Shown here in pieces: positions 1 to 64,000 of a stretch of DNA of 64,000 bases. The stretch lies in assembly GCA_016195815.1 (NCBI GenBank), contig JACPYX010000001.1, positions 1-64,000 on the forward strand, given 5' to 3'. How positions within the stretch are numbered: the first letter of the stretch is position 1; each line of letters begins with the position of its first letter. Under the pieces are notes generated by a model that had not been told where the DNA came from, made no database searches, and worked only from the letters and a program-made list of their open reading frames with translations. This stretch comes from Chloroflexota bacterium (GTDB lineage Bacteria; Chloroflexota; Anaerolineae; Anaerolineales; Villigracilaceae). Position numbers and translations under genes: made by a program.

Positions 1-1
1 C

Positions 2-271
2 GATGTGTATGCCTCGCTGTGGTACCACTGGGGTCGCTATGCGGTTTCGGAAGGCAAGACCGACACCTATTCGGTCGAAGGCAATAATGCAGAACTCAGA
101 CATTATCTGGCACGCCTCGCACGTTCTTCCAGATCTTTCTCGCGTTGTCCGTATGCCTTGCAGTGTGCTGTCCGTTTGTTTGTCTATTACTTCAACCAGC
201 GTCAATTGAGAAAACAGCAGTTCCCGAAATACTCGTTTCATATCACCGATTTCGTTCACTCTCCCATTTAG
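2..271 (+). CDS. IS1-family transposase, C-terminal part (cut by window edge)
   Basis: The reading frame is open from the window edge and ends at 271. The protein has the C-terminal pattern of IS1-type DDE transposases: V-E-G-N-N-x-E-L-R-x-Y-L-A-R-L-x-R followed by S-F-S-R, where the Glu of VEGNN corresponds to the last catalytic acid of the family. The start lies outside the window, so intactness of the element cannot be judged. I could not define the terminal inverted repeat between 271 and the next gene at 330. This is the only recognisable transposase gene in the window. Confidence 0.75.
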   Translation, partial: DVYASLWYHWGRYAVSEGKTDTYSVEGNNAELRHYLARLARSSRSFSRCPYALQCAVRLFVYYFNQRQLRKQQFPKYSFHITDFVHSPI

Positions 272-329
272 CCACTCCCCGGAAAGCACAGATTAACATC
301 GTCTCATTTTTACATGGTAGACTGGCCGT

Positions 330-1565
330 ATGTCCAAATGGAAAAGAAACATATTGTTTGCCCTGGCAGGTCTGCTGTTGCTGGGCATAATGCTTTATCA
401 AATCCCGGCGGTACAAAGCCGTGTGGAATGGCGGGTCGAGCGTATAGTTGCATACGCGAACGGTATTATCTATCCGGCCGGCCCTGTGCCAACCGCTTTG
501 CCGACCCCAACGGGTCAAACAGAACCGGTTGGTCAAACGGCCACGCCTGTTGAAACAGTTCAACCTGCCAAAGCGACCGTTACTCCAACGCCAACGTCCG
601 CTCCACTCCCGGCACAAGTTTCGCTCAAGACGCCCGCGTACGAACTACAGGATATCAACAACTGCGGTCCGGCCACGTTGACGATGACCCTGCGCATGTA
701 CGGCTGGCAGGGAAACCAGTTTGATATTTCAAAGATCATCAAACCTAAACGTGAAGATCGCAATGTAAACCCGGAAGAAATGGTGTATTACGTGCGCAAT
801 TATGCCGGCTGGCTGCGCGCCGAATATCGTGTGAATGGAAATATTACACTGATCAGGCGTTTGCTGGCGGCGGGCTTCCCGGTGGTCATCGAGGAAACTT
901 TCCGCTTTGAAGATCCATACTGGCCCAACGACGATCTGTGGGCGGCACACTATTTGCTCATCACCGGTTACGACGATAATTCCCGTATATTCACGGGGCA
1001 GGATTCGTTCTATGGCCCCGACCGTCAGGTTTCGTACGATGCGGTGGAGGAGAACTGGAAGCCTTTTAATAACGTCTACTTGCTCGTCTACCTGCCCGAA
1101 CAGGAAAGCCAGGTCCGCGACATCCTCGGCGCGGATTGGGATGAGGGATCCAACCGTCAGAACGCGTTGAATGACACCCAGGCCGCAACCGTTTCAAATC
1201 CGAACGATGCGTTCGCCTGGTTCAATTACGGCACCAATCTCACTGCCCTCGAAAATTACACTGAGGCCGCCAATGCCTACGATAAGGCACGCAGTCTGGG
1301 CCTGCCGCAACGCATGATGCGTTATCAGTTCGGTCCCTTCATTGCATATTTTCAATCGAATCGAATTGACGACCTGATGGCGCTGACGAAATATGCGCTT
1401 GAGCGCACGCCTTCGTCGGAAGAAGCGATGCTCTGGAACGGCTGGGGATTATATCGGCAGGGCGATGCGCAAGGTGCAATCACCATGTGGCGAAAGGCGC
1501 TTGGCGCCCGGCCCGGTTACGTTGATGCCCTTAACGCGCTTCAGTTTGTTGGAGCCAAGCCATAA
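330..1565 (+). CDS. Membrane-anchored C39-like cysteine peptidase with C-terminal TPRs
   Basis: The 411-aa protein starts with a basic N-terminus and one membrane segment (about residues 8-26), then a Thr/Pro-rich linker (about 52-95). The peptidase_C39_2-like domain follows (about 100-260). The candidate catalytic Cys is C112 in NNCGPATL, His is H207 in AAHYLLITGY, and Asp is D225 in FTGQDSFYG. Residues about 275-405 form TPR-like helices (NPNDAFAWFNYG, then WNGWGLYRQGDAQGAI). The domain is probably exported and cleaves or binds peptides. C39 domains are best known for removing double-glycine leaders, but there is no transporter or leader-peptide gene nearby, so the substrate is unknown. Confidence 0.75.
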   Translation: MSKWKRNILFALAGLLLLGIMLYQIPAVQSRVEWRVERIVAYANGIIYPAGPVPTALPTPTGQTEPVGQTATPVETVQPAKATVTPTPTSAPLPAQVSLKTPAYELQDINNCGPATLTMTLRMYGWQGNQFDISKIIKPKREDRNVNPEEMVYYVRNYAGWLRAEYRVNGNITLIRRLLAAGFPVVIEETFRFEDPYWPNDDLWAAHYLLITGYDDNSRIFTGQDSFYGPDRQVSYDAVEENWKPFNNVYLLVYLPEQESQVRDILGADWDEGSNRQNALNDTQAATVSNPNDAFAWFNYGTNLTALENYTEAANAYDKARSLGLPQRMMRYQFGPFIAYFQSNRIDDLMALTKYALERTPSSEEAMLWNGWGLYRQGDAQGAITMWRKALGARPGYVDALNALQFVGAKP

Positions 1566-1570
1566 TAAAA

Positions 1571-1600
1571 GAGCCGCCGAGGAATTCGGCGGCTCTTTTT
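1571..1600. terminator. Bidirectional intrinsic terminator
   Basis: A 10-bp perfect stem (1571-1580 with 1586-1595) around the loop ggaat is followed by TTTTT on the + strand. On the - strand it is followed by TTTTAT. It separates the convergent C39-like gene and the response regulator, whose stop codon (1599-1601) touches it. Confidence 0.9.
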
Positions 1601-2312
1601 AGACTTCCTGAAAACTATAGCCTCCCGGCCAAGTCTGGATCAAATAAGGTTGTTTGCCCGAATCCATTTCCATTTTTTTGCGCAGCCGGTAAACAACATT
1701 CTTCAATACCGCCGCATCGCCGTCCACACCCCACACTGCTTGCATGATCTCTTCGTTCTTGAAGACATAACCTGGACGACTCATCAATAAATGAAATAGA
1801 CGAAACTCCAGGTTGGTCAACTTGATCTCGCCACCATCCGGCTCAAGCGCGGACCGGCGGGCCGGGTCCAGTTTCAATTTGCCTGCTCGTACGGGGCTCA
1901 TCGGCACAGCCCAACTACGCCGCGCCCAGGCCATAATCTTTGCCAAAAATACAGCCGGGCTGATCGGCTTAACAACGCACTCATCCACACCATTTTGATA
2001 GGCATCAAGAATTTCCGTCTCATTGTTGGCCGGCAAAAACAATAAGATCGGGCTGGAACTGAGTGCGCGAAATTTCCTGCAAAGTTCCATCCTTTGTGTG
2101 TGCGGCGCATTCACATCAAGCACAATCAGGTCGGGAATTTCCTCCATGGAACGCTCCATAGCTCTCTGAACTGAGGTCTCCAATATCGCAACAAGCCCCT
2201 TTTCCCGAATAATATACCCCCAAATCGGTGCAGTCGCATCCTGGTCACAGACTACAAAAACTCTGTGTGATGCCCCCGAATCCGAATCAACAATATTAGG
2301 TAAGACAGTCAT
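1599..2312 (-). CDS. OmpR/PhoB-type response regulator with degenerate receiver
   Basis: The 237-aa protein has an N-terminal receiver domain (about 16-130): acidic pocket D23/D25, phosphoacceptor Asp D66 in LIVLDVN, and conserved Lys K115 in VVKP. A C-terminal winged-helix DNA-binding domain follows (about 140-237; KLTNLEFRLFHLL and VYRLRKKM motifs). At the position where receivers carry the switch Thr/Ser (usual LTA), the sequence reads LPA, so phosphorylation-dependent switching may be altered. No histidine kinase is adjacent. The closest one in the window is at 37010-38755, and it is of a type that normally pairs with NarL-like regulators. Confidence 0.85.
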   Translation of the reverse strand: MTVLPNIVDSDSGASHRVFVVCDQDATAPIWGYIIREKGLVAILETSVQRAMERSMEEIPDLIVLDVNAPHTQRMELCRKFRALSSSPILLFLPANNETEILDAYQNGVDECVVKPISPAVFLAKIMAWARRSWAVPMSPVRAGKLKLDPARRSALEPDGGEIKLTNLEFRLFHLLMSRPGYVFKNEEIMQAVWGVDGDAAVLKNVVYRLRKKMEMDSGKQPYLIQTWPGGYSFQEV

Positions 2313-2330
2313 TTTATAGAATTTCCTTAC

Positions 2331-2360
2331 TTGCTATTATATGGCAGTTCCGTGTATAAT
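2331..2360 (+). promoter_or_regulatory. Sigma70-type promoter of the FGE-like lipoprotein gene
   Basis: TTGCTA (2331-2336) and TATAAT (2355-2360) are separated by 18 nt. On the opposite strand, TATAAT at 2341-2336 could be the -10 of the divergent response regulator. The two promoters would then overlap face to face. Confidence 0.6.
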
Positions 2361-2471
2361 AGTAACAGAAAGTCACAAAAACTTACCGAATTATGACCTT
2401 TGGGGGATAGGAAATTTGTCCTATCTTCGTATACTGAGGCCAGAATTCAAAGAAAAAAAAGGAGACTTCAA

Positions 2472-3410
2472 ATGAAAAAACTATTCCCCATCCTGGTGGT
2501 ATTGGTTCTCGTTAGCACTGCCTGCCAACTGGGTGGCGGTCAGGCACAGCCCACTCCTCTTGCTGTAGCCACCGCCTTTCCTACCAACCCTCCAGCGGCA
2601 TTGAATCCAACAGCTCAGCCATCAGGCAACAATCAGGCTGGTGGAAGTGAACGCACCACCGTTGACGGGATGACTGCTGTCTTTGTTCCGGCAGGCACCT
2701 TCCAAATGGGCGGCATCGATAGTAATGCTGAAACCGACGAAAAGCCCGTTCATCAAGTTACGGTGCGTTCTTTTTGGCTAGATAAATTTGAAGTCACAAA
2801 TGGCATGTACGTGCAATGTGTGAAGGCAGGCGTTTGTCCACCGCCCCAACAACTCAAATCTGAAACCCGCGATTCATATTTTAACAACCCCGATTTCAAC
2901 GACTATCCAGTGGTTTATGTGACATCGGGCGACGCCAGCGCTTATTGCAAATGGGCCGGACGCCGCCTCCCCTCCGAAGCCGAATGGGAACGCGCAGCAC
3001 GTGGCGACACTATCAACACCTATCCGTGGGGCGATCAACGTCCTGATGCCACTCTCGCAAATTTCAACTACATGCTTGGTGATACAGCTCGCGTTGGATC
3101 TTATCCTGCCGGAGCCAGTCCTTTTGGCGCTTTAGATATGGCTGGCAACGTTGCCGAATGGACGAACGATTACTACGATGGTAATTATTACGCTAACGGC
3201 CCCGCCACGAATCCAACTGGCCCACTTGCCCGCTCGCAATATTTTGGCCGGGTAGTACGCGGCGGAACTTATGCTGATGCCGCAAGAGATATCCGCACAT
3301 CCAACCGTGCTCAAGTAGTGGGTTCAAACCTGCAAGCCGATCCCGGTTCAACTGAATACTTTGGCGATTTCTCGCCCCGCATCGGTTTCCGTTGTGTTTC
3401 CGATAATTAA
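2472..3410 (+). CDS. Lipoprotein with formylglycine-generating-enzyme (SUMF1/FGE-sulfatase) domain
   Basis: The start is ATG 2472 behind AAGGAG (2459-2464), giving 312 aa that begin with a lipoprotein signal (lipobox STAC, Cys at residue 18). A Thr/Pro-rich spacer leads into an FGE-sulfatase fold (about 65-312). Its typical signatures are VFVPAGTFQMGG, VTVRSFWLDKFEVTN, AYCKWAGRRLPSEAEWERAARG, DMAGNVAEWT, RVVRGGTY and IGFRC. The family includes true formylglycine-generating enzymes and many proteins of other roles, including sugar- or protein-binding. No sulfatase gene is present in the window, so an enzymatic role in sulfatase maturation is not supported here. It is probably surface-anchored. 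Confidence 0.85.
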   Translation: MKKLFPILVVLVLVSTACQLGGGQAQPTPLAVATAFPTNPPAALNPTAQPSGNNQAGGSERTTVDGMTAVFVPAGTFQMGGIDSNAETDEKPVHQVTVRSFWLDKFEVTNGMYVQCVKAGVCPPPQQLKSETRDSYFNNPDFNDYPVVYVTSGDASAYCKWAGRRLPSEAEWERAARGDTINTYPWGDQRPDATLANFNYMLGDTARVGSYPAGASPFGALDMAGNVAEWTNDYYDGNYYANGPATNPTGPLARSQYFGRVVRGGTYADAARDIRTSNRAQVVGSNLQADPGSTEYFGDFSPRIGFRCVSDN

Positions 3411-3440
3411 TATAAATCACGCATTGATAAGACATCTATA

Positions 3441-3480
3441 AGAATGATGCGCATCTTCAAAGATGCGCATTATTCTTATT
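3441..3480 (+). terminator. Terminator after the FGE-like gene
   Basis: A long stem with core atgcgcatct (3447-3456) pairs with 3461-3470 around the loop tcaa. A-T rich pairs and one G-T pair extend it outward, and it is followed by the T-rich tattcttatt. Confidence 0.75.
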
Positions 3481-3552
3481 AAATACTGATGTTGCCTATC
3501 GTCCAGTAGCAATCCGAGAGCGAGTTTACCGAGTTTGAAATAATCACCTCCA

Positions 3553-3581
3553 TTGCCAAATCCACAGCCCCTAGTTATAAT
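3553..3581 (+). promoter_or_regulatory. Promoter of tRNA-Val
   Basis: TTGCCA (3553-3558), a 17-nt spacer, and a perfect TATAAT (3576-3581). The -10 box ends 10 nt before the mature tRNA 5' end. Confidence 0.8.
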
Positions 3582-3591
3582 GTGGTTTCTC

Positions 3592-3665
3592 GGGCGGATA
3601 GCTCAGTTGGTTAGAGCACTGCTTTGACATAGCAGAGGTCGTAGGTTCGAGCCCTATTCCGCCCA
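3592..3665 (+). tRNA. tRNA-Val (anticodon GAC)
   Basis: The cloverleaf is complete. Acceptor GGGCGGA pairs with TCCGCCC, D stem GCTC/GAGC, anticodon stem CTGCT/AGCAG with loop TTGACAT (anticodon GAC), and T arm GTAGG-TTCGAGC-CCTAT. The discriminator base is A3665 and CCA is not encoded. No terminator is visible between it and the T-box leader about 45 nt downstream, so the two may share a transcript. Confidence 0.95.
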
Positions 3666-3670
3666 CTTTT

Positions 3671-3705
3671 CAGTGACCGATAAGCAGTGGTCAGTAATTA
3701 GTTAA
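3671..3705. repeat. Degenerate heptamer array, five units
   Basis: Five 7-nt units of the type cagtgac/cagtggt/cagtaat/tagttaa lie between tRNA-Val and the T-box leader. They belong to the same family as the other heptamer arrays in this window. Confidence 0.7.
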
Positions 3706-3710
3706 AACGC

Positions 3711-3984
3711 AATGACCGGGACGAGTAGGTGAAACTTTTTTCTGACAGAGAAAAGAGACAAATGTTGAGAGTCTCTTTCAGGAACAATCACCGAAAACCA
3801 CCCGCGAGCGTGAAGCAGAAAAATGATCAGTGATCAGTTAGTATGCAGAACGGAAGACTCCGTTATCAGTCCAAGAGATACCTTGATGGTTGAGTAGTGC
3901 AAAGCACATATCGAAACGACAAGGTAAATCGGGTGGAACCGCGTGAGCAAAACTCTCGCCCCGTCTTGGGCGAGAGTTTTTTAT
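3711..3984 (+). promoter_or_regulatory. T-box leader (tRNA-Thr sensing) of thrS with terminator
   Basis: The T-box core aatcgggtggaaccgcg is at 3927-3943 and contains TGGA, where the A would pair with a U discriminator of uncharged tRNA-Thr. Stem I starts near 3717: CGGG (3717-3720) pairs with CCCG (3801-3804), and the AGTA loop-E motif is at 3724-3727. The likely specifier is ACC (Thr) at 3797-3799, preceded by GAA and followed by A. The competing terminator is the stem aaactctcgccc (3949-3960 region) paired with gggcgagagttt (3968-3979) plus T's. A heptamer repeat (3825-3845) occupies a variable part of the leader. The specifier assignment is my folding by eye. Confidence 0.9.
3825..3845. 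repeat. Heptamer array inside the T-box leader
   Basis: Two perfect gatcagt units followed by tagtatg lie downstream of stem I of the T-box leader. Confidence 0.55.
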
Positions 3985-4000
3985 TTCTACGGAGGCCGCC

Positions 4001-4051
4001 ATGACCGAAGACAGCACCACCTTCACTACACGGCGACTCGGAGGTTGGTAA
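4001..4051 (+). CDS. Threonine-rich 16-codon short ORF between T-box terminator and thrS
   Basis: ATG 4001 sits 5 nt after a strong GGAGG (3991-3995) and reads 16 codons to TAA. Five of the 16 residues are Thr, four of them in the run TTFTT. The stop codon overlaps the start of a 9-bp inverted repeat (4050-4058 with 4080-4088, 21-nt loop), which ends 16 nt before the thrS Shine-Dalgarno (about 4105-4110). Composition and position resemble a leader peptide that could sense charged tRNA-Thr during translation. No such peptide is known to me downstream of a T-box, so translation and function are inferred. It is in the same phase as thrS but separated by the stop. Confidence 0.45.
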   Translation: MTEDSTTFTTRRLGGW

Positions 4052-4117
4052 CCGCCTCTCCGGGTTGCGGAAATCCATCGAGGCGGTTGCAATTCAAAGT
4101 TCAGAAAGGAAGCGAAA

Positions 4118-5929
4118 ATGTCGCAACAAGTTCAGGAAAAATACGAAGAGTCACAACTTTATAAGATCCGTCACTCGGCCGCGCATATCATGGCGCAGGC
4201 CGTGTTGGAGATATTCCCGGATGGCAAAGTCACAATCGGCCCGCCCGTCGAAAACGGTTTCTATTATGATTTCGATCTGCCGCGCAATCTCACACCCGAA
4301 GACCTAGAAACCATCGAAAAACGGATGCGGCAGATCGTGCAGGGCAAGCACGAGTTCAAGAAAACGGTCATCTCGGCGGATGAGGCGAAGAAGGTTTTTG
4401 CGAACCAGCCCTACAAGTTGGAGTTGATCGAAGGACTTGAAAAAGGCGGATTCGACGAGTACGGGAATCCACTCAAGGAAAAGCCTGAGATCTCGATCTA
4501 TCAGCACGATACGTTCGTGGATTTGTGCCGCGGTCCGCACGTGGCGAACACAAAAGAGATCAAGCAGGATGCGTTCAAGTTAATGTCTATTGCGGGCGCG
4601 TATTGGCGCGGCGACGAACATAACAAAATGCTCCAGCGCATTTACGGCACGGCCTGGGAAAACGCGCAACAACTCAAAGATTATCTTTTGCAATTGGAAG
4701 AAGCCAAGAAGCGCGATCATCGCAAATTGGGCAGGGAACTTGAAATTTTTATCTTCGATGATGAAGTCGGGCCCGGCCTCCCGCTCTGGCTCCCGAATGG
4801 CGGCGTGATGATCGAAGAGTTAGAGAAACTCGCCAAAGAAATGGAAGAAAAGGCCGGCTATCTGCGCGTCCGCACGCCTAACCTGACGAAGGAAGATTTG
4901 TTCATTCGTTCAGGCCATCTGCCGTATTACGCCGAGAGCATGTACCCGCCGATGGAACTCGAAGGCGTGAAGTATTACGTCAAGCCGATGAACTGTCCGA
5001 TGCACCACAAAATTTTTGCATCGAAGGGCCGTTCCTATCGCGACCTGCCGATTCGTCTCGCGGAATATGGGACCTGCTACCGTTATGAAAAATCGGGCGA
5101 ACTCTTCGGCTTGATGCGCGTCCGCTCGATGCAGATGAACGATGCTCACATCTATTGTGGTGAAGATCAATTCGAACAGGAATTCATGGGCGTGATTGCC
5201 CTGTATCACAAATATTTCGAGTTGTTTGGAATTGATAAATATGTGATGCGTTTGTCGTTGCACGCCAAATCAGGTCTCGGCAAAAAGTATGTGGATAATC
5301 AGCGCCTGTGGCTCAAGACGGAAGACATGGTCCGCCGCGCCATGGACAACGGCGGCGTTCCATATATGGAGGTCGCGGATGAAGCTGCCTTCTATGGTCC
5401 CAAGATCGATGTGCAGATCTGGTCCGCAATCGGACGTGAGTTCTCGCTTGCCACGAATCAAGTGGACTTTGCCGTGCCTGAACGCTTTGACTTGAAGTTC
5501 ACGAACAAGGAAGGCGCGGATGAAATTCCGCTGTGCATTCACCGTGCACCGCTCTCGACGCACGAGCGCATGGTAGGTTTCCTGCTTGAACACTACGCAG
5601 GCAACTTCCCGGTCTGGCTTTCGCCTGAACAGGTGCGCGTCATCCCCATCACGGACGGGCAGAACGAATACGCTCAGGGCATTGTCCGGCAGTTGCGCGA
5701 GCAGGGTATCCGCGCCAGCGCGGACATCAGCGCCCAGCGCATGAACGCCAAAATCCGCTCGGCACAGTTGATGAAAGTGCCGTATATGCTCGTGGTCGGT
5801 GAGAACGAGATGAACGCGGGACAGGTCTCGCTGCGCGTGCGCGACGGCAGCCAGCAGAATAATATTTCGCTAGCCGAGTTTATTGCACGGATGAAGGATC
5901 GAATTGAGAGAAGGGCGAAAGAGTTGTGA
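4118..5929 (+). CDS. thrS: Threonyl-tRNA synthetase lacking the N-terminal TGS domain
   Basis: The 603-aa class II synthetase charges tRNA-Thr. ATG 4118 follows AAAGGA. The protein begins almost directly with the N2 editing domain (RHSAAHIMAQAVLEIFP; HxxxH type), so the TGS domain of the 642-aa E. coli enzyme is missing. Such short forms are known in other phyla. The catalytic domain carries MNCPMHH, motif 2 around TCYRYEKSGELFGLMRVR, the Zn-binding Cys (about residue 293) and His residues, and IHRAPLSTHERMVGFLLEHY. A C-terminal anticodon-binding domain runs from about 500 to 603. Expression is predicted to be controlled by the upstream T-box. Confidence 0.97.
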   Translation: MSQQVQEKYEESQLYKIRHSAAHIMAQAVLEIFPDGKVTIGPPVENGFYYDFDLPRNLTPEDLETIEKRMRQIVQGKHEFKKTVISADEAKKVFANQPYKLELIEGLEKGGFDEYGNPLKEKPEISIYQHDTFVDLCRGPHVANTKEIKQDAFKLMSIAGAYWRGDEHNKMLQRIYGTAWENAQQLKDYLLQLEEAKKRDHRKLGRELEIFIFDDEVGPGLPLWLPNGGVMIEELEKLAKEMEEKAGYLRVRTPNLTKEDLFIRSGHLPYYAESMYPPMELEGVKYYVKPMNCPMHHKIFASKGRSYRDLPIRLAEYGTCYRYEKSGELFGLMRVRSMQMNDAHIYCGEDQFEQEFMGVIALYHKYFELFGIDKYVMRLSLHAKSGLGKKYVDNQRLWLKTEDMVRRAMDNGGVPYMEVADEAAFYGPKIDVQIWSAIGREFSLATNQVDFAVPERFDLKFTNKEGADEIPLCIHRAPLSTHERMVGFLLEHYAGNFPVWLSPEQVRVIPITDGQNEYAQGIVRQLREQGIRASADISAQRMNAKIRSAQLMKVPYMLVVGENEMNAGQVSLRVRDGSQQNNISLAEFIARMKDRIERRAKEL

Positions 5930-5936
5930 GGGAGCA

Positions 5937-5957
5937 GAGACTGGAGATTGGAGATTG
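5937..5957. repeat. Heptamer array after thrS
   Basis: Three units (gagactg, gagattg, gagattg) start 8 nt after the thrS stop codon and run up to the terminator. Confidence 0.6.
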
Positions 5958-5968
5958 AAGAAGTAGAG

Positions 5969-6006
5969 AATTGGCGGAGGGCTGGAAGGCTCTCCGCCAA
6001 TTTTTT
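5969..6006 (+). terminator. Terminator of thrS
   Basis: An 11-bp stem (5969-5979 with 5992-6002) is followed by a T tract (6001-6006). It also lies between the convergent thrS and the 772-aa gene. Confidence 0.9.
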
Positions 6007-6016
6007 ACAGAAACAG

Positions 6017-8335
6017 TTATCGGCTCCACCCCTCCGCCGTGCCATTCACCTGATTCAGAGAAAACGCCTCGCAGGTGAATGGATTGACCAACACCGGTAT
6101 ATTCTTATCGTTCATATCCCGCGTATTGACGATCAACCATTGCCCATCCGGTCCCCAAACCGAAGCAAAGGCGGTTGAGACCTGCGGTTCCACAACCATC
6201 TTGCGTTCCGAACCATCCAGCCGCGAGATGAAGATTCCCCAATTTGCTTCGCCAACCACGCGATCTGCGAACACGATCCATTTTCCGTCCGGTGAGATTG
6301 CACCATAGCCCGCCTTGTTTTGAATCGTGAACAAGGATTTTGTCTCGCCGCTTTGCAAGTTGTACGATGTAAATGTAAATCCATCCCCGCCCATCACCGC
6401 GTAGACGATGGTCTGGTCATCAACCCAGCCCGTCGGCGAGATCACCTGTGCGGGGCCGGTGTTAATTTGCCGTAATCCCGAACCATCCGCATTGATCACA
6501 TACAAACCAAAGGTGGTCGTATACATCATGCGGGTATCATCCGGCGACCAGAGGATTCGATAACCGTCCACACCAAACGCGGAGCTTTTCCCGCTGGATA
6601 GATCAACAACGCGCAAGCCGTCCGCAGCGCTGTACACCAGTTGCATGCCATTGTTGGAAAGCGAGGGCCACGCGCCGGTGCCGATCTTTTGCAAATTGGC
6701 GCCGTCGGGACCGCTGACGTAGATCGCAGGCAGGAGTCCGCCCTCGTTGATCGTTGTGACGATTCTGCCGCCCACTCCGGCGGGAAGCGCATCATTTCGA
6801 CCCGCCAGTTGATTCCACTTCTCAAGCGTGAGACACGCCCCAGGCTCGGGTGTCGGCGTCGGCTCGGAACTCAGCGGCGGATTCCACTGCACCTGCCAAG
6901 GTCCGCTGATTTCATACGGCAACCAGAATTCGATGGAAAAGCGGCGTATCCCGGTGGGCATGTCCTTATATGTCACTCCGGTGGTGAACACGGTTGGATC
7001 CACAGGTCCACCACCACCCCCGCCGCCTCCGCCAGCGCATACCATCGGCTCGGAAGGAACGACATCACTCACATTTGCAGAAATGCCGGGGGCATCAGCG
7101 GAAAAGTTGAAATCGACTACGATTCCCTGGCACGAATCGGGAACGGGCACCAGACTCACAGACCGTAGCCGAATCGTGCGTCCCTCCACCACAAAATCGC
7201 GGTTGACCTGCGCCGTTTGTCCAACTTGTGGGTTGGAACCAAAATCAATCTCAAAGTCAGCAGGCGGCGCGGCTATATTCGTCTTGATGGAAGAAACACT
7301 CAGCGTCAATGGACCAGAGAAACTCTTGCGATTTGTGCGGTACGACCACGATGTCTTGTATTCGCTGTACGGCGCATCGAGTCGAACTTCTTCGACAGGG
7401 ATTTGCTGACCGCTGGCATCCGTCATTGTGGGGATGACCGCCTCCGCGATTATGCCTTTGCCAGTGGGAAAAGCTGAATCGTCCCAGGATAGATTTCCCG
7501 TAAACACAAAACCGTCTGCAAGTTCAACGACGTTGTCCAATTGGAACGTGAATCCATTAAACGCCGCAACATTGGACAGGGCGGGCGGAGCCGCCTCTCC
7601 CGTCTCCGTAATGGATGCGTTCACCGTCGGCAAAACCGTGATGGGAGCGAAGGTCATATCCGGCGGCGCGGGCTTGAGGCGGAAGGTGACCTCCCAGTTC
7701 TCAGGCGCGGCGCCGAGAGGCATATTTTGCAAAACGGGGATCACCAGCGTCAACTCATTTACATCCAACGGCACGGATGGATACACCAGCCTCCAGACAT
7801 AGTTGGGCCATCCACCCTCCGTTTGCACTTGATTGATCAATGGTTCAGGTGTACCGCTATAACCCGCATCTGGTTCTTCCTTCAAGACAGTTCCATCGGG
7901 CAGGCGCAGAAAATGTTCCGAGCCAAAAGGTCCGCCGCCCTCGCCTTTTGAATTCGCAGCCTCAATCATCAATCCTTCGGTCTTGTACACAATGACCGTC
8001 CGTTCGGAGTCCACAACCACCTGCTCAATGCTCACAGTGATTCCATCGCGGCTCACTGCCACAGGTTCAGCCAGCACACGCAAAGCCGAAGTCTCAACAA
8101 ATCCGATGCCGGGGATAAATCCCGTCAGTCTGCCAATGGCATAAGCCACACCTGTGAGAAGCGAGAGGGCAAGCACGATAATTACAATCGTCAGCACAGG
8201 TCTTGCGCGCAGGGTTTGCATGATGGATTTCCTTTCATTCAGTCGGGCCTCAATCTTCGGCCACAGGTTGATATTTTCAGGGATGCCGCGGCGAGCGATA
8301 TTTTCAAACGCGTCTTTCATGCGATTGTCTTTCAT
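6017..8335 (-). CDS. Membrane protein with cytoplasmic N-terminus and C-terminal beta-propeller, partner of ECF sigma factor
   Basis: The protein has 772 aa: about 45 cytoplasmic residues, one membrane segment (about 47-67), a large exported part of beta-rich repeats (about 75-480), a poly-Gly run of nine residues (about 430-440), and a C-terminal region with PD40/WD40-like blades (GTGAWPSLSNNGMQLVY, YGAISPDGKWIVFAD, WGPDGQWLIVNTRD). Its start overlaps the stop of the sigma factor gene by 4 nt. This arrangement is typical of sigma/anti-sigma pairs, and the N-terminal segment is the candidate anti-sigma part. It does not carry an obvious zinc-binding ZAS motif (HxxxCxxC). The exported domain resembles DUF4179-type regions. 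The sensing role is inferred. Confidence 0.7.
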   Translation of the reverse strand: MKDNRMKDAFENIARRGIPENINLWPKIEARLNERKSIMQTLRARPVLTIVIIVLALSLLTGVAYAIGRLTGFIPGIGFVETSALRVLAEPVAVSRDGITVSIEQVVVDSERTVIVYKTEGLMIEAANSKGEGGGPFGSEHFLRLPDGTVLKEEPDAGYSGTPEPLINQVQTEGGWPNYVWRLVYPSVPLDVNELTLVIPVLQNMPLGAAPENWEVTFRLKPAPPDMTFAPITVLPTVNASITETGEAAPPALSNVAAFNGFTFQLDNVVELADGFVFTGNLSWDDSAFPTGKGIIAEAVIPTMTDASGQQIPVEEVRLDAPYSEYKTSWSYRTNRKSFSGPLTLSVSSIKTNIAAPPADFEIDFGSNPQVGQTAQVNRDFVVEGRTIRLRSVSLVPVPDSCQGIVVDFNFSADAPGISANVSDVVPSEPMVCAGGGGGGGGGPVDPTVFTTGVTYKDMPTGIRRFSIEFWLPYEISGPWQVQWNPPLSSEPTPTPEPGACLTLEKWNQLAGRNDALPAGVGGRIVTTINEGGLLPAIYVSGPDGANLQKIGTGAWPSLSNNGMQLVYSAADGLRVVDLSSGKSSAFGVDGYRILWSPDDTRMMYTTTFGLYVINADGSGLRQINTGPAQVISPTGWVDDQTIVYAVMGGDGFTFTSYNLQSGETKSLFTIQNKAGYGAISPDGKWIVFADRVVGEANWGIFISRLDGSERKMVVEPQVSTAFASVWGPDGQWLIVNTRDMNDKNIPVLVNPFTCEAFSLNQVNGTAEGWSR

Positions 8336-8892
8336 TCATCGCTCCTTCGGTGCGCATCACCGAGCAGGCCGCGCAATCGTTCACGCGCCGCGTTCAACAG
8401 CCATTTGATCGTGCCAGCCGCCGTGCCCGATTGTTCGGCCATTTCCTTCTCGGTCATCTCCAAAAAATATCTTTGGACGATGACCGCCCTCTGACGCGGC
8501 GATAACTTTTGCATGGCATCCCAGATTTGATTCTGGACTTCGATCGACTCCACCTGCGACTCAACCGACTCAACCCGCTCGGCCAATTGCGAAAATAGTT
8601 CCTCCGCATCATCCCCAACTTCAACCTGCCGCGCCGACTTTTGCATCACCTTCACCGAAGCATTGACCACGCTGCGCATGAACCACGGCTCGAACGGACG
8701 CGCCGCGTCGAATCCATTTATCGAGCGATATGCCTGAAGGAAGGAATCCTGCACAGCATCCTCAGCCAGAGCAAGATCCCGCGTGATCAGATAGGCAGCG
8801 CGAACCGCTTTCACCTGAAAGCGCGATACGAGGAATTCCAGTCCGCTGATATCTTTGGCTTTAAGTCGTTGAATGGCTTGTTGTTCGTCCAC
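8332..8892 (-). CDS. ECF-type RNA polymerase sigma factor
   Basis: The 186-aa protein starts at GTG 8892. Sigma region 2 spans about 20-85 (DLALAEDAVQDSFLQAYRSI) and region 4 about 125-180 (LSPRQRAVIVQRYFLEMTEKEMA, then TIKWLLNAARERL). It is translationally coupled to the downstream membrane protein. Upstream on the same strand, an AACC motif (8950-8947) and CGGATA (8932-8927) could form an autoregulated ECF promoter. A long acidic linker (about 95-122) joins the two sigma domains. Confidence 0.9.
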   Translation of the reverse strand: MDEQQAIQRLKAKDISGLEFLVSRFQVKAVRAAYLITRDLALAEDAVQDSFLQAYRSINGFDAARPFEPWFMRSVVNASVKVMQKSARQVEVGDDAEELFSQLAERVESVESQVESIEVQNQIWDAMQKLSPRQRAVIVQRYFLEMTEKEMAEQSGTAAGTIKWLLNAARERLRGLLGDAHRRSDE

Positions 8893-8961
8893 ATCATCCT
8901 CGTAGAGGATCGTCCTCCATTATATTTATCCGATCATACCCGAAAAGGTTGGGTAGTTTTA

Positions 8962-8991
8962 TTGACGATTCACCTGCGCTCATGGTATTAT
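8962..8991 (+). promoter_or_regulatory. Promoter of the infC-rpmI-rplT operon
   Basis: TTGACG (8962-8967), an 18-nt spacer, then TATTAT (8986-8991). The predicted RNA starts just before a small stem-loop, ccagcc-caa-ggctgg (about 9005-9019), located directly upstream of the infC Shine-Dalgarno. Confidence 0.75.
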
Positions 8992-9046
8992 TCGCCCGCT
9001 AAAAACCAGCCCAAGGCTGGGTTTGTATTTGTACAAGGAGAAGCAT

Positions 9047-9610
9047 ATCAGCGCTAACGAATTTCGAGTCAATGAGACCATTCGGGTTCCCGAAGTCCGA
9101 CTGATCGGGCCGAACGGCGAAAACATCGGCGTGGTTTCGATCAAGCAGGCTTTGCAGATCGCCCGCGACGCCGAACTGGATTTGGTGGAGGTTTCTGGGA
9201 ACACCACACCGCCCGTCTGCCGCGTGATGGACTTCGGCAAATTCATTTATGAACGCGCCAAGAAAGAACGCGAAGCCAAAAAGGCGCAGACCAAGATCGA
9301 GATCAAGGAAATCCGCCTGCGGCCCAAGACCAACGAAGCCCATCGCGGCTTCAAAGTGGACGACGCCCGCCGCTGGCTTTTGCAGGGACACAAAGTCCGT
9401 GTGACGGTCAAGTTCCGCGGCCGCGAGATGGATTATCCTGAGATCGCTTTGGAAGATCTGAAAGAGATCGCAACTTCGCTGGCAGATGTGGCTACGATCG
9501 AAATTCCGCCGCAGATGGAAGGCCGTACGATGCTGGTAGTCCTTGCGCCGGGAAAAGTTCCAGCCAAGAAAAAGGAAAAAGCCGACGCGCCGGCCGAAGC
9601 GTCGTCCTGA
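9047..9610 (+). CDS. infC: Translation initiation factor IF-3, AUC start codon
   Basis: The conserved IF-3 sequence begins SANEFRVNETIRVPEVRLIG. The only well-placed initiation site is ATC 9047, 6 nt after AAGGAG (9035-9040). The in-frame TTG at 9023 lies upstream of that Shine-Dalgarno and would add residues not seen in the family. Non-AUG start codons (AUU/AUC/AUA) are an established autoregulatory feature of infC, because IF-3 rejects them. The protein is 187 aa, with an N-domain, a Lys-rich linker (about 70-85) and a C-domain, plus a Lys/Ala-rich tail. It heads a ribosomal operon with rpmI and rplT. Confidence 0.93.
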   Translation: MSANEFRVNETIRVPEVRLIGPNGENIGVVSIKQALQIARDAELDLVEVSGNTTPPVCRVMDFGKFIYERAKKEREAKKAQTKIEIKEIRLRPKTNEAHRGFKVDDARRWLLQGHKVRVTVKFRGREMDYPEIALEDLKEIATSLADVATIEIPPQMEGRTMLVVLAPGKVPAKKKEKADAPAEASS

Positions 9611-9724
9611 GCCGGTCGAAGGATCAGGATAGAGGCGAAAGAGTAGGTTCCACGTGTTAATATCTACGGGATGCTTTGCAAATCAAAGCCCGCAGTTAAT
9701 TTTGTCTGAAAGGAGTACGTTGCT

Positions 9725-9961
9725 GTGACTCGTAAAGCTCCCAAACCTGGGAAAAAGATCAAGCTCAAGACCCACAAAGCGACATCCAAACGTTTTCGCT
9801 TAACCGGCTCGGGCAAGCTCATGCGCACCAAAGGTGGCAAAAGCCATCTGCGCCGCCGAACGTCAAAGCGCACGAAGGCCCAGCTCTCTGAGATGCAAAC
9901 CGTTCATGGTAGTAGCATCATCAAACGAGTGAAGCGCCTGGCGCCGAACATGGAAAAGTAG
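9725..9961 (+). CDS. rpmI: Ribosomal protein bL35
   Basis: The 78-aa basic protein starts at GTG 9725 after AAGGAG. It carries the L35 signature KLKTHKATSKRFRLTGSGK and the RRRTSKR patch. It is the second gene of the infC operon. The N-terminus (MTRKAPKPGKKI) is slightly longer than the usual MPKMKTH form. Confidence 0.95.
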   Translation: MTRKAPKPGKKIKLKTHKATSKRFRLTGSGKLMRTKGGKSHLRRRTSKRTKAQLSEMQTVHGSSIIKRVKRLAPNMEK

Positions 9962-10073
9962 CAGGGTCGTCCCTGCCAAAGAATCTATTCAAATTTTATT
10001 TGCGGCTTTTGGGTGTACGCAACTGGCGCGCTGACGCAGCCGCCGACGCCCATGAGTTTGCAGGAGAGAACAA

Positions 10074-10418
10074 ATGACCAGAATTAAAGGCGGCCCATTC
10101 GGCCACCGTCGTCACAAGAAAATTTTAAAGATCACCAAAGGCCAGCGCGGCGCGAAGCATTTGCTTTTCAAGCGCGCCAACGAGGCCATGCTCAAAAGCC
10201 TGTGGTACGCCACGCGCGACCGCCGAGTTCGCAAGCGCGACCTGCGCAAGTTGTGGATCGCCCGCATCAACGCGGCGGCCCGCCTGAACGGCACCACCTA
10301 CAGCCGTCTGGTATCGGCGATGAAGAAAGCGAACATCGTCCTCAACCGCAAGATGCTTTCCGATCTCGCCATCCGCGACCCGAAAGCATTCGCGGCGGTG
10401 GTTGCAAAAACCAGGTAG
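10074..10418 (+). CDS. rplT: Ribosomal protein bL20
   Basis: The 114-aa protein shows typical L20 blocks: [21 protein letters not shown], then the [22 protein letters not shown] stretch with SRL and NRKMLSDLA. The 112-nt rpmI-rplT spacer has no gene. In other bacteria L20 autoregulates this operon by binding its own leader, but I cannot identify a binding site here. The gene ends just before a strong terminator. Confidence 0.97.
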
Positions 10419-10423
10419 AAAAT

Positions 10424-10456
10424 GTAGAGCGAGATCATTTCTCGCTCTACTCTTTT
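10424..10456 (+). terminator. Terminator of the infC operon; a palindrome also found elsewhere
   Basis: Stem gtagagcgaga (10424-10434) pairs perfectly with 10440-10450 (loop tcatt) and is followed by TCTTTT. Nearly the same palindrome occurs inside the coding region of the GT2 gene at 45268-45293. Confidence 0.85.
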
Positions 10457-10475
10457 AACGGGGTAAAATATTTAC

Positions 10476-11039
10476 ATGAACAAAGTTTTGGCAGATCGAA
10501 CTCTCCCAACCGGACAAACTCTTCAAATCGTCCAAGGCGATCTTACAACTGAAACGACCGATGCCATCGTCAATGCGGCCAACGAGCATTTGCAACATGG
10601 AGGCGGCGTGGCTTGGGCAATCACGCAACGCGGAGGCGAAATCATCCAACAAGAATCGGATGCATGGATTCGCAAGCACGGGCCCGTCACCCACTCGCAT
10701 CCGGCCTGGACTTCGGGCGGGCTACTGCCTGCGAAATACGTGATCCACGCGGTCGGCCCGGTCTGGGGCGACGGTAATGAGGATGAAAAATTGTCGGCGG
10801 CAGTTCACGGGTCGTTGGAAGTTGCGGACGCGCTGCATCTTTTATCCATTTCCCTGCCAGCGATTTCCACAGGAATTTTTGGCTTTCCAAAAGACCGCGC
10901 GGCGGGAATCATTTTTTCAACCATCAAAAATTATTTTGCTCATCACGAAACTGGAATCAAATTGGTCAGGCTGGTTTTATTCGACGAATCAACCATTCGG
11001 GCTTTTATGTCTTACTGGGCCGACAAATCGAATTCTTGA
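10476..11039 (+). CDS. Macrodomain protein (ADP-ribose / O-acetyl-ADP-ribose hydrolase type)
   Basis: The 187-aa single-domain protein shows the macrodomain signatures IVQGDLTTETTDAIVNAAN, then HGGGVAWAI in place of the more common GGGGVDGAI, then VIHAVGPVW and PAISTGIFGFP. It probably binds ADP-ribose and may remove ADP-ribose or acetyl groups from it. The Asn pair in NAAN and the glycine-rich loop are retained. It lies directly upstream of a SpoU-type methyltransferase (16 nt), so the two may be co-transcribed. Confidence 0.9.
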   Translation: MNKVLADRTLPTGQTLQIVQGDLTTETTDAIVNAANEHLQHGGGVAWAITQRGGEIIQQESDAWIRKHGPVTHSHPAWTSGGLLPAKYVIHAVGPVWGDGNEDEKLSAAVHGSLEVADALHLLSISLPAISTGIFGFPKDRAAGIIFSTIKNYFAHHETGIKLVRLVLFDESTIRAFMSYWADKSNS

Positions 11040-11055
11040 AATTGATCAGGCATTG

Positions 11056-11835
11056 ATGATCTCATCTTCACAAAATTCCAAAATCAAACTGGTTCGCACA
11101 CTGACAGGCCGCCCAAAAGAACGGCGGGACGCAGGCGCATTTTTGGCTGAGGGCGTGCGTCTCGTGGAGGATGCGTCTGCCGCGAATTGGCCGTTTCGAT
11201 TTATTTTGTACAGCGACGAATCGAGCGAACGGGGAAAAGATTTGATAAAAAAGTTGGCAGAAAAAAATGTGGAGGCGGAGAAAGTAGAAAGCAGTTTATT
11301 GCAATCACTCACTGAAACCGAAACTTCGCAAGGGATCATCGCTGTTCTTGAATTTACCAATTTACCAATTCCCAATTCACCCAACTTCATTCTGATCACC
11401 GATTCCATCCGCGACCCCGGAAATCTCGGCGCGCTTCTGCGCAGCGCGGACGCGGCCGGTGTGCAAGCCGTTTTGATTCCGCCTGAAACCACGGATGCCT
11501 TCGCGCCGAAGGTCGTGCGCGCCGGGATGGGCGCACATTTTCGATTGCCAATTCATTCGATGGCGTGGGACGAAATTCGCCGGCGCACAAAAGATTTGAA
11601 AATTTATCTGGCCGACATGGACGGTCAATCCTGCTGGGAAACGGATTTCAAGTCACCGCTGGCGTTAATTGTTGGCGGCGAGGCCGAGGGCGCGAGCGAG
11701 GACGCCAGAAAACTGGCAAATGTTTTTGTCAAAATCCCAATGGCTGGAAAAACCGAATCGCTGAACGCGGCAGTGGCCGGGTCCGTGTTGATGTTTGAAG
11801 TGATGAGGCAGAGAACAGTAACCAGTAATCAGTGA
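11056..11835 (+). CDS. SpoU/TrmH-family RNA 2'-O-methyltransferase
   Basis: The start is ATG 11056 (MISSSQNSKIKLVRTL), giving 259 aa. An N-terminal substrate-binding region (about 1-95) is followed by the SPOUT knot with the three family motifs: SIRDPGNLGALLRSADAAG, LIVGGEAEG, and IPMAGKTESLNAAVAGSVLMFE. It methylates a ribose 2'-OH in rRNA or tRNA with AdoMet; the exact nucleotide cannot be told. Two 7-8 nt repeat arrays affect the gene. One is in frame (11356-11377, encoding the FTNLPIPNSPN loop between the two domains). The other covers the last codons and the stop (11813-11840). Confidence 0.9.
   Translation: MISSSQNSKIKLVRTLTGRPKERRDAGAFLAEGVRLVEDASAANWPFRFILYSDESSERGKDLIKKLAEKNVEAEKVESSLLQSLTETETSQGIIAVLEFTNLPIPNSPNFILITDSIRDPGNLGALLRSADAAGVQAVLIPPETTDAFAPKVVRAGMGAHFRLPIHSMAWDEIRRRTKDLKIYLADMDGQSCWETDFKSPLALIVGGEAEGASEDARKLANVFVKIPMAGKTESLNAAVAGSVLMFEVMRQRTVTSNQ
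11356..11377. repeat. In-frame 7-8 nt repeat in the SpoU gene
   Basis: The units accaatt, accaatt and cccaatt repeat at 8- and 7-nt intervals, then decay into cacccaactt. They encode the Asn/Pro-rich interdomain loop. Confidence 0.55.
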
Positions 11836-11840
11836 GCAGT
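11813..11840. repeat. Heptamer array spanning the SpoU stop codon
   Basis: Four clean units gaacagt, aaccagt, aatcagt, gagcagt. The array encodes the last residues of the methyltransferase, supplies its stop TGA (11833-11835) and ends 2 nt before the DUF711 ATG. Confidence 0.8.
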
Positions 11841-11842
11841 CT

Positions 11843-13063
11843 ATGAAAATCCGCTCGATCACCTATTTCTGCAATCCTAGCTATCCGCTCGACGAAAAAG
11901 TTTTACGTCAAGCCGGAGAGTTTTTGGCCAAGGCCAAGTCCGCTTACGAGGCCGCGGGCTACGAAGTCCAAACCACGCGGCTGGCGACGGTTCCATTTCC
12001 AAAACTGCTGGGCGAAAAACAAATCAATGACCTGCCAAAATTGGCACAGCAATTTACTCAACTCATCGAACAAAACGGAATCGAATACGCGTCGCTTGGG
12101 CCTGCAGTGCCAGAATCGCCGCGCAGTTATCAGGTCATTCCCGAAGCGATTGCCGCGAGTCAAAATATTTTCTTTGGCGGGATCATGGCAGATGAAAAGA
12201 TCCACCTTGATGCGATCCGCGCCTGCGCCGAAGTGATCGTCAAGTCCGCGCCGCTCGACCCGAACGGCTTCGCCAATTTGCGTTTCGCCGCGCTGGCAAA
12301 TGTCAAGGCGGGCGCGCCGTTCTTCCCAGCCGCGTATCATGATAGCAACAATCCATCATTCGCGATTGCAACCGAAGCCGCGGATTTAGCGGTCAGCGCT
12401 TTTGATGGACAAAAGACCGTAGACGGTGGACGAAGAGCCTTGATCGAATCCATCACCAAACATGGACAAGTCATCTCGGCAACTGCTACTCAACTACCAA
12501 CTGTCAACTCGCGACTCCCAACTTTTTTCGGCATTGACTTCTCCCTGGCGCCTTTCCCCGACGATGCACATTCGCTCGGCAACGCGGTTGAAAAAATGGG
12601 CATCCCGAAAATCGGCCTGCACGGATCACTGGCCGCCGCCGCCATCCTGACCGAAGCGGTTGATCGCGCCGATTTCCCGCACACCGGCTTCAGCGGATTT
12701 TTGCAACCCGTGCTTGAAGATTCCGTCCTTGCCCGGCGCGCCGCCGAAGGCGCACTGACCATCAAAGACCTTTTGCTTTATTCAACCGTCTGCGGCACCG
12801 GCTTGGACACTGTGCCTCTGCCCGGCGATACGACCGCCGGACAAATCATCCCGCTTCTGCTCGATCTTTGCGCGCTTGCGCTGCGTCTCGACAAACCACT
12901 GACCGCGCGCCTGATGCCTGTCCCCGGTAAAAAAGCAGGCGATGCGACCAACTTCGATTTTGGATTCTTTGCCAACAGCAAAGTGATGGCATTGGACGCA
13001 ATGCCTTTGATTTCTTCGCTTGGCGGGGATGAAACATTTTCAATTCAATCGCGCACAAAATAA
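11843..13063 (+). CDS. DUF711 / UPF0210 family protein
   Basis: The 406-aa protein belongs to the DUF711 (UPF0210) family of uncharacterised bacterial and archaeal proteins, related to the pyruvate formate-lyase fold. Visible features are MKIRSITYFCNPSYPLDE, LAPFPDDAHSLGNAVEKMG, a Gly/Thr-rich DLLLYSTVCGTGLDTVPLPGDT segment and the C-terminal PGKKAGDATNFDFG. Function is not established. Between the two halves, two heptamer arrays run in frame (12415-12435 and 12488-12522) and encode KTVDGGRRA and the segment around TQLPTVNSRLPT, which look like inserted loops. ATG 11843 follows the repeat array directly and no good Shine-Dalgarno is visible. Confidence 0.85.
   Translation: MKIRSITYFCNPSYPLDEKVLRQAGEFLAKAKSAYEAAGYEVQTTRLATVPFPKLLGEKQINDLPKLAQQFTQLIEQNGIEYASLGPAVPESPRSYQVIPEAIAASQNIFFGGIMADEKIHLDAIRACAEVIVKSAPLDPNGFANLRFAALANVKAGAPFFPAAYHDSNNPSFAIATEAADLAVSAFDGQKTVDGGRRALIESITKHGQVISATATQLPTVNSRLPTFFGIDFSLAPFPDDAHSLGNAVEKMGIPKIGLHGSLAAAAILTEAVDRADFPHTGFSGFLQPVLEDSVLARRAAEGALTIKDLLLYSTVCGTGLDTVPLPGDTTAGQIIPLLLDLCALALRLDKPLTARLMPVPGKKAGDATNFDFGFFANSKVMALDAMPLISSLGGDETFSIQSRTK
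12415..12435. repeat. In-frame heptamer array in the DUF711 gene (first)
   Basis: Units gaccgta, gacggtg and gacgaag. Three heptamers equal seven codons, so the reading frame is kept. Confidence 0.55.
12488..12522. repeat. In-frame heptamer array in the DUF711 gene (second)
   Basis: Five units of pattern NNNcaac or NNNcgac: actcaac, taccaac, tgtcaac, tcgcgac, tcccaac. Confidence 0.75.
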
Positions 13064-13134
13064 GAAGGGCAAAATGTATCGGTTATAATTCGTGCGTAAG
13101 AGCTGGTCCCATTTCCTTACACTGGAGGTGTCTT

Positions 13135-14052
13135 GTGGATCTCTCGAAGCACGCATTCTTTGAGGGAAAAATCGTTCCGCTTGCGGACGCAAAAATCAGC
13201 ATTGCCACGCATGGCTTTCTTTATGGTACAGCCGTATTCGGCGGCATGAGGGCTTACTGGAACGAAGAGAAGAAACGTCTCTTCGTTTTTCGTCCTCACG
13301 ACCATTACAGGCGTTTGCTTCACTCGGCGCGTATGATGGCAATGCAAACAAGTTACGACGAAGAAAGTTTGGTCCAAATAATGCTCGATGTGCTGCGTAC
13401 CGATCACTGGCAGCAGGATATTTATTTCCGCCCGTCGTTTTATAAAGCGGACCTCGGTATCGGCGTGCGCCTGCACGACCTGAAGGATGAGTTCTGCATC
13501 TTCGTCATCCCATTTGAAAAATACGTCAAGAACGATACAAACGCGCATGTGACAATTTCGTCATGGCGGCGCATTGACGACAACATGATTCCCGCGCGCG
13601 GAAAAGTTTCGGGCGCGTATGCCAACTCGGCCCTGATAAAAACCGACGCCAACCGCGCCGGGTTCGATGAAGCATTAGTCCTGGACCAGAACGGTCATCT
13701 CTCTGAAGGCTCGGCCATGAATATTTTTATGGTGCGCGATGACAAGCTGGTGACCCCGCCCGTAACAGACAATATTCTCGAAGGAATCACGCGCCGCTCG
13801 ATCATTGAACTGGCCCGCAACGAGCTGGGGCTTGAAGTGGTGGAGCGTTCGATTGACCGCACCGAGGCTTTTATCTGCGAGGAGTTTTTTATGACGGGCA
13901 CTGCCGCGCAAGTGGTGGCCGTCACAAAAATTGATCATAGGCCTGTCGGCATCGGCACGATGGGACCTGTCACAATGAAGCTCCGCCAAATGTTCGACGA
14001 TGCGGTGCGCGCAAAGAATCCGAAATACGAAAAATGGAATCTGATGGTTTAG
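13135..14052 (+). CDS. ilvE: Branched-chain amino acid aminotransferase (class IV)
   Basis: The 305-aa PLP enzyme starts at GTG 13135 after GGAGGTG. The class IV fold shows THGFLYGTAVFGGMRAY, the PLP Lys at K157 (RGKVSGAYANSAL), EALVLDQNGHLSEGSAMNIF, NILEGITRRSIIELA and EFFMTGTAAQVVAV. It transaminates Leu, Ile and Val with 2-oxoglutarate. The Glu of SEGSAMN and the Thr-Gly-Thr of the phosphate-binding loop are present. It ends at a bidirectional terminator facing the gene at 14108. Confidence 0.93.
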   Translation: MDLSKHAFFEGKIVPLADAKISIATHGFLYGTAVFGGMRAYWNEEKKRLFVFRPHDHYRRLLHSARMMAMQTSYDEESLVQIMLDVLRTDHWQQDIYFRPSFYKADLGIGVRLHDLKDEFCIFVIPFEKYVKNDTNAHVTISSWRRIDDNMIPARGKVSGAYANSALIKTDANRAGFDEALVLDQNGHLSEGSAMNIFMVRDDKLVTPPVTDNILEGITRRSIIELARNELGLEVVERSIDRTEAFICEEFFMTGTAAQVVAVTKIDHRPVGIGTMGPVTMKLRQMFDDAVRAKNPKYEKWNLMV

Positions 14053-14067
14053 TTTTTTTTCAGAAAT

Positions 14068-14107
14068 AAAAAAAGCTGTCATCTTCACGATGACAGCTTT
14101 TTTTATT
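14068..14107. terminator. Bidirectional terminator after ilvE
   Basis: The core stem gctgtcatc (14075-14083) pairs with 14089-14097 and is flanked by A7 on the left and T7 on the right, so it works in both directions. Confidence 0.95.
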
Positions 14108-14839
14108 TCAACGATTCTTTTTGAAACGGATCAGGGTCAGATTTTTCTTGCAATCGTTATAAGTTGTGATGTATACATTATCAGCCAGCGGCAAACCGGC
14201 CTGGTCGAGCAGTTGAACGTACAACGTTTTCGAGGAAGCAACCGGGGCAGTGCCAAGCACAAACTCAAAACCCGATTTTCCATAATCCGGGCTTACACCG
14301 CTAACAGTGGTCACATTGATTATCTTGCCTCCCAATGTCCCGACAATGCGAACGACCATGCCAACAATTGGGCTGTTATTTGCATCGTCTACCGTTCCTC
14401 CAACTCCCTGCCAGTTACAACCCTGATCTATCAAATGTGGAATGATCACGCTTTCAATGGTATTCAAAGATGAACTAAACGGAGCCTTGGGTGTATTCGT
14501 AGGCTGGGGCGTCCTGGTCGGAGGCACGAGCAAAACCGGAGTATTGGATGGCGCGATGGTAATCAACGGAGCGAGTGTGCCAGTGGGCGTTGTGCTAAAG
14601 GTGGTCGCGGTCCATGTTGGCTGAAGCTGGATCGGCCCAATCGTCGCAGTTGGAGGGCCAAACACAGACGCCGGAGGAAGCGGATTCAAAGGCGTGTTCG
14701 GATTGATGAAAATCAACGCAAAATAACCGCCAATGAACAACGTGATAATCAACACCAGAATGGACAACATATCCCACAAACTGAATTGTGAGCCTGGCCG
14801 CTTAACCGGTTGTTCGTCTTTGAAATCAAAATTATCCAT
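14108..14839 (-). CDS. Membrane-anchored protein of unknown function with Thr/Pro linker
   Basis: The 243-aa protein has a cytoplasmic start (MDNFDFKDEQPVKRPG), one membrane segment (about 24-47) and a Thr/Pro-rich stalk (about 55-118). The globular C-terminal domain (about 125-243) contains two Cys (GCNWQGVGG and YNDCKK) that could form a disulfide. The domain pattern GVGGTVDDANNSPIVGMVVRIVG resembles carboxypeptidase-regulatory-like beta-sandwich folds, but I do not recognise the family with certainty. It is 14 nt downstream of the parvulin-like lipoprotein gene on the same strand. Confidence 0.65.
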   Translation of the reverse strand: MDNFDFKDEQPVKRPGSQFSLWDMLSILVLIITLFIGGYFALIFINPNTPLNPLPPASVFGPPTATIGPIQLQPTWTATTFSTTPTGTLAPLITIAPSNTPVLLVPPTRTPQPTNTPKAPFSSSLNTIESVIIPHLIDQGCNWQGVGGTVDDANNSPIVGMVVRIVGTLGGKIINVTTVSGVSPDYGKSGFEFVLGTAPVASSKTLYVQLLDQAGLPLADNVYITTYNDCKKNLTLIRFKKNR

Positions 14840-14853
14840 GAATCACTCCAAAA

Positions 14854-15750
14854 TCAAGGGGCCAATACAACCGCCGCCTGCGCGCGCTGTTGCGCCACCC
14901 AATCTCTCAACGCCCGTTTCTGTTGAGACAAAAACGCGTCCGGCGAAAGCTGATGCTGCGAGTCGCGCTCCAGCACTTTGATAATATGAAACCCTGTATC
15001 GGTCTGGATTACCTCGCTAAACTGACCTGCCTGCAAACTGAACGCGGCAGTCTCGATCTTCGAGTCCAGCAGGAAACCTTTTGGGAACCAGCCCAAATCG
15101 CCGCGCGTGTTTGGGTCATATTTTAAAGCCAGCTCATTGAAATCAGCGCCGCCTTTCAATTGAGCAAACACAGTTTGGGCGTCATCAGCATTGAAGATCA
15201 AAATCTGTTGGGCATGCACCTGGTCTGCGGCAGTCGAAACTGCGCCCACAATTTTGTCTCGCATCCAGGCTGCTTCTGCAGAGCGCTTCAATGCTGTGCG
15301 GAAGGATGCATCGGTATAGCCGCGATCAGACTCCCACGCGGATAATTTGTCTGCGCCGCCCAGTTGATTTGCCAGCGCGTCCTCGCGGGATTGTAAAGCG
15401 GATTCCGATAAATCGAAGCCCGCGGCCTTTGCGCCTTGCGCCAGCAAAACCTGCGCGATCAAATCTTCAATTACAGTTTTACTTGCATCCGCGTCACTGA
15501 CAGTTTTTCCAAGCGCGGTCTGCGCGGATTTATATCGCGCCAGTTCGGCCTGAAATTCCGCCACACTGACACCCTCCCCGTTGACGGTCAGAGCCATCGG
15601 TTCAGGGGTGGCGGTTGGAGGCACAGGCGTAGCAGTCGGCCCGAGAGGCGTCGGCGTAGCTTTGGTCCCAAAAGAAGCGCAGGCAGAAAGGCCCAAGGCC
15701 AGGAGCAAAGTCAGTTGAATCAGAATTGCGCGGGGGCGGTGAAAAAACAT
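14854..15750 (-). CDS. SurA/PrsA-like peptidyl-prolyl isomerase lipoprotein
   Basis: The 298-aa protein has a lipoprotein signal (lipobox LSAC, Cys about 24) and a Thr/Pro linker. A SurA_N-like helical chaperone segment (about 55-160) precedes one parvulin domain (about 172-265; VHAQQILIF, ADFNELALKYDPNTRGDLGWFPKG, GQFSEVIQTDTGFHIIKVLERD). It assists folding of exported proteins at the outer face of the membrane. It is followed by the TP-rich protein at 14108 and preceded by groEL, separated by a palindrome. Confidence 0.88.
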   Translation of the reverse strand: MFFHRPRAILIQLTLLLALGLSACASFGTKATPTPLGPTATPVPPTATPEPMALTVNGEGVSVAEFQAELARYKSAQTALGKTVSDADASKTVIEDLIAQVLLAQGAKAAGFDLSESALQSREDALANQLGGADKLSAWESDRGYTDASFRTALKRSAEAAWMRDKIVGAVSTAADQVHAQQILIFNADDAQTVFAQLKGGADFNELALKYDPNTRGDLGWFPKGFLLDSKIETAAFSLQAGQFSEVIQTDTGFHIIKVLERDSQHQLSPDAFLSQQKRALRDWVAQQRAQAAVVLAP

Positions 15751-15777
15751 CGTCCAGATTATACCAATTAAAAATCA

Positions 15778-15803
15778 TAGGGGCGCAGCGTGCTGCGCCC
15801 CTA
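15778..15803 (-). terminator. Palindrome, likely terminator of groESL
   Basis: A 12-bp perfect stem (15778-15789 with 15792-15803) lies 16 nt after the groEL stop. On the - strand it is followed by ATGATTTTTAATT, so it can act as an intrinsic terminator. Similar GC-rich palindromes may be dispersed repeats. Confidence 0.7.
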
Positions 15804-15818
15804 CATGGGTTATTCGGT

Positions 15819-17465
15819 TTAGTAATCCATGCCACCGGGCGGCATCTGAGGAGCGGGCTTGTCCTTTTCAGGGAGGTCGGTGATAAGCACATCCGTGGTC
15901 AGGATCATGGCCGCGATGGAGGCCGCATTCTCGAGCGCGCCGCGCACAACTTTGACCGGGTCAATAATGCCGGCTTCGATCATGTCGGTGTACTCATTGG
16001 TCAGAACGTTGAAGCCGATGTTCTTATTCTTCAATTCCACAGCCTTGCGGCGGACGGTGTCAATGATGACGGAGCCATCCTGGCCGGCGTTGGAAGCGAG
16101 TTTGCGAATGGGGGCTTCGAGCGCTTTCCTGACGATATTGATGCCAACGCGAATTTCTTCGTCTTCAGTGGTCTTGACCATTTTTTCGAGCTTGTTGGAA
16201 GCATTGATGAGGGAAATTTCGCCACCGGGAACGATGCCTTCCTCGACAGCCGCGCGGGCCGCGGAAAGCGCGTCTTCGACACGATGTTTCTTTTCCTTCA
16301 TCTCGGTCTCGGTCGCCGCGCCGACGCGGATGATGGCAACGCCGCCGCTCAACTTGGCAAGGCGTTCCTGAAGTTTTTCCTTGTCGTAATCGCTGGTGCT
16401 CTTTTCGATCTCCGTGCGAATTTCCTTGATGCGGCCTTCGATCTCGCTCTTCTTGCCCTTGCCGTTGATGATGGTGGTGTTCTCCTTGTCGGAGACAACC
16501 TTCTCAGCGCGGCCAAGATCGGCAATCGTGGCGGTTTCGAGCTTGCGGCCGGTTTCTTCGGAGATAACAGTACCGCCGGTCAGGGTGGCGATATCCTGCA
16601 ACATAGCTTTGCGGCGGTCGCCGAAGCCAGGCGCCTTGACGGCCAACACGTTAAGCATGCCGCGCAATTTATTCAGGACGAGCGTGGCGAGGGCTTCACC
16701 GTCAATATCTTCGGCGATGATGACGAGTTCGCGCTTTCCAAGCTGGACGAGTTTTTCCAACAAGGGGACGATATCCTGCGCGGCGGAAATCTTCTTTTCA
16801 TTGATCAGGACGTAAGCATCCGCAATGACGGCTTCCATTTTGTCGGCACTGGTAATGAAGTAGGCCGAGAGATAGCCACGGTCGAACTGCATGCCTTCGA
16901 CGAATTCGGTCTCATCAGCCATTGACTTTGACTCTTCAACCGTAATGACGCCATCTTTACCGACTTTATCCATCACATCCGCGATCAATTCGCCGACATG
17001 AGCATCCGCGGCTGAGTTGGTTGCGACGGAAGAAATCTCTTCGCGCGTGTCAATCTTGACGGCCATCTTACGCAGTTCTTCGACAACGGTTTCGGTAGCC
17101 TGTTGAATGCCGTGCTTGACGAGCATCGGGTTGTAACCGGCTTCCAGCGCCTTGAGGCCTTCGTTAACGATGGCGTGTGCCAACACAGTTGAAGTCGTGG
17201 TGCCGTCGCCGGCAATATCGTTGGTCTTGGTCGCGGCTTCCTTAAGAAGCTGGGCGCCCATATTCTCGAAAGGATCTTCGAGTTCGATTTCTTTGGCAAC
17301 AGAAACGCCGTCATGCGTAATAGTCGGGGAGCCAAACTTGCGGTCCACGGACACGTTACGGCCTTTCGGGCCAAGGGTTGCGCCAACCGCGTTGGCGACG
17401 ACATTCATGCCGTTCTTCAGCTTACGGCGCGCTTCTTCAGAAAATACAAGTTGTTTTGCTGACAT
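15819..17465 (-). CDS. groL: Chaperonin GroEL (Hsp60)
   Basis: The 548-aa, 60-kDa chaperonin subunit forms a double heptamer ring that folds proteins with GroES and ATP. Diagnostic segments are [66 protein letters not shown] and the C-terminal GGMDY. It is second in the operon, 14 nt after groES, and is controlled through the upstream CIRCE site. Confidence 0.98.
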
Positions 17466-17479
17466 GGTTTAATATCTCC

Positions 17480-17782
17480 TTAGCCTTCGACTACGGCCAA
17501 AATGTCGCTCTCGCGCATGATGAGCAATTTCTTGCCATCCATCTTGATCTCGGTGCCGGAATACTTAGCGAATAGCACTTTATCGCCAACTTTCAGATCC
17601 ATGGGAACGCGTTCGCCTTTATCATCGCGATCGCCGGGCCCCGCCGCCAGGATTTTACCTTCCTGCGGTTTCTCTTTGGCAGTTTCGGGCAGGATGATTC
17701 CGCCAGCGGTCATCTCTTCCTGTTCGATCGGCTCAACGATCACGCGTCCGCCCAAAGGTTTTAGCTTAAGCTTGCTTGCCAT
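17480..17782 (-). CDS. groS: Co-chaperonin GroES
   Basis: The start is ATG 17782 ([18 protein letters not shown]) behind AGGAGG, giving 100 aa. The mobile loop [19 protein letters not shown] and the conserved [24 protein letters not shown] region are present. The upstream in-frame extension is not used, since it would read through the Shine-Dalgarno. It caps GroEL. Confidence 0.97.
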
Positions 17783-17826
17783 AATTTGACCTCCTGAAAA
17801 AGTAATATTTTTGGATAAGCACGAAA

Positions 17827-17853
17827 TTAGCACTCTCTTATCCTGAGTGCTAA
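17827..17853. promoter_or_regulatory. CIRCE operator (HrcA binding site)
   Basis: This is an exact match to the consensus TTAGCACTC-N9-GAGTGCTAA. It lies between the groESL promoter and groES, so heat-shock repression by HrcA is expected. No hrcA gene is in the window. Confidence 0.97.
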
Positions 17854-17857
17854 TTGT

Positions 17858-17886
17858 ATGATACCGAATTCACATGCGTCCGTCAA
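17858..17886 (-). promoter_or_regulatory. Sigma70 promoter of groES-groEL
   Basis: On the - strand, TTGACG (17886-17881), a 17-nt spacer, and TATCAT (17863-17858). CIRCE begins 4 nt downstream of the -10 box. Confidence 0.85.
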
Positions 17887-17927
17887 GAGAGACGGTAGAA
17901 CTCTAACAAAGTTCTGATGCAGAGCAA

Positions 17928-19415
17928 TTAAGGTGTTGCATACGGTACAGTCGTACCAAACAAATTTATATCGAGCGTGGATGTTGGAACTCCGGTTCCA
18001 GGTGTGACAGGGAGCGGCGTGCCCGTAGCAGGCGGACTTTCAGTTGTCGTTGAACATTCCTGCTGGGCCACCGCGATATTTTCAGCAATATCCGGACGTT
18101 TCGCCAAAATATCGGCGCCTTGCGTTTGGATTTCATTTATGATGTTGAGCGCCTCGGGACAATATGTTGGGTCACGCGGCCCCAACGCGGCCAGCACCGA
18201 AAAATAAACCTGATAGTAATCTATACTGCTCAAGGAAAGCGGTAATACATTCACCTGCGCGCTTATTTCTCCGTTCTCCGGCTTGCAATCCCTCTCGTAA
18301 CGAGCCTGGCAGCTTTCCTGCGGAGTACAGCCGCGGATGGCGCATTTCAAGATCGGAATAGAGCCTTCGTAGTTGCGGGATTTGAAGAAAATAACGCCAA
18401 GCTGTCCATATATGTCTGCGTTGCCGGGTTGAAATTCCAACGCCTTTTGGGCATTGCGCGCCGCGGCAAAGTAATCGCCCGTCTGCGAATAAGTCTTAGC
18501 GATGGAAAGATAAGGCGTTGGATCCTTAACCGCCAGTTGCTGGTTGATTTTTGCGGCTTGCGCAAAATATTCCAGGGATTTTTCGAACAATTGAGTTTGA
18601 GTCTCTGGGTTAGGGCTGTCAAAGGCCAAACGACGATAATTGGCTCCCGCTCGCAGATACAAAAAAGTCAGCTTGGGCGCGATGGCTACCGCTTTATCAT
18701 ATTCCTGGATGGCCTGATTATATTCACCCCCCGCCTCGAGCACATAAGCATAGACCCGGTGCACATCCATCAAGGACGGATCCTGTGCAAGAGCCTGCGT
18801 AATATTTTGTTCGGCCTGAGTCCATTGTTGTTGATCAACCAGTATTTCAGCAAAGAAGGCCAGCGCCAGTGTGTTGGTGTTATCCAACTGCAAAGAACGG
18901 ACGGCTTCTTGCTGGGCCTCGGTCAAATAAGCTTGAACCTGATTATTATCAACCAAAACAGGGTTTGCATTCCAATCAAGCGCAAAGGCCAGAATGGCAT
19001 GGGCCAGGCTGTCGTCTGGCGCGAAGGCAACAGCCTGACGCGCGGATGCGAGAGCATCTTTTAAACGGGCAGATTGTTCGGCGTCCGTGGTGAGAAGCGC
19101 AGAAGAATATGTCTGAATGCGCGCCAGCTTGGCCCACAATTCCGCATTGTTTGGTTCCACCTTAACGCCTTGTTGATAAGCTAGAATGGCATCATCCAGT
19201 TTTCCGGCGCTGAAATTCGCATCACCTTCGAGCGCATAGGAATTGGCAGTGCGCGTGGGTGTAGGCGCGGCTTCAAATGGAGACTTGATATCTCCCTGCC
19301 TCATTTGAAGAATCAGCCAAATTCCACCAAGCGCCAGAATCGCCCAGAAGAACATGCGATACACGCTGGATTCACTCCGGCGCGTAAAAATCGGACGGCG
19401 AGGAGATATGTTCAT
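17928..19415 (-). CDS. Membrane-anchored TPR protein (paralog of the next gene)
   Basis: The 495-aa protein has an N-terminal basic stretch, one membrane segment (about 21-40) and a short Thr-rich linker. At least six TPR-like repeats (about 55-350) include GDANFSAGKLDDAILAYQQG, VYAYVLEAGGEYNQAIQEYD and LGVIFFKSRNYEGSI. A four-Cys segment around CAIRGCTPQESCQARYERDC and a TP-rich tail follow. The start overlaps the stop of the upstream paralog by 4 nt (ATGA). It is probably an extracytoplasmic scaffold; partners are unknown. Confidence 0.8.
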   Translation of the reverse strand: MNISPRRPIFTRRSESSVYRMFFWAILALGGIWLILQMRQGDIKSPFEAAPTPTRTANSYALEGDANFSAGKLDDAILAYQQGVKVEPNNAELWAKLARIQTYSSALLTTDAEQSARLKDALASARQAVAFAPDDSLAHAILAFALDWNANPVLVDNNQVQAYLTEAQQEAVRSLQLDNTNTLALAFFAEILVDQQQWTQAEQNITQALAQDPSLMDVHRVYAYVLEAGGEYNQAIQEYDKAVAIAPKLTFLYLRAGANYRRLAFDSPNPETQTQLFEKSLEYFAQAAKINQQLAVKDPTPYLSIAKTYSQTGDYFAAARNAQKALEFQPGNADIYGQLGVIFFKSRNYEGSIPILKCAIRGCTPQESCQARYERDCKPENGEISAQVNVLPLSLSSIDYYQVYFSVLAALGPRDPTYCPEALNIINEIQTQGADILAKRPDIAENIAVAQQECSTTTESPPATGTPLPVTPGTGVPTSTLDINLFGTTVPYATP

Positions 19416-20674
19416 GGCGTTGGGGTCACAGCAAGCGTGGCAGTTGCAGAAGGCTGCGTCGAGGTGGGAGGCGCGGCCAGGTTCTGCTGGCAGATTCCAA
19501 CGGCTTCGTTCGCATTACTGACGGAAAGCTCATCGGCAGGGATGCGGGTATTAATTGTCCGGGCAATTTGCAGAGCTTCACCGCAACGATTCGACTTGGC
19601 CAGGACCAACGCATACGTAAAATAATATTCGGCAATGCGCGGAGAATTAGGAATAAGTTGGGCCGGCTCAACCTTTAGGCCATCTGCAGTCAAACCGCCG
19701 TTAATCGCCAGATCGAGTTCTTTAATGGCGTCCGGCCACAGGTTATTTTTATAATACATCACGCCCAGGTTACCAATGTACTTGGCGTCGGCAGACCTAT
19801 CTTTAACAGCGGTCTCTGCATACTGCATGGCTTTGACATATTCGCCGACAGTTACATAAGTACGCGAGATCAAATAATCCGGCTCCGGATCGGTTGGGTT
19901 GAGAGCGTTGGCGCGCGTAAACTCTTCAATGGCCTTATCAAAAATACCGAGGGTACGATAGTTTCGTCCTAGTGCCATGTGCAAATCAGAGATATTGCCG
20001 TTGATGGCAATGGCCGCCTGATATTCACGAACGGCCTCTTCGTAGTTGGCAGTGTTTTCGAGGATATAGCCGCGTGCGCGATGCGTTTCGAGCGTATCCG
20101 GCGCAAGCGCCTTCGCAACATTTGATTCATCAATTGCTTTTTGTACAGTATCCGCGCCCTGGTCAATCAGGATTTCAGCATAATAGGCATGGGCAACCGC
20201 ATTGTTCGGATCGATCCGCAAGGCTTCCTTGATCGAAGTTTCCGCCGCCAGATAGTCGCCCTGGAAATCAAGCGCCCAGGCGCGCCGGGCATGCGCCATC
20301 GAATTATTCGGGTTTAGCAACAAGGCATTTTCCGCGCTGGTTTGGGCATCTTTATAATCTCCATTAAAAACCTGCACGCGCGCCAGATCAACGTAGTAGG
20401 TCGGTTCACTGGGGTTGGCCGCAATCGCCTGCTGGTAGGCCTGAATGGATTGCAAAAGTTTACCCTGTTTGAATAGCTCCTCAGCATCGGTGATATAAGA
20501 CTCCGGCGCACGCGTCGGAGTCGGCGTCGGCTCAAAAGGTGAAGGTGTGGATGGAATCACAAAACGGTCGAGATACAGGCCTGCCGCGATCAACAACACC
20601 AGCAAAATAATTCGGAACCAGTTCGGGCGCTGACGCCGGCGGTTCATACTCCATTTACTGCCACGCAAATACAT
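19412..20674 (-). CDS. Membrane-anchored TPR protein
   Basis: The protein is 420 aa from 20674, or 411 aa from the alternative ATG 20647 (MNRRRQRPNWFRI), which has GGAG close upstream and may be the true start. A single membrane segment (about 21-40) and a TP linker are followed by consecutive TPRs (AEELFKQGKLLQSIQAYQQA, AHARRAWALDFQGDYLAAE, HRARGYILENTANYEEAVRE, IGNLGVMYYKNNLWPDAIKE) and a TP-rich tail. Layout and linker (SPFEPTPTPTRAPESY) match the downstream paralog, so the pair arose by tandem duplication. Function is not assigned. Confidence 0.8.
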   Translation of the reverse strand: MYLRGSKWSMNRRRQRPNWFRIILLVLLIAAGLYLDRFVIPSTPSPFEPTPTPTRAPESYITDAEELFKQGKLLQSIQAYQQAIAANPSEPTYYVDLARVQVFNGDYKDAQTSAENALLLNPNNSMAHARRAWALDFQGDYLAAETSIKEALRIDPNNAVAHAYYAEILIDQGADTVQKAIDESNVAKALAPDTLETHRARGYILENTANYEEAVREYQAAIAINGNISDLHMALGRNYRTLGIFDKAIEEFTRANALNPTDPEPDYLISRTYVTVGEYVKAMQYAETAVKDRSADAKYIGNLGVMYYKNNLWPDAIKELDLAINGGLTADGLKVEPAQLIPNSPRIAEYYFTYALVLAKSNRCGEALQIARTINTRIPADELSVSNANEAVGICQQNLAAPPTSTQPSATATLAVTPTP

Positions 20675-20761
20675 GCAATCATTTTACCATCCGAAACAAA
20701 CCAAAGTCCAGCGGGCCTTTTAAGGTTGTACTTATTTGCAGACACCTGCTAGAATCAAGTT

Positions 20762-21505
20762 ATGCAATTTGATGTGTTTACGCTCCTGCCAGAGGTATTT
20801 CCTCCTTATTTGCAAAGCAGTATTTTGCAACGCGCCAGCCAGCGCGGACTTATGGATGTGCGCGTTCACAACATCCGCGATTACGCCCGCGACAAACATC
20901 ACACCACGGATGACACACCTTACGGCGGCGGCGGCGGGATGGTGATGAAACCGGAGCCTGTGTTCGATGCAGTCGAATCCATTCTTGGACCCGAAGCCGG
21001 GCGCCCGGTCATTTTGCTGACTCCACAGGGACGCGTTTTCAACCAAACCGTCGCGCAGGAGCTTTCCGGGCGCGAAAAAATTGCCTTGATCTGTGGCCGC
21101 TACGAGGGCGTGGATGAACGCATCCGTTTACATCTCGTCACCGATGAAATCTCCATTGGCGATTACGTCCTGACCGGCGGAGAAATCCCGGCGCTGATCG
21201 TGATTGATGCCGTGGCGCGTTTATTGCCCGGCGTACTCGGCGACCCGGATGGCGCGGCGGACGATTCACATGCTTCGGGTTTGCTGGAATATCCGCATTA
21301 CACGCGCCCGCCTGAATTCCGCGGCGAGAGCGTGCCGGAGGTTTTGTTATCCGGCGATCATGCAAAAATCGCCAGGTGGCGGCGCGAGCAATCTTTATTG
21401 AGGACTTTACAGCGAAGGCCCGACATTTTAGAAAAAGCAAAGTTGAGTAAATCTGATCTGAAATTTCTAAAGGAACACGGTTATGAGTTGAAAGTTGAAG
21501 ATTGA
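20762..21505 (+). CDS. trmD: tRNA (guanine-37-N1)-methyltransferase TrmD
   Basis: The 247-aa SPOUT methyltransferase makes m1G37 in tRNAs to prevent frameshifting. Signatures are [43 protein letters not shown] and [30 protein letters not shown] (the AdoMet-binding knot), plus a C-terminal helical domain with [10 protein letters not shown]. It is not in the usual rpsP-rimM-rplS cluster. The last codons and the stop run into a heptamer array. Confidence 0.97.
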
Positions 21506-21556
21506 ACGTTTACACAAGCAGACCTTCAACCTTAAACCTGCAGCTTTCAACAAAGG
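21487..21556. repeat. Two opposed heptamer half-arrays, trmD stop to MFS start
   Basis: The left half has gttgaaa, gttgaag, attgaac. The right half has accttca, accttaa, acctgca, gctttca. The halves are roughly reverse complements, so the region can fold into an imperfect hairpin. The trmD stop codon lies inside the left half. Confidence 0.75.
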
Positions 21557-21563
21557 GAGAACC

Positions 21564-22808
21564 ATGAAATTCAACTACGGCAAAATCTTCCTGCTCGGCT
21601 TTGGCTTCTTCGGCGTCAGCGTCATCTGGACGGTCTACAACGCCTTCGTGCCGCTTTTCCTCGCCAACAAATTCGGCCTCTCTCCCATCTTCATCGGATT
21701 CTTCATGACACTCGATAACATCGCGGCGCTCTTCATCCAGCCGCCCGTCGGTGCATGGTCTGATCGTCTGCGGACTCCGATTGGTCGGCGTATGCCGTTC
21801 ATTTTGATAGGCGCTCCCATCGGCGCGCTGGCATTTGGAATCATTCCGCTCGCGGCAGTCCTGCCATTGTTCGTGGCCGGCACAAGCACGCTGCTGCTCA
21901 GCATGGCCTTCTGGCGCACACCGGTTGTGGCGCTGATGCCGGACATCACCCCATCTCGATTTCGATCACAGGCCAACGGCGTGATCAACTTGATGGGCGG
22001 CCTCGGCACGATCATCGCGTCCCTGGTCGGCAGCGCCCTGTACGAAAAAAATGCCGCCTATCCATTTTGGATGGGATCCGCGCTGGTGATCGCGGCCGCG
22101 TTACTGGTCTTCATCTTCATCAAAGAACCAAAAGAATATGCAGACAGTGAAAAGGAGCCGGATATGTTCGGCAGTCTGCGCGGGTTGATGCAAGACGAAG
22201 ATAAAAGCGGCATGCGGATTCTATTTGCCATCTTCTTTTGGTTTCTAGCCTACACCGGCATCGAAGCCTTCCTCACATTGTACGCCACCAGATACATCGG
22301 CATCCCCGATGGAGATGCAGGCCGCCTGGTCGGTCATCTCGGATTGTTTTTCGTGCTCTTCGCCCTGCCCGCCGGAATCATCGGCAGCCGCATCGGGCGA
22401 CGCGTCACCATCTCGGCAGGCATCATTGGCATGGCCGCGCTGATCTTCGGTTTATTCATTTTGCCGCCCGCCACATTATCCACGCTTGTTACCAAACTTC
22501 CCGTGCTCGGCAACATCCGAGTCATCAGCCTTCTGCTCATGCCCGCCGGTATCGCCTGGGCATTGATCAACATCAACTCCCTGCCAATGGTCGTGGACTT
22601 AACCAGCGCGGCTCGTCTCGGAACTTTCACAGGTCTCTATTATCTTTTCTCTACGCTCTCGGCCATCGTTGGGCCAAATCTCAACGGTCTGCTCGTTCAA
22701 ATCAGCGGCGGCAGATACAACACCATCATGCTGATCAGTCCATTGTTCCTCATCGTCGCTCTGATCCTGATGCTTGGCGTTCACAAAGGTGAAGCGCAAG
22801 TTGCCTGA
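21564..22808 (+). CDS. MFS transporter, SLC45/sugar-proton-symporter-like
   Basis: The start is ATG 21564 (MKFNYGKIFLLGFGFFG) after AAAGGGA, giving 414 aa. About 12 membrane helices are separated by a central cytoplasmic loop (about 200-230). The motif WSDRLRTPIGRRMPFIL after helix 2 is typical of the SLC45/GPH-like branch of sugar transporters. The substrate cannot be told from sequence. The next gene, a BMP-family lipoprotein, begins inside its 3' end. Confidence 0.82.
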   Translation: MKFNYGKIFLLGFGFFGVSVIWTVYNAFVPLFLANKFGLSPIFIGFFMTLDNIAALFIQPPVGAWSDRLRTPIGRRMPFILIGAPIGALAFGIIPLAAVLPLFVAGTSTLLLSMAFWRTPVVALMPDITPSRFRSQANGVINLMGGLGTIIASLVGSALYEKNAAYPFWMGSALVIAAALLVFIFIKEPKEYADSEKEPDMFGSLRGLMQDEDKSGMRILFAIFFWFLAYTGIEAFLTLYATRYIGIPDGDAGRLVGHLGLFFVLFALPAGIIGSRIGRRVTISAGIIGMAALIFGLFILPPATLSTLVTKLPVLGNIRVISLLLMPAGIAWALININSLPMVVDLTSAARLGTFTGLYYLFSTLSAIVGPNLNGLLVQISGGRYNTIMLISPLFLIVALILMLGVHKGEAQVA

Positions 22809-23844
22809 CGAAAAACAGCGCATCTCTCTGAACTTGAACCGGCTTCCGTTTCTGATCCTTCTCTCTGCCCTTGCGTTTTCCGCCTGCGCCCCGCGCCCGC
22901 AGGATTGCGCCAGGGCAGACGTGTTTTGCGCCGGCCTCGTCACAGCCTCCGGCACAATTGACGATGGCATTAACCGGGAAGCCTGGCTCGGATTACAAGA
23001 TGCAAAAGCCGAGGGGCTGGTCAATCGCATTGATTACATAGAGACGGTCGACTCGCGTGACCGCACCAGGAATATCGCAGTACTCGGCGATCAGGGCTAC
23101 GATGTGATCATTACGGTCGGTTTTTCCATTGCAGATGAGACCATTGCATCGGCGCAGCAATATCCTCTGATCAAGTTCATTGGCGTGGAACAACCGCAAG
23201 CCGTAAAATATCCAAACCTGACCGGCCTGGTCTTTCACGAAGAGCGCAGCGGATTTCTGGCAGGCGCGCTGGCCGCCATGGTCACGAAAACAAATCATGT
23301 CGCGGCAGTCTGCGAAGAAAAATTTCTCGACCCAATGCGCCGATATTGTGATGGCTTTCAAGCAGGCGCGCGATATGCAAATCCTGACATCAAAATGGAT
23401 GTCGTTTATCGTACCGGCGCGAGCGAGAATCTATTCAACGACCCGGATTGGGGAAGCGCGACCGCCGTCAAATTAGTCAACAGCGGCGCAGATGTGGTAT
23501 TCGCGGCAGGCGGTTCGACTGGCGATGCCGCGCTGGAAAGCGCAGCGGAACAAGGCGCGGCAGTTATTGGAACAGAAACAGATGCCTATTCACGTTTAGC
23601 GAATGTGCGCCCGAAGATTGTAACCAGCGCATTAAACGGAATCCGCTCCGGAGTCCTGGACTTGATGCGGTTGACTCGATCGGGAGAATTTCCATCAGGC
23701 GAATTCTTTGGTCAGGTTGAGTTGGCGCCCTTCCGCGATTGGGATTATCTAATCCCGGAGTCGGTAAAGGAAAAGTTAAATAAGATTTCGCGGGGATTGA
23801 AAAACAAGTCTATACAAACAAGTGTGCCTTATAAAAGTCCTTAG
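22801..23844 (+). CDS. BMP-family substrate-binding lipoprotein (first copy)
   Basis: The most likely start is TTG 22801, with AAGGTG upstream and an 8-nt overlap with the MFS gene; GTG 22789 is an alternative. The lipoprotein signal ends at FSAC. The mature part is a BMP/PnrA-type periplasmic-binding fold: SGTIDDGINREAWLGLQDAK, DVIITVGFSIADET, FHEERSGFLAGALAAMVTKTNHVAAVC and VFAAGGSTGDAALESA. Members of this family bind nucleosides in characterised cases. It differs clearly from the second copy at 23992 and may give the same importer a second specificity. Confidence 0.85.
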   Translation: MPDEKQRISLNLNRLPFLILLSALAFSACAPRPQDCARADVFCAGLVTASGTIDDGINREAWLGLQDAKAEGLVNRIDYIETVDSRDRTRNIAVLGDQGYDVIITVGFSIADETIASAQQYPLIKFIGVEQPQAVKYPNLTGLVFHEERSGFLAGALAAMVTKTNHVAAVCEEKFLDPMRRYCDGFQAGARYANPDIKMDVVYRTGASENLFNDPDWGSATAVKLVNSGADVVFAAGGSTGDAALESAAEQGAAVIGTETDAYSRLANVRPKIVTSALNGIRSGVLDLMRLTRSGEFPSGEFFGQVELAPFRDWDYLIPESVKEKLNKISRGLKNKSIQTSVPYKSP

Positions 23845-23855
23845 ATTGTACAACC

Positions 23856-23884
23856 TTGCACTACGTCAAGGTTGGCTTTATACT
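23856..23884 (+). promoter_or_regulatory. Promoter of the BMP importer operon
   Basis: TTGCAC (23856-23861), a 17-nt spacer, and TATACT (23879-23884). The leader then holds the small inverted repeat gtgca-tt-tgcac next to an AGGAGG before the structural gene. Confidence 0.65.
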
Positions 23885-23991
23885 TGTGCGGCGGGGAACG
23901 AACCACTTAAATCAGGAGGTGCATTTGCACATACATGATTAAGTTTCGCTCAACCCCAATATCGTTTCGATAAATCTGACAGGAGAAGAAA

Positions 23992-25125
23992 ATGAAGAAA
24001 CTTTACACCGTACTGGCCGTTGCGCTTTTGGCCTCCATGATTTTGGCCGCTTGCGGCAGCCCTGCTACCCCGGCCCCCACTGAAGTTCCCGCTACAACCG
24101 CTCCCGAAACCGCGGCTCCCGCGACTGTCGCTCCCACCGAAACGCCGAAATTCAAGGTCGGCGAAGTGACCGACTTGGGCGGCGTTGACGACAAATCCTT
24201 CAATGCAAGCGGCTGGGCAGGCATGCAAAAGGCTATGGCAGATCTCGGCGTGGATGGCAAATACCTCGAATCCAAGCAACAGTCTGACTATGCCAAGAAC
24301 ATTCAGCAATTCGTGGATGAGAAGACCAACTTGATTGTCACCGTCGGCTTCCTGCTCGGCGTGGACACCGCCACCGCCGCCAAGGCCAACCCGGAAACCA
24401 AGTTCGCCATCGTAGACTATTCCTACCCCGACTGCTTTGGCACCTCGGTTGAAGGCAAGGACTGCGGCTCTGCGACTGAAATTCCCAACGTTCTGGGTCT
24501 GACATTCCAAACTGACCAGGCTGCTTTCCTGGCTGGTTACGCCGCGGCCGCTTCGACCAAGACCGGCAAGGTCGGCACCTTTGGTGGCATTAATATCCCG
24601 CCCGTCACCATCTTCATGAAGGGCTTCCAGGCTGGCGTTGAATATTACAATACCCAAAAGAAAGCCAGCGTCCAGGTCCTCGGCTGGGACTCTGCCAAAG
24701 CCGACGGTCTGTTCACCGGCAACTTCGACTCCACCGATGATGGCCGCAAGTTCGCCGAATCCCTGATGCAGGAAGGCGCTGACATCATCATGCCTGTTGC
24801 TGGCCCGGTCGGCCTCGGTTCTGCCGCAGTCTGCAAAGAGACCGGCAAGTGCAAGATTGTTGGCGTTGATACCGACTGGACTGTCTCCGCCGCTGAGTAT
24901 AAGGATGTCATCTTGACCTCCGTCATGAAGAACATCAACGTGGCTGTATACAACGCCATCAAGGCTGCTCAAGATGGTTCCTTCAAGGGCGGCGTTTATC
25001 TCAGCACGCTCGCCAATGGCGGCGTGGGGCTTGCTACTGTGAATGGCGCTTCTGCTGAACTGACCGCTGAACTCGATCAGGTCAAGGCCGACATCATCTC
25101 TGGCAAGATCACGATCGCCCCATAG
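23992..25125 (+). CDS. BMP-family substrate-binding lipoprotein of ABC importer
   Basis: The 377-aa protein has the lipobox LAAC (Cys about 21), an Ala/Thr/Pro-rich linker (to about 48), then the BMP fold: EVTDLGGVDDKSFNASGWAG, NLIVTVGFLLGVDTATAAK, FQTDQAAFLAGYAAAASTK, ADIIMPVAGPVGLGSA and a VDTDWT segment. It captures the ligand, probably a nucleoside by family analogy, for the permease genes downstream. A terminator-like hairpin after the gene would give excess binding protein over the membrane components, as is common for such operons. Confidence 0.93.
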   Translation: MKKLYTVLAVALLASMILAACGSPATPAPTEVPATTAPETAAPATVAPTETPKFKVGEVTDLGGVDDKSFNASGWAGMQKAMADLGVDGKYLESKQQSDYAKNIQQFVDEKTNLIVTVGFLLGVDTATAAKANPETKFAIVDYSYPDCFGTSVEGKDCGSATEIPNVLGLTFQTDQAAFLAGYAAAASTKTGKVGTFGGINIPPVTIFMKGFQAGVEYYNTQKKASVQVLGWDSAKADGLFTGNFDSTDDGRKFAESLMQEGADIIMPVAGPVGLGSAAVCKETGKCKIVGVDTDWTVSAAEYKDVILTSVMKNINVAVYNAIKAAQDGSFKGGVYLSTLANGGVGLATVNGASAELTAELDQVKADIISGKITIAP

Positions 25126-25141
25126 TTAACCTGCTCGCAAG

Positions 25142-25170
25142 GGCCGGGGGAGCAATTCCCCGGCCTTTTT
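25142..25170 (+). terminator. Terminator after the binding-protein gene
   Basis: ggccgggg (25142-25149) pairs with ccccggcc (25158-25165) and is followed by TTTTT. It probably lowers read-through into the ATPase and permease genes. Confidence 0.9.
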
Positions 25171-25192
25171 CTGTCTCTAAGATAAAGAGAAA

Positions 25193-25260
25193 GCTTGTAG
25201 CGGCGGCTTTGACCCATAATTGAAAAATCGTGATAAATAATTAAAGCCATCACTACAAGC
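25193..25260 (+). promoter_or_regulatory. Nested inverted repeat around a possible promoter, upstream of the ATPase gene
   Basis: gcttgtag (25193-25200) pairs with ctacaagc (25253-25260), and inside it ggctttg (ggcttt 25205-25210) pairs with aaagcc (25243-25248). Between the arms, TTGACC (25209-25214) and GATAAA (25232-25237) are 17 nt apart. It may be a structured leader RNA or a repressor operator framing a promoter. It matches no riboswitch class I know. Confidence 0.45.
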
Positions 25261-25301
25261 GTTCTGTTTTTGGCGCAAACAACAATGCAGGAGAGCGTGC
25301 T

Positions 25302-26873
25302 ATGACGACTGTTCTGGAATTGCGCGGGATCACCAAGTCTTTCCCCGGTGTCTTAGCGAACGACGATGTCAATCTCACATTAGAGCAGGGAGAAATCCAT
25401 GCCCTGCTTGGAGAAAACGGCGCGGGCAAAACCACGCTGATGAACATCCTTTACGGTTTGTATAAACCGGATAAGGGCGAAATTCTTGTGCAGGGGAAAA
25501 AGGTTGACGTTCAAGACCCTAACGATGCAATTGCACATGGCATCGGCATGGTACACCAGCACTTCATGCTCATCCCGGTCATGACTGTGACTGAAAACGT
25601 CATGCTCGGCGTGGAGCCGACGCTCAACGGCATCTTTCTCGACAAAGACAAAGTTGCAAAGCACATCCGTGAAATCTCGGAACAATATGGGCTGGAAGTT
25701 GACCCCAATGCTTACATTAAAGATTTGCCGGTGGGTATTCAACAACGAGTCGAGATCATCAAAGTGTTATATCGTCAGGCCGATATTCTTATCCTGGATG
25801 AGCCAACCGCCGTGCTGACTCCGCAGGAAGTCGAAGGGCTTTTCAAGATCCTGCAAACCTTGATTGACAAAGGCAAGTCCATCATCTTCATTACGCATAA
25901 ACTCAAGGAAGTGATGGCTGTTGCAGACCGCATTACGGTTCTGCGCGTTGGGCGGACAGTGGGCACCGTTTCGCCGAAGGAAGTCACCCTTGAAAAACTT
26001 GCCAGCATGATGGTCGGACGCGAAGTCAATCTCGTTGTCCGCAAGAAACTCGCACAACCGAAAGGCCCTGCGCTGGAAGTAAAAGACCTGTACGTACGCG
26101 ATGAGCGCAAGAACATGGTGGTCAATGGCGTTTCATTTGACGTTCGCAAAGGTGAAGTCCTGGGCGTGGCGGGCGTGCAAGGCAATGGACAAACGGAACT
26201 GGTCTATGCGCTGACCGGGCTTCTGCCCGCAGAATCGGGGGAGTTGATCTTGCTGGGCCAACCCGTACGGCATACAACGCCCCGCGCGATCATTGAACGC
26301 GGCGTGGCGCACATTCCCGAAGATCGTCAAAAACACGGATTACAGTTGTCCTTTCCCCTTTACGATAATTTTATCCTTTGTAATTATTATCTACCGCCAT
26401 TTGCAAAGGGCATTTCCATGCAACAAAGCGTCATTGTCAGCAATGGCGAAAAACTAATAAAACAGTTTGACGTTCGTACGCCGAATGTTTCAATGAACGC
26501 GTCGACTCTTTCGGGCGGCAACCAGCAAAAGGTCATCATAGGACGCGAGTTCTCGCGCCCCATCGAATTATTAATCGCTTCGCAGCCCACGCGCGGGCTG
26601 GATGTCGGTTCCATTGAATACATCCACAACCGCATCATCGAAAAACGCGATGAAGGTACGGCAATCCTTCTGGTTTCATCTGAACTGGATGAAATTCTTG
26701 CGCTCTCTGACCGCATCGCCGTGATGTATCGCGGCCAGATCATGGACATTGTGGAAGCCAGCAAGGCCAGCAAAGAATATTTGGGATTGTTAATGGCCGG
26801 GATCAAGCCTGCTGAAGCGCAAAAGGTTACTCCCAAATCCGCGAAAACAACCGAAGCTGAGCGCGTCTTTTAG
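25302..26873 (+). CDS. ABC transporter ATP-binding protein with two ATPase domains (BMP/nucleoside importer)
   Basis: The 523-aa protein has two fused nucleotide-binding domains. The first has Walker A GENGAGKTT (about 37-45), LPVGIQQR in the signature position and Walker B ILILDEPTA. The second has the degenerate P-loop GVQGNGQTE, signature LSGGNQQK and LLIASQPTRGLDVGS. This is the layout of the RbsA/MglA/NupA-type sugar and nucleoside ATPases. It powers the permease pair encoded next (9 nt downstream). Confidence 0.95.
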   Translation: MTTVLELRGITKSFPGVLANDDVNLTLEQGEIHALLGENGAGKTTLMNILYGLYKPDKGEILVQGKKVDVQDPNDAIAHGIGMVHQHFMLIPVMTVTENVMLGVEPTLNGIFLDKDKVAKHIREISEQYGLEVDPNAYIKDLPVGIQQRVEIIKVLYRQADILILDEPTAVLTPQEVEGLFKILQTLIDKGKSIIFITHKLKEVMAVADRITVLRVGRTVGTVSPKEVTLEKLASMMVGREVNLVVRKKLAQPKGPALEVKDLYVRDERKNMVVNGVSFDVRKGEVLGVAGVQGNGQTELVYALTGLLPAESGELILLGQPVRHTTPRAIIERGVAHIPEDRQKHGLQLSFPLYDNFILCNYYLPPFAKGISMQQSVIVSNGEKLIKQFDVRTPNVSMNASTLSGGNQQKVIIGREFSRPIELLIASQPTRGLDVGSIEYIHNRIIEKRDEGTAILLVSSELDEILALSDRIAVMYRGQIMDIVEASKASKEYLGLLMAGIKPAEAQKVTPKSAKTTEAERVF

Positions 26874-26882
26874 GAGGCCATT

Positions 26883-28151
26883 GTGACAAACAAAGAAATC
26901 AATAAGGCTGCTGAAAAGGCAAAACCTGAGCAGGAAGAAAAACACGGCAAAACCGGCTTCGTTGATAATATGGTGGTGCCTGTGCTGGCCGTGGTAACCG
27001 GCTTGATCATTGGCGGAATCGTCATTGCCATTACCAACGATACGGCCGTGGCCGCCTGGGGAAATTTCTTTCAAAACCCTGGCGCGGCATTCAAAGCCTC
27101 CTGGGACGCAGTACTCACCGGTTACGGCGCGTTATTCAGCGGTTCGCTGGGCAAGCCCGCCGACATGATCGCCGGTATTCAGAATTATTTTGCAACCGGC
27201 GATTCAAAGCTCATACTAAAAGCCTTTTACCCGATCACGGAAAGCCTGGTCACAGCCACTCCCTATATTTTCGCGGGCCTGGCTGTGGCACTCGGATTCA
27301 AAGGCGGCCTGTTCAACATCGGCGCGGAAGGCCAGTTTTATATTGGCGCATTAGCCTCGGCTTACGTCGGTTACAGCATCGTTGGCCTGCCGTGGTTCGT
27401 TCATTTACCGCTTGCCATTCTGGCGGGAGCAGTGGCTGGTGGTATATGGGGCGCCATCCCCGGTTATCTAAAAGCCAAGACCGGCGCGCACGAAGTCGTC
27501 AACACGATCATGATGAACTGGATCGCCTTCCGCTTGAGCGATTGGCTATTGAGCGGTCCGATGAAATCCAGCGGCTTTCGGCCGGTGACCCCCAACATCG
27601 AAGCCACCGCAGAACTGCCACGCTTCTTCCCAGACCCTTTGCGATTCAATTGGGGCTTTCCGCTTGCGCTGGCTGTTGCCGCCCTGGTGTACTGGTTCCT
27701 CTTCAAGACTACGCTTGGGTTTGAAATCCGGGCCGTAGGCGCCAACCCGGACGCCGCCAAATATTCCGGCATAAGCGTCGTCCGCAACATCGTTCTGGTC
27801 ATGACTTTGAGCGGCGCGCTGGCCGGATTGGCTGGCGCGGCCCAGGTGCTTGGTACGGATCACTGGGTCGGGCAGGGATTTTCAGCCGGTTACGGCTTCG
27901 ATTCGATCGCGCTCGCCCTGCTGGGAAAGAGTAATCCGATTGGGGTTGTGCTAGCCGCACTCTTATTCGGCGTTTTGAGAAGCGGGGCGACCAGCATGCA
28001 ATCGTTGGCAGGCATTCCAATTCACATCATCTCGATCATCCAGGGTCTGGTGATCATTTTCGTGGCCGCCCCGGTCATCATCCGAGGCATTTATCGGATC
28101 CGTATCGGCAGCAGCGACGAAACCGTACTTACCCGCGGCTGGGGCAAGTAG
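26883..28151 (+). CDS. ABC transporter permease (BMP/nucleoside importer), subunit 1
   Basis: The 422-aa protein starts at GTG 26883. A hydrophilic N-terminus (about 1-28) precedes about 9-10 membrane helices of the BPD_transp_2 type. The family motifs FKGGLFNIGAEGQFYIGALASAY and LLGKSNPIGVVLAALLFGVL are present, with the coupling-loop region HEVVNTIMMNWIA. It pairs with the following permease as a heterodimer. Confidence 0.93.
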   Translation: MTNKEINKAAEKAKPEQEEKHGKTGFVDNMVVPVLAVVTGLIIGGIVIAITNDTAVAAWGNFFQNPGAAFKASWDAVLTGYGALFSGSLGKPADMIAGIQNYFATGDSKLILKAFYPITESLVTATPYIFAGLAVALGFKGGLFNIGAEGQFYIGALASAYVGYSIVGLPWFVHLPLAILAGAVAGGIWGAIPGYLKAKTGAHEVVNTIMMNWIAFRLSDWLLSGPMKSSGFRPVTPNIEATAELPRFFPDPLRFNWGFPLALAVAALVYWFLFKTTLGFEIRAVGANPDAAKYSGISVVRNIVLVMTLSGALAGLAGAAQVLGTDHWVGQGFSAGYGFDSIALALLGKSNPIGVVLAALLFGVLRSGATSMQSLAGIPIHIISIIQGLVIIFVAAPVIIRGIYRIRIGSSDETVLTRGWGK

Positions 28152-28170
28152 CCAGGAAGCCAAGGACAAC

Positions 28171-29439
28171 ATGACAACAGAAACTCTTCCGCAAAACAAG
28201 AAAGCTTCCAATCAACGCCAGATGATCACAGGCATCGTGCTGTTGGCTATCGGTTTATTGATGTTTGTGCTATTTGCACGCGGCACACAACCGGGCCAGG
28301 AAGCCAAATTTGGCATGAACTTGAGCAACAACGCCGAGACGATTCCGATCCCTGATCTGATTTTGCCCGTCCAGCCGTCTCTCTATGCTTTGATCGCTAT
28401 CACTATATTTCTGGGCGGTTGGCAATTAGCACGCGGGATACGTTCAACCGGTTTATTGATTGGCATCGTCGCTTTCAGTTTTGTCGCGGCTTTTCTAATT
28501 TGGGCCACGAAAGATCAATCGTTCAACCTGGTCGGCATGTTGAGCAGTTCGCTTGTCCGCGCTACGCCGATTGCGCTGGCGGCTTTGTGCGGTGTAATCA
28601 GCGAGCGCGCAGCAGTGGTCAACATTGGCATCGAAGGCACGATGCTTCTTGCTGCCGAGGCGGCGGTCGTATTTGCCACCGTCACTAATAACCTATGGGT
28701 CGGGCTGTTAACAGCCATTTTAACCGGCGGCTTGATCGCTGCCATCCACGCCATTCTGGTCATCCGTTTCAGAGTGGATCAAATCGTCAGCGGAGTTGCA
28801 ATTAATATCTTTGGAACTGGAACAACATCCTTCCTATCGTCCCGCTTCCTTGAAAAGAATATTGATGCACTTAACAACTCTGGCACATTTCAGATCATCC
28901 CCCTGCCTCTGCTTTCAAAAATCCCTATCATTGGGCCCATTTTCTTCCAGAACAATATCATTGTTTACTTGATGATTATCCTGGTTGTAATTATTCATAT
29001 TTTGCTGTTCTATACCCCTTGGGGGCTCCGTACTCGCGCCGTCGGCGAACATCCAAAAGCCGCCGACACATTGGGCATCAACGTTTATTTCATGCGCTAC
29101 GTAAACGTCATCATCGGCGGAATGATCGCCGGGCTGGGCGGCGCATACTTCACCATTGGTTCTGTCGGACGTTTCGACCAGGACATGACTGCTGGAAAAG
29201 GCTTCATTGGCCTGGCCGCTATGATCTTTGGAAAATGGAATCCAATCGGTGCATTTTCATCGTCCTTGATATTCGGTTTTGCCGACTCGCTTCAAGTCAA
29301 GATGCAAATCCTGGGTGTGAATATTCCATCCGAATTCCTGCAAATGGCGCCATATATCGTAACTATCATTGTATTGACCGGCATTGTTGGACGCGCCATT
29401 CCTCCCGCCGCAGACGGTACGCCTTACGAGAAGCAATAA
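28171..29439 (+). CDS. ABC transporter permease (BMP/nucleoside importer), subunit 2
   Basis: The 422-aa permease is of the same superfamily but not a close copy of subunit 1. Motifs are ERAAVVNIGIEGTMLLAAEAA, VDQIVSGVAINIFGTG, RAVGEHPKAADTLGI and MIFGKWNPIGAFSSSLIFGFADSL. It lies 19 nt after subunit 1 and is the last gene of the importer operon, followed by a terminator. Confidence 0.93.
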   Translation: MTTETLPQNKKASNQRQMITGIVLLAIGLLMFVLFARGTQPGQEAKFGMNLSNNAETIPIPDLILPVQPSLYALIAITIFLGGWQLARGIRSTGLLIGIVAFSFVAAFLIWATKDQSFNLVGMLSSSLVRATPIALAALCGVISERAAVVNIGIEGTMLLAAEAAVVFATVTNNLWVGLLTAILTGGLIAAIHAILVIRFRVDQIVSGVAINIFGTGTTSFLSSRFLEKNIDALNNSGTFQIIPLPLLSKIPIIGPIFFQNNIIVYLMIILVVIIHILLFYTPWGLRTRAVGEHPKAADTLGINVYFMRYVNVIIGGMIAGLGGAYFTIGSVGRFDQDMTAGKGFIGLAAMIFGKWNPIGAFSSSLIFGFADSLQVKMQILGVNIPSEFLQMAPYIVTIIVLTGIVGRAIPPAADGTPYEKQ

Positions 29440-29458
29440 TTCAATCGCATCACTTCTG

Positions 29459-29493
29459 GGCAGGGAGCCGGTTATGGCTCCCTGCCTTATTCT
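29459..29493 (+). terminator. Terminator of the importer operon
   Basis: An 11-bp perfect stem ggcagggagcc (29459-29469) pairs with 29476-29486 and is followed by TTATTCTTT. Confidence 0.8.
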
Positions 29494-29587
29494 TTATCTA
29501 AAAATTTCGCCACAGTAGGATAAAACGGGGGTATGCTTTTTCTAAATTCGCATTAAAATTAAATTAGTCAATTGACAGGAGGATCGC

Positions 29588-30682
29588 ATGCGTAAACTTT
29601 TCCCAATCTTTGCAGGCATCGCCCTTATGATTATGGGCGTTGTAGCCTGCAATCTGCCCTCAAGTAACCCAAGCCAACAAAACCCAAGCACGATCATGAC
29701 CGCCGCTGCGTTAACCGTGCAGGCACAAATTCCGCCGACGGTTGCGTTCGCATCGCCGGTGGCTACTTTTACGTCAATTCCTCCCCTGCCAACAGCTATA
29801 CCTCCTACTTTGCCGCCTCCGGCATCACCGACGCCCATTTGCGATAACGCGCAGTTCATTTCAGAAAATTACCCCGACAATACAAACGTCGCCCCTGGCG
29901 CAAACTTCACCAAGACCTGGACGTTCAAAAACATCGGCGTTTGTTCCTGGACACCATCTTATGCAATCGTGTTCTCCAACGGAGACTCGATGAGCGGCCC
30001 GGCTGTCCAGGCATTACCGGGTAATGTCAACCCAGGCCAGACAGTGGATATTTCTGTAGCTTTGACCGCGCCCTCTGCTAACGGCACTTATAAAGGCGTT
30101 TGGAAATTACGGAATGCCGCCGGAGTTGTCTTTGTCAATCAATTTTGGGCGCAGATCAAGGTTGCCGCAACCAGTTCCGGGTTCGATTTCCATACTCGCG
30201 CTGCATCTGCTTCATGGGTTGGGAGCGCCGGCGCAATTACATTTGGCGGGCCGGATACAGACCCCAACGGCTTTGCAATGTACCGCAACGGTCAAAGATT
30301 GGAAGATGGTTCCACGCCGGCAAAAGTCCTGGAAATGCATCCTCAATGGGTGGACAATGGAGTGATGACAGGCATCTATCAACCTTATACCATTACCGCC
30401 GGGGAACACTTCCTTGCAAAGATCGGTTTTCTGGCAAAAGCAGATGGAAGCTGCGGAGCTGGCGATGCAATCTTCCAGCTTAGCTATTCCGCGACCGGCA
30501 GCCCCCCGTGGACGGGATTAGGCTCGTGGACCAAGACCTGCAATGGCAGCCTGCAAAATATTGATGTCAATTTGAACAGCCTGGCAGGGCAAAATCTCCG
30601 TTTTGCCCTGGCGGTTCTAGCGAACGGTTCATCCGGACAAGACTGGGCAGTATGGGTAAGCCCAAGGATCGAAATCCCATAA
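29588..30682 (+). CDS. Lipoprotein with NBR1-type Ig-like domain (array member 1)
   Basis: The 364-aa protein has the lipobox VVAC (Cys about 21). The short segment TAAALTVQA is followed by a Thr/Pro linker to about 80. An Ig-like domain of the next-to-BRCA1 type (about 85-190) shows NFTKTWTFKNIGVCSWTPSY, VFSNGDSM, LPGNVNPGQTVDISV and GTYKGVWKLRNAAGVVF. A second beta-rich C-terminal domain (about 200-364) contains two Cys and a jelly-roll-like pattern. It is surface-anchored and probably binds a partner; no catalytic motif is visible. The next four genes share the signal peptide, the TAAA-x-T segment and the Ig domain. Confidence 0.8.
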   Translation: MRKLFPIFAGIALMIMGVVACNLPSSNPSQQNPSTIMTAAALTVQAQIPPTVAFASPVATFTSIPPLPTAIPPTLPPPASPTPICDNAQFISENYPDNTNVAPGANFTKTWTFKNIGVCSWTPSYAIVFSNGDSMSGPAVQALPGNVNPGQTVDISVALTAPSANGTYKGVWKLRNAAGVVFVNQFWAQIKVAATSSGFDFHTRAASASWVGSAGAITFGGPDTDPNGFAMYRNGQRLEDGSTPAKVLEMHPQWVDNGVMTGIYQPYTITAGEHFLAKIGFLAKADGSCGAGDAIFQLSYSATGSPPWTGLGSWTKTCNGSLQNIDVNLNSLAGQNLRFALAVLANGSSGQDWAVWVSPRIEIP

Positions 30683-30690
30683 AGCAATAA

Positions 30691-30728
30691 AGAGAGCGCC
30701 CGATTTCATGGTCGGGCGCTCTCTTTTT
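30691..30728 (+). terminator. Terminator after array member 1
   Basis: A 13-bp stem agagagcgcccga (30691-30703) pairs with 30712-30724 and is followed by TTTTT. A TATAAT box (30737-30742) lies just downstream, so the next gene probably has its own promoter. Confidence 0.93.
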
Positions 30729-30769
30729 AAACCGGGTATAATATTTTTCTGCATTTGAAAGGAATAAGA

Positions 30770-31726
30770 ATGACCAGTGATAAACCCATACCATTTCTAT
30801 TAATCCTACTCACCGTTCTCACATTGATATTGAGCGCCTGCGGATCATCCGCTTCGGGCCAGGCCGCTATTGCAACATCCGTGGCGATGACTGTGCAGGC
30901 GCAGAATACTCAGGAAGCGCAGTTTACTCCCACGCCGCTCCCATCCACAGATATTCCACCGCTTCTTTCCTCGCCGATAGCGGGTGCCACAAAAGCGCCT
31001 CCAACGGCGCCCCCGACCGGGTCCGGCAATGCGAAACCATGCCTGAGCGCGAATTTCGTCGTTGATGTTTCCTACCCGGATGGGACCATTGTCAACCCTG
31101 GCTCGACTTTTATGAAAACATGGCGCGTCTTAAACAGCGGCTCCTGTTATTGGGATTCAACCTATAAATTCGTCTACATTGACGGAGATATCATGGGCGG
31201 CGCCTACGTTTATAACTTCCCCGGAGCCGCCGGTCCAGGCGAGACAGTGGATATACCGATACAATTGTATGCCCCGCAAGAAGACGGAACATATACAGGC
31301 TATTGGAAAATCCAATCACCAGATAAAACGATATTCGGCGTCGGCCAGTATGATACGCCTTTATCCGTCAAGATCGTCGTTGGCAGCGGCACGCCAGCCA
31401 ATAACAAGACCGCCACAGTTTATAATGTTACCGCGGTGACCTACGAAGTGGGCCGCACCTGCACTTCAGCAAACACGTTTTACACTGTCACCGCTTACAT
31501 TACTTCCAATGGGCCGCTTACCGCAATATATGAATGGGCGCAAAGCGACGGCAACGACAAATCGAATAACAAGATCACATTCACCGAAGCCATGACCAAA
31601 TCCGTCAGCCGGGAATGGTCTGTTAACAGAAACGCGTCAACGAACCCGCGCTGGATGCAGATTATCACAACATCCCCCACCTACCAGGAATATGCAAAAA
31701 TTACCCTGCCTGGGCTGTGCTGGTAA
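30770..31726 (+). CDS. Lipoprotein with NBR1-type Ig-like domain (array member 2)
   Basis: ATG 30770 behind AAAGGA gives 318 aa. Lipobox LSAC, then TSVAMTVQAQ and a TP linker. The Ig-like domain (about 90-200) shows FMKTWRVLNSGSCYWDSTYKF, GDIMGGAYVYNFPGAAGPGE and GTYTGYWKIQSPDKTIFG. The C-terminal part (about 210-318) is a different beta-rich domain from member 1, with two Cys (GRTCTSAN and LPGLCW) that may pair. Function is not known. Confidence 0.78.
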   Translation: MTSDKPIPFLLILLTVLTLILSACGSSASGQAAIATSVAMTVQAQNTQEAQFTPTPLPSTDIPPLLSSPIAGATKAPPTAPPTGSGNAKPCLSANFVVDVSYPDGTIVNPGSTFMKTWRVLNSGSCYWDSTYKFVYIDGDIMGGAYVYNFPGAAGPGETVDIPIQLYAPQEDGTYTGYWKIQSPDKTIFGVGQYDTPLSVKIVVGSGTPANNKTATVYNVTAVTYEVGRTCTSANTFYTVTAYITSNGPLTAIYEWAQSDGNDKSNNKITFTEAMTKSVSREWSVNRNASTNPRWMQIITTSPTYQEYAKITLPGLCW

Positions 31727-31737
31727 GAATACTGAAA

Positions 31738-31764
31738 GAGCCTGTGAAATTCACAGGCTCTTTT
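31738..31764 (+). terminator. Terminator after array member 2
   Basis: gagcctgtg pairs with cacaggctc around a short AT loop and is followed by TTTT. A's precede the stem. Confidence 0.85.
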
Positions 31765-31833
31765 GATTCGGGAACTTTTCCAAACAACCCGGCGTCTGGA
31801 TAAATTGGGATACTTGATTCCCGGGAGGATGTA

Positions 31834-33078
31834 ATGAAACTCAAAAGCAGACTGCTTGTTGCGCCCATTATCCTGGCTATCGCCAGCCTGGCATGCAATG
31901 CGCCGTCCATTGTTAACAATACACCGCAGGCGGCTGAGACTCTCAACGCGTTTTATACAGCCGCTGCCCAAACCGTCCAGGCCGCAGCGTCACAGGCAAT
32001 GACGCCTGTGGCGCCAACGTCCACGAACGTGCCCATACTCCCCACCAACCTGCCTATTACACTTACGCCCAGCCGCACTCCGGCGCCAGTGGTAATATGC
32101 GATGCGGCGGCCTTCGTCAAAGACGTAACCATTTCAGATGGGACTGTCATCGGCCGGGGCGAAACGTTCACCAAAACATGGCGCATTCAAAACGTCGGCA
32201 TTTGCTCGTGGACGCCTTCTTATGCGTTGATTTTCGTCAGCGGAGATCAGATGAACGCGCCCATTGGAATCGCCATGCCGGGCAATGTTAATCCAGGACA
32301 GGCCATTGACCTGTCGGTCACAATGGACGCGCCGAACAAGGACGGCCATTATCGAGGGTTTTGGAAATTACGCAACGCTGCCGGCGTGCTTTTCGGCATC
32401 GGCCCACAGAGGCAGGACGCCTTTTGGGTGGATGTCAATGTTACCGGTCCCTTGTATGTCGCTTACGATTTCGCCGCCCGTTATTGCGACGCCAACTGGG
32501 ATAACAAGGGCACAGATCTGCCCTGTCCGGGCACAAGCGGCGATGAGAATGGCTTCGTACTCAGACTCGATAAACCCGTTATGGAAAATGGAAAAACCGA
32601 GAATGAGGCTGGCCTGCTCACAGTTCCGGAAGATGCGTACAACGGGTATATCCGCGGCAAATTCCCGGCGGTAAAAATCCGAGAGGGAGACCGCTTCCAG
32701 TCACTGATCAATTGCCAATATAAATCCTACTCGTGCAATGTTATTTTCAGAGTAGATTACCAGATTGGCAGTGACAGCATAAAAACACTCGGCCAATGGA
32801 ATGAAGCTTACGAGGGCCAGTATTACCCGGTGGATATTAACCTAAGCACGCTTTCCGGCCAGAACGTAAAACTCATTCTTGTGGTCATAACCAATGGGGC
32901 GTCCAAACAGGATAATGCGCTCTGGCTTGCGCCTCGCATCATACGGGCTGGGAATCCACCGCCCACGTTTACCCCGACCTTTACACCTACTTCCACGCCA
33001 ACATCGACGCCAACATTGACACCTACATTGACACCTACATTGACACCTACATTAACGCCTACATCTACGCCTACTTGA
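31834..33078 (+). CDS. Lipoprotein with NBR1-type Ig-like domain and TP-repeat tail, frameshifted at its end (array member 3)
   Basis: The 414-aa protein has the lipobox SLAC, then YTAAAQTVQAAA and a linker. The Ig-like domain (about 85-195) shows FTKTWRIQNVGICSWTPSYALIF, GDQMNAPIGIAMPGNVNPGQ and GFWKLRNAAGVLFG. A C-terminal domain (about 205-370) resembles that of member 1. The tail consists of TPTLTP repeats encoded by a 12-nt direct repeat. The stop at 33076-33078 arises where one repeat unit lacks an A. In the +2 frame the TP-rich reading continues for 16 more codons to a TAA at 33123-33125, so the tail has probably been shortened by a one-base loss or an assembly error. Confidence 0.8.
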   Translation: MKLKSRLLVAPIILAIASLACNAPSIVNNTPQAAETLNAFYTAAAQTVQAAASQAMTPVAPTSTNVPILPTNLPITLTPSRTPAPVVICDAAAFVKDVTISDGTVIGRGETFTKTWRIQNVGICSWTPSYALIFVSGDQMNAPIGIAMPGNVNPGQAIDLSVTMDAPNKDGHYRGFWKLRNAAGVLFGIGPQRQDAFWVDVNVTGPLYVAYDFAARYCDANWDNKGTDLPCPGTSGDENGFVLRLDKPVMENGKTENEAGLLTVPEDAYNGYIRGKFPAVKIREGDRFQSLINCQYKSYSCNVIFRVDYQIGSDSIKTLGQWNEAYEGQYYPVDINLSTLSGQNVKLILVVITNGASKQDNALWLAPRIIRAGNPPPTFTPTFTPTSTPTSTPTLTPTLTPTLTPTLTPTSTPT

Positions 33079-33196
33079 CACCAACCAACACTTCAACACC
33101 TACTTTTATGACACCCACGCCGTAAAACAAGGTGCGTTATAATGAATAAGAGCAAAATCTACATAATTCTGTTTTCAAGCAACGGAGGTTTCGAAC

Positions 33197-33874
33197 ATGC
33201 AAACTAAAAAACTCGTCTGGTTGGCAATGATTGCTTTTGCAACCATCGGCCTGGCAGGCTGTAATATTGGAAAAGCCCCTGAACCCACGCCAGATGTGAA
33301 CTCAATTTACACCGCCGCCGCTGGAACGATGATCGTCCAATTAAATTCCCAACTGACACAAACCGCACAGGCCGTTCCCCCGACGCCTATTCCAAGCCCC
33401 ACTACTACCTTGCCGGTCTTTACGTCTCTGCCGACCTTCCCGGTAGCGGGAACAACGCCGTTTGTATTCAATACCCCGGGCGGCCCAACCCTGCCCGCGA
33501 CACCATTCTCATCCGGAGGCGGTTCATCGGCTGTCGGCTGTAACAACTCGGCTTTCGTTTCCGAGACAGTTCCAGACGGAACAATTTTTACGACAGGAAA
33601 AAACTTTGCGAAAGTCTGGAGTCTTCAAAACAGCGGGACCTGCGCATGGGATATAGGCTATTCTTTCAGCTTCGTATCGGGCGACCGAATGGCCGGCAAT
33701 GACATCACAATCGCAGCCTCGAAGGATGTTACCGCCGCAGGAAAAGGACAGGCATTTAAAGTTAATTTGACTGCCCCCTCTACACCCGGTAATTACAAAG
33801 GCTTTTGGAGAATGAAAGATAACAAAGGCACTTTTTTCGGCGCACAAGTTTGGGTTGCCATTGTTGTCAAGTAA
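33197..33874 (+). CDS. Lipoprotein with NBR1-type Ig-like domain (array member 4)
   Basis: The 225-aa protein, a short form, has the lipobox LAGC (Cys about 21), then IYTAAAGTMIVQLNS and a TP linker to about 105. The Ig-like domain fills the rest (about 112-225): FAKVWSLQNSGTCAWDIGYSF, SGDRMAGNDITI and GNYKGFWRMKDNKGTFFG. There is no extra C-terminal domain. It starts behind GGAGG. It is probably surface-exposed with a binding role. Confidence 0.8.
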   Translation: MQTKKLVWLAMIAFATIGLAGCNIGKAPEPTPDVNSIYTAAAGTMIVQLNSQLTQTAQAVPPTPIPSPTTTLPVFTSLPTFPVAGTTPFVFNTPGGPTLPATPFSSGGGSSAVGCNNSAFVSETVPDGTIFTTGKNFAKVWSLQNSGTCAWDIGYSFSFVSGDRMAGNDITIAASKDVTAAGKGQAFKVNLTAPSTPGNYKGFWRMKDNKGTFFGAQVWVAIVVK

Positions 33875-33917
33875 CGAAAGAGACAAAAATATAATTTGAC
33901 TCGACCCAAGAGGCCCC

Positions 33918-34559
33918 ATGAAAATCAAACTGCTGATAATCACAATGCTTGGTGCGCTCGTCTTCACAGCCTGTGCGCCATCATCCCCTCCCGCCCCAAC
34001 CCCCGACACAGCGCTCATCTCGACAGCCGCCGCACAGACCGTGATAGCAAATTTCACCTCTACGGCCGCCGCATGGACGGCGACTCCATTGCCGCCTCCT
34101 ACTGAAACGCCGACATCTTTGGCTTTGAATACACCAACCCTGGAAATAACAACTGTTCCCACCCTTCCAGGCGGGACGCCGGGTGCAACGCAAATTTCAT
34201 TGTGTGACCGATATACCTGGGATAACGCAACCGTAGATGTTAATGTCCCGGACGGCACACAGATGACCCCCGGCCAGGATTTTGTCAAAACCTGGAAGAT
34301 CAAGAATGCTGGCACATGCACATGGGGCGCGGGGTATACGGTTATTTACGCAGGTTACGTGGATAAATTGTCGGGCGTGCCTCAACCTATCAACGGCGTG
34401 ATCGGCCCCGGCCAGGAAGTTGAAATTTCCGTCCAGTTCAAAGCGCCAAACAAAATCGGTGAATATGTAAGCGCCTGGACTCTGGCAAACCCCAATGGCA
34501 CACTCTTTTTTGGTAATGGCGCCAAGCCTCTCTACGTAAAGATCATAGTAAAACTGTAA
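33918..34559 (+). CDS. Lipoprotein with NBR1-type Ig-like domain (array member 5)
   Basis: The 213-aa short form, like member 4, has the lipobox FTAC, then LISTAAAQTVIANFTSTAAA and a linker. The Ig-like domain (about 95-213) shows FVKTWKIKNAGTCTWGAGYTV, the segment NGVIGPGQEVEISVQFKAP and YVSAWTLANPNGTLFFG. A TATAAT box (33890-33895) upstream may give it its own promoter. It ends 4 nt before queG. Confidence 0.8.
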   Translation: MKIKLLIITMLGALVFTACAPSSPPAPTPDTALISTAAAQTVIANFTSTAAAWTATPLPPPTETPTSLALNTPTLEITTVPTLPGGTPGATQISLCDRYTWDNATVDVNVPDGTQMTPGQDFVKTWKIKNAGTCTWGAGYTVIYAGYVDKLSGVPQPINGVIGPGQEVEISVQFKAPNKIGEYVSAWTLANPNGTLFFGNGAKPLYVKIIVKL

Positions 34560-34563
34560 TCGA

Positions 34564-35619
34564 GTGAGTGCCGCGCTCAAACAAGCCATTCAAAACGAAG
34601 CGCGCCGGTTGGGATTTATCCTGGCCGGCGTCACAACTCCAGACCCGCCCCCGCACCTATCCGTCTTTGAAGACTGGCTGATGCAGGGGCGGCACGCGTC
34701 CATGAACTATCTGGCCGATGACCGCTCCCGCGCCCGCCGCGCGGACCCGCGACTCATCCTGCCCGAATGCAAATCCATCCTCGTTCTTGCGCTTCCCTAT
34801 ACGGACCCGAAAACTGCTGAGGCATCCAATCAGCCTGCCCCAAGCGGACGCGTCGCATCCTACGCCTGGGGTGATGACTATCACCTTGTCATTCCTGAAA
34901 AACTAAAAGCGCTGGTGGCATTCATCGAACGGCAAGTGGGACACCCCGTCTTCAACCGCTGGTATACAGACACAGGCCCAATCCTCGAAAGAGAGTTGGC
35001 TCAACGCGCCGGTTTGGGTTGGATTGGAAAAAATTCTTTGCTTATCAATCCAAAACTTGGTTCTTATTTTCTTCTGGCTGAAATATTTCTCGATCTTGAG
35101 CTCGAACCTGATGAACCTTTTACAACCGATCACTGCGGAACCTGCAGGCGTTGCATCGAAGCCTGCCCAACTCAATGTATTCTTCCCAACAGAACCATAG
35201 ACGCGCGGCGCTGCATCTCTTATCTGACCATTGAACTGAAAGAAGATATTCCGCCCGAACTGCGGCCGATGCTTGGCAACTGGGTCTTCGGTTGCGACAT
35301 CTGCCAGGCGGCCTGCCCATGGAATCGATTCGCGGCATCTGAACACGAATCGCCAGCGCTCAAACCGCGCACAGGCGCGCCGCGCCCAAATCTGATCCGT
35401 GAACTGGAACTTATGCCCAAAGGCTTCAACGCCAAATTCAAGGACAGTCCGATTAAACGCGCCAAGCGGCGCGGCTATCTGCGAAACGTTGCAGTGGCTC
35501 TCGGAAATTCAAAAGATGCGAACGCCCTTCCCGCATTGACCAAAGCGCTCGACGATCCAGAACCATTGGTGCGTGAACATGCCACATGGGCAATTCAGGA
35601 AATCGAAAAGAAAATATAA
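34564..35619 (+). CDS. queG: Epoxyqueuosine reductase QueG
   Basis: The 351-aa enzyme starts at GTG 34564. It reduces epoxyqueuosine to queuosine in tRNA, the last step of queuosine synthesis, using cobalamin and two [4Fe-4S] clusters. D136 in RWYTDTGPILERELAQRAGLGWIGKN is the expected catalytic Asp. Cluster Cys are C191/C194/C197/C201 (HCGTCRRCIEACP) and C217 with C244/C247/C251 (CDICQAACPW). HEAT-like repeats close the C-terminus (about 300-351). The stop is directly followed by the rdgB ATG. Confidence 0.95.
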   Translation: MSAALKQAIQNEARRLGFILAGVTTPDPPPHLSVFEDWLMQGRHASMNYLADDRSRARRADPRLILPECKSILVLALPYTDPKTAEASNQPAPSGRVASYAWGDDYHLVIPEKLKALVAFIERQVGHPVFNRWYTDTGPILERELAQRAGLGWIGKNSLLINPKLGSYFLLAEIFLDLELEPDEPFTTDHCGTCRRCIEACPTQCILPNRTIDARRCISYLTIELKEDIPPELRPMLGNWVFGCDICQAACPWNRFAASEHESPALKPRTGAPRPNLIRELELMPKGFNAKFKDSPIKRAKRRGYLRNVAVALGNSKDANALPALTKALDDPEPLVREHATWAIQEIEKKI

Positions 35620-36216
35620 ATGACGAAATTACTGATCGCAACAAACAATAAAGGCAAGGTGGAAGAGATTCAAGACCTGCTCAAAGAGCTCGATATTAAA
35701 TTAGTCACGCCCGCCGACCTTGGGTTGAAATTGAATGTCGTTGAAGATGGCAAAACCTACGCCGAGAACGCCGAAAAAAAAGCCGTCGCTTTCGCCAGCG
35801 CCAGCGGATTGATTTCCCTGGCCGACGACTCCGGCCTCGAAGTTGACACGCTCAGCGGCGCGCCCGGTTTATATTCAGCGCGTTATTTGCCGAAACCCAC
35901 AGCCACCGACGCAGACCGGCGCGCGTATCTTCTAAAGAACCTGCAAAACAAGCCGCGTCCGTGGACGGCGCATTTTCATGCCGCCATCGCCATCGCCGGG
36001 CCAGGTCAACCCATCCAGTTCGCGCAGGGGCAGTGTGACGGCGAGATCATCCCCGAAGAACGCGGCACAGGCGGCTTCGGTTACGACCCAATCTTCTTTT
36101 TTCCCGAATTAGGCCGCACCATGGCCGAACTTGACATGGATGAAAAAAATCGCCTGAGCCATCGGGCGCGGGCGATCATCAATGCAAGACCGGTTTTGAA
36201 AAAGATATTCGATTAA
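35620..36216 (+). CDS. rdgB: XTP/dITP diphosphatase (RdgB/HAM1 family)
   Basis: The 198-aa house-cleaning pyrophosphatase removes non-canonical purine nucleotides (dITP, XTP) before incorporation. Motifs are LLIATNNKGKVEEI, LADDSGLEVDTLSGAPGLYSARY, GTGGFGYDPIFFFP and LSHRARA near the end. It begins right at the end of queG, and its stop is only 4 nt from the convergent hydrolase gene. Confidence 0.95.
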   Translation: MTKLLIATNNKGKVEEIQDLLKELDIKLVTPADLGLKLNVVEDGKTYAENAEKKAVAFASASGLISLADDSGLEVDTLSGAPGLYSARYLPKPTATDADRRAYLLKNLQNKPRPWTAHFHAAIAIAGPGQPIQFAQGQCDGEIIPEERGTGGFGYDPIFFFPELGRTMAELDMDEKNRLSHRARAIINARPVLKKIFD

Positions 36217-36220
36217 AACT

Positions 36221-37000
36221 TTATCCCTGACCCGCTTGATATGAAATCGTATTGAGAAAGCCAGCCAGCAATTCTGCAACTGTCTCCGGCTGTTCCAGCA
36301 TCACCATGTGCCCGGCTTTTGGCACAATTTCCATTCGGGCATTGGGAATGGTATCCCGCAAAAGTTCGGAATATTTCGGCGGAGTCATCTTGTCGTCTGC
36401 GCCGCAAACGATCAGCGTGGGCGCAGAAATCTTCGAGAGTTGATCTGTTGCATTGAACGCGTCGCACGCTAAAAAGTCCCCGTAAAGAACGGTGGGCCGC
36501 GTCTCTGCCAATTTCTGCGCGCCCAATTCCTTGAGTCGCGCGCTGGCGTGTTCAGAATAAGAAAAATCTTTGACGATGTTAACCGCGTCCATGAAGGTGG
36601 ATGGACTGGATGCACTCTGCAAAATGGCTGGCGACACACGCAACTTTGAACCGCTTCCAACCAGACCCAAAGCGGCCACCCGCTTCGGAAAACGGATCGC
36701 CGCATCGAGAGCGATTGCGCCTCCCATGGAATGCCCAACCAGCACGGCTGAACTCAACTTAACAGCCTTGATGAATTCAATAATATGATCGGCATAATCG
36801 CCAATGATCTGGTGCCCCAGGCCTTCAGATTTGCCATGGCCTGGAAGGTCAACCGCAAAGATACGTTGATGATGCAGGCGGCGCACCTGCGGCGGCCAAT
36901 GTAAATGAGTCCCGCCCGCGCCATGAATCAGAATCACGGGCGGGCGCGCTAGATTTTCGGCCTCATGGGCAAAATAGTATAAACCGGCGGCAGTTGGCAT
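36221..37000 (-). CDS. Alpha/beta-fold hydrolase
   Basis: The 259-aa protein has oxyanion-hole HGAGG (about 26-30), the nucleophile S91 in VGHSMGGA, Asp about 202-203 in VCGADDKMTP and His 231 in KAGHMVMLEQPE. This is the catalytic triad of the epoxide-hydrolase/menH-like esterase branch. The substrate is unknown and no signal peptide is present. It lies 9 nt downstream of the histidine kinase. Confidence 0.88.
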   Translation of the reverse strand: MPTAAGLYYFAHEAENLARPPVILIHGAGGTHLHWPPQVRRLHHQRIFAVDLPGHGKSEGLGHQIIGDYADHIIEFIKAVKLSSAVLVGHSMGGAIALDAAIRFPKRVAALGLVGSGSKLRVSPAILQSASSPSTFMDAVNIVKDFSYSEHASARLKELGAQKLAETRPTVLYGDFLACDAFNATDQLSKISAPTLIVCGADDKMTPPKYSELLRDTIPNARMEIVPKAGHMVMLEQPETVAELLAGFLNTISYQAGQG

Positions 37001-37009
37001 AACTTGATT

Positions 37010-38755
37010 TTAGCGCGATTTTGCGTGATGCAGCCGATCGGCGGCCTCTTCGGTTAGCGGGATATAGACCGAGATATTCGTCCCCTTGCCAATCGTTGAT
37101 TTAAGATTGAGCAGGCCGTTGACTAATTCGGTGCGTTCGCGCAAGTTGACCATTCCCAGGCTGGAGCGTTTGTCGTAAGCCTTATTGACCGCATCCACAT
37201 CAAAACCCACGCCGTCGTCTTCGATCTCCAGCAAAGCCATGCTCTGCTGGAACGGACGCAGGCGCACCCAGATATTCGGGGCATTGGCATGTTTGCGCGC
37301 ATTGTTCACGGCTTCTTCAATGATGTAAAAGACCACGCCCTGCTTGCCCATTTCCATTTGGCCGGCCAGGTCATCATCCACATTGACGATCACGTTTTGA
37401 GTATAGGTCTCGCGCATTTTGTCGGCCATGGCCTTGAGCGCGGCGCTCAAACCCTGCGACTCAAGAATCAAGGGACGCAGGGTGAAGAGCATATGGCGGA
37501 TTTCCTTGGTAGTACGGTGGGCAAGCTCCTCGATCTTGGAAAGTTCATCAACCGCCCCCTTTGAATCTTTTTCCATCATGCGGCGGGCAATGTTGATACG
37601 CATGGCCATGGCCGCCACAGATTGGGTCGGTCCGTCGTGCAGGTCGCGCGCCAGTTTCTTGCGGGCTTCTTCGTGGACTTCCACCATGCGCTCTTTTTCT
37701 TCAACGAGGTCCTGGTACAGGCGCGCATTTTGGATCGCGACCACCGCCTGGCGGCCGATGATATCCAGCAAATCGCGCCGGTCGGAGGAGAAATAATTGG
37801 GGTCGGGGTGGGCAAAGACCATCGCGCCATAGACGTTGAATCCGCTGCGCAATGGAAAACAATATCCCGAGGTGCAGTTGCGAAAGGCGATCACGCGTCC
37901 CAATTCAGGGTCATAACCAATATCCTTTGAAAAGGCCGGTTCCCCTTCATCGAAGACCTTTTTCAAAATCCCTTCGCTGCCTTGAAATGTCACACGCGAG
38001 TCGGCGCTTGTAAATCGCCGCGCCGACCCGACCCGCAGTTGTCCACCGCGGAATAATAAAATCGCGCTGACCAGTGGATCGTTGTCAGCCGCGTCGGAAT
38101 CGGGATTAAGGGCGGTATATCCCAGGTCAAGAGCTGAATCGAGCACGCGCTTGTAAGAGAGAGTGGCCGTAAGAGCCGATGTCAATTCGTAGATGGCGCG
38201 CAGCCGTTCGCCTTGAATGTGGCGGCTCTTGTCTTCTGCATCCAGCCATTTTTGACGCGAGATGCGCAAGCGTGACATCAATTGTTTTCCAATAAAGCCG
38301 AATAACAGGCCCAAAACCGCATAAATACCGCCCCACTCCATTGCCAGCGCCACATTGAGGGGTGCAAATAACCAGGCAAATCCAATTGCTAACGCGGCCG
38401 ACAAAATCGCGGCCATCAATCCACCCAATAATTCAAAATAGACGATGCCGGAGAAAATAGGCATAAGCCCTGTCCAGGCGGCAGGGCCAGCCAGGCCGCC
38501 CTGCACCCAGAAAAATACCCCGCTCAATAAAATATCAACTGCCAGGCTGATCTGACGATGCAATGGCAGGCGGATACTCAAGCTGGCCAAAACCGTCACC
38601 AACATATTCCAGAAGATCATGACAGCAATCGGCCAAAAGAGCGCCAGGGTCAATTCACCGCCCAGCGCCAGCGAAACCACGAAGCCGATCATGACCGTCC
38701 AACGCAGGGAGATCGCGAACCAGTCCGCGATATAAGGAGTTTCATACGTCCGCAT
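37010..38755 (-). CDS. NarL-system-type sensor histidine kinase with membrane and GAF domains
   Basis: The 581-aa protein has about six N-terminal hydrophobic segments (about 15-165), a GAF-like domain (about 195-345, ending IIGRQAVVAIQNARLYQDLV) and a coiled segment. The HisKA_3 dimerisation domain has the phosphoacceptor H373 in ARDLHDGPTQSVAAMAMRIN, and the HATPase_c domain shows IIEEAVNNARKHA, IEDDGVGFD and LGMVNLRERTELVNG. It autophosphorylates and passes the phosphate to a LuxR/NarL-type regulator. None is encoded nearby, so it is an orphan in this window. Confidence 0.93.
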   Translation of the reverse strand: MRTYETPYIADWFAISLRWTVMIGFVVSLALGGELTLALFWPIAVMIFWNMLVTVLASLSIRLPLHRQISLAVDILLSGVFFWVQGGLAGPAAWTGLMPIFSGIVYFELLGGLMAAILSAALAIGFAWLFAPLNVALAMEWGGIYAVLGLLFGFIGKQLMSRLRISRQKWLDAEDKSRHIQGERLRAIYELTSALTATLSYKRVLDSALDLGYTALNPDSDAADNDPLVSAILLFRGGQLRVGSARRFTSADSRVTFQGSEGILKKVFDEGEPAFSKDIGYDPELGRVIAFRNCTSGYCFPLRSGFNVYGAMVFAHPDPNYFSSDRRDLLDIIGRQAVVAIQNARLYQDLVEEKERMVEVHEEARKKLARDLHDGPTQSVAAMAMRINIARRMMEKDSKGAVDELSKIEELAHRTTKEIRHMLFTLRPLILESQGLSAALKAMADKMRETYTQNVIVNVDDDLAGQMEMGKQGVVFYIIEEAVNNARKHANAPNIWVRLRPFQQSMALLEIEDDGVGFDVDAVNKAYDKRSSLGMVNLRERTELVNGLLNLKSTIGKGTNISVYIPLTEEAADRLHHAKSR

Positions 38756-38834
38756 AGGCTATATGATAACGAAAGAATACGCCTGCGGCAACAGGGACGC
38801 ATTACAACACGATTACACCTTTGTCAGGAAAAAA

Positions 38835-39563
38835 CTAGATTCCGTACCCCATCCTGGATAAAGATGCGCCAAACCGCTCGGCCAGGAGCTTTTGCTGGTC
38901 AACCGAATACGCACCACGAAACCGGCCAATTTTCCCTTTGAAAAAGTGCGTCCCCTGCTGGCCTTCCGCTTTTTCGGGACGATAACGCTCAATCACTTCC
39001 CGGACCTTGGGCTGGCCGCCTTCCAAACGGAGATAACCCACCAACCGGGCGGACTCGGCGTCATAGTTCGTTAACAGATCTTCGTAGCGGGCGATCAGCG
39101 CGTTCTTTTCGCGCGTCCACTTTTCCCAGATGTGAACATAATCTGTAATGAAGGCCAGCGACTTGTCGAAATCCGTCAGATGTGAGAACGCGTTCGGGCG
39201 GCCTTTGGTCAGCGCGCGCTGGCCGTAATCAAAAGCGGAAAGCATCGCGTCGCGCGGGTCGCGGTAAATGTAAGTAATACGGAGCACGCCCAAAGCCGAG
39301 AGCAGACGCGAGGCGGGCGTTGGCCCGGCGTGCGCTTTGATGACGAACGTGTTGCCCATCAACGCGGGAAGAGTCACCGCCGCCAGCCGACGCGCCGAAA
39401 GCACACCGATGTTGCAGTTGACTTCGGTCAGAATATTTTCAAGATGAAAACGCGCGCGAATGTCACGCGCATCGGCGCAGCCCGTCGTTTCCATTAAATC
39501 GTGGATTAGATTGTAGTGCCAGCCGGAACCGGCGCGCGGCATACCCACAGAAAGAACGATCAT
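38835..39563 (-). CDS. Sulfotransferase domain protein
   Basis: The 242-aa PAPS-dependent sulfotransferase-like protein has the 5'-phosphosulfate loop at GMPRAGSGWHYNLI (about 7-20), a 3'-phosphate site YIYRDPRDAMLSAFD, and a C-terminal segment with FFKGKIGRFRGAYS. It probably transfers sulfate to a sugar hydroxyl. It overlaps the end of the O-antigen ligase gene by 4 nt, so it is part of the glycan operon and is its last gene. Confidence 0.85.
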   Translation of the reverse strand: MIVLSVGMPRAGSGWHYNLIHDLMETTGCADARDIRARFHLENILTEVNCNIGVLSARRLAAVTLPALMGNTFVIKAHAGPTPASRLLSALGVLRITYIYRDPRDAMLSAFDYGQRALTKGRPNAFSHLTDFDKSLAFITDYVHIWEKWTREKNALIARYEDLLTNYDAESARLVGYLRLEGGQPKVREVIERYRPEKAEGQQGTHFFKGKIGRFRGAYSVDQQKLLAERFGASLSRMGYGI

Positions 39564-41011
39564 GCTTTTTCCTCGGTGACTTTGTTAGATTGTATCGCGA
39601 AGGCCGACATCCCAGCCAGGATGCCGAAGTTGATCCATAAATTGGGAATCGCGAGCGAGTCTTGCGTCATATTATAGAAGACCAGCGCGATCCACGTAAA
39701 CAGCGATGCGGCGCCAAGATACTGCCATGTGGATGATTTTCGATTCAATGCCGCGACGATATCGCCCAGCACCGAAAACAGGAAGGCGATGAACAAAAAG
39801 AAACCGATCAGCCCGGTCTCTGCCAGCAGACGCACGTAAAGATTCTTCGGGTTGGGATACAGCGCAGCGTCCGGGCTTAATTGCCGCGCGATCTCAGGCA
39901 CAAAGGTCAATGCCCAATCGGGCAAATTATTGTAAATGTAAAAACCGCTCGCACCGAGTCCCACGCCCGTGAGCGGATGATCCTGATACGCGCCCAGCGC
40001 CCCCCAAATGTACGCGGCGCGCGCGCCTGCTGAATTTTGGATGATGAAATCTTCGACACTGGCCGCATTGGAATTCCATAAGCGGGCGATGTAACCTTTT
40101 TGTCCGAGGAAGAGCAGCGCGCCCGCCATCACTGCAACGCTGAGAACGATAAGGCCCGCGCGCCAGAGCCATGCGCCGCGCCGCTGAAAACCGGAGACGA
40201 ACCAAATCCACGCGGATCTGATCTGCGCGCGTCCCGCCAGCAGAAGAGTCAACACGACCGTCGCGCCGACGGTGAGCAGGCCGCCGCGCGAGAAAGTCGC
40301 CAGCAAGAGGATGACGGCGCAAACCAACAGCGTTGGCTCAAGCCATTTGAAACGCGTCATCCGCACGCGGGTCAGGAGCGAGGCAAACAACCACGGAAGA
40401 TAGATCGTGGAAATTTGTCCCGCCAGCCACGAAGGTTCGTACGCCATTCCATTGATCCGATTGGTCTTGATCAACTCGCGCATCGAGAAGGCGCGCTGCC
40501 ATTGCGTGACCAGTGACTTGGGAAGCACGCCCAAATAAAAGGTTGCGCCCTGCAAACCGCTCCACAGAACGTCGAGCGCCAACCCGGCCAACATCCATTG
40601 GATGGTGAAGCGCAGATCGTTTTCGTCCCGGTTCATCCAGATGGCGGCGATGAAGAAGGCCAGGCCAATGAAGATAGTTGCCCAGGCGCGGACAACGCGG
40701 CCGAACGCGTCTTGCCCGCGCAATGCCAGCGGCGCAAACAGGACCCCGAGCAGGCTGGCCGCCAAAGCGGCGAAGAGGAACGCTATGAGCGGAGTCAGCG
40801 CGCCGGCGCGCGGGAATGTCGTTTTGCCGCGCAGGAGTTGAATCAGCAGGATCGGCAGTAACAGTGCAAGTGGAAAAAATGCCAATGGGCGAACGTAAGT
40901 GGCATCGCCCGCGGGAAAGTAGCGAAAACTTGTGACGGGTAAAGTCAGCAGGGCCACGGCCCAGAGAATGCGGGCGAGGCCATCGAGGCTGAACGAACGG
41001 GATGATTTCAT
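39560..41011 (-). CDS. O-antigen ligase / polysaccharide polymerase (Wzy/WaaL-like)
   Basis: The start is ATG 41011, overlapping the Wzz-like stop as ATGA. The 483-aa integral membrane protein has about 11-12 helices and one large periplasmic loop (about 310-400). The loop carries the Wzy_C-type signature ALGAYQDHPLTGVGLGASGF and NLYVRLLAETGLIGF. It probably polymerises or ligates the repeat unit made by this locus. Substrate is not deducible. Confidence 0.88.
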   Translation of the reverse strand: MKSSRSFSLDGLARILWAVALLTLPVTSFRYFPAGDATYVRPLAFFPLALLLPILLIQLLRGKTTFPRAGALTPLIAFLFAALAASLLGVLFAPLALRGQDAFGRVVRAWATIFIGLAFFIAAIWMNRDENDLRFTIQWMLAGLALDVLWSGLQGATFYLGVLPKSLVTQWQRAFSMRELIKTNRINGMAYEPSWLAGQISTIYLPWLFASLLTRVRMTRFKWLEPTLLVCAVILLLATFSRGGLLTVGATVVLTLLLAGRAQIRSAWIWFVSGFQRRGAWLWRAGLIVLSVAVMAGALLFLGQKGYIARLWNSNAASVEDFIIQNSAGARAAYIWGALGAYQDHPLTGVGLGASGFYIYNNLPDWALTFVPEIARQLSPDAALYPNPKNLYVRLLAETGLIGFFLFIAFLFSVLGDIVAALNRKSSTWQYLGAASLFTWIALVFYNMTQDSLAIPNLWINFGILAGMSAFAIQSNKVTEEKA

Positions 41012-41628
41012 TTCTTCCAATCAAAAAACAAAACGAAGAAAGCACTCGCTGCAAGAAACACGAGCGGGCCTGCCAGCAGGTACATGCTTAAACTCACACT
41101 CCGATCAGGCCTGAGATTCTTAGTCTGTGTTGCGTCAGCAGTGATGTATTGTTCCAGCCCGCTGGACGGATTGGCAACGTCTGCCTGTACTTTTTCTGCA
41201 AAGGCCTGCGCCCAGGCGGAAGCAAAAGCGGCGGCCTTTTTCGGATCTTTGTCGTCGGCATAGAAATGCCAGCCGCCGTTGCCGGGCTGGGCGAGTTGAA
41301 ACTGACCGTCGCGCATCTGCTGGACGGTCACACCGCCGACCTGGGCAGCGACCGATTCCAGTACGGCGTCAGACATGGCAATCTCTTCCAGCTTGCGCGT
41401 TTCGCGCTCAAGATAATAGAACTGTTCGCGGTCTGTATTTTGGGGCCAGGCCTGCTCAAGGTGAAAGTCTACGTTGACAGTTGCACGCGCCCGGTAAGGC
41501 GGCGGAGCAATGTAGTACACCGCCGCGCCGATCAGCGCGCCGACGACCGCGCTCACCAGCCAGAAACGCCAGGCTCTGAGCAGGCGAATGAGATCATCGG
41601 GGGAGGGAGGGGAGAAAAGGAGATTCAT
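41008..41628 (-). CDS. Wzz-like polysaccharide chain-length protein without kinase domain
   Basis: The 206-aa protein has two membrane segments (about 20-43 and 180-202) flanking an extracytoplasmic domain of about 135 residues, with PYRARATVNVDF after the first helix as in Wzz/PCP proteins. The C-terminus ends FFDWKK shortly after helix 2, so no tyrosine-kinase domain is fused. It probably sets the chain length of the polymer made by the neighbouring ligase/polymerase. Confidence 0.8.
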   Translation of the reverse strand: MNLLFSPPSPDDLIRLLRAWRFWLVSAVVGALIGAAVYYIAPPPYRARATVNVDFHLEQAWPQNTDREQFYYLERETRKLEEIAMSDAVLESVAAQVGGVTVQQMRDGQFQLAQPGNGGWHFYADDKDPKKAAAFASAWAQAFAEKVQADVANPSSGLEQYITADATQTKNLRPDRSVSLSMYLLAGPLVFLAASAFFVLFFDWKK

Positions 41629-41699
41629 AATTCACCGATTTTCGATATTGGACTTGATATTCGGCCATCTGTTTCCAAACTGGCAGGGAACAATTATTT

Positions 41700-42509
41700 T
41701 TATCCGCGTTGATCTGTGTTTATCTGCGGCGTGTTTTTTGTTAACAGCATTCTTCGCCGCCAATTCCAAAATGGAGCAATGATCTTGCGAAGGTAATACT
41801 TTGCCACGATGACCGAGAAGAAACCGCCGCCATCGCGGTAATGCACGCGGATCATCTCCGGCCAGCAGCGGTCATCGGCGGCGATGGTTTTGCCCGCCGT
41901 GTGCAGGCGAAAATTGGCCCAGGTCTGCGGGACGTATTTTACCTGCGAACGCGCCGCGAGCCGCACCCACAGATCGTAATCCATGGCGAAATAAAACGAT
42001 GGGTCGAGCGGTCCGACCTCGCGCCAAAGATTTGCGCGGAAGAATGCAGCCTGTTGCGGCACATGGACGTAGCCGCGGCGCAGACGGGGCAAATCGGTTT
42101 GAGCGGCGGGAAATTTACCGATCACATTTCCATCTTCATTGATGTAATTCGCGTCGCCGTACAGCAAGCCGATTTCGGGATCGGCCTGCATCAACTTCAC
42201 CGCCGCGGCGACCGCGCCAAGCTGGTAAGTATCGTCCGAGTTGAGCCAGGCAAGGATACCGCCTTTGGCGCGCGCAAAGCCTTTGTTGAGCGCATCCGTC
42301 TGACCCTGATCCTTTTCACTAACCCACCAGGCCAATTTACTTTCATACTTTCTGATAATGTCCACGCTTCCATCGGTCGAGCCGCCGTCCACGATGATGT
42401 ATTCGAGGCGCGGATAATCCTGCGAAAGCACGGATTGGATCGCGGCTTCGAGGTAGCGCGCCTGATTGAAAGACGGTGTGACGATGGAAACGAGAGGCAG
42501 ATCGGTCAT
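41700..42509 (-). CDS. GT2 family glycosyltransferase
   Basis: The 269-aa cytoplasmic GT-A enzyme has the N-terminal [36 protein letters not shown] and metal-binding WLNSDDTY (DxD-like), with [13 protein letters not shown] acceptor-side residues. It transfers one sugar from a nucleotide donor onto the lipid-linked glycan. The C-terminal tail [11 protein letters not shown] is encoded by a 10-nt tandem repeat and is probably not functional. Confidence 0.9.
41701..41730. repeat. 10-nt tandem repeat encoding the GT2 C-terminus
   Basis: Three decamers: tatccgcgtt, gatctgtgtt, tatctgcggc. A related array lies at 60339-60368. Confidence 0.65.
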
Positions 42510-42527
42510 CAGTTTTCAGTTACCAGT
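42507..42527. repeat. Heptamer array at the sulfotransferase stop / GT2 start
   Basis: Units catcagt, tttcagt and taccagt. They include the stop of the sulfotransferase gene (42520-42522) and the GT2 start codon. Confidence 0.6.
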
Positions 42528-43437
42528 TGGCATCAGGATAAAAATAGTGCGCGGCTTCTTCCGTCATCTTGCGGATGCGATTGATTTCGTCAGACGAAAG
42601 CTGTTTCTTCCAGTTGTCCATGTTGGCGCGGCTATCCAGTTTGACCGAATGAGTTTTGTTCTTCGATAACTGCGCGGGATTCTCGGAGCTGCTGGAATTG
42701 AGAATCGTCTGTTCGACGCGCGCGGTAATGTTTAAACCCAATTCGCCGTAAAGTTGACGATAACCCGCCAGAGGATCGAGCGAAAGGTCTTCGTGGCGGA
42801 CAACTCGAATGGACGGGAGCCGCTCACGGGTCGAATGAACGACGCGGTAGATCATCGTCCACAACAGCGCGGCCTGCCCAATCACGTCATCCGCCGCGAC
42901 CGATTGCATGTCGGCGCGATACGGCTCCAAATGATCGCGCATCAGCAAAGGCTGGTCGAGCAGGTCGCGAAAATCAAACGACCAGTTCAGGCGCTTGAGA
43001 CTGCCGGCAAAACCGGCGGGATGGCGAACGGTCACGACGACCTGGCAATTCAATCGCTCGGCAAACCACGGCAAAGAAAAAACTGCAAACGGGTCCTTGA
43101 TTAAAGCGCGCTGGCCGTGCAGGCTGCCAACGTAAAAAATATGGAAGTCGCGTCCCATTCGCAGAAAATCTTTGCGCGAACGAACGGCGCGGATTTCATC
43201 CCACAGGTGATAATCGAAATCGAGCAGTTCATTGAAGGCGGGCAGATACTCCGCTTCATTCTCCTTGTTGATGTATGTGTACCAATGCCTGACGGGTGCG
43301 CGGAAAACGCCGGGACGATGCAAAACATTCAACGGCTCGCTGACATAGGCAGTATCTTCGTCAGCCGTCAGCATTTTACCGACCCAGGTCGTGCCGGTGC
43401 GGTGCGCGCCTGTGACGAGAATGGGGCGTTGATTCAT
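42520..43437 (-). CDS. Sulfotransferase family protein
   Basis: The 305-aa protein has the PAPS 5'-loop VTGAHRTGTTWVGKML (about 9-24) and the 3'-phosphate region VVTVRHPAGFAGSLKRLNW, the HP form rather than DPRD. Motifs further on (VVRHEDLSLDP) match P-loop carbohydrate sulfotransferases. It overlaps the upstream GT39 gene by 4 nt. The acceptor is probably a sugar of the same glycan. Confidence 0.85.
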   Translation of the reverse strand: MNQRPILVTGAHRTGTTWVGKMLTADEDTAYVSEPLNVLHRPGVFRAPVRHWYTYINKENEAEYLPAFNELLDFDYHLWDEIRAVRSRKDFLRMGRDFHIFYVGSLHGQRALIKDPFAVFSLPWFAERLNCQVVVTVRHPAGFAGSLKRLNWSFDFRDLLDQPLLMRDHLEPYRADMQSVAADDVIGQAALLWTMIYRVVHSTRERLPSIRVVRHEDLSLDPLAGYRQLYGELGLNITARVEQTILNSSSSENPAQLSKNKTHSVKLDSRANMDNWKKQLSSDEINRIRKMTEEAAHYFYPDANW

Positions 43438-44984
43438 TTGCCCACCGGCGCATTCAAATCGTAAATCACATAACCATCGCCCTGCGCGAATACAGAGAAG
43501 CCCTGCAACATCTGTTTGAGATACGGCTGGCGATTCAATTCTTCGAAATCGGTCACGAGAAAATAAGATTTATTTTTGGTCAAATTTGCAAAGTCCGATT
43601 TCGAATCAAACGAATCGCCGCGCAAGTCAATGTAACTGATCGCGCCGGAGTTCGGCCAGATGGCCGCGTTCTGCCAGCCCCAGTATGCAAGGCGCGAGCC
43701 ATAATCCTGAGTCAACGCAACCACACCTGAGCCGTGTCCAAGCGCGTCGCCGATCTGCGCCCACAGCGCGGCCTGCGGACGATAATCCGCCGACTTCATT
43801 TGATTGCGCACATCCCAAACCGTCGCGAGCAAGCCGTAAAATAAAATGCCTAACGCGGCGAAACGCATCCAGCGCTTCGTTGTTAAATCTGCCAATTGAG
43901 TCAGCACCCAATCCGCGATGGGCGCGAGCGAGACGGCCACAATCGGGATGAACGGCAGATGATAGTAATCGTGGGTCGCAATCTGATAATCGAAATAAAG
44001 ACCGAACAGGATGTAGGCGATCCACAAACCGAAGATGAAAAAACGGCCGCGTCTCTCGCGGACGAAGAATGGGCTCAACAACCCAAGCATGATTGCCACC
44101 CCGCCGGCAGCCATGTTCGCCTTCACGGCCCATTGTATGTAATTGAACGGATCGAGCAGAAGCGCGGGGATGAAACGCCCGCTGAATTGCTGGCCGAGGA
44201 AACCATTCAAGACGATGCCGTAATAAAGATAAGCCGCGGCGGGCAGGATTCCCAACACGGCCATAACCCAGGCCTGCGGCTTGCGGATGAGTTCGCGCAA
44301 ACTTAAACGTCCCAGCGCGGCTCCGAGCGCCGCGCCGATCACGAAAAAGGCGGCCACAAATTTTATGAATATCGCCAGGCCGCCCAAAAGTCCCGCGAGA
44401 AGCGCAAAGAGCCAGGCCTGCCATCTCCTTTCAGGAGAGGAGCCGGGGGTGAGGTCTGCCCAGCGATTCACCGCCCACCAAAACAGGATGATGAGCATCA
44501 CCATCAATGGGTCCGGCTGGAATGAACGGCTGGCAATCACCGCGTATGGAAAGAAAAGATAATAGGCGGTGGCAATCACCGCGCCGTCGGTAGAGACCAA
44601 ATCACGAACGAGAAGAAAAAGAAAAATCCCGCCGACAATCCAGAAGAGAGAAGAATATACGCGCGCCACCCACAACTGTTCGCCCGTGAAGCGATATGTA
44701 AAAGCGACAATGCGCTCGAAAACTTCCGGCTCGACTTCGGCCTTGGTCTTCCACTGTTGAATTGCCATTTGTCTTTGCCAGTCGGGGATGTTCGGCGCGG
44801 TCTGATAAAACATGCCGCGCGCTTTGAGCGCGGAAAGCAGTTGGCGCGTGGGCTGAAAATCGAGCGGCAGGTCGGTAAGATCGAAGAGACGAATGCCGAG
44901 GCCGAGGCCAAAAAGCGCAATCAATGTGACAATGAGGGTCAATCGGGAGGAAGCAAAAAAGGAACGGGGTGATTCGGAGTTCAT
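43434..44984 (-). CDS. GT39-like multi-spanning glycosyltransferase
   Basis: The 516-aa protein has about 11 membrane helices, with the first extracytoplasmic loop carrying LPLDFQPTRQLLSALKARGMFY and acidic residues expected for lipid-phosphate-sugar transferases (PMT_2 type). The C-terminal segment (about 420-510) is soluble and contains ALTQDYGSRLAYWGWQNAAIWP. It is a clear paralog of 45953-47494 (same loop motif and same C-terminal motif). It probably adds a sugar from a polyprenyl-phosphate donor outside the membrane. Confidence 0.83.
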   Translation of the reverse strand: MNSESPRSFFASSRLTLIVTLIALFGLGLGIRLFDLTDLPLDFQPTRQLLSALKARGMFYQTAPNIPDWQRQMAIQQWKTKAEVEPEVFERIVAFTYRFTGEQLWVARVYSSLFWIVGGIFLFLLVRDLVSTDGAVIATAYYLFFPYAVIASRSFQPDPLMVMLIILFWWAVNRWADLTPGSSPERRWQAWLFALLAGLLGGLAIFIKFVAAFFVIGAALGAALGRLSLRELIRKPQAWVMAVLGILPAAAYLYYGIVLNGFLGQQFSGRFIPALLLDPFNYIQWAVKANMAAGGVAIMLGLLSPFFVRERRGRFFIFGLWIAYILFGLYFDYQIATHDYYHLPFIPIVAVSLAPIADWVLTQLADLTTKRWMRFAALGILFYGLLATVWDVRNQMKSADYRPQAALWAQIGDALGHGSGVVALTQDYGSRLAYWGWQNAAIWPNSGAISYIDLRGDSFDSKSDFANLTKNKSYFLVTDFEELNRQPYLKQMLQGFSVFAQGDGYVIYDLNAPVGK

Positions 44985-45026
44985 GGCCGGTCAATTGTAA
45001 CGCGAGCCGGAAGAATCGGGATGAAG

Positions 45027-45956
45027 TCAGGATGAGTAACGGCTTTGCCTGCCGCGCAAGATGGCGTTTCGCAATGCGCCCAAGCCAGCCAGATTGAGCA
45101 AGGCCGAGACAAATAAATTCATGCGCGTCAATGCCGTAGGCGGATGGATGAACAACGCGTGCGTCCAGGCTTTGAGCGCGGGCCAGGATTGTCCGCTATC
45201 GAGCAGGTAACGCGCGTCGACGCGATGGGCGGAGGCTGTCGCCCGCCGCGCAACTCGCGCCAAAATTGGAGCGAGATTATTATCTCGCTCTACGCTTTTC
45301 AAAATGAGAAAGGCTTCGCGCCCAAACTCGGCGGCTTTGAGGCGGTTCTTGGCCTGGGCATGATAACGCGCCGCAGACCAGGTTTGATTTATGTGAATGA
45401 TCGAGCCTTGTGCGGCGAATTTTATCCAAAGCTGGTGGTCGAGTAGAAAGTGGAAAGAGGTATCGAGTCCGCCCGTCTTTTCGAGCGCGGCGCGGCGCAT
45501 AAAGACCGCAGGCTGGCCGATGATCTGGAAGCAAAGCAAATCTTCCAAAGTTAATTGTTGATATTTCAACGTGTTCGTTGTTTCGCCATTTTCATCCACC
45601 GCGAGCATATCGCCATAAATTAGAACCGCATCGGGGTTTTGGACAAAGATTTTTACCGCTGATGAAATTGCGCCGGGCAGGTAATAATCGTCCGAGTTGA
45701 GCCAGGCCACGATCTCACCGCGCGCATGGGCAAAGCCTTTGTTGATGGCATCCGCCTGGCCGCGATCCCGCTCCGAGGTCCAGAAAGCGAGGCGGGATGA
45801 ATATTTTTGGATGATGTCAACACTTCCGTCCGTCGAGCCGCCGTCTACAACGATGTATTCGACGTCGCGATAATCCTGCTCAAGGACGGATTTCATGGTC
45901 TGTTCGAGATAGGCGGATTGATTGAAAGAGGGAGTGATGATCGAAACGAGAGTCAT
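45027..45956 (-). CDS. GT2 family glycosyltransferase with embedded palindrome
   Basis: The 309-aa enzyme is paralogous to the GT2 at 41700: [53 protein letters not shown] and the HQLWIKFAAQGS region. The GT-A catalytic domain occupies about 1-200. In the C-terminal part (about 222-230, VERDNNLAP) the coding DNA is a perfect palindrome that also serves as the rplT terminator elsewhere. It overlaps the GT39 gene upstream by 4 nt. Confidence 0.9.
   Translation of the reverse strand: MTLVSIITPSFNQSAYLEQTMKSVLEQDYRDVEYIVVDGGSTDGSVDIIQKYSSRLAFWTSERDRGQADAINKGFAHARGEIVAWLNSDDYYLPGAISSAVKIFVQNPDAVLIYGDMLAVDENGETTNTLKYQQLTLEDLLCFQIIGQPAVFMRRAALEKTGGLDTSFHFLLDHQLWIKFAAQGSIIHINQTWSAARYHAQAKNRLKAAEFGREAFLILKSVERDNNLAPILARVARRATASAHRVDARYLLDSGQSWPALKAWTHALFIHPPTALTRMNLFVSALLNLAGLGALRNAILRGRQSRYSS
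45268..45293. repeat. Palindromic repeat inside a coding region
   Basis: gagcgaga (45269-45276) pairs with tctcgctc (45283-45290). It shares GTAGAGCGAGAT with the terminator palindrome at 10424-10450. Confidence 0.7.
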
Positions 45957-47494
45957 TTCGCCTGCTGCAAATCATAAAGAATATATCCATCACCTTGCGC
46001 GGCAATGGCATATCCATCCAGAATCTTTTTCAATTCAGGTTGTTTATTTAACTGGCCGAACGCTGTGACCAGAAAATAATCATTGCCCGCTGTAAGATCG
46101 GCAAAATTCGCAGCCAAATTTTTATCGGGGTTTTTGACCTGCGAAAGATCCGTGTTGAGCGGCCACAATTCCACTTTGCGCCAGCCCCAATACATCAGGT
46201 CATAGCCATAATCCTGAGTCAGTGCGATGACATTTGCGTTCGATGGAATGGCGTCGCCGATTGACTTCCAGATGGCAGGTGTCTGACTGAAATCTTCCGC
46301 GACCAGGACGGAGCGCGCGGCCCAGGATTGATATCCGATGAAAACGATGAGCATGGCAACCAGCGCGGCTTTCCAGCCACGCCGCAAACCGGACGCCTGA
46401 ACGGCCACCGTTTCGATAATTGGCGCGAGGCCCAAGGCGACCACCGGCACAAGCTGAATATGATAATAACTGTGCGTGAACATCTGGAACGGCAGTAACA
46501 GGCCATAAAGCAGATAACCCAGCCACAAGCCGACCAGCATCCAGCGGACGCGCGGTGCGGCCAGCAAAGTCCCCGCCAGGCTGAGAAAGAGAATTGTCAG
46601 GCCGAGCAAACCGCCAACGAATCCAAGCCAGTCTGCGTAAAAGCGCGGACTGGTAATCAACTTGATGAGAGTCACCGTCCACGAAAAGAAATATTCCGTC
46701 GAACGGCCGGGGTGGCCGAGCACATAATATCCAAACGCGGAGACAATCATCAGCACGGCCATCGTCCACACTTGCGCGGATTTCCAGAAGCGAAGTCCGT
46801 GCGTGACCAGCACCACCGCCGCCGCTGCGCCGATTACCAGGAAGACGATCACGATTTTGACGAGTACGGCAAAACCCAAAAACAGCGCGGCCAGAATCGC
46901 CCACTTCCAGCTACGCACGCCTTTCCTTTCAAGAAAGTCCGTTGTTCTTTGCGGAGAGCTCGCGGAGGTGAGGTCGTCCATCCAGCGATACATAAAATAA
47001 ATGCCGATCACAAATACAGACGTCATCAAAGGATCGGGTTGAAAAGAACGGCTGGCCTGTACAGCAAATGGAAGCACAAGAAAGTACGTCAGTGAGATCA
47101 ACGCGGCAGTCGGCGATGAAATTCGGCGCGCCAGATCGAACAGCGCGATGCCCGCCAGAAGCCAGAGAATCGTCCCGTAGATGCGCGGGGCGGCAAACGA
47201 TTCGCCGCCTGTCAGGAGAAAAGTGAAGCCAACGATCGTCTCGATGATGGGCGGCTCATATTGTCCAACGGCGCGCTGAAAGGATTCGGCCAAGGCACGT
47301 TTTTCAGGGTCAGCGTTGGGAAGCAGATCGTAGTAAATAGCGCGGGCGACAAGCGAATTACGCAATTGACGCGTGGGTTGGAAGTCAAGCGGAGGAGCCG
47401 TCAGGTTGACGAGTCTCAGGGCGGCGCCGAGGATGAGGAGAAGGATCAGAAACGGGAGCCAGCGGGGAATCCGAAAAAGAAGCGATGTTTTCAT
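45953..47494 (-). CDS. GT39-like multi-spanning glycosyltransferase
   Basis: The 513-aa paralog of 43434-44984 has about 11 helices, APPLDFQPTRQLRNSLVARAIYY in loop 1, SRSFQPDPLMTSVFVIG mid-protein and a soluble end with ALTQDYGYDLMYWGWRKVELWP. It probably uses a polyprenyl-phosphate sugar donor. Both ends overlap neighbouring genes by 4 nt, consistent with one transcript. Confidence 0.83.
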   Translation of the reverse strand: MKTSLLFRIPRWLPFLILLLILGAALRLVNLTAPPLDFQPTRQLRNSLVARAIYYDLLPNADPEKRALAESFQRAVGQYEPPIIETIVGFTFLLTGGESFAAPRIYGTILWLLAGIALFDLARRISSPTAALISLTYFLVLPFAVQASRSFQPDPLMTSVFVIGIYFMYRWMDDLTSASSPQRTTDFLERKGVRSWKWAILAALFLGFAVLVKIVIVFLVIGAAAAVVLVTHGLRFWKSAQVWTMAVLMIVSAFGYYVLGHPGRSTEYFFSWTVTLIKLITSPRFYADWLGFVGGLLGLTILFLSLAGTLLAAPRVRWMLVGLWLGYLLYGLLLPFQMFTHSYYHIQLVPVVALGLAPIIETVAVQASGLRRGWKAALVAMLIVFIGYQSWAARSVLVAEDFSQTPAIWKSIGDAIPSNANVIALTQDYGYDLMYWGWRKVELWPLNTDLSQVKNPDKNLAANFADLTAGNDYFLVTAFGQLNKQPELKKILDGYAIAAQGDGYILYDLQQAK

Positions 47495-48306
47495 TTGAAG
47501 AGAGAGTTGTAATCCACTTTGGGAAATATGGTCAGCCTGCCGCCGACCGTTGCATCCAGCACTTCGCGTCCGGCTTTACGATACGCATCGCGGGCGAGAG
47601 TATATCCGATCTCGGACGTGTCGAGGTCGGGCAGTTGCCAGCGGAAGCCCTTGCCGAAATAATCGGCGGAGAAATGATTCGGGTCGTCGCCGGTCGAAAC
47701 AACCGTCTCGTTGGCTTCACCCTTGCTTGCAAAATTATGATCCACGCCAATGAGCATGACTTGTTGAAAGCCCATGTGAAAAGCAAGTTGGAGCGCGACG
47801 TTGGTCACGGTGGCGCCTTCCCAAACGCGTCCGCGCACATCGGGCGAGAAGCGCGGGCCGGTATAAGTTGTGTAAAGAAATGTTGGCAAGTTGGCAGGTT
47901 GCAAGGTTGATGGAAAGTGACGACGCGAGCGCCAGGCGAAGAATTTTGGAAGTTGAAGCGCGGCCATTTCGGCGGCGCATTGCTCGATGACGAGGTCATT
48001 GATGGAAACAAGATAGGTTGTGGAAAATCCAAGTTGAGGGAACATTAAATAGATGCGGTTGAGGCCGAAGGTGAATTCACCTTTGAGTTTGTTTAGATCG
48101 GTCTGATTGAGGCTCGGCCCGTTACCGATGATGAAGGCGCGCTGGCCTTTGTGAATATCCTTCAACGCTTTGAGTCTGCGGATGCTCTCGCGCCGCCAGG
48201 GATGCAAATACGCGGCAGGCAGTTCAGGGACGCGGCGAATCGCGTCGTAAGTATTTTTCGCGATTTGGAGGATGGGGGATGGAAGAATGGTTTTGAGGGT
48301 TTGCAT
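47491..48306 (-). CDS. DUF115/sialyltransferase-like protein, candidate nonulosonic acid transferase
   Basis: The 271-aa protein has the motif RAFIIGNGPSLNQTDLNKLKG (about 56-76) followed by FGLNRIYLMFP. This pattern is shared by DUF115 (MptE/Maf-like) proteins and by GT42 sialyltransferases (GNGPSL then an Asn about 17 residues later). Later comes VMLIGVDHNFASKG. Maf-type DUF115 proteins transfer nonulosonic acids to flagellin in other bacteria. Here the NulO synthesis genes lie in the same locus, so a role in attaching that sugar is an inference. Two 7-8 nt repeat arrays (48262-48282 and 47882-47913) run through the coding region. Confidence 0.7.
   Translation of the reverse strand: MQTLKTILPSPILQIAKNTYDAIRRVPELPAAYLHPWRRESIRRLKALKDIHKGQRAFIIGNGPSLNQTDLNKLKGEFTFGLNRIYLMFPQLGFSTTYLVSINDLVIEQCAAEMAALQLPKFFAWRSRRHFPSTLQPANLPTFLYTTYTGPRFSPDVRGRVWEGATVTNVALQLAFHMGFQQVMLIGVDHNFASKGEANETVVSTGDDPNHFSADYFGKGFRWQLPDLDTSEIGYTLARDAYRKAGREVLDATVGGRLTIFPKVDYNSLFK
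47882..47913. repeat. In-frame octamer array in the DUF115-like gene
   Basis: gttg recurs every 8 nt four times (gttggcaa, gttggcag, gttgcaag, gttgatgg). It encodes the STLQPANLPT loop. Confidence 0.6.
48262..48282. repeat. Heptamer array near the DUF115-like N-terminus
   Basis: Units gatttgg, aggatgg and gggatgg, in coding sequence. Confidence 0.5.
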
Positions 48307-48315
48307 TTACAAGCC

Positions 48316-48357
48316 GATATTCGGTATTCGGTATTCGGGATTCGATATTTGGGAGTC
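48316..48357. repeat. Heptamer array downstream of the HEPN/NTase cassette
   Basis: Six units: gatattc, ggtattc, ggtattc, gggattc, gatattt, gggagtc. It starts 10 nt upstream of the DUF115-like ATG. Confidence 0.8.
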
Positions 48358-48381
48358 GGCAACGATTCTCGAATATCTTTC

Positions 48382-48526
48382 TTCCGTGCTCAATCGCGCC
48401 GTCGCGCCGCCGTCCACCACCAGCGCCTGGCCTGTCATGAAAGATGACTGCTCATTATCGGCGAGGAAGTAGATGGCGTGGGCGATCTCTTCGGGACGTC
48501 CCACTTTTCCGCTGACGGTTTTGCGC
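48382..48526 (-). pseudogene. Displaced 3' fragment of the SDR gene (left copy of 145-bp direct repeat)
   Basis: The fragment is the same length as 49286-49430 and matches it at 137 of 145 positions by my count. It encodes the identical 48 residues ([20 protein letters not shown] onward to [10 protein letters not shown]). All eight differences are synonymous in the SDR frame. It lacks a start and runs past the former stop into the heptamer array. It begins immediately after the HEPN stop codon. Confidence 0.85.
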
Positions 48527-48931
48527 TCAACTTTGCAAGAGTTTTTTTTCAATAGTTTTCACGAAATCCTCGGCGGATTTCAGAACTCCAACGGCCTGTT
48601 CTTCCGTGATCACCCTGGATTTTTGATAATCCCCGGCCTGCCGCATGTCAAACGCATGATGGATGATCCTGCTCATCTCTTTTGCCAAGATTCCCTGGCG
48701 GACAAACAGTTCGTCAAACTTGGCAAGCACGCCCGAGTGTTTGCTCGGCTGCACGTCCGCTGTCACAAGCAAAGCCAGTGCGGCATAAAAGACCGCATAA
48801 TAGGCGCGATTGACAACGCTCACGGGGCTTCCCCCATTTTTCTTAAGCAGTTGCGCGTCCCGCAGCATTTCTTGCGCAGACTCAAGGCGGTATTGGATCA
48901 GGTCTTTCTTGTACGACTTGTCCTGTGTCAT
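48527..48931 (-). CDS. HEPN-domain protein (UPF0332 type)
   Basis: The 134-aa all-helical protein has the HEPN signature [15 protein letters not shown] (R42), [14 protein letters not shown] (H65) and RQAGDY (R97-Y102). The Rx4-6H RNase motif of many HEPN toxins is not present in that spacing, so nuclease activity is uncertain. It overlaps the nucleotidyltransferase gene by 4 nt (ATGA), with the NTase first. HEPN/MNT pairs form toxin-antitoxin modules in which the NTase modifies the HEPN partner in studied cases. The stop codon lies exactly at the edge of the 145-bp repeat. Confidence 0.88.
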
Positions 48932-49257
48932 ACCGCAATTCCCTCGCGTTTGATGTTTTGGTAGAACGGTAGGAAGGCGTAACGCTTCATCTGCTCTTTC
49001 GTATCGGGGATGGCGGAAATGACCCGACCCGCGTCGAAGCCCACCTCCCAGGCAATGTCGGAGGCAAGCCTGGTTATTTTGGCGTCAATGGAGGGAAGAA
49101 TGACAAGCAGGTCAATATCGGATTCTTTGGCCGCGTCGCCGCGCGCTTGCGAGCCGAACATGATCACTTTGACGGGCTGTCCCAATTCCTTTGTCAAGCG
49201 AATGCGGACTTCCTTCGCAAGTTTGAGAGCGCGTACTCGGGGACGTAATTTCCTCAT
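48928..49257 (-). CDS. Minimal nucleotidyltransferase (MNT) of the HEPN/MNT pair
   Basis: The 109-aa protein has the pol-beta-type core GSQARGDAAKESDIDLLVIL (G35, S36, metal-binding D47 and D49) and a conserved N-terminal helix. In characterised pairs this protein is the antitoxin, attaching nucleotides to HEPN. It lies 25 nt downstream of the SDR stop codon and upstream of HEPN. Confidence 0.9.
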   Translation of the reverse strand: MRKLRPRVRALKLAKEVRIRLTKELGQPVKVIMFGSQARGDAAKESDIDLLVILPSIDAKITRLASDIAWEVGFDAGRVISAIPDTKEQMKRYAFLPFYQNIKREGIAV

Positions 49258-49282
49258 GGCGCAATTATAACTTCTCTGGCCG

Positions 49283-50038
49283 CTATTCCGTGCTCAATCG
49301 CGCCGTCGCGCCGCCGTCCACCACCAGAGCCTGGCCTGTCATGAAAGAGGATTGCTCATTATCGGCGAGAAAATAAATCGCATGGGCGATCTCTTCGGGA
49401 CGTCCCACTTTTCCGCTGACGGTTTTGCGCGCCAGGTTGTCGAGCCGCTCCTGCATGTCACCGTGGCCCGCGTGGCCGCGGCCGAGTCCCGCGCGCAACA
49501 TGGGCGTGTCCACTGCGCCGGGGAGAATGGCATTGACGCGAATATTATCCGGTGCGAATTCAATGGCCATGGCGCGCGTCAAGGCCAGAAGTCCGCCTTT
49601 GGAGGCGGCATAGGCGGCGATGTTGGCTGAGGTTTGAATCGCGTGAACCGACGACACGTTCACAACCGCACCGCCGTTCACTTTTAGAAGCGGATGCGCC
49701 AATTTGACTCCGAGGAAAACCGAGCGTAAATTGGCGGCCATGACCGCGTCCCATTCTTCGACAGTGGTTTCGATCAATGGCTTGGCAACCTGCATGGCGG
49801 CGTTATTGACCAGCGCGTCAAGTGAATCTGTAAACGCATGCGCCTTCTCGAAGATGGCCTGCATATCTTCAGGGCGCGCAATATTGGACTCAATGAAGAG
49901 ACCGTTTGGGGGGAAGCTATCGCCGAAGGAGGCGCGATCCACACCGACGACATGCCAACTTTTTTCAGCGAAGAGCGCAACGGTCGCGCGGCCGATTCCG
50001 CCCGCCGCGCCGGTGATGAGGACAGTTTTATTTTTCAT
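49283..50038 (-). CDS. SDR-family oxidoreductase
   Basis: The start is ATG 50038 (MKNKTVLITGAAGGIGRATV); an upstream in-frame ATG at 50050 is possible. The 251-aa Rossmann enzyme has cofactor motif TGAAGGIG, NNAA, catalytic Ser and YxxxK (YAASKGG), and the C-terminal [17 protein letters not shown]. It reduces or oxidises an alcohol with NAD(P). Its last 145 bp are duplicated downstream beyond the HEPN/MNT cassette. It probably makes a precursor for the glycan; the substrate is unknown. Confidence 0.9.
   Translation of the reverse strand: MKNKTVLITGAAGGIGRATVALFAEKSWHVVGVDRASFGDSFPPNGLFIESNIARPEDMQAIFEKAHAFTDSLDALVNNAAMQVAKPLIETTVEEWDAVMAANLRSVFLGVKLAHPLLKVNGGAVVNVSSVHAIQTSANIAAYAASKGGLLALTRAMAIEFAPDNIRVNAILPGAVDTPMLRAGLGRGHAGHGDMQERLDNLARKTVSGKVGRPEEIAHAIYFLADNEQSSFMTGQALVVDGGATARLSTE
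49286..49430 (-). repeat. Right copy of the 145-bp direct repeat (intact SDR 3' end)
   Basis: It matches 48382-48526 with eight third-codon-position differences. The two copies enclose 759 bp containing only the HEPN and MNT genes and a short leader. Confidence 0.88.
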
Positions 50039-50990
50039 TGTGTAATCCATCAGGTGGAATCCCCAACCCATCCAGCAAATTCCTGATCGTGTTCCAATGT
50101 ACTCTCTCCCACGCGGCGGGGCTGGAGTTGGAATTGTGCGGAGCGAGCAGGACGTTGTCCATCTTCAAAAGCGGACTCTCCAACGGAAGCGGCTCGAACT
50201 CAAAGACATCCAATGCGGCTCCCGCGAGACGTTTGGCCTGCAGCGCTTCGATCAGCGCGTTCTCGTCCACGATGGGTCCGCGCGCGGTATTGATGAGAAT
50301 CGCTTCCGCCTTCATCCTGGCTAATGTTTTCTCATTGATAAGATGATGCGATGTCGGATTCAAATCGCAGTTTATGGAAACGAAGTCGCTATTCGATAAT
50401 AGATATTCGAGATTCGTCATTTCGATGTTTGTCTCAGTGACGAAGACATGATCTATTTCGATGATGTCGTTGCCCAAAACTTTCATGCCGAAGGCGCGGG
50501 CGCGGCGCGTCACGGCTTTGCCGATGGCCCCCACGCCGATCACACCAAGCGTACACTCGCTGAGGGCCTTGCCGGGGATTTTTTCCCACTTGCCCGATTT
50601 CATCTCACTATCCATCCACGGCTGACGGCGCGCAAATGCCAGCATGTAGCCGAGGACGGTGTCTGCTACCGGCGTGGTAAAAGCGTTGGGCGTACGCGCC
50701 ACTTTGATGCCCAGGCGTGAGGCGGCTTCGTTGTCAATCGAGTCAATGCCCGTGCCCCACTTCGAGATGACTTTCAAACGCGGCGCACAGGCCGAGAGCA
50801 CGCGCGCGGTGTAACGGTCATCGCCGCAGATCGCCCCGTCGAATTGACCGGCGTATTTCAGCAGGTCAGCTTCTTCCATGCGCTCCTGCACATCCGGGAC
50901 GATTAATTCGAGCCCATATTTTTTGAATACGGGTTTGAAGCGGTTAAGGGATGGAAACATGTAAGGGGCTGTCAAAAGCACAGTTGGCAT
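50028..50990 (-). CDS. D-2-hydroxyacid dehydrogenase (phosphoglycerate-dehydrogenase-like)
   Basis: The start is ATG 50990 (MPTVLLTAPYMFPSLNRF), overlapping the upstream stop as TAATG, giving 320 aa. The family layout is present: KWGTGIDSIDNEAASRLGI, NAD site LGVIGVGAIGKAV, INTARGPIVDENALIEAL and the catalytic His in LLAPHNSNSSPAAWERVH. It oxidises or reduces a 2-hydroxy acid. The segment NIEMTNLEYLLSNSDF is encoded by a heptamer array (50390-50424). Its place in the locus suggests a sugar-acid precursor, which is an inference. Confidence 0.9.
   Translation of the reverse strand: MPTVLLTAPYMFPSLNRFKPVFKKYGLELIVPDVQERMEEADLLKYAGQFDGAICGDDRYTARVLSACAPRLKVISKWGTGIDSIDNEAASRLGIKVARTPNAFTTPVADTVLGYMLAFARRQPWMDSEMKSGKWEKIPGKALSECTLGVIGVGAIGKAVTRRARAFGMKVLGNDIIEIDHVFVTETNIEMTNLEYLLSNSDFVSINCDLNPTSHHLINEKTLARMKAEAILINTARGPIVDENALIEALQAKRLAGAALDVFEFEPLPLESPLLKMDNVLLAPHNSNSSPAAWERVHWNTIRNLLDGLGIPPDGLHNEK
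50390..50424. repeat. In-frame heptamer array in the dehydrogenase gene
   Basis: Units tattcga, taataga, tattcga, gattcgt and catttcg: 35 nt encoding a surface-loop segment. Confidence 0.7.
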
Positions 50991-52996
50991 TAATTGCTCC
51001 CGCAAAGCAAGGCGTTTACCGTATCGTAATCATAGGGGGCAGGATAGGCCGGACCTTTTTGCAGTTGAATGCAAAGGAAGCGGCGGGCATTGTCATCGCT
51101 GCGGATGATTGCCGCGGCCCGTTTCGCTTCTTTTATTTTGCCCAGGGTGGCGTACGTTTCGAGGATCGGCATCCACTCTGAAACATCCTCCGGTGTGAGA
51201 TCCTTCCCAAGCGACTCATCGGCCAGTTTGGCCGCCTCTTGCCAGTTGCCCTGCTGTCGAGCCAGGCTGATTTTCTGATAATAATAGCACCATCCACGCG
51301 GAGGTTCAGGGCCGAAGATATTCGCGGGCAAGATGGCAGGCCTGGCAGAGACATCGACGCGGTCAATCTTGGAATAGTCTGCGACATTGGCGATTAGGGA
51401 ATCTTCCACATAACCAGCCAGTTCCACTTTTTTGCCGTCCAACAAATGCAGACACGAATTGGGAGTTGGGAAGATTCCAAACAACGGGTTTTCGTAATGG
51501 TCTTCGACTAAAACGCCGCGATCATAATGCGATTTTGGATCCTGCCTGATGATCTTGGTTGCAGTAGCCGCATTTAACACATCCGCTCCGATCTGGATTC
51601 CATTTCCCGGATAATAGATCATATTCGCCGGCCCATAAATTTCATACCCTTCGGCAAAAGACGCGCCGGGTACTATGGCAAACAGCATGGTTTCAGGTTT
51701 GATCTGCGGAGCGCGCCACGACATCTGCCACCAGAGATTGCTGGTGGACTTCCAGAAATCTCTGTAATAGGCGGCGCTGTGAAATTGCGTCACGACGCTC
51801 ATACCGATCAATCCGAGCAGCAGGATCCAGCGGGTAACGCCGCGCAGCGCATAGAACAAAAAACCTGTCACGAAGAAACTCACACCGATGGCCGCATGGA
51901 GGGTATAACGATCCCATTGATCGGAGAACATTACATTGCGGCCTGCCGCGTCCACCGGCAGGAGAGTGACAAATAAAATCAAAACGCCCATCCAAAGAAA
52001 TTCTTTGTGCTGAGTCTGCGGCTCGATATCCATTTCATGGCGCAGGCTGCGAATATAAAAGTAAGCCGGGATCACGACAAGCGCCCCCAGCAGAAAACCA
52101 ACGCCAAGATCGCGATAGTTATCCCGCACTGTAAATTGATAGAACGGGACAACCCAGGCAAAAATCGCGGTCTCGATCATATCCTTGAAAGTTTCGATGA
52201 AAATGGTAAGCGGCGCGCGCCATTGCTGCGCGGCGTATTCGCTGAACAAAAAGTCCACATTTGTGGCATGGCGGGCGCTTTTGAAAATGAAGATGCGCCA
52301 AAATAGAAAAGAAAACGCCATCAAAAGATACGGAAGAGCAGCCAGCAAAGTCCGCTTGAAGCTGATCCGCCAGGCAGTCCAACCTGGTTCGCGGCGCTGA
52401 AGCCAGACGATCAGGAAACGCACAGCCTCCAGGCCAATCATCACCTCGAATATTCCCAGATACAGCAAAGCCAAAAGCACGGAAAGCACTGTAAAGCCGA
52501 CCCTGCCGATCATGCGTTTCGATTGGACGGCCTTTACGGTGAAAACAAAAGAAAACATTACTGCGGCTACAGCTATCAGCAAATTGCTAAAGGTGGTGGC
52601 ATTGGGTTGCTGCAAATAGCCGGGGTAAACAGCAAAGAGCAGGCTCATAATGGTCGATTCGACTCTTCGGTCCGGCCACAAGAGACGCAGCAGCCAAAAG
52701 AAGCCGAGCACACCGATAAAACGTTCAAACAGGCCAAGCAACTGCCAAGCCAACGGCGTATTTGGCAACAGCATGTAATCGAGCGCATAAATCCATCCGA
52801 TCAGCGGACGGTCAATTTGAAACAGGCGGATAATACCTGAAAGTCCCTGCGCCTGTCCCGCCCACAGGTAATACCAATCATCACGGTAAAACCCAAGATT
52901 CGGGATAAGCGCGCCATAGGTCAAAATAATGGTCAGTGCAAGCAGACCGATGGAAAGGATGGGTTCAGAGATGGAAAATTTCCTGGGCAAAGACAT
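50990..52996 (-). CDS. Large multi-spanning membrane protein with soluble helical C-terminus (GT39/GT-C-like)
   Basis: The 668-aa protein has about 12 helices in residues 15-415. The first loop (YRDDWYYLWAGQAQ) contains the acidic DD expected of GT-C sugar transferases. A C-terminal extracytoplasmic part (about 430-668) ends in TPR-like helices (ISLARQQGNWQEAAKLADESLG, ILETYATLGKIKEAKRAAAIIR). It is a paralog of 53719-55785. Enzyme activity is not proven, though the position in the glycan operon supports a sugar-transfer role. Confidence 0.72.
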   Translation of the reverse strand: MSLPRKFSISEPILSIGLLALTIILTYGALIPNLGFYRDDWYYLWAGQAQGLSGIIRLFQIDRPLIGWIYALDYMLLPNTPLAWQLLGLFERFIGVLGFFWLLRLLWPDRRVESTIMSLLFAVYPGYLQQPNATTFSNLLIAVAAVMFSFVFTVKAVQSKRMIGRVGFTVLSVLLALLYLGIFEVMIGLEAVRFLIVWLQRREPGWTAWRISFKRTLLAALPYLLMAFSFLFWRIFIFKSARHATNVDFLFSEYAAQQWRAPLTIFIETFKDMIETAIFAWVVPFYQFTVRDNYRDLGVGFLLGALVVIPAYFYIRSLRHEMDIEPQTQHKEFLWMGVLILFVTLLPVDAAGRNVMFSDQWDRYTLHAAIGVSFFVTGFLFYALRGVTRWILLLGLIGMSVVTQFHSAAYYRDFWKSTSNLWWQMSWRAPQIKPETMLFAIVPGASFAEGYEIYGPANMIYYPGNGIQIGADVLNAATATKIIRQDPKSHYDRGVLVEDHYENPLFGIFPTPNSCLHLLDGKKVELAGYVEDSLIANVADYSKIDRVDVSARPAILPANIFGPEPPRGWCYYYQKISLARQQGNWQEAAKLADESLGKDLTPEDVSEWMPILETYATLGKIKEAKRAAAIIRSDDNARRFLCIQLQKGPAYPAPYDYDTVNALLCGSN

Positions 52997-53046
52997 TCAG
53001 TTCTCCAAGGGTGATGAAATTTATAGTGAGGTTACGAAAGCGGCTT

Positions 53047-53712
53047 CTATTTCTTACGGCTCATCAGGAAATCGCAGATATCGAAATCGAGTTCTTCGTC
53101 AATGTCCCAGGCTTCACCGGCATCCATCTCAAACATCATCGGCTTCCTGCCGATGCGATGTCCGCGTTCGAGCAGATTCTGGCGCGTGAAAAGATAAAGG
53201 CATGAATTCTCTTCGTAAACGGGCGGCAGGTCCTGGGTCTGGATAAGAACCGACGGATCGTGATTGATGGCCTTTCCCTTTTGATCGTAGAGCCGCGTCT
53301 GGAGGCGCGTCACCGAGAAGAGCGAGTCGTGTTTTGGGTAATTGGCGAGAAAAACCTGAACGGCGCGCGAGACGGTCTCGCGTCGAAGCAATGGATTCGT
53401 GCTGTGAGTCTGCAAATAAAAATCCGCCTTTACCTGTTCTGTGTCGTAGAGCAGGATGTCGTTCATGGGGACATCGTCGGCGCGCAGATGTTCGGGACGG
53501 TTGATGATCATAACCTGCGGAAAATGTTCGCGCAAACCGTCCATCACCGGACCTGAATCCGTGTCCACGACAACCTGATTGATCTCAGGGACGGCCAGCA
53601 GAGTCTCGATGATGTGATGAAAAAGCGGCTTGCCCGCCAGCACACGATAATTCTTGGCAGGCACGCGCTGGCTGTGGTGGCGCATGGGGACGAGGGCGGC
53701 AAGTTTCATCAT
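53047..53712 (-). CDS. Acylneuraminate/NulO cytidylyltransferase-like protein (second copy)
   Basis: The 221-aa nucleotidyltransferase is of the CMP-NeuAc synthetase (CTP_transf_3) group: LAALVPMRHHSQRVPAKNYRVLAGKPL, VVVDTDSG, DFYLQTHSTNPLLRRETVSRA and EMDAGEAWDIDEELDFDICDFL. The N-terminal loop has MRHHSQRVPAKN in place of the canonical ARGGSKGIPRKN of the fused copy at 61358, so the substrate may differ. It activates a nonulosonic or related sugar as a CMP (or other NDP) ester. Confidence 0.82.
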   Translation of the reverse strand: MMKLAALVPMRHHSQRVPAKNYRVLAGKPLFHHIIETLLAVPEINQVVVDTDSGPVMDGLREHFPQVMIINRPEHLRADDVPMNDILLYDTEQVKADFYLQTHSTNPLLRRETVSRAVQVFLANYPKHDSLFSVTRLQTRLYDQKGKAINHDPSVLIQTQDLPPVYEENSCLYLFTRQNLLERGHRIGRKPMMFEMDAGEAWDIDEELDFDICDFLMSRKK

Positions 53713-53718
53713 GTTTTT

Positions 53719-55785
53719 TCAGAGACCGCATTGAAAGCGGTCATTGATCGTTTGCAGGGCATCCTGCCGGGAAGCCGAGCCGGTAGAATCTGCCTTCATT
53801 GCAGACCATAAATTGCAAATGGCGCCATTCATGCGGCTTGAAACTTTTGAAGATGTGATCGTCAGTTGAACAGCATCGCTCCATTGATTCTGCATGGCAT
53901 AGGCGCGCACAAACGGGAAGAGTTCGACTCCATGACCGGGACGCAGGCCTTTTTCCTGCGCTTCCTTCCATAGACTCAAGACCTGTTCCCAGTTTGCATA
54001 CTGAGCGGCCAGGTCGGCCTTTTCGAAATAAAAACACCAGGAACGTTTTGGTTCGCGGCCAAATATTTCCGGGGAAGGAATCCAGCCGCCCTGCGCAACA
54101 GACGATATGCGGTTGACAGAAGAGACCGGCAGAGTCTCAAGAGTCCCAGGACTCAGGAAAGGATAATTTCCATATTGAGGAGACAACACCCACAAACATT
54201 GTCCTTCTTCGGGCTGGTAATTGATCGTGATGCTATCCGTACTTACGCCCTCATAATTGGATGCACGCGCAGATAACTGCAAAGGGACTCCTGCCCGAAA
54301 TTCCTCGGGAGACGGCATACGATCCGTCCCGCTGGCAACCCAATAGGTAAGTTGCGGAAAAGGGATAGATTGCGGATAGAGCGTATTGACCGCAAAGACT
54401 GTGGGAGTGGCTCCCATAAAAAAGAGAAACTCACTATCTGAGGTCAACAAGGTATGAGGTTGAATGGATGGCGCCCGCCATGCCAGCTGCCAGTAAAAGT
54501 TAAGTTGCTTTTCCCAGGAGCGCTTGTAATTAATCTGGGTACGCAAGTTGATGCCAACCGCCAGAGAAATAAGAATACTCAGTAATAGATAACGATGGCG
54601 GGAATTCGGCACAAGCAAATAAATCACACCAGTCCAGACCATGGCCGCGCCAAACATGGACGCCAGAGCGAATCTGTCGTTCCAAAGCGGATTCGATCCA
54701 AAGACTGTGTTCCCAACCACCCAGCCAGGCAAAACGCCGAGCAGAATGGCAGCGAGGCCGAGTTGAACCATCTGCCGCGCCCAGCGCGATTCGCCGTCAG
54801 CGGTGTGTTCTTCGCCGCGCAGTAACCTGAGGTAAGCCCAAAGTCCGAAAATGGCGAGCAGGACCGAGATCCAGATAAAGATGCCGGAACGCGTGGAAAA
54901 ATCGAACAGACTGGGATTGAACGTATCGTACCAGCTGGAAAACAGAATTTCCGTCAAGTCCTGAAAAGCGGCGCGCAGGTAAAACGACAGAAAAGCAAGC
55001 GGCTGTCCGATCAGGGTAAAAAAAGTCATTGTGCCGAAACGTTCATAACCATACAACTGGCTGTACGAAGCGCGGTAAAAAACATAGAGCAGATCAAAAA
55101 ACAAATAAGGCAACCAATGAAGGAGGGTGCGTTTGAGCCGCAGGCGGATTGGTTCGTCTCGCAAGACCAGCCATAACAAGAGTCCGCGCAACAATTCAAG
55201 CCCGAAGTAATATTCGATCATCAAAAGCTGAAACACCTGAAGGACGATCGAAAGGATGGTAAAGAGCAGGAAATAGCGCGGCTTCCGTACAGAAAGAAGC
55301 ATGAACAGCACAGACAGCATGTAGACAAGGAACATGGACCAATGCAGGGAATATGCGACCGAGAGCGGTTGCAGCAAATAAACCGGATACAGCAAAAACA
55401 GAAGCGCTGCAATTGCATTTTCTTTTTTAAATCCGTCCCAGATAACGTTGAGAACGCCCCAGAAGGCCAGCACCGTCAGTGTGCGGAACACAAAGATAGC
55501 CAGATGCCATGCCAGCGGCTTGACGCCCAACAGCGCAAAGAGAGTGTCATAGACTACAAAAGCCAAAGGACGACTATCGTTTAACAAGAATTGACGCAAG
55601 CCATCGAAACTGGCACGGCTGAAATAATAAACGTGAGGCCAGTCATCCTGGAAGAATCCCAGATTGAGGGTCAACAGGCCTAAAGCCAGGAAGGCAATGC
55701 CAACGATCAGAACAGGAACCGTACCCAGGCGAAGCCGAGGCTTATCAAAGAAAGTTGTAATGGAATTTCGAAGGTTTTTCAGCAT
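53719..55785 (-). CDS. Large multi-spanning membrane protein (GT39/GT-C-like), paralog of 50990-52996
   Basis: The start chosen is ATG 55785; GTG 55812 upstream in frame is possible (697 aa). There are about 12 helices in the first 430 residues, and FFQDDWPHVYYFSRASFDGL in the first loop carries DD as in GT-C enzymes. The soluble C-terminus (about 450-688) shows REPKRSWCFYFEKADLAAQYANWEQ and VRAYAMQNQWSDAVQL, matching the paralog. It probably works in assembly of the surface glycan outside the membrane. Confidence 0.72.
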   Translation of the reverse strand: MLKNLRNSITTFFDKPRLRLGTVPVLIVGIAFLALGLLTLNLGFFQDDWPHVYYFSRASFDGLRQFLLNDSRPLAFVVYDTLFALLGVKPLAWHLAIFVFRTLTVLAFWGVLNVIWDGFKKENAIAALLFLLYPVYLLQPLSVAYSLHWSMFLVYMLSVLFMLLSVRKPRYFLLFTILSIVLQVFQLLMIEYYFGLELLRGLLLWLVLRDEPIRLRLKRTLLHWLPYLFFDLLYVFYRASYSQLYGYERFGTMTFFTLIGQPLAFLSFYLRAAFQDLTEILFSSWYDTFNPSLFDFSTRSGIFIWISVLLAIFGLWAYLRLLRGEEHTADGESRWARQMVQLGLAAILLGVLPGWVVGNTVFGSNPLWNDRFALASMFGAAMVWTGVIYLLVPNSRHRYLLLSILISLAVGINLRTQINYKRSWEKQLNFYWQLAWRAPSIQPHTLLTSDSEFLFFMGATPTVFAVNTLYPQSIPFPQLTYWVASGTDRMPSPEEFRAGVPLQLSARASNYEGVSTDSITINYQPEEGQCLWVLSPQYGNYPFLSPGTLETLPVSSVNRISSVAQGGWIPSPEIFGREPKRSWCFYFEKADLAAQYANWEQVLSLWKEAQEKGLRPGHGVELFPFVRAYAMQNQWSDAVQLTITSSKVSSRMNGAICNLWSAMKADSTGSASRQDALQTINDRFQCGL

Positions 55786-55957
55786 GAAAAGAAGCCGGAA
55801 AAATGGAGGCACTTGGAAAATTCCCAGCCTGACGCTGGTCTACGCATGAGAGCAGGGAATTTCATGACTGTGATTATACCGAATCAATTTCAATATGAAG
55901 AGTAAGTCTCTAAAGCTTATTCTGGCTAAAAGCGGCGGGGTGAAAGTTTGATATTTA

Positions 55958-56887
55958 TCATTTATTATACCGAATCGGCTCGACATCCCGCCCGCCCTGC
56001 TCGCGCGGACTCCAATGCGGGTAATAAAACGTCTGGCGCAGTTGCTGGGTCACCGCGCTGGAATGTCGGTAGCCCTGATACGTCCCCCAGAATTGATACC
56101 AGCGAAACCAAAAGATGGACGCGAAGTTTTTCATCAGTACGCGTTGGCGCGATGCCTGAACCAGGTCGTTCAAAATATTTGTCACTGTCAAACGCGCAAA
56201 GTCATAAATGTTGAAATGCGCTTCGGGGAAAATCCGCTTGAAGGCCATGGCTTCGCGGCGGTAGCGATTGAAGACGCCGTGCGGCGTCTCGTTGTGCACG
56301 TGGATGATCTCGGCATGAGCCGAATACGCAACGCGATACTCCCGGCCTTGCGCCCATCTAGCCCATTCCACATCCTCGAGTCCCGTCAGCGTTTCGTCAT
56401 AGGCGTGTTCGTCCCACAAACTTTTTCGGACGGCGGCATTGGCATTGTTGCAAAACGGGCCGGCCTGATTCGCCGCGTCAACATCGGGGAACCATTGATG
56501 AAAAATCTGCTGCTCGGAAAATTTGCTCGCGTCCGTGCCGCGCTGTTTGCCATACACCACCGCGACACTTTCATCTTCAAACGGGCGCAGGAGACATTCC
56601 AGCCAATCGGGATAGACCGGATACACATGCGCGCTGGCAATGACGATGAATTCACGCGTCGCGGCCTGGACCCCGAAATTGAGCGACCGCCCAAACGTAA
56701 ACTCGTCTGACGGGATTCTCACGATCCGCGCCCCGAATGACTCAGCAATCGAGACGGTCGAATCGCTTGAACCCGAATCAACCAGAATGATCTCCACATC
56801 CTTGATCGTTTGATGCTGAATCCCCTCCAACAAACGACCAATGTGTTTTGATTCGTTGTAAGCGCGGATGACAATACTACAGTTCAT
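55958..56887 (-). CDS. GT2 family glycosyltransferase (rhamnosyltransferase-like)
   Basis: The 309-aa enzyme has the N-terminal SIVIRAYNESKHIGRLLEGI, ILVDSGSSDSTVSIAESFGA and a metal-site region IASAHVYP. GLEDVEWARWAQGREY resembles the ED-W acceptor motif of GT2 enzymes. A basic, aromatic C-terminal tail is predicted to sit near the membrane. It transfers one sugar of the repeat unit. Confidence 0.88.
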   Translation of the reverse strand: MNCSIVIRAYNESKHIGRLLEGIQHQTIKDVEIILVDSGSSDSTVSIAESFGARIVRIPSDEFTFGRSLNFGVQAATREFIVIASAHVYPVYPDWLECLLRPFEDESVAVVYGKQRGTDASKFSEQQIFHQWFPDVDAANQAGPFCNNANAAVRKSLWDEHAYDETLTGLEDVEWARWAQGREYRVAYSAHAEIIHVHNETPHGVFNRYRREAMAFKRIFPEAHFNIYDFARLTVTNILNDLVQASRQRVLMKNFASIFWFRWYQFWGTYQGYRHSSAVTQQLRQTFYYPHWSPREQGGRDVEPIRYNK

Positions 56888-56895
56888 AATGCAAA

Positions 56896-56958
56896 GTGAA
56901 TAGTGAATAGTGAATGGTGAGCAGGATACCTATTGACTATTTACCATTCACCATCCTT
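56896..56958. repeat. Two opposed heptamer half-arrays at a sulfotransferase stop
   Basis: The left half has gtgaata, gtgaata, gtgaatg, gtgagca; the right half has tattgac, tatttac, cattcac, catcctt. The halves are approximate reverse complements, and the right half contains the stop (56941-56943) and last codons of the sulfotransferase gene. Confidence 0.8.
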
Positions 56959-57798
56959 CTCATAACCCAACTTTACCAATAATTCCCCTGCTACCTCCTT
57001 GAAAACCTTTTTATGTTCGGGCGTGAAAAACTTCTTCCATTCGCCGGTCTTGCCTGAGCGGAAGGTGGGGGACCTGCTTGGGTTGATGGAAGATTCCAAA
57101 GAATCGAGAATCCGCTCACGGGGAGTCTGAAGCGGGACGCGGGCAAGAAAGTGATCAGCGATTCGATTCAACGTTGCGGCGCGGTCATTGATCAAATCTT
57201 CAAAGTGAATCTTCATCACTTCGGGATGATCAAGCCAGCCGAGATACGGCGCGAAGCGGCTGGCAATGTCTGGAAATTCTGTTTCAGTATCGGGTCTTCC
57301 TAAAATGCTGACATTTAATCGGGCATTGAAATCGGGGAGCGATTGATAGTGGTCGTGATGAATGTGGCGCGCTTCCATGTCAGTCACATAAAAAACATGC
57401 GAGACAACCACATCGCGCGGGTCGCGGAAGATAAAGTATGGAACGAAGCGAGGCTTGATAACGCGGTCAACCGCCTCGGGTCGGGCGAAAAGATGCGCCG
57501 AGGCCGCGTCGCGCGGACGAAGTGAATCCAGCCAGTCAATCGCCTGCTCGGGCGCGCGCTTGCGTCCGCTTTCGCCTTCGTATTCTGCATAGAACGAATG
57601 CAGTCGAAACGGGAACGGCGTGACCTTCGAAAAGCCAAGCAAAATTTGATCGAGCAGGTGCGTGCCACTTTTGGGAAAGGAAATGCTTAAAAGAATCGGC
57701 CAGCCGCCTCGAGGTTCAGACAAAGACGCGAAGCGCGCGCGCTGATACAGTTTTTCTGTTTGATAAACAACGCGGCGAATAAAGGCTCTGGGAGTCAT
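56941..57798 (-). CDS. Sulfotransferase (paralog of 59425-60279)
   Basis: The 285-aa protein has PAPS 5'-loop SFPKSGTHLLDQILLGF (about 39-55), 3'-phosphate motif FIFRDPRDVVVSHVFYVTD, MKIHFEDLINDRAATL and the C-terminal FRSGKTGEWKKFFTPEHKKVF, a typical cytosolic-sulfotransferase-like end. The ATG directly follows the stop of the 539-aa gene. It and its paralog flank that gene on both sides. Confidence 0.9.
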   Translation of the reverse strand: MTPRAFIRRVVYQTEKLYQRARFASLSEPRGGWPILLSISFPKSGTHLLDQILLGFSKVTPFPFRLHSFYAEYEGESGRKRAPEQAIDWLDSLRPRDAASAHLFARPEAVDRVIKPRFVPYFIFRDPRDVVVSHVFYVTDMEARHIHHDHYQSLPDFNARLNVSILGRPDTETEFPDIASRFAPYLGWLDHPEVMKIHFEDLINDRAATLNRIADHFLARVPLQTPRERILDSLESSINPSRSPTFRSGKTGEWKKFFTPEHKKVFKEVAGELLVKLGYEKDGEW

Positions 57799-59418
57799 TT
57801 ATTCTTCCAGCAAAAAATCTTTGTTGTCAAGTATGCCATTCAAAATTGTTTTTATCGCGCTTGATTTCATTAACTCATTCAACCCAAACGATTTCAACCT
57901 CGTCTGCGTTGTACGGATAGATGGCTCAAGAAAATCTTCAAACGGCAATGACGTTCTGAACAACTGATAATATAAAAACCGGCGCGCGTTGCGCTTGAAT
58001 TCAGGCGGGACATCAATCGTTTCAGCCGCAAGCAATTTATCCATCTTTCTTCTTTGCTCTTCAATCGTCTGCGGAAAGAACACGGTGGGATATTGCGTGA
58101 AGCGCGCCCTGCCCGCGCACAGCACTGCCGCGCCCATAATCGAGGCTTCCAGGCCGATCGTCGAGTTATAGACCATCACACACTTCGACTTCAAGATCAG
58201 CTCATACGAACTCAGCGTTTCTTTCGGACCGACGAAGATCACATTCGGTTCTTTCTGGAGCTCGCGGCTGGCCGCCCAACCCTCGACCGTCTCGCGGCTG
58301 GATTTTCTGACGCGTAACTCGTCGGGGTGCGCGCGGATGACGAATAATGTTTCGCGATGCTCACGGACAACTTCGAGAATCAGATCGAGCCAATCGAACA
58401 TGTCTTCAAAGACCGTGTTGGCGTGCGGCTGGCTGGTATCGAAAATGACGTTGGTAAACACGGACACAATCTGTTTGAACTGCACGGCCTTCTGTAAAAA
58501 CGATTCATCGAGTCCCTTCATATCCGCCCAAAACTTGATGCCCGCCATTGTGAAGTCGCCTTGAAAGCGTTTCGCCAGATACACATCCAGTTTTGCGTTT
58601 TGTTCATCGTTCAATTCAAATTCATCGGGGATGTGAATCGGATAGGCGGTCGCTTCGCCGTCGGTAAAAAATGCGGAGGCTGGCTGCAAGCCAACTTCAT
58701 GAGTGATGACGCGGATGCCGCGCTTCTGCGCGATGAAACGTGCGGTCGCTTCGGGGAAGAACTGCCCGTTGAACACCAGAACAGCCCGCGGCTGAGTCTG
58801 ATCGAGCAGCGCGTCAAATTTCTGCGCGACATTCCACGCCGATAAAATATATTCGCGCAAAAGATAACGTGTGTTTACGTCATCGTTCAGATGATGGATA
58901 CGCAGAATCCAGCGCAGACCCGGCAGACATAACGCGCCGAGGGGAATATTTTGCCACTCGAAAGTCATAAGGTCCTGCAAAGAAAGGTTCCGGATGGCTG
59001 TTGCGAGTTGCGTGTTACGTTGATAACCAAACCAGTGAATTTGGGAATTGGAATTTTGGAATCGGGTATCAGGAACGGCAGCGTACAGTGTTTTCGACTG
59101 ATAAATGCAGGATTTGCATGGTGGTTCTTTTTGCGGATGGTCGCGATTCGTTCCCAACACACACTTGCTCATACCTGCATTGCACGCAAAATAAACCACA
59201 GGAATGCCCTGCAAGCGGAACGCCCACGAGGCCAGCAGATGAAATCCGCTATTCCATGATAAGTCATCAATTCCTGTGGAGGCCTTGAAGAAGACAACCG
59301 GCGCGCCAGCAGGCTGCGACTCCTTGCGAGCCACACGCCGAGCCATTGCCGCGATTTTGAAATTGTTGAAGCGGCGGACAAGTCCGCGCCGGATGCGCTG
59401 GGTAAAAAATTCTTTCAT
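57799..59418 (-). CDS. Capsule-synthesis-like (GT-B) protein with Cys-rich segment
   Basis: I recognise this 539-aa protein only at fold level. The C-terminal motif VMVYNSTIGLEASIMGAAVLCAGRARFTQYPTVF matches the NST-GLEA signature of Capsule_synth/KpsC-type transferases. The segment FVIRAHPDELR also fits GT-B capsule enzymes. An N-terminal segment contains four Cys (CNAGMSKCVLG and PPCKSC) that could bind a metal. Two heptamer arrays (58997-59024, 59037-59071) run in frame and encode the stretch around NTQLATAIRN and RFQNSNSQIHW. It is sandwiched between two sulfotransferases in one transcription unit. Confidence 0.65.
   Translation of the reverse strand: MKEFFTQRIRRGLVRRFNNFKIAAMARRVARKESQPAGAPVVFFKASTGIDDLSWNSGFHLLASWAFRLQGIPVVYFACNAGMSKCVLGTNRDHPQKEPPCKSCIYQSKTLYAAVPDTRFQNSNSQIHWFGYQRNTQLATAIRNLSLQDLMTFEWQNIPLGALCLPGLRWILRIHHLNDDVNTRYLLREYILSAWNVAQKFDALLDQTQPRAVLVFNGQFFPEATARFIAQKRGIRVITHEVGLQPASAFFTDGEATAYPIHIPDEFELNDEQNAKLDVYLAKRFQGDFTMAGIKFWADMKGLDESFLQKAVQFKQIVSVFTNVIFDTSQPHANTVFEDMFDWLDLILEVVREHRETLFVIRAHPDELRVRKSSRETVEGWAASRELQKEPNVIFVGPKETLSSYELILKSKCVMVYNSTIGLEASIMGAAVLCAGRARFTQYPTVFFPQTIEEQRRKMDKLLAAETIDVPPEFKRNARRFLYYQLFRTSLPFEDFLEPSIRTTQTRLKSFGLNELMKSSAIKTILNGILDNKDFLLEE
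58997..59024. repeat. In-frame heptamer array in the capsule-synthesis-like gene (first)
   Basis: Units gctgttg, cgagttg, cgtgtta and cgttgat. Confidence 0.65.
59037..59071. repeat. In-frame heptamer array in the capsule-synthesis-like gene (second)
   Basis: Units gaatttg, ggaattg, gaatttt, ggaatcg and ggtatca, only 12 nt after the first array. Confidence 0.7.
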
Positions 59419-59424
59419 CCGCCC

Positions 59425-60279
59425 TCACCAATCATTGTTTTTTTCATAGCCTAATCTTATCAACAAATCCCCCGCCACATTTTTGAACAACTTCTTATGC
59501 TCATCTGTGAAATGTTCTTTCCACCCGCCCGTTTTCCCCGAACGGAAGGTGTGACTCTTCTTCGGCTGGATGGCTTCGACTAAAATGGATAAAGCCTTTT
59601 CGCGCGGTGTTGGAATTTTATAGCCACTCTTTTCCACTTCATCGAGCATGGAGTTGAGTGTGGAATCGCGATTGTTGATCAAATCTTCAAAGCGGAGGCA
59701 TAGAACACCCGGCGTTTCCAGCCATTGGAACACACCTTCATATCTCTGCTTCACGCTGACCATCTTCAGGTCATCTTGCTCGATACCCGTGATTGCGACT
59801 TTGAGCCGCGCGCTGAAATCCGGCAGGGAATTATAGTAATCGTGCATCCCATGCTCTTCATGCATATCGGTCGCGAAGAACACCTGTGAGACGAGCATAT
59901 CGCGCGGGTCGCGATAAATGAAATAGTTGACGCGCCCGCTCGAAGTCAGGAAAGAAACGTTTTCTTTGGTCGCTTCCAAATATCCCCAGCCGATCACGCC
60001 GTTCGGGATGGCGCGCAAATCAGTCAGAATATCGTCCGCCGTTCGTCGTCCGCCGTCTTTGTTGATCGTCCGAATCGGATCGGCGTCCACATAGCGATAC
60101 GGCATGATCTGCGTGAAGCCGTTGAGAATTTGCAACAGTAAATGCGATCCGCTCTTCGGTTTGGAATTGCCAAAGATGGGCGGCGCGTCGTTGAAAGACA
60201 ATCTCCTCCAGCGGAGAATCGCTTGTGCTGTTTTACCGGCGGGACGAAATGTGCGCCGAAATTGTCGAATAATTCTCAT
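59425..60279 (-). CDS. Sulfotransferase
   Basis: The 284-aa protein has PAPS 5'-loop NSKPKSGSHLLLQILNGF (about 38-55), 3'-phosphate motif YFIYRDPRDMLVSQVFFATD, CLRFEDLINNRDSTL and FRSGKTGGWKEHFTDEHKKLF near the end. It is a close paralog of 56941-57798, including the C-terminal LLIRLGYEKN. It lies 6 nt upstream of the 539-aa gene. Confidence 0.9.
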   Translation of the reverse strand: MRIIRQFRRTFRPAGKTAQAILRWRRLSFNDAPPIFGNSKPKSGSHLLLQILNGFTQIMPYRYVDADPIRTINKDGGRRTADDILTDLRAIPNGVIGWGYLEATKENVSFLTSSGRVNYFIYRDPRDMLVSQVFFATDMHEEHGMHDYYNSLPDFSARLKVAITGIEQDDLKMVSVKQRYEGVFQWLETPGVLCLRFEDLINNRDSTLNSMLDEVEKSGYKIPTPREKALSILVEAIQPKKSHTFRSGKTGGWKEHFTDEHKKLFKNVAGDLLIRLGYEKNNDW

Positions 60280-60338
60280 CGAGTCTCAGCCACAGAAAAA
60301 CACGGATAAACCCTGATATTCAACGAATCGACCAAACG

Positions 60339-60368
60339 ATCTGCGTTCATCTGCGTTGATCCGCGGCT
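60339..60368. repeat. 10-nt tandem repeat after the NeuB-like gene
   Basis: Three decamers: gatctgcgtt, catctgcgtt, gatccgcggc. They end at the NeuB-like stop codon (60367-60369). Same family as 41701-41730. Confidence 0.65.
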
Positions 60369-61248
60369 ATTCGTCGTTCACGCGGCGCAATTTCTTCATC
60401 GAAGATTTTTCGCTGTCGTACACGTGCTTCACGCCGTCGCCCAGCGACGCTTCACTCACGCGGATATATTTCACCAGCCGCTCGAAGCCGCCCGGCTCCA
60501 CAGATGCAGCCTGGTCACTGCCCCACATGGCACGATCCAGCGTGAGATGGCGTTCGACCATGCAGGCGCCCAAAGCGACCGCCACCGCCGAAGGCACAAG
60601 CCCCACTTCGTGACCGGAATATCCGATCGGGACATTCTTGAACTCGCGGCGCAGAGTCTCGACCATACGCAGGTTCAACTCTTCAGGCTCGCAGGGATAA
60701 GTGCTGGTACAGTGCATCAATGCCAAATCCTTTTCGCCCGCGATCTTCACGCCTTTATGAATCTGTTCCATCGTGGACATGCCCGAAGACAAAATGATCG
60801 GCTTGCCGGTGGTCCGGGTGTGCCGGATCAGTTTATGGTCCGTAAGCGAAGCGGACGGAATCTTATAGGCGGGCGTGTCGAACTTTTCCATGAAGTCCAC
60901 CGATGGTTCGTCCCATACTGAAACCATCCACGCAATCTTTTTCTCTTTGCAATACTTATCAATCGCGCCATACTGCTCTTCGTTGAATTCAACTTTGTAG
61001 CGATAATCAAGATACGTGATGTAACCCCATGGCGTCTCACGCATTTGTTTCTGTTGTTCAAGCGGTGTGCAGACTTCGGGCGTGCGCTTCTGGAACTTGA
61101 CCGCGTCCGCGCCCGCATGCACCGCCGCGTCTATCATTTGCTTTGCAATTTCAAGATCGCCGTTGTGATTGATTCCGATTTCAGCGATGATAAATGCCGG
61201 ATGTCCATCGCCCACCGTTCGATTTCCAAATTTTATTTCGCGAGCCAT
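60367..61248 (-). CDS. NeuB-type nonulosonic acid synthase lacking the SAF domain
   Basis: The 293-aa TIM-barrel enzyme condenses PEP with a six-carbon sugar to form a nine-carbon 2-keto sugar acid. Motifs are AEIGINHNGDLEIAKQMIDAA, GADAVKFQKR, KIPSASLTDHKLI, LSSGMSTMEQI, HCTSTYPCEPEELNLRM and IGYSGHEVG, then an HLTLDR segment. Typical NeuB proteins (about 340-350 aa) carry a C-terminal antifreeze-like SAF domain that closes the active site. Here the chain ends after about 290 residues. The nearby NeuA-KdsC fusion suggests the product is a phosphate ester, as in the KDN route, which is an inference. Confidence 0.9.
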   Translation of the reverse strand: MAREIKFGNRTVGDGHPAFIIAEIGINHNGDLEIAKQMIDAAVHAGADAVKFQKRTPEVCTPLEQQKQMRETPWGYITYLDYRYKVEFNEEQYGAIDKYCKEKKIAWMVSVWDEPSVDFMEKFDTPAYKIPSASLTDHKLIRHTRTTGKPIILSSGMSTMEQIHKGVKIAGEKDLALMHCTSTYPCEPEELNLRMVETLRREFKNVPIGYSGHEVGLVPSAVAVALGACMVERHLTLDRAMWGSDQAASVEPGGFERLVKYIRVSEASLGDGVKHVYDSEKSSMKKLRRVNDE

Positions 61249-61267
61249 GTTGTCTCCTTGTAGATGA

Positions 61268-61357
61268 TGTCATTGCGAGGGCGGCGCATTTCCGCCCGAA
61301 GCAATCTCAACAACTTGGGATTGCTTCGTCGTCGCTCCGCTCCTCCTCGCAATGACA
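61268..61357. repeat. REP/MITE-like cruciform element
   Basis: The outer arms tgtcattgcgagg (61268-61280) and cctcgcaatgaca (61345-61357) are perfect complements. Inside, gaagcaatc (61298-61306) pairs with gattgcttc (61319-61327), and gggcgg (61279-61284) pairs with ccgccc (61292-61297), giving a branched hairpin. It ends directly at the stop codon of the NeuA-KdsC gene. The ATTGCGAGG...GAAGCAATC sequence style is familiar from dispersed repeats in many environmental genomes. Confidence 0.85.
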
Positions 61358-62575
61358 TTACATATTTTTCAAAACCATCTCGCACAACTCGCGCACCGCT
61401 CCGTGGCCGCCGGGCTTGCTCAAAACAAAATCAGCGGCGCGCGCCACTTCGGGATACGCGTCGGCCACCGCCACCGCCCAGCCCGCGATTTCAAAACACG
61501 GCAGGTCATTGAAATCGTTGCCGACAAAAACAACGCGCGACGCGTCCACTTTTTTCGCGGCCAGCAACTGCTTCAACGCTTCGCCTTTTTTTAAAATGCC
61601 GACTCCATGCACCGCCTCGACGCCCATCTTTTTGGCGCGGGCTGCGACGACGGAATTCACTTCAGACGAAAGGATCATGACTTCGACCCCGCGCGCGCGC
61701 AATTCCGCAACCCGCATCGAATCGGACCGTGAAGCGGCCACCATTTCCCGTCCGTCCTGGTCGGTCCAGACGCGGTTGTCGGTGACAACGCCGTCGAAAT
61801 CGCAGATGATCATTTTGATCTTCTCCGGCATGGGCCGGCGCGGCTTTCCGGGCGGGACCATTTCCAATCCGCTGTAGACCAGCGCTTCATACTTGGCCCA
61901 ATCGGACAGATTGTCAATATCCACTGTGTAGCGCGGATCAATAATCAGCGGATAAACTTTGTCTCCCGTCAGCGAATGTTTCTGCAAAATGGCGGATGCA
62001 CGGATGGCGTCAATGTGGCCGGTCTGCCAGTAGACCGGCGGCAGGATCTGGCGCGGGGCATTGTATGGCTCAGCAACGCCGTCCACTTCAAGCAAAGGCT
62101 TCATTGGTTTGTCCTCGCCGTTGAAGCGCCACATCTTGAACGGATTCTGCCCGGCGGGGACTACGCCGCGCACACAGTCCGCATCTTTATGTTCGAGTAA
62201 GATGCGAACCGCATCATCCACCAGATCACGCGGGCGAATGGGCGAGGTGGGACGAAGTTGAATCAAGACATCCGGTTTGTAGTTTTCGTTTTCGGCCAGC
62301 CATTTCAACGCGTGTTCAAAGACAGGCAAATCGAGCGTTTTGTCCTGCGCCAATTCAGCCGGGCGCATGAACGGCGTCTCAGCGCCCCACTCACGCGCCG
62401 CTGCTGCGATCTCCTCGTCGTCCGTACTGACGATGATACGCGTTACCGACCCGGATTGTTTGGCCGCGGCGATGCTCCAGGCAATCAGTGGATAGCCTGC
62501 GAAACTGCGAATATTTTTACGCGGGATGCCTTTCGAGCCGCCGCGCGCGGGGATAAGAGCAAGAATTTCAGTCAT
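61358..62575 (-). CDS. Bifunctional NulO cytidylyltransferase - KdsC-type HAD phosphatase
   Basis: The start is ATG 62575, overlapping the SDR stop as TAATG, giving 405 aa. Domain 1 (about 1-235) is a CMP-NeuAc synthetase: LIPARGGSKGIPRKNIRSFAG, STDDEEIAAAA, IQLRPTSPIRPRDLVDDAV and the DIDNLSDW segment. Domain 2 (about 245-405) is a KdsC-like HAD phosphatase: IICDFDGVVTDN (nucleophile DFDGV), ILSSEVNSVV, and FVGNDFNDLPCFEIAGWAVAVADA. It would dephosphorylate a NulO-9-phosphate and then activate it as CMP-NulO. It is coupled to the SDR upstream. Confidence 0.92.
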   Translation of the reverse strand: MTEILALIPARGGSKGIPRKNIRSFAGYPLIAWSIAAAKQSGSVTRIIVSTDDEEIAAAAREWGAETPFMRPAELAQDKTLDLPVFEHALKWLAENENYKPDVLIQLRPTSPIRPRDLVDDAVRILLEHKDADCVRGVVPAGQNPFKMWRFNGEDKPMKPLLEVDGVAEPYNAPRQILPPVYWQTGHIDAIRASAILQKHSLTGDKVYPLIIDPRYTVDIDNLSDWAKYEALVYSGLEMVPPGKPRRPMPEKIKMIICDFDGVVTDNRVWTDQDGREMVAASRSDSMRVAELRARGVEVMILSSEVNSVVAARAKKMGVEAVHGVGILKKGEALKQLLAAKKVDASRVVFVGNDFNDLPCFEIAGWAVAVADAYPEVARAADFVLSKPGGHGAVRELCEMVLKNM

Positions 62576-63402
62576 TACCACGCCGTCCATCCGCCATCCA
62601 CGACGACGTTATTGCCGGTCATGTACGAGGACGCGTCCGAGGCGAGGAACAACAAAGCGCCGTTCATTTCATCCTTCTTTGCCATGCGGCCCAAAATAGT
62701 TTTGGCCGAATAATTGTTGACAAAATAATCTTCATGGTTATTGAACACGCCGCCCGGCGTGAGCGCATTGACGCGAATTTCCGTCCCGGCATAATACGCG
62801 GCCAGATATTTGGTAAAGCCCATCACGCCCGCTTTGGTCACAGTGTAATAGACGGGTTTATACGCCACGCGCTTGCCATCTTTGATATAAATCCGCTGGT
62901 CGGGTCCATTGAGTCCATACGTCGAGCAGATGTTGATGATGCTTCCTTTCTTGCCTTGCGCGAGCATCGGCTTGACACAGGCCTGCGTGACCAAAAACAT
63001 GCCGGTCAGGTTTACGCTCATGGCCGCGTTCCAATCCGCGAGCGGATAATCTTCAAACGCGCCCGGTGCGATTCCTTTCGAGGCCGCGCCGGGATCGAAC
63101 TTTGGATCGAGGGCCGCCGAATTCACCAGAACGTCGAGCCGCCCAAAGTCCGAGAGAACCGCAGCGGCCATCGTCGAAACGGAATCAGGGTTTGTGATGT
63201 CGGCTTGAATCGCTTTGGCGCGATAACCGTCAGCAATTAATCCATCTGCAATTTTTTTGGCCGCCTCGCCGTTGAGATCAACCACCGCGACCGCCGCGCC
63301 CGCTTCGGCGAGAGTTTTACAAAACTCCGCGCCCAGCAAACCCACGCCGCCGGTGACAATCGCCGCGCGGCCGCTCAAATCAAATTTATCCTGGATCTTC
63401 AT
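62575..63402 (-). CDS. SDR-family oxidoreductase
   Basis: The 275-aa protein has cofactor motif IVTGGVGLLGAEF, VDLNGEAAKK, VLVNSAA, the catalytic Tyr-Lys in YYTVTKAGVMGF and the end SYMTGNNVVVDGGWTAW. It includes a 15-20 residue insertion (GLNGPDQRIYIKDGKRVAYKP) before the Tyr, typical of gluconate-dehydrogenase-like SDRs found in sialic/legionaminic-type loci. It is translationally coupled to the NeuA-KdsC gene. Confidence 0.9.
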   Translation of the reverse strand: MKIQDKFDLSGRAAIVTGGVGLLGAEFCKTLAEAGAAVAVVDLNGEAAKKIADGLIADGYRAKAIQADITNPDSVSTMAAAVLSDFGRLDVLVNSAALDPKFDPGAASKGIAPGAFEDYPLADWNAAMSVNLTGMFLVTQACVKPMLAQGKKGSIINICSTYGLNGPDQRIYIKDGKRVAYKPVYYTVTKAGVMGFTKYLAAYYAGTEIRVNALTPGGVFNNHEDYFVNNYSAKTILGRMAKKDEMNGALLFLASDASSYMTGNNVVVDGGWTAW

Positions 63403-63410
63403 GTTTCCTC

Positions 63411-64000
63411 TTACGGCGCGGCGGTGTACACTTCATCGCCCGACGATTTATACGCGAGATACAGACCCTTGCTCAATGTGATTGCGTCCGTCGAAGTGTT
63501 CTCGCCACCGGCGAATAACGCCAGCACGGCCCTGCCCGCGTTGATCTCTGCCTGCATCTGCGCCACGCCTTGATCGAAACCGGGCCGCGCTTCCGCGGTG
63601 ACGGGATCGAAGTCGTTGGGCAGTACATACGCGCCGCGCCCAGTATACAGATAGACCGCGCCGGGTTCGTTGGTATAAATTTTTACGTCGGCTGGCAGGC
63701 CGCGCAGGAATTCCATTGCCTGCGAGTCATACCATTGGAACGAAGCGTAGGCCGTCCCGCCTTTTTCAAGTTCCCGCACCGTCAGGGTCTGGTTATAAGC
63801 AGAAACGCCGAAAATAAAAACGGCCAATACAATCACAAGCTCACGCCGCTTGTTCCACAACCATAAGCCAAAAACCACCAGCAATATCAGAAGCGAGACG
63901 TAGACCGGAGCCAGGATTCGAACTTTGAATTTTGTGGACGCATCGAACAAGAGCATCGTGGCAATGATGGACGCCAAATAGCCAAAAACGTATAACCCGT
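63411..64000 (-). CDS. Multi-spanning membrane protein, C-terminal part (cut by window edge)
   Basis: The frame stays open to the right edge, so the start is outside the window; the TTG at 63977 is internal. Three hydrophobic segments are visible. A soluble end has FQWYDSQAMEFLRGLPADVKI, TNEPGAVYLYTGRGAY and AVLALFAGGEN. The pattern of helices plus a C-terminal extracytoplasmic domain matches GT39-like transferases such as those at 43434 and 45953. It is probably the fifth such protein in the locus. Confidence 0.6.
   Translation of the reverse strand, partial: GLYVFGYLASIIATMLLFDASTKFKVRILAPVYVSLLILLVVFGLWLWNKRRELVIVLAVFIFGVSAYNQTLTVRELEKGGTAYASFQWYDSQAMEFLRGLPADVKIYTNEPGAVYLYTGRGAYVLPNDFDPVTAEARPGFDQGVAQMQAEINAGRAVLALFAGGENTSTDAITLSKGLYLAYKSSGDEVYTAAP

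Follow-up and report, generated by a model that had tools for sequence, protein, structure and literature searches.

The messenger for threonyl-tRNA synthetase (thrS) in a bacterium of the phylum Chloroflexota appears to carry, behind a T-box that already senses tRNA-Thr, a cis-regulatory element that is probably a second, ribosome-based sensor of threonine charging, one that would read tRNA-Thr(GGU). The element is a short open reading frame, rich in threonine codons, whose end runs into a predicted RNA pseudoknot. As judged from the thrS leaders of relatives, its Shine-Dalgarno sequence, its reading frame, its threonine codons, and the predicted pseudoknot are all conserved, and the element is restricted to thrS. 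From this pattern we infer the rest: the translation of the frame, the stalling of ribosomes upon it, the switch and its direction, and the output on thrS. Here, "the window" means the entire stretch of 64,000 nucleotides that was analyzed.

The leader of thrS in the window

Read along the + strand, the region presents a tRNA-Val gene, the T-box, its terminator, a reading frame led by a Shine-Dalgarno sequence, a 9-bp inverted repeat, and finally thrS (Table 1). The T-box scores 105 bits against a gathering score of 93 for its Rfam family, and both the antiterminator GGGTGGNACCGCG and the terminator are present. Its specifier is presumably the ACC in GAAA-ACC-A, read by eye.

Table 1. Features of the thrS leader region, in positions of the window.
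Feature	Position	Strand	Evidence or remark
tRNA-Val(GAC) gene	3592-3666	+	directly 5' of the thrS T-box
T-box leader (Thr; first tRNA-Thr sensor)	3703-3966	+	Rfam RF00230, 105 bits, E 4e-22
Intrinsic terminator hairpin of the T-box, with T run	3949-3980	+	terminator scan
Shine-Dalgarno sequence of the leader ORF, CGGAGG	3990-3995	+	sequence; GGAG invariant in alignment A1 (31 sequences)
Leader ORF, MTEDSTTFTTRRLGGW and stop	4001-4051	+	sequence; ATG 4001, TAA 4049-4051
Predicted pseudoknot stem 1, 5' strand, within the ORF	4033-4042	+	pairs with 4059-4068
Predicted pseudoknot stem 2, 5' strand, AACCGCCTC, left repeat arm, overlaps the stop codon	4050-4058	+	pairs with 4080-4088
Predicted pseudoknot stem 1, 3' strand	4059-4068	+	pairs with 4033-4042
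Predicted pseudoknot stem 2, 3' strand, GAGGCGGTT, right repeat arm	4080-4088	+	pairs with 4050-4058
Shine-Dalgarno sequence of thrS, AAAGGAAG, outside the pseudoknot	4105-4112	+	by eye
Gene for threonyl-tRNA synthetase (thrS), following the element	4118-5929	+	ORF and homology; matches in 136 of 152 family genomes

The initial annotation had placed a strong Shine-Dalgarno sequence and a 16-codon frame with five threonine codons behind the T-box terminator, and had put the stop codon of that frame at the base of the inverted repeat. The sequence confirms both points. The frame, MTEDSTTFTTRRLGGW, lies between the terminator of the threonine T-box and thrS; threonine occupies codons 2, 6, 7, 9, and 10, four of these in the run TTFTT, and the TAA overlaps the left arm of the repeat. 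From this stop to thrS is a distance of 66 nt.

A terminator scan of positions 3560-4200 returns a single terminator-like site, that of the T-box (0.7 are expected in shuffled sequence). After position 3980, and up to 4200, the scan gives none, and the window thus offers no alternative of terminator and antiterminator 3' of the leader frame within that reach. A promoter 3' of the T-box, considered for the sigma-70 type only, was ruled out by the occurrence of zero such sites in 3560-4200. Identity with a known RNA family was likewise rejected; for 3960-4140 the best E-value in Rfam 15 is 0.42, far under the gathering scores.

Homologs of the element in relatives

The source genome (3.16 Mb, 98% complete) was compared as one of a set of 152, the others being five genomes of the same genus and 146 further genomes of the same family. 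The named records of these relatives, for the best 80 loci, are Chloroflexota MAGs labelled Anaerolineales, Anaerolineae, Anaerolineaceae, or Candidatus Villigracilaceae. A thrS match was obtained in 136 of the 152 genomes, and 132 thrS upstream regions were read. Homologs were called with a strict profile of the Shine-Dalgarno sequence, the frame, and the downstream structure, at E <= 1e-6. A first profile that included flanks was discarded in its favor, the search having drifted into the terminator and thrS.

With the strict profile, 43 of the 132 upstream regions, window included, carry a homolog of the element, all within one Chloroflexota family. A strict T-box motif is found in 122 of the 132, and it accompanies the element in every case, both in the 43 members and in the 30 of the tree set described below. 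T-box and element presumably share one transcript.

A covariance model built from 31 members was then used under strict filters, at which weak matches are lost; at that setting it matches 50 of the 152 genomes, one match in each. Forty-four of these matches lie at thrS (one, in G120, judged from a partial thrS match). The six others all have E above 1e-4: five are ordinary gene starts with SD-ATGAC, and one is an unrelated stretch. In the source genome itself, the match at thrS alone falls below 0.01, and the next best, with E 0.019, is a gene start. Under the same strict filters, 10 of 396 genomes drawn from the class match at 1e-4, all of them from the same family.

Reading frame and threonine codons

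All 43 members have a start codon (42 ATG, one GTG) in frame with a conserved core, CGNCYCGGAGG, even as the distance from start to core takes five values: 18, 21, 27, 30, and 33 nt. The core was located by best match, with frame ignored. The spacing from core to the 3' arm of stem 2, in the 34 of 43 members where it is measurable, is mixed by frame (15/13/6). The comparison with relatives that the initial annotation had proposed finds the frame maintained and threonine codons abundant within it.

Between start and core, threonine accounts for 134 of 349 codons (38%) when the frame of the start codon is read; the two alternative frames give 33 of 306 and 3 of 306. The codons used are ACT (80), ACC (43), ACA (6), and ACG (5), so that ACT and ACC make up 123 of the 134, and every member has a threonine codon three codons before the core. 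Here, then, are two marks expected of an attenuator leader, a conserved Shine-Dalgarno sequence, start, and frame, and an enrichment in cognate codons; translation of the leader is predicted. Exceptions are L068, with an in-frame stop just before the core, and L018, with a single threonine codon in its leader. In L136 (genome G018) no stop closes the leader, which continues in frame into thrS, possibly as a fusion or an extended start.

Purifying selection on the peptide itself is weak, with a pS/pN of 1.8 for the leader frame and of 1.66 and 1.24 for the two others. A weak signal is to be expected of a leader in which it is the codons and their frame that matter, and not the peptide.

The gene behind the leader shows the opposite choice of codons. 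Among 40 non-overlapping ORFs of the window with 250 codons or more, thrS has the lowest threonine content (15 threonine codons in 603 residues) and the lowest share of ACT and ACC (0.13). In the thrS genes of the 80 named relatives, 1326 of 47224 codons encode threonine, as ACG (846), ACC (235), ACA (214), and ACT (31). The codon choice of the leader is the reverse of that of thrS: the leader is rich in ACT and ACC, and thrS is poor in both. Fisher tests on these choices are only descriptive, since sequences that share descent enter them as if they were independent.

The tRNA-Thr that decodes ACT and ACC has the anticodon GGU. It would also be the tRNA that pairs with the ACC specifier in the T-box, if that specifier, read by eye, is correct. 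The codon pattern predicts which tRNA is being watched.

These codons also bear on another view of the frame, that it is a plain upstream ORF that couples to thrS initiation, or lowers it, with no sensing of threonine. In favor of this view are the GGAG-type Shine-Dalgarno sequence, invariant in 31 aligned sequences, and the weak selection noted above. It gives no account, however, of the threonine content and the codon choice, of a pseudoknot that overlaps the end of the frame, or of a leader with leucine codons that occurs at leuS as well. A plain upstream ORF is thus a very improbable reading.

A pseudoknot that starts inside the frame

The initial annotation had seen a hairpin in the inverted repeat. 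The 9-bp repeat is real, but the hairpin alone is incomplete: it appears to be stem 2 of an H-type pseudoknot, with a stem 1 interleaved. Alignment A1, which holds 31 of the 43 members (six with large insertions and six divergent ones were left out), displays two interleaved helices with compensatory changes, and stem 1 starts inside the ORF.

The share of paired cells in A1 is 85.1%, whereas column shuffles give 81.6% and versions slid along the alignment 36-45%; these scores cover the given structure plus a weaker third helix, and the structure was derived from the same sequences, which favors it over the slid versions. Cells changed on both sides number 37, against 17.1 in shuffles, and the covariation score is 0.249, against 0.178. 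On each of the three measures, none of 500 shuffles is as high. Pairs with a double change (8) and further pair types (26) do not go beyond the shuffles. The third helix, GGTTTG with CAAACC, is 65-77% paired in A1.

Single members were examined as well, with the 5' strand of stem 1 fixed. Of the 43, 37 score better than every one of 40 shuffles of the stretch that follows, and for 39 no more than two of the 40 reach the same score. The result is poor in L022, L027, L108, and L134, and in the last three another helix is chosen. By eye, the large insertions of L017, L032, L055, L108, and L136 sit in loops and seem to spare the stems.

Computed singly, the stems of the window come to -18.0 and -15.4 kcal/mol (base 4058 being counted in both). 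The fold of 3985-4140 by itself is not exceptional (z -1.15), and for this reason the case rests on comparison. By that comparison the element is more than chance: homologs in a third of the leaders read, all with the frame kept, and a predicted pseudoknot that outdoes every shuffle in 37 of 43.

In the window the thrS ATG is predicted to be unpaired, and its Shine-Dalgarno region is 0.34-1.0 unpaired. Pairing of the 5' strand of stem 2 with the thrS Shine-Dalgarno sequence comes to -10.9 kcal/mol in L061 and -6.7 kcal/mol in the window, these being the two sequences compared. Sequestration of that site as a conserved feature was rejected on this comparison, the pairing being good in L061 and poor in the window. 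At the other end of the element, pairing between the spacer of the leader Shine-Dalgarno sequence and the core involves 4 pairs and 90.3% of cells, with 9 of 31 sequences failing at the most variable pair.

A conserved pseudoknot invites a different reading, in which it is the operator for a protein, ThrRS or another RNA-binding protein, and the ORF is only a passenger whose translation keeps remodelling that operator. The thrS gene of E. coli is, after all, autoregulated by ThrRS binding to its leader, and an operator of this kind would suit a pseudoknot that is kept with compensatory changes and has no terminator found with it. Yet conservation to 90% is reached at few loop positions of A1 (a GG opening loop 1, one A in loop 3), and the operator leaves unexplained a threonine codon content of 38%, the bias of these codons to ACT and ACC, and a strict frame. 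It is on balance unlikely.

Distribution and evolution

The element is scattered among its relatives. On a thrS tree of 81 loci (the 80 named ones plus the window), all 81 have the T-box motif and 30 have the element. At least 21 changes are needed to place the element on this tree; labels shuffled at random need 24.6 on average, and 35 of 500 shuffles are as low. A pattern this patchy and so barely clustered implies that the element is readily lost. Distances between elements nevertheless track those between the thrS genes (Spearman 0.41, 4 of 2000 permutations as high, for 27 of the 30 elements). Vertical inheritance followed by many losses accounts for this most simply, as no second genomic copy that could act as donor was found.

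The element is absent from 89 of the 132 upstream regions, and from three of the six genomes of the same genus, while the T-box stays. It is therefore dispensable. This qualifies the initial annotation in two ways. Its second, translation-based sensor retains its basis, an in-frame ORF rich in threonine behind a threonine T-box and only at thrS, but for an element that most relatives do without. It had also named loss of the ATG, the frame, or the threonine codons in relatives as evidence to the contrary; start, frame, and the threonine before the core are kept in every member, while in those 89 regions the element is lost as a whole.

Patchiness would also suit a chance ORF beside a hairpin, or a mobile intergenic repeat, as would the further repeats and palindromes that inspection by eye shows in this gap in many relatives. 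This reading is barely credible. Each genome has one match, which lies at thrS apart from the six weak and unrelated ones, and on these grounds a mobile repeat was rejected; moreover, the element changes in step with thrS, and its frame and covariation are left unaccounted for by chance.

Among the relatives, palindromes and repeats of other kinds are frequent in the gap between terminator and thrS, for example of the GGACGATAGACCG, CCCCTCCGCC, and GAGCGAAGTCGAAG types, and they are frequently found where the leader element is absent.

A proposed mechanism

The mechanism proposed for a sensor of threonine charging begins when RNA polymerase runs on beyond the T-box, a sign that tRNA-Thr is uncharged. 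The polymerase would go on to transcribe a short frame equipped with its own Shine-Dalgarno sequence. A ribosome entering here would read several threonine codons, mostly ACT and ACC, with the same tRNA-Thr(GGU) that the T-box would sense. Were that tRNA still uncharged, the ribosome would stall with the last conserved threonine codon in its A site, and its front edge, by standard footprint geometry, would lie over roughly half of the stem-1 5' strand. This partial cover would block the pseudoknot and leave the stem-2 hairpin alone.

Conversely, once charging has recovered, ribosomes would reach the stop codon and leave, stems 1 and 2 would refold as the pseudoknot, and thrS expression would drop. 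The pseudoknot would be allowed when the flow of ribosomes is free, and also when there are no ribosomes. Candidate outputs are translation of thrS, stability of the mRNA, or Rho termination.

No output step is visible: 45-174 nt separate the leader stop and thrS in the 42 members that have a stop before the gene, and no second terminator was found in 3560-4200 of the window. A simple output is known from rtpA of B. subtilis, where the stop of the leader adjoins the rtpA start site, no pseudoknot is known, and the terminating ribosome blocks the next Shine-Dalgarno sequence. At thrS the stop is too far away for this, in the window as in the rest of those 42 members. The absence of a second terminator from the scan, the unsequestered thrS start in the window, and the varying distance make the simple rtpA mode unlikely as the rule for all members, and point to control of thrS translation, stability, or Rho termination by way of structure.

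One of these outputs can be taken as an explanation in itself. A stalled or initiating ribosome, together with the pseudoknot, might shield the 5' end of the read-through mRNA or block a nuclease, an effect on stability that would work at any distance from thrS. It would need no contact with the thrS start site, which suits both the varying distance and a thrS Shine-Dalgarno sequence that the pseudoknot in the window does not capture. If the threonine codons set the stall, this becomes a sub-case of the ribosome-based sensor. Taken separately, it is quite unlikely.

A parallel at leuS

The source genome offers a second case. Between a T-box terminator and leuS lies the ORF MKMNFRFEVVPCLLAQDGLQPSLRMLAIRIANAARLLLVLNIES (locus L016, 1884-2018, contig C17), with counterparts in the related genomes G003, G004, and G005 and none in G001. 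From the 131 genomes with a leuS match, 30 were examined. In 18 loci, an ORF led by a Shine-Dalgarno sequence stands behind the T-box, 11 of the type FW(K/N)xG(P/S)LL and 7 of the type CLLA, all picked by eye; nine have no such ORF, and three have no T-box motif in the stretch fetched, one of which (G003) has the leader. Leaders of the FWKQGPLL or CLLA type are thus present, with counterparts in part of the family.

Leucine makes up 88 of 540 codons when these leaders are read in their own frame; the alternative frames give 43 of 522 and 48 of 522. Of the 88, 64 are CTT or CTC. The region of the leucine codons can pair with the leader's own Shine-Dalgarno stretch over 5-10 bp, a figure without a shuffle control. 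In the same genome, T-box leaders before pheS, serS, ileS, valS, and trpE (genes named by eye) have in their gaps no ORF led by a Shine-Dalgarno sequence and rich in cognate codons. As a separate observation, leuS (L016 from 2068) and many of its relatives begin with a long lysine-rich N-terminal extension (MIKTKKKTTTKKKS...).

The arrangement at thrS suggests that these Chloroflexota bacteria gauge the charging of one tRNA two times on a single mRNA. A broader proposal, to which we would give an even chance as a whole, is that this lineage has evolved, with at least two origins, a two-step tRNA gauge on synthetase mRNAs. In it, a ribosome-free T-box would decide transcription, and a leader of cognate codons would then re-read the same isoacceptor by way of the ribosome, to fine-tune or shut off the message that had got past the T-box. 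At thrS, the leader ORF fused to a pseudoknot without a terminator would represent a new class of ribosome-responsive RNA switch.

To our knowledge, a single B. subtilis operon is the precedent for double sensing of one tRNA on one mRNA. If the proposal is true, such sensing would be a design that evolution has used more than once, in a phylum whose members are for the most part uncultured. The contrast between the thrS leaders read that keep the second sensor, about a third, and those that lack it would then offer a natural experiment on why a T-box by itself does not suffice, and the pseudoknot would be a compact, ribosome-dependent switch that works without a terminator.

Comparison with known systems

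The joint action of T-box and stalling at rtpA was reportedly worked out by Chen and Yanofsky in 2003 and 2004. The thrS leader has the same tandem of a T-box and a cognate leader ORF for one tRNA, here on what is presumably one transcript. It differs from rtpA, which responds to tRNA-Trp and is not a synthetase gene, in that it involves tRNA-Thr and a synthetase, with 66 nt from stop to gene and a predicted pseudoknot overlapping the ORF. According to PMC11255114, at B. subtilis rtpA/yczA (anti-TRAP) the T-box governs read-through, and ribosomes that stall in dependence on the tRNA set the translation of the gene as well. The initial annotation had called a double control of this kind unusual; rtpA is a precedent.

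Classical attenuators, such as the thr, leu, his, and trp leaders, place a short ORF rich in cognate codons 5' of alternative RNA structures. The thrS leader is like them in having such an ORF with RNA structure behind it. It is unlike them in that no intrinsic terminator was found after the leader ORF; the terminator lies upstream and belongs to the T-box.

T-boxes were reported from Chloroflexi in 2008, PMC2494555 naming ileS, trpE, and a trpB-like gene of Dehalococcoides. A search of the literature, largely without subscription journals, found no publication on a thrS T-box with a threonine leader, or on T-boxes in this group.

Another related system is the LEU element of actinobacterial leuA. 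As described in PMC1262725, it combines a leader ORF that has a run of cognate codons with a conserved pseudoknot in the same region; the leucine codons pair with the leuA Shine-Dalgarno sequence, and no T-box is described at leuA. The thrS leader resembles it in that its codons overlap or adjoin the predicted pseudoknot, stem 1 starting in the ORF. It differs in having threonine and thrS in place of leucine and leuA, a T-box in front, and a thrS Shine-Dalgarno sequence outside the pseudoknot. The base stem of the LEU element, between the codon run and the Shine-Dalgarno sequence of the gene, is absent from the predicted fold of the window, and pairing of the stem-2 5' strand with the thrS Shine-Dalgarno sequence comes to only -6.7 kcal/mol there. 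Experiments cited in the same source spoke against codon sensing at leuA, a fair warning for what is proposed here.

With the T-box riboswitch (RF00230), finally, the thrS leader shares its upstream part, which scores above the gathering threshold. Unlike the riboswitch, the element described here comes after the T-box terminator, and it would need a ribosome to act.
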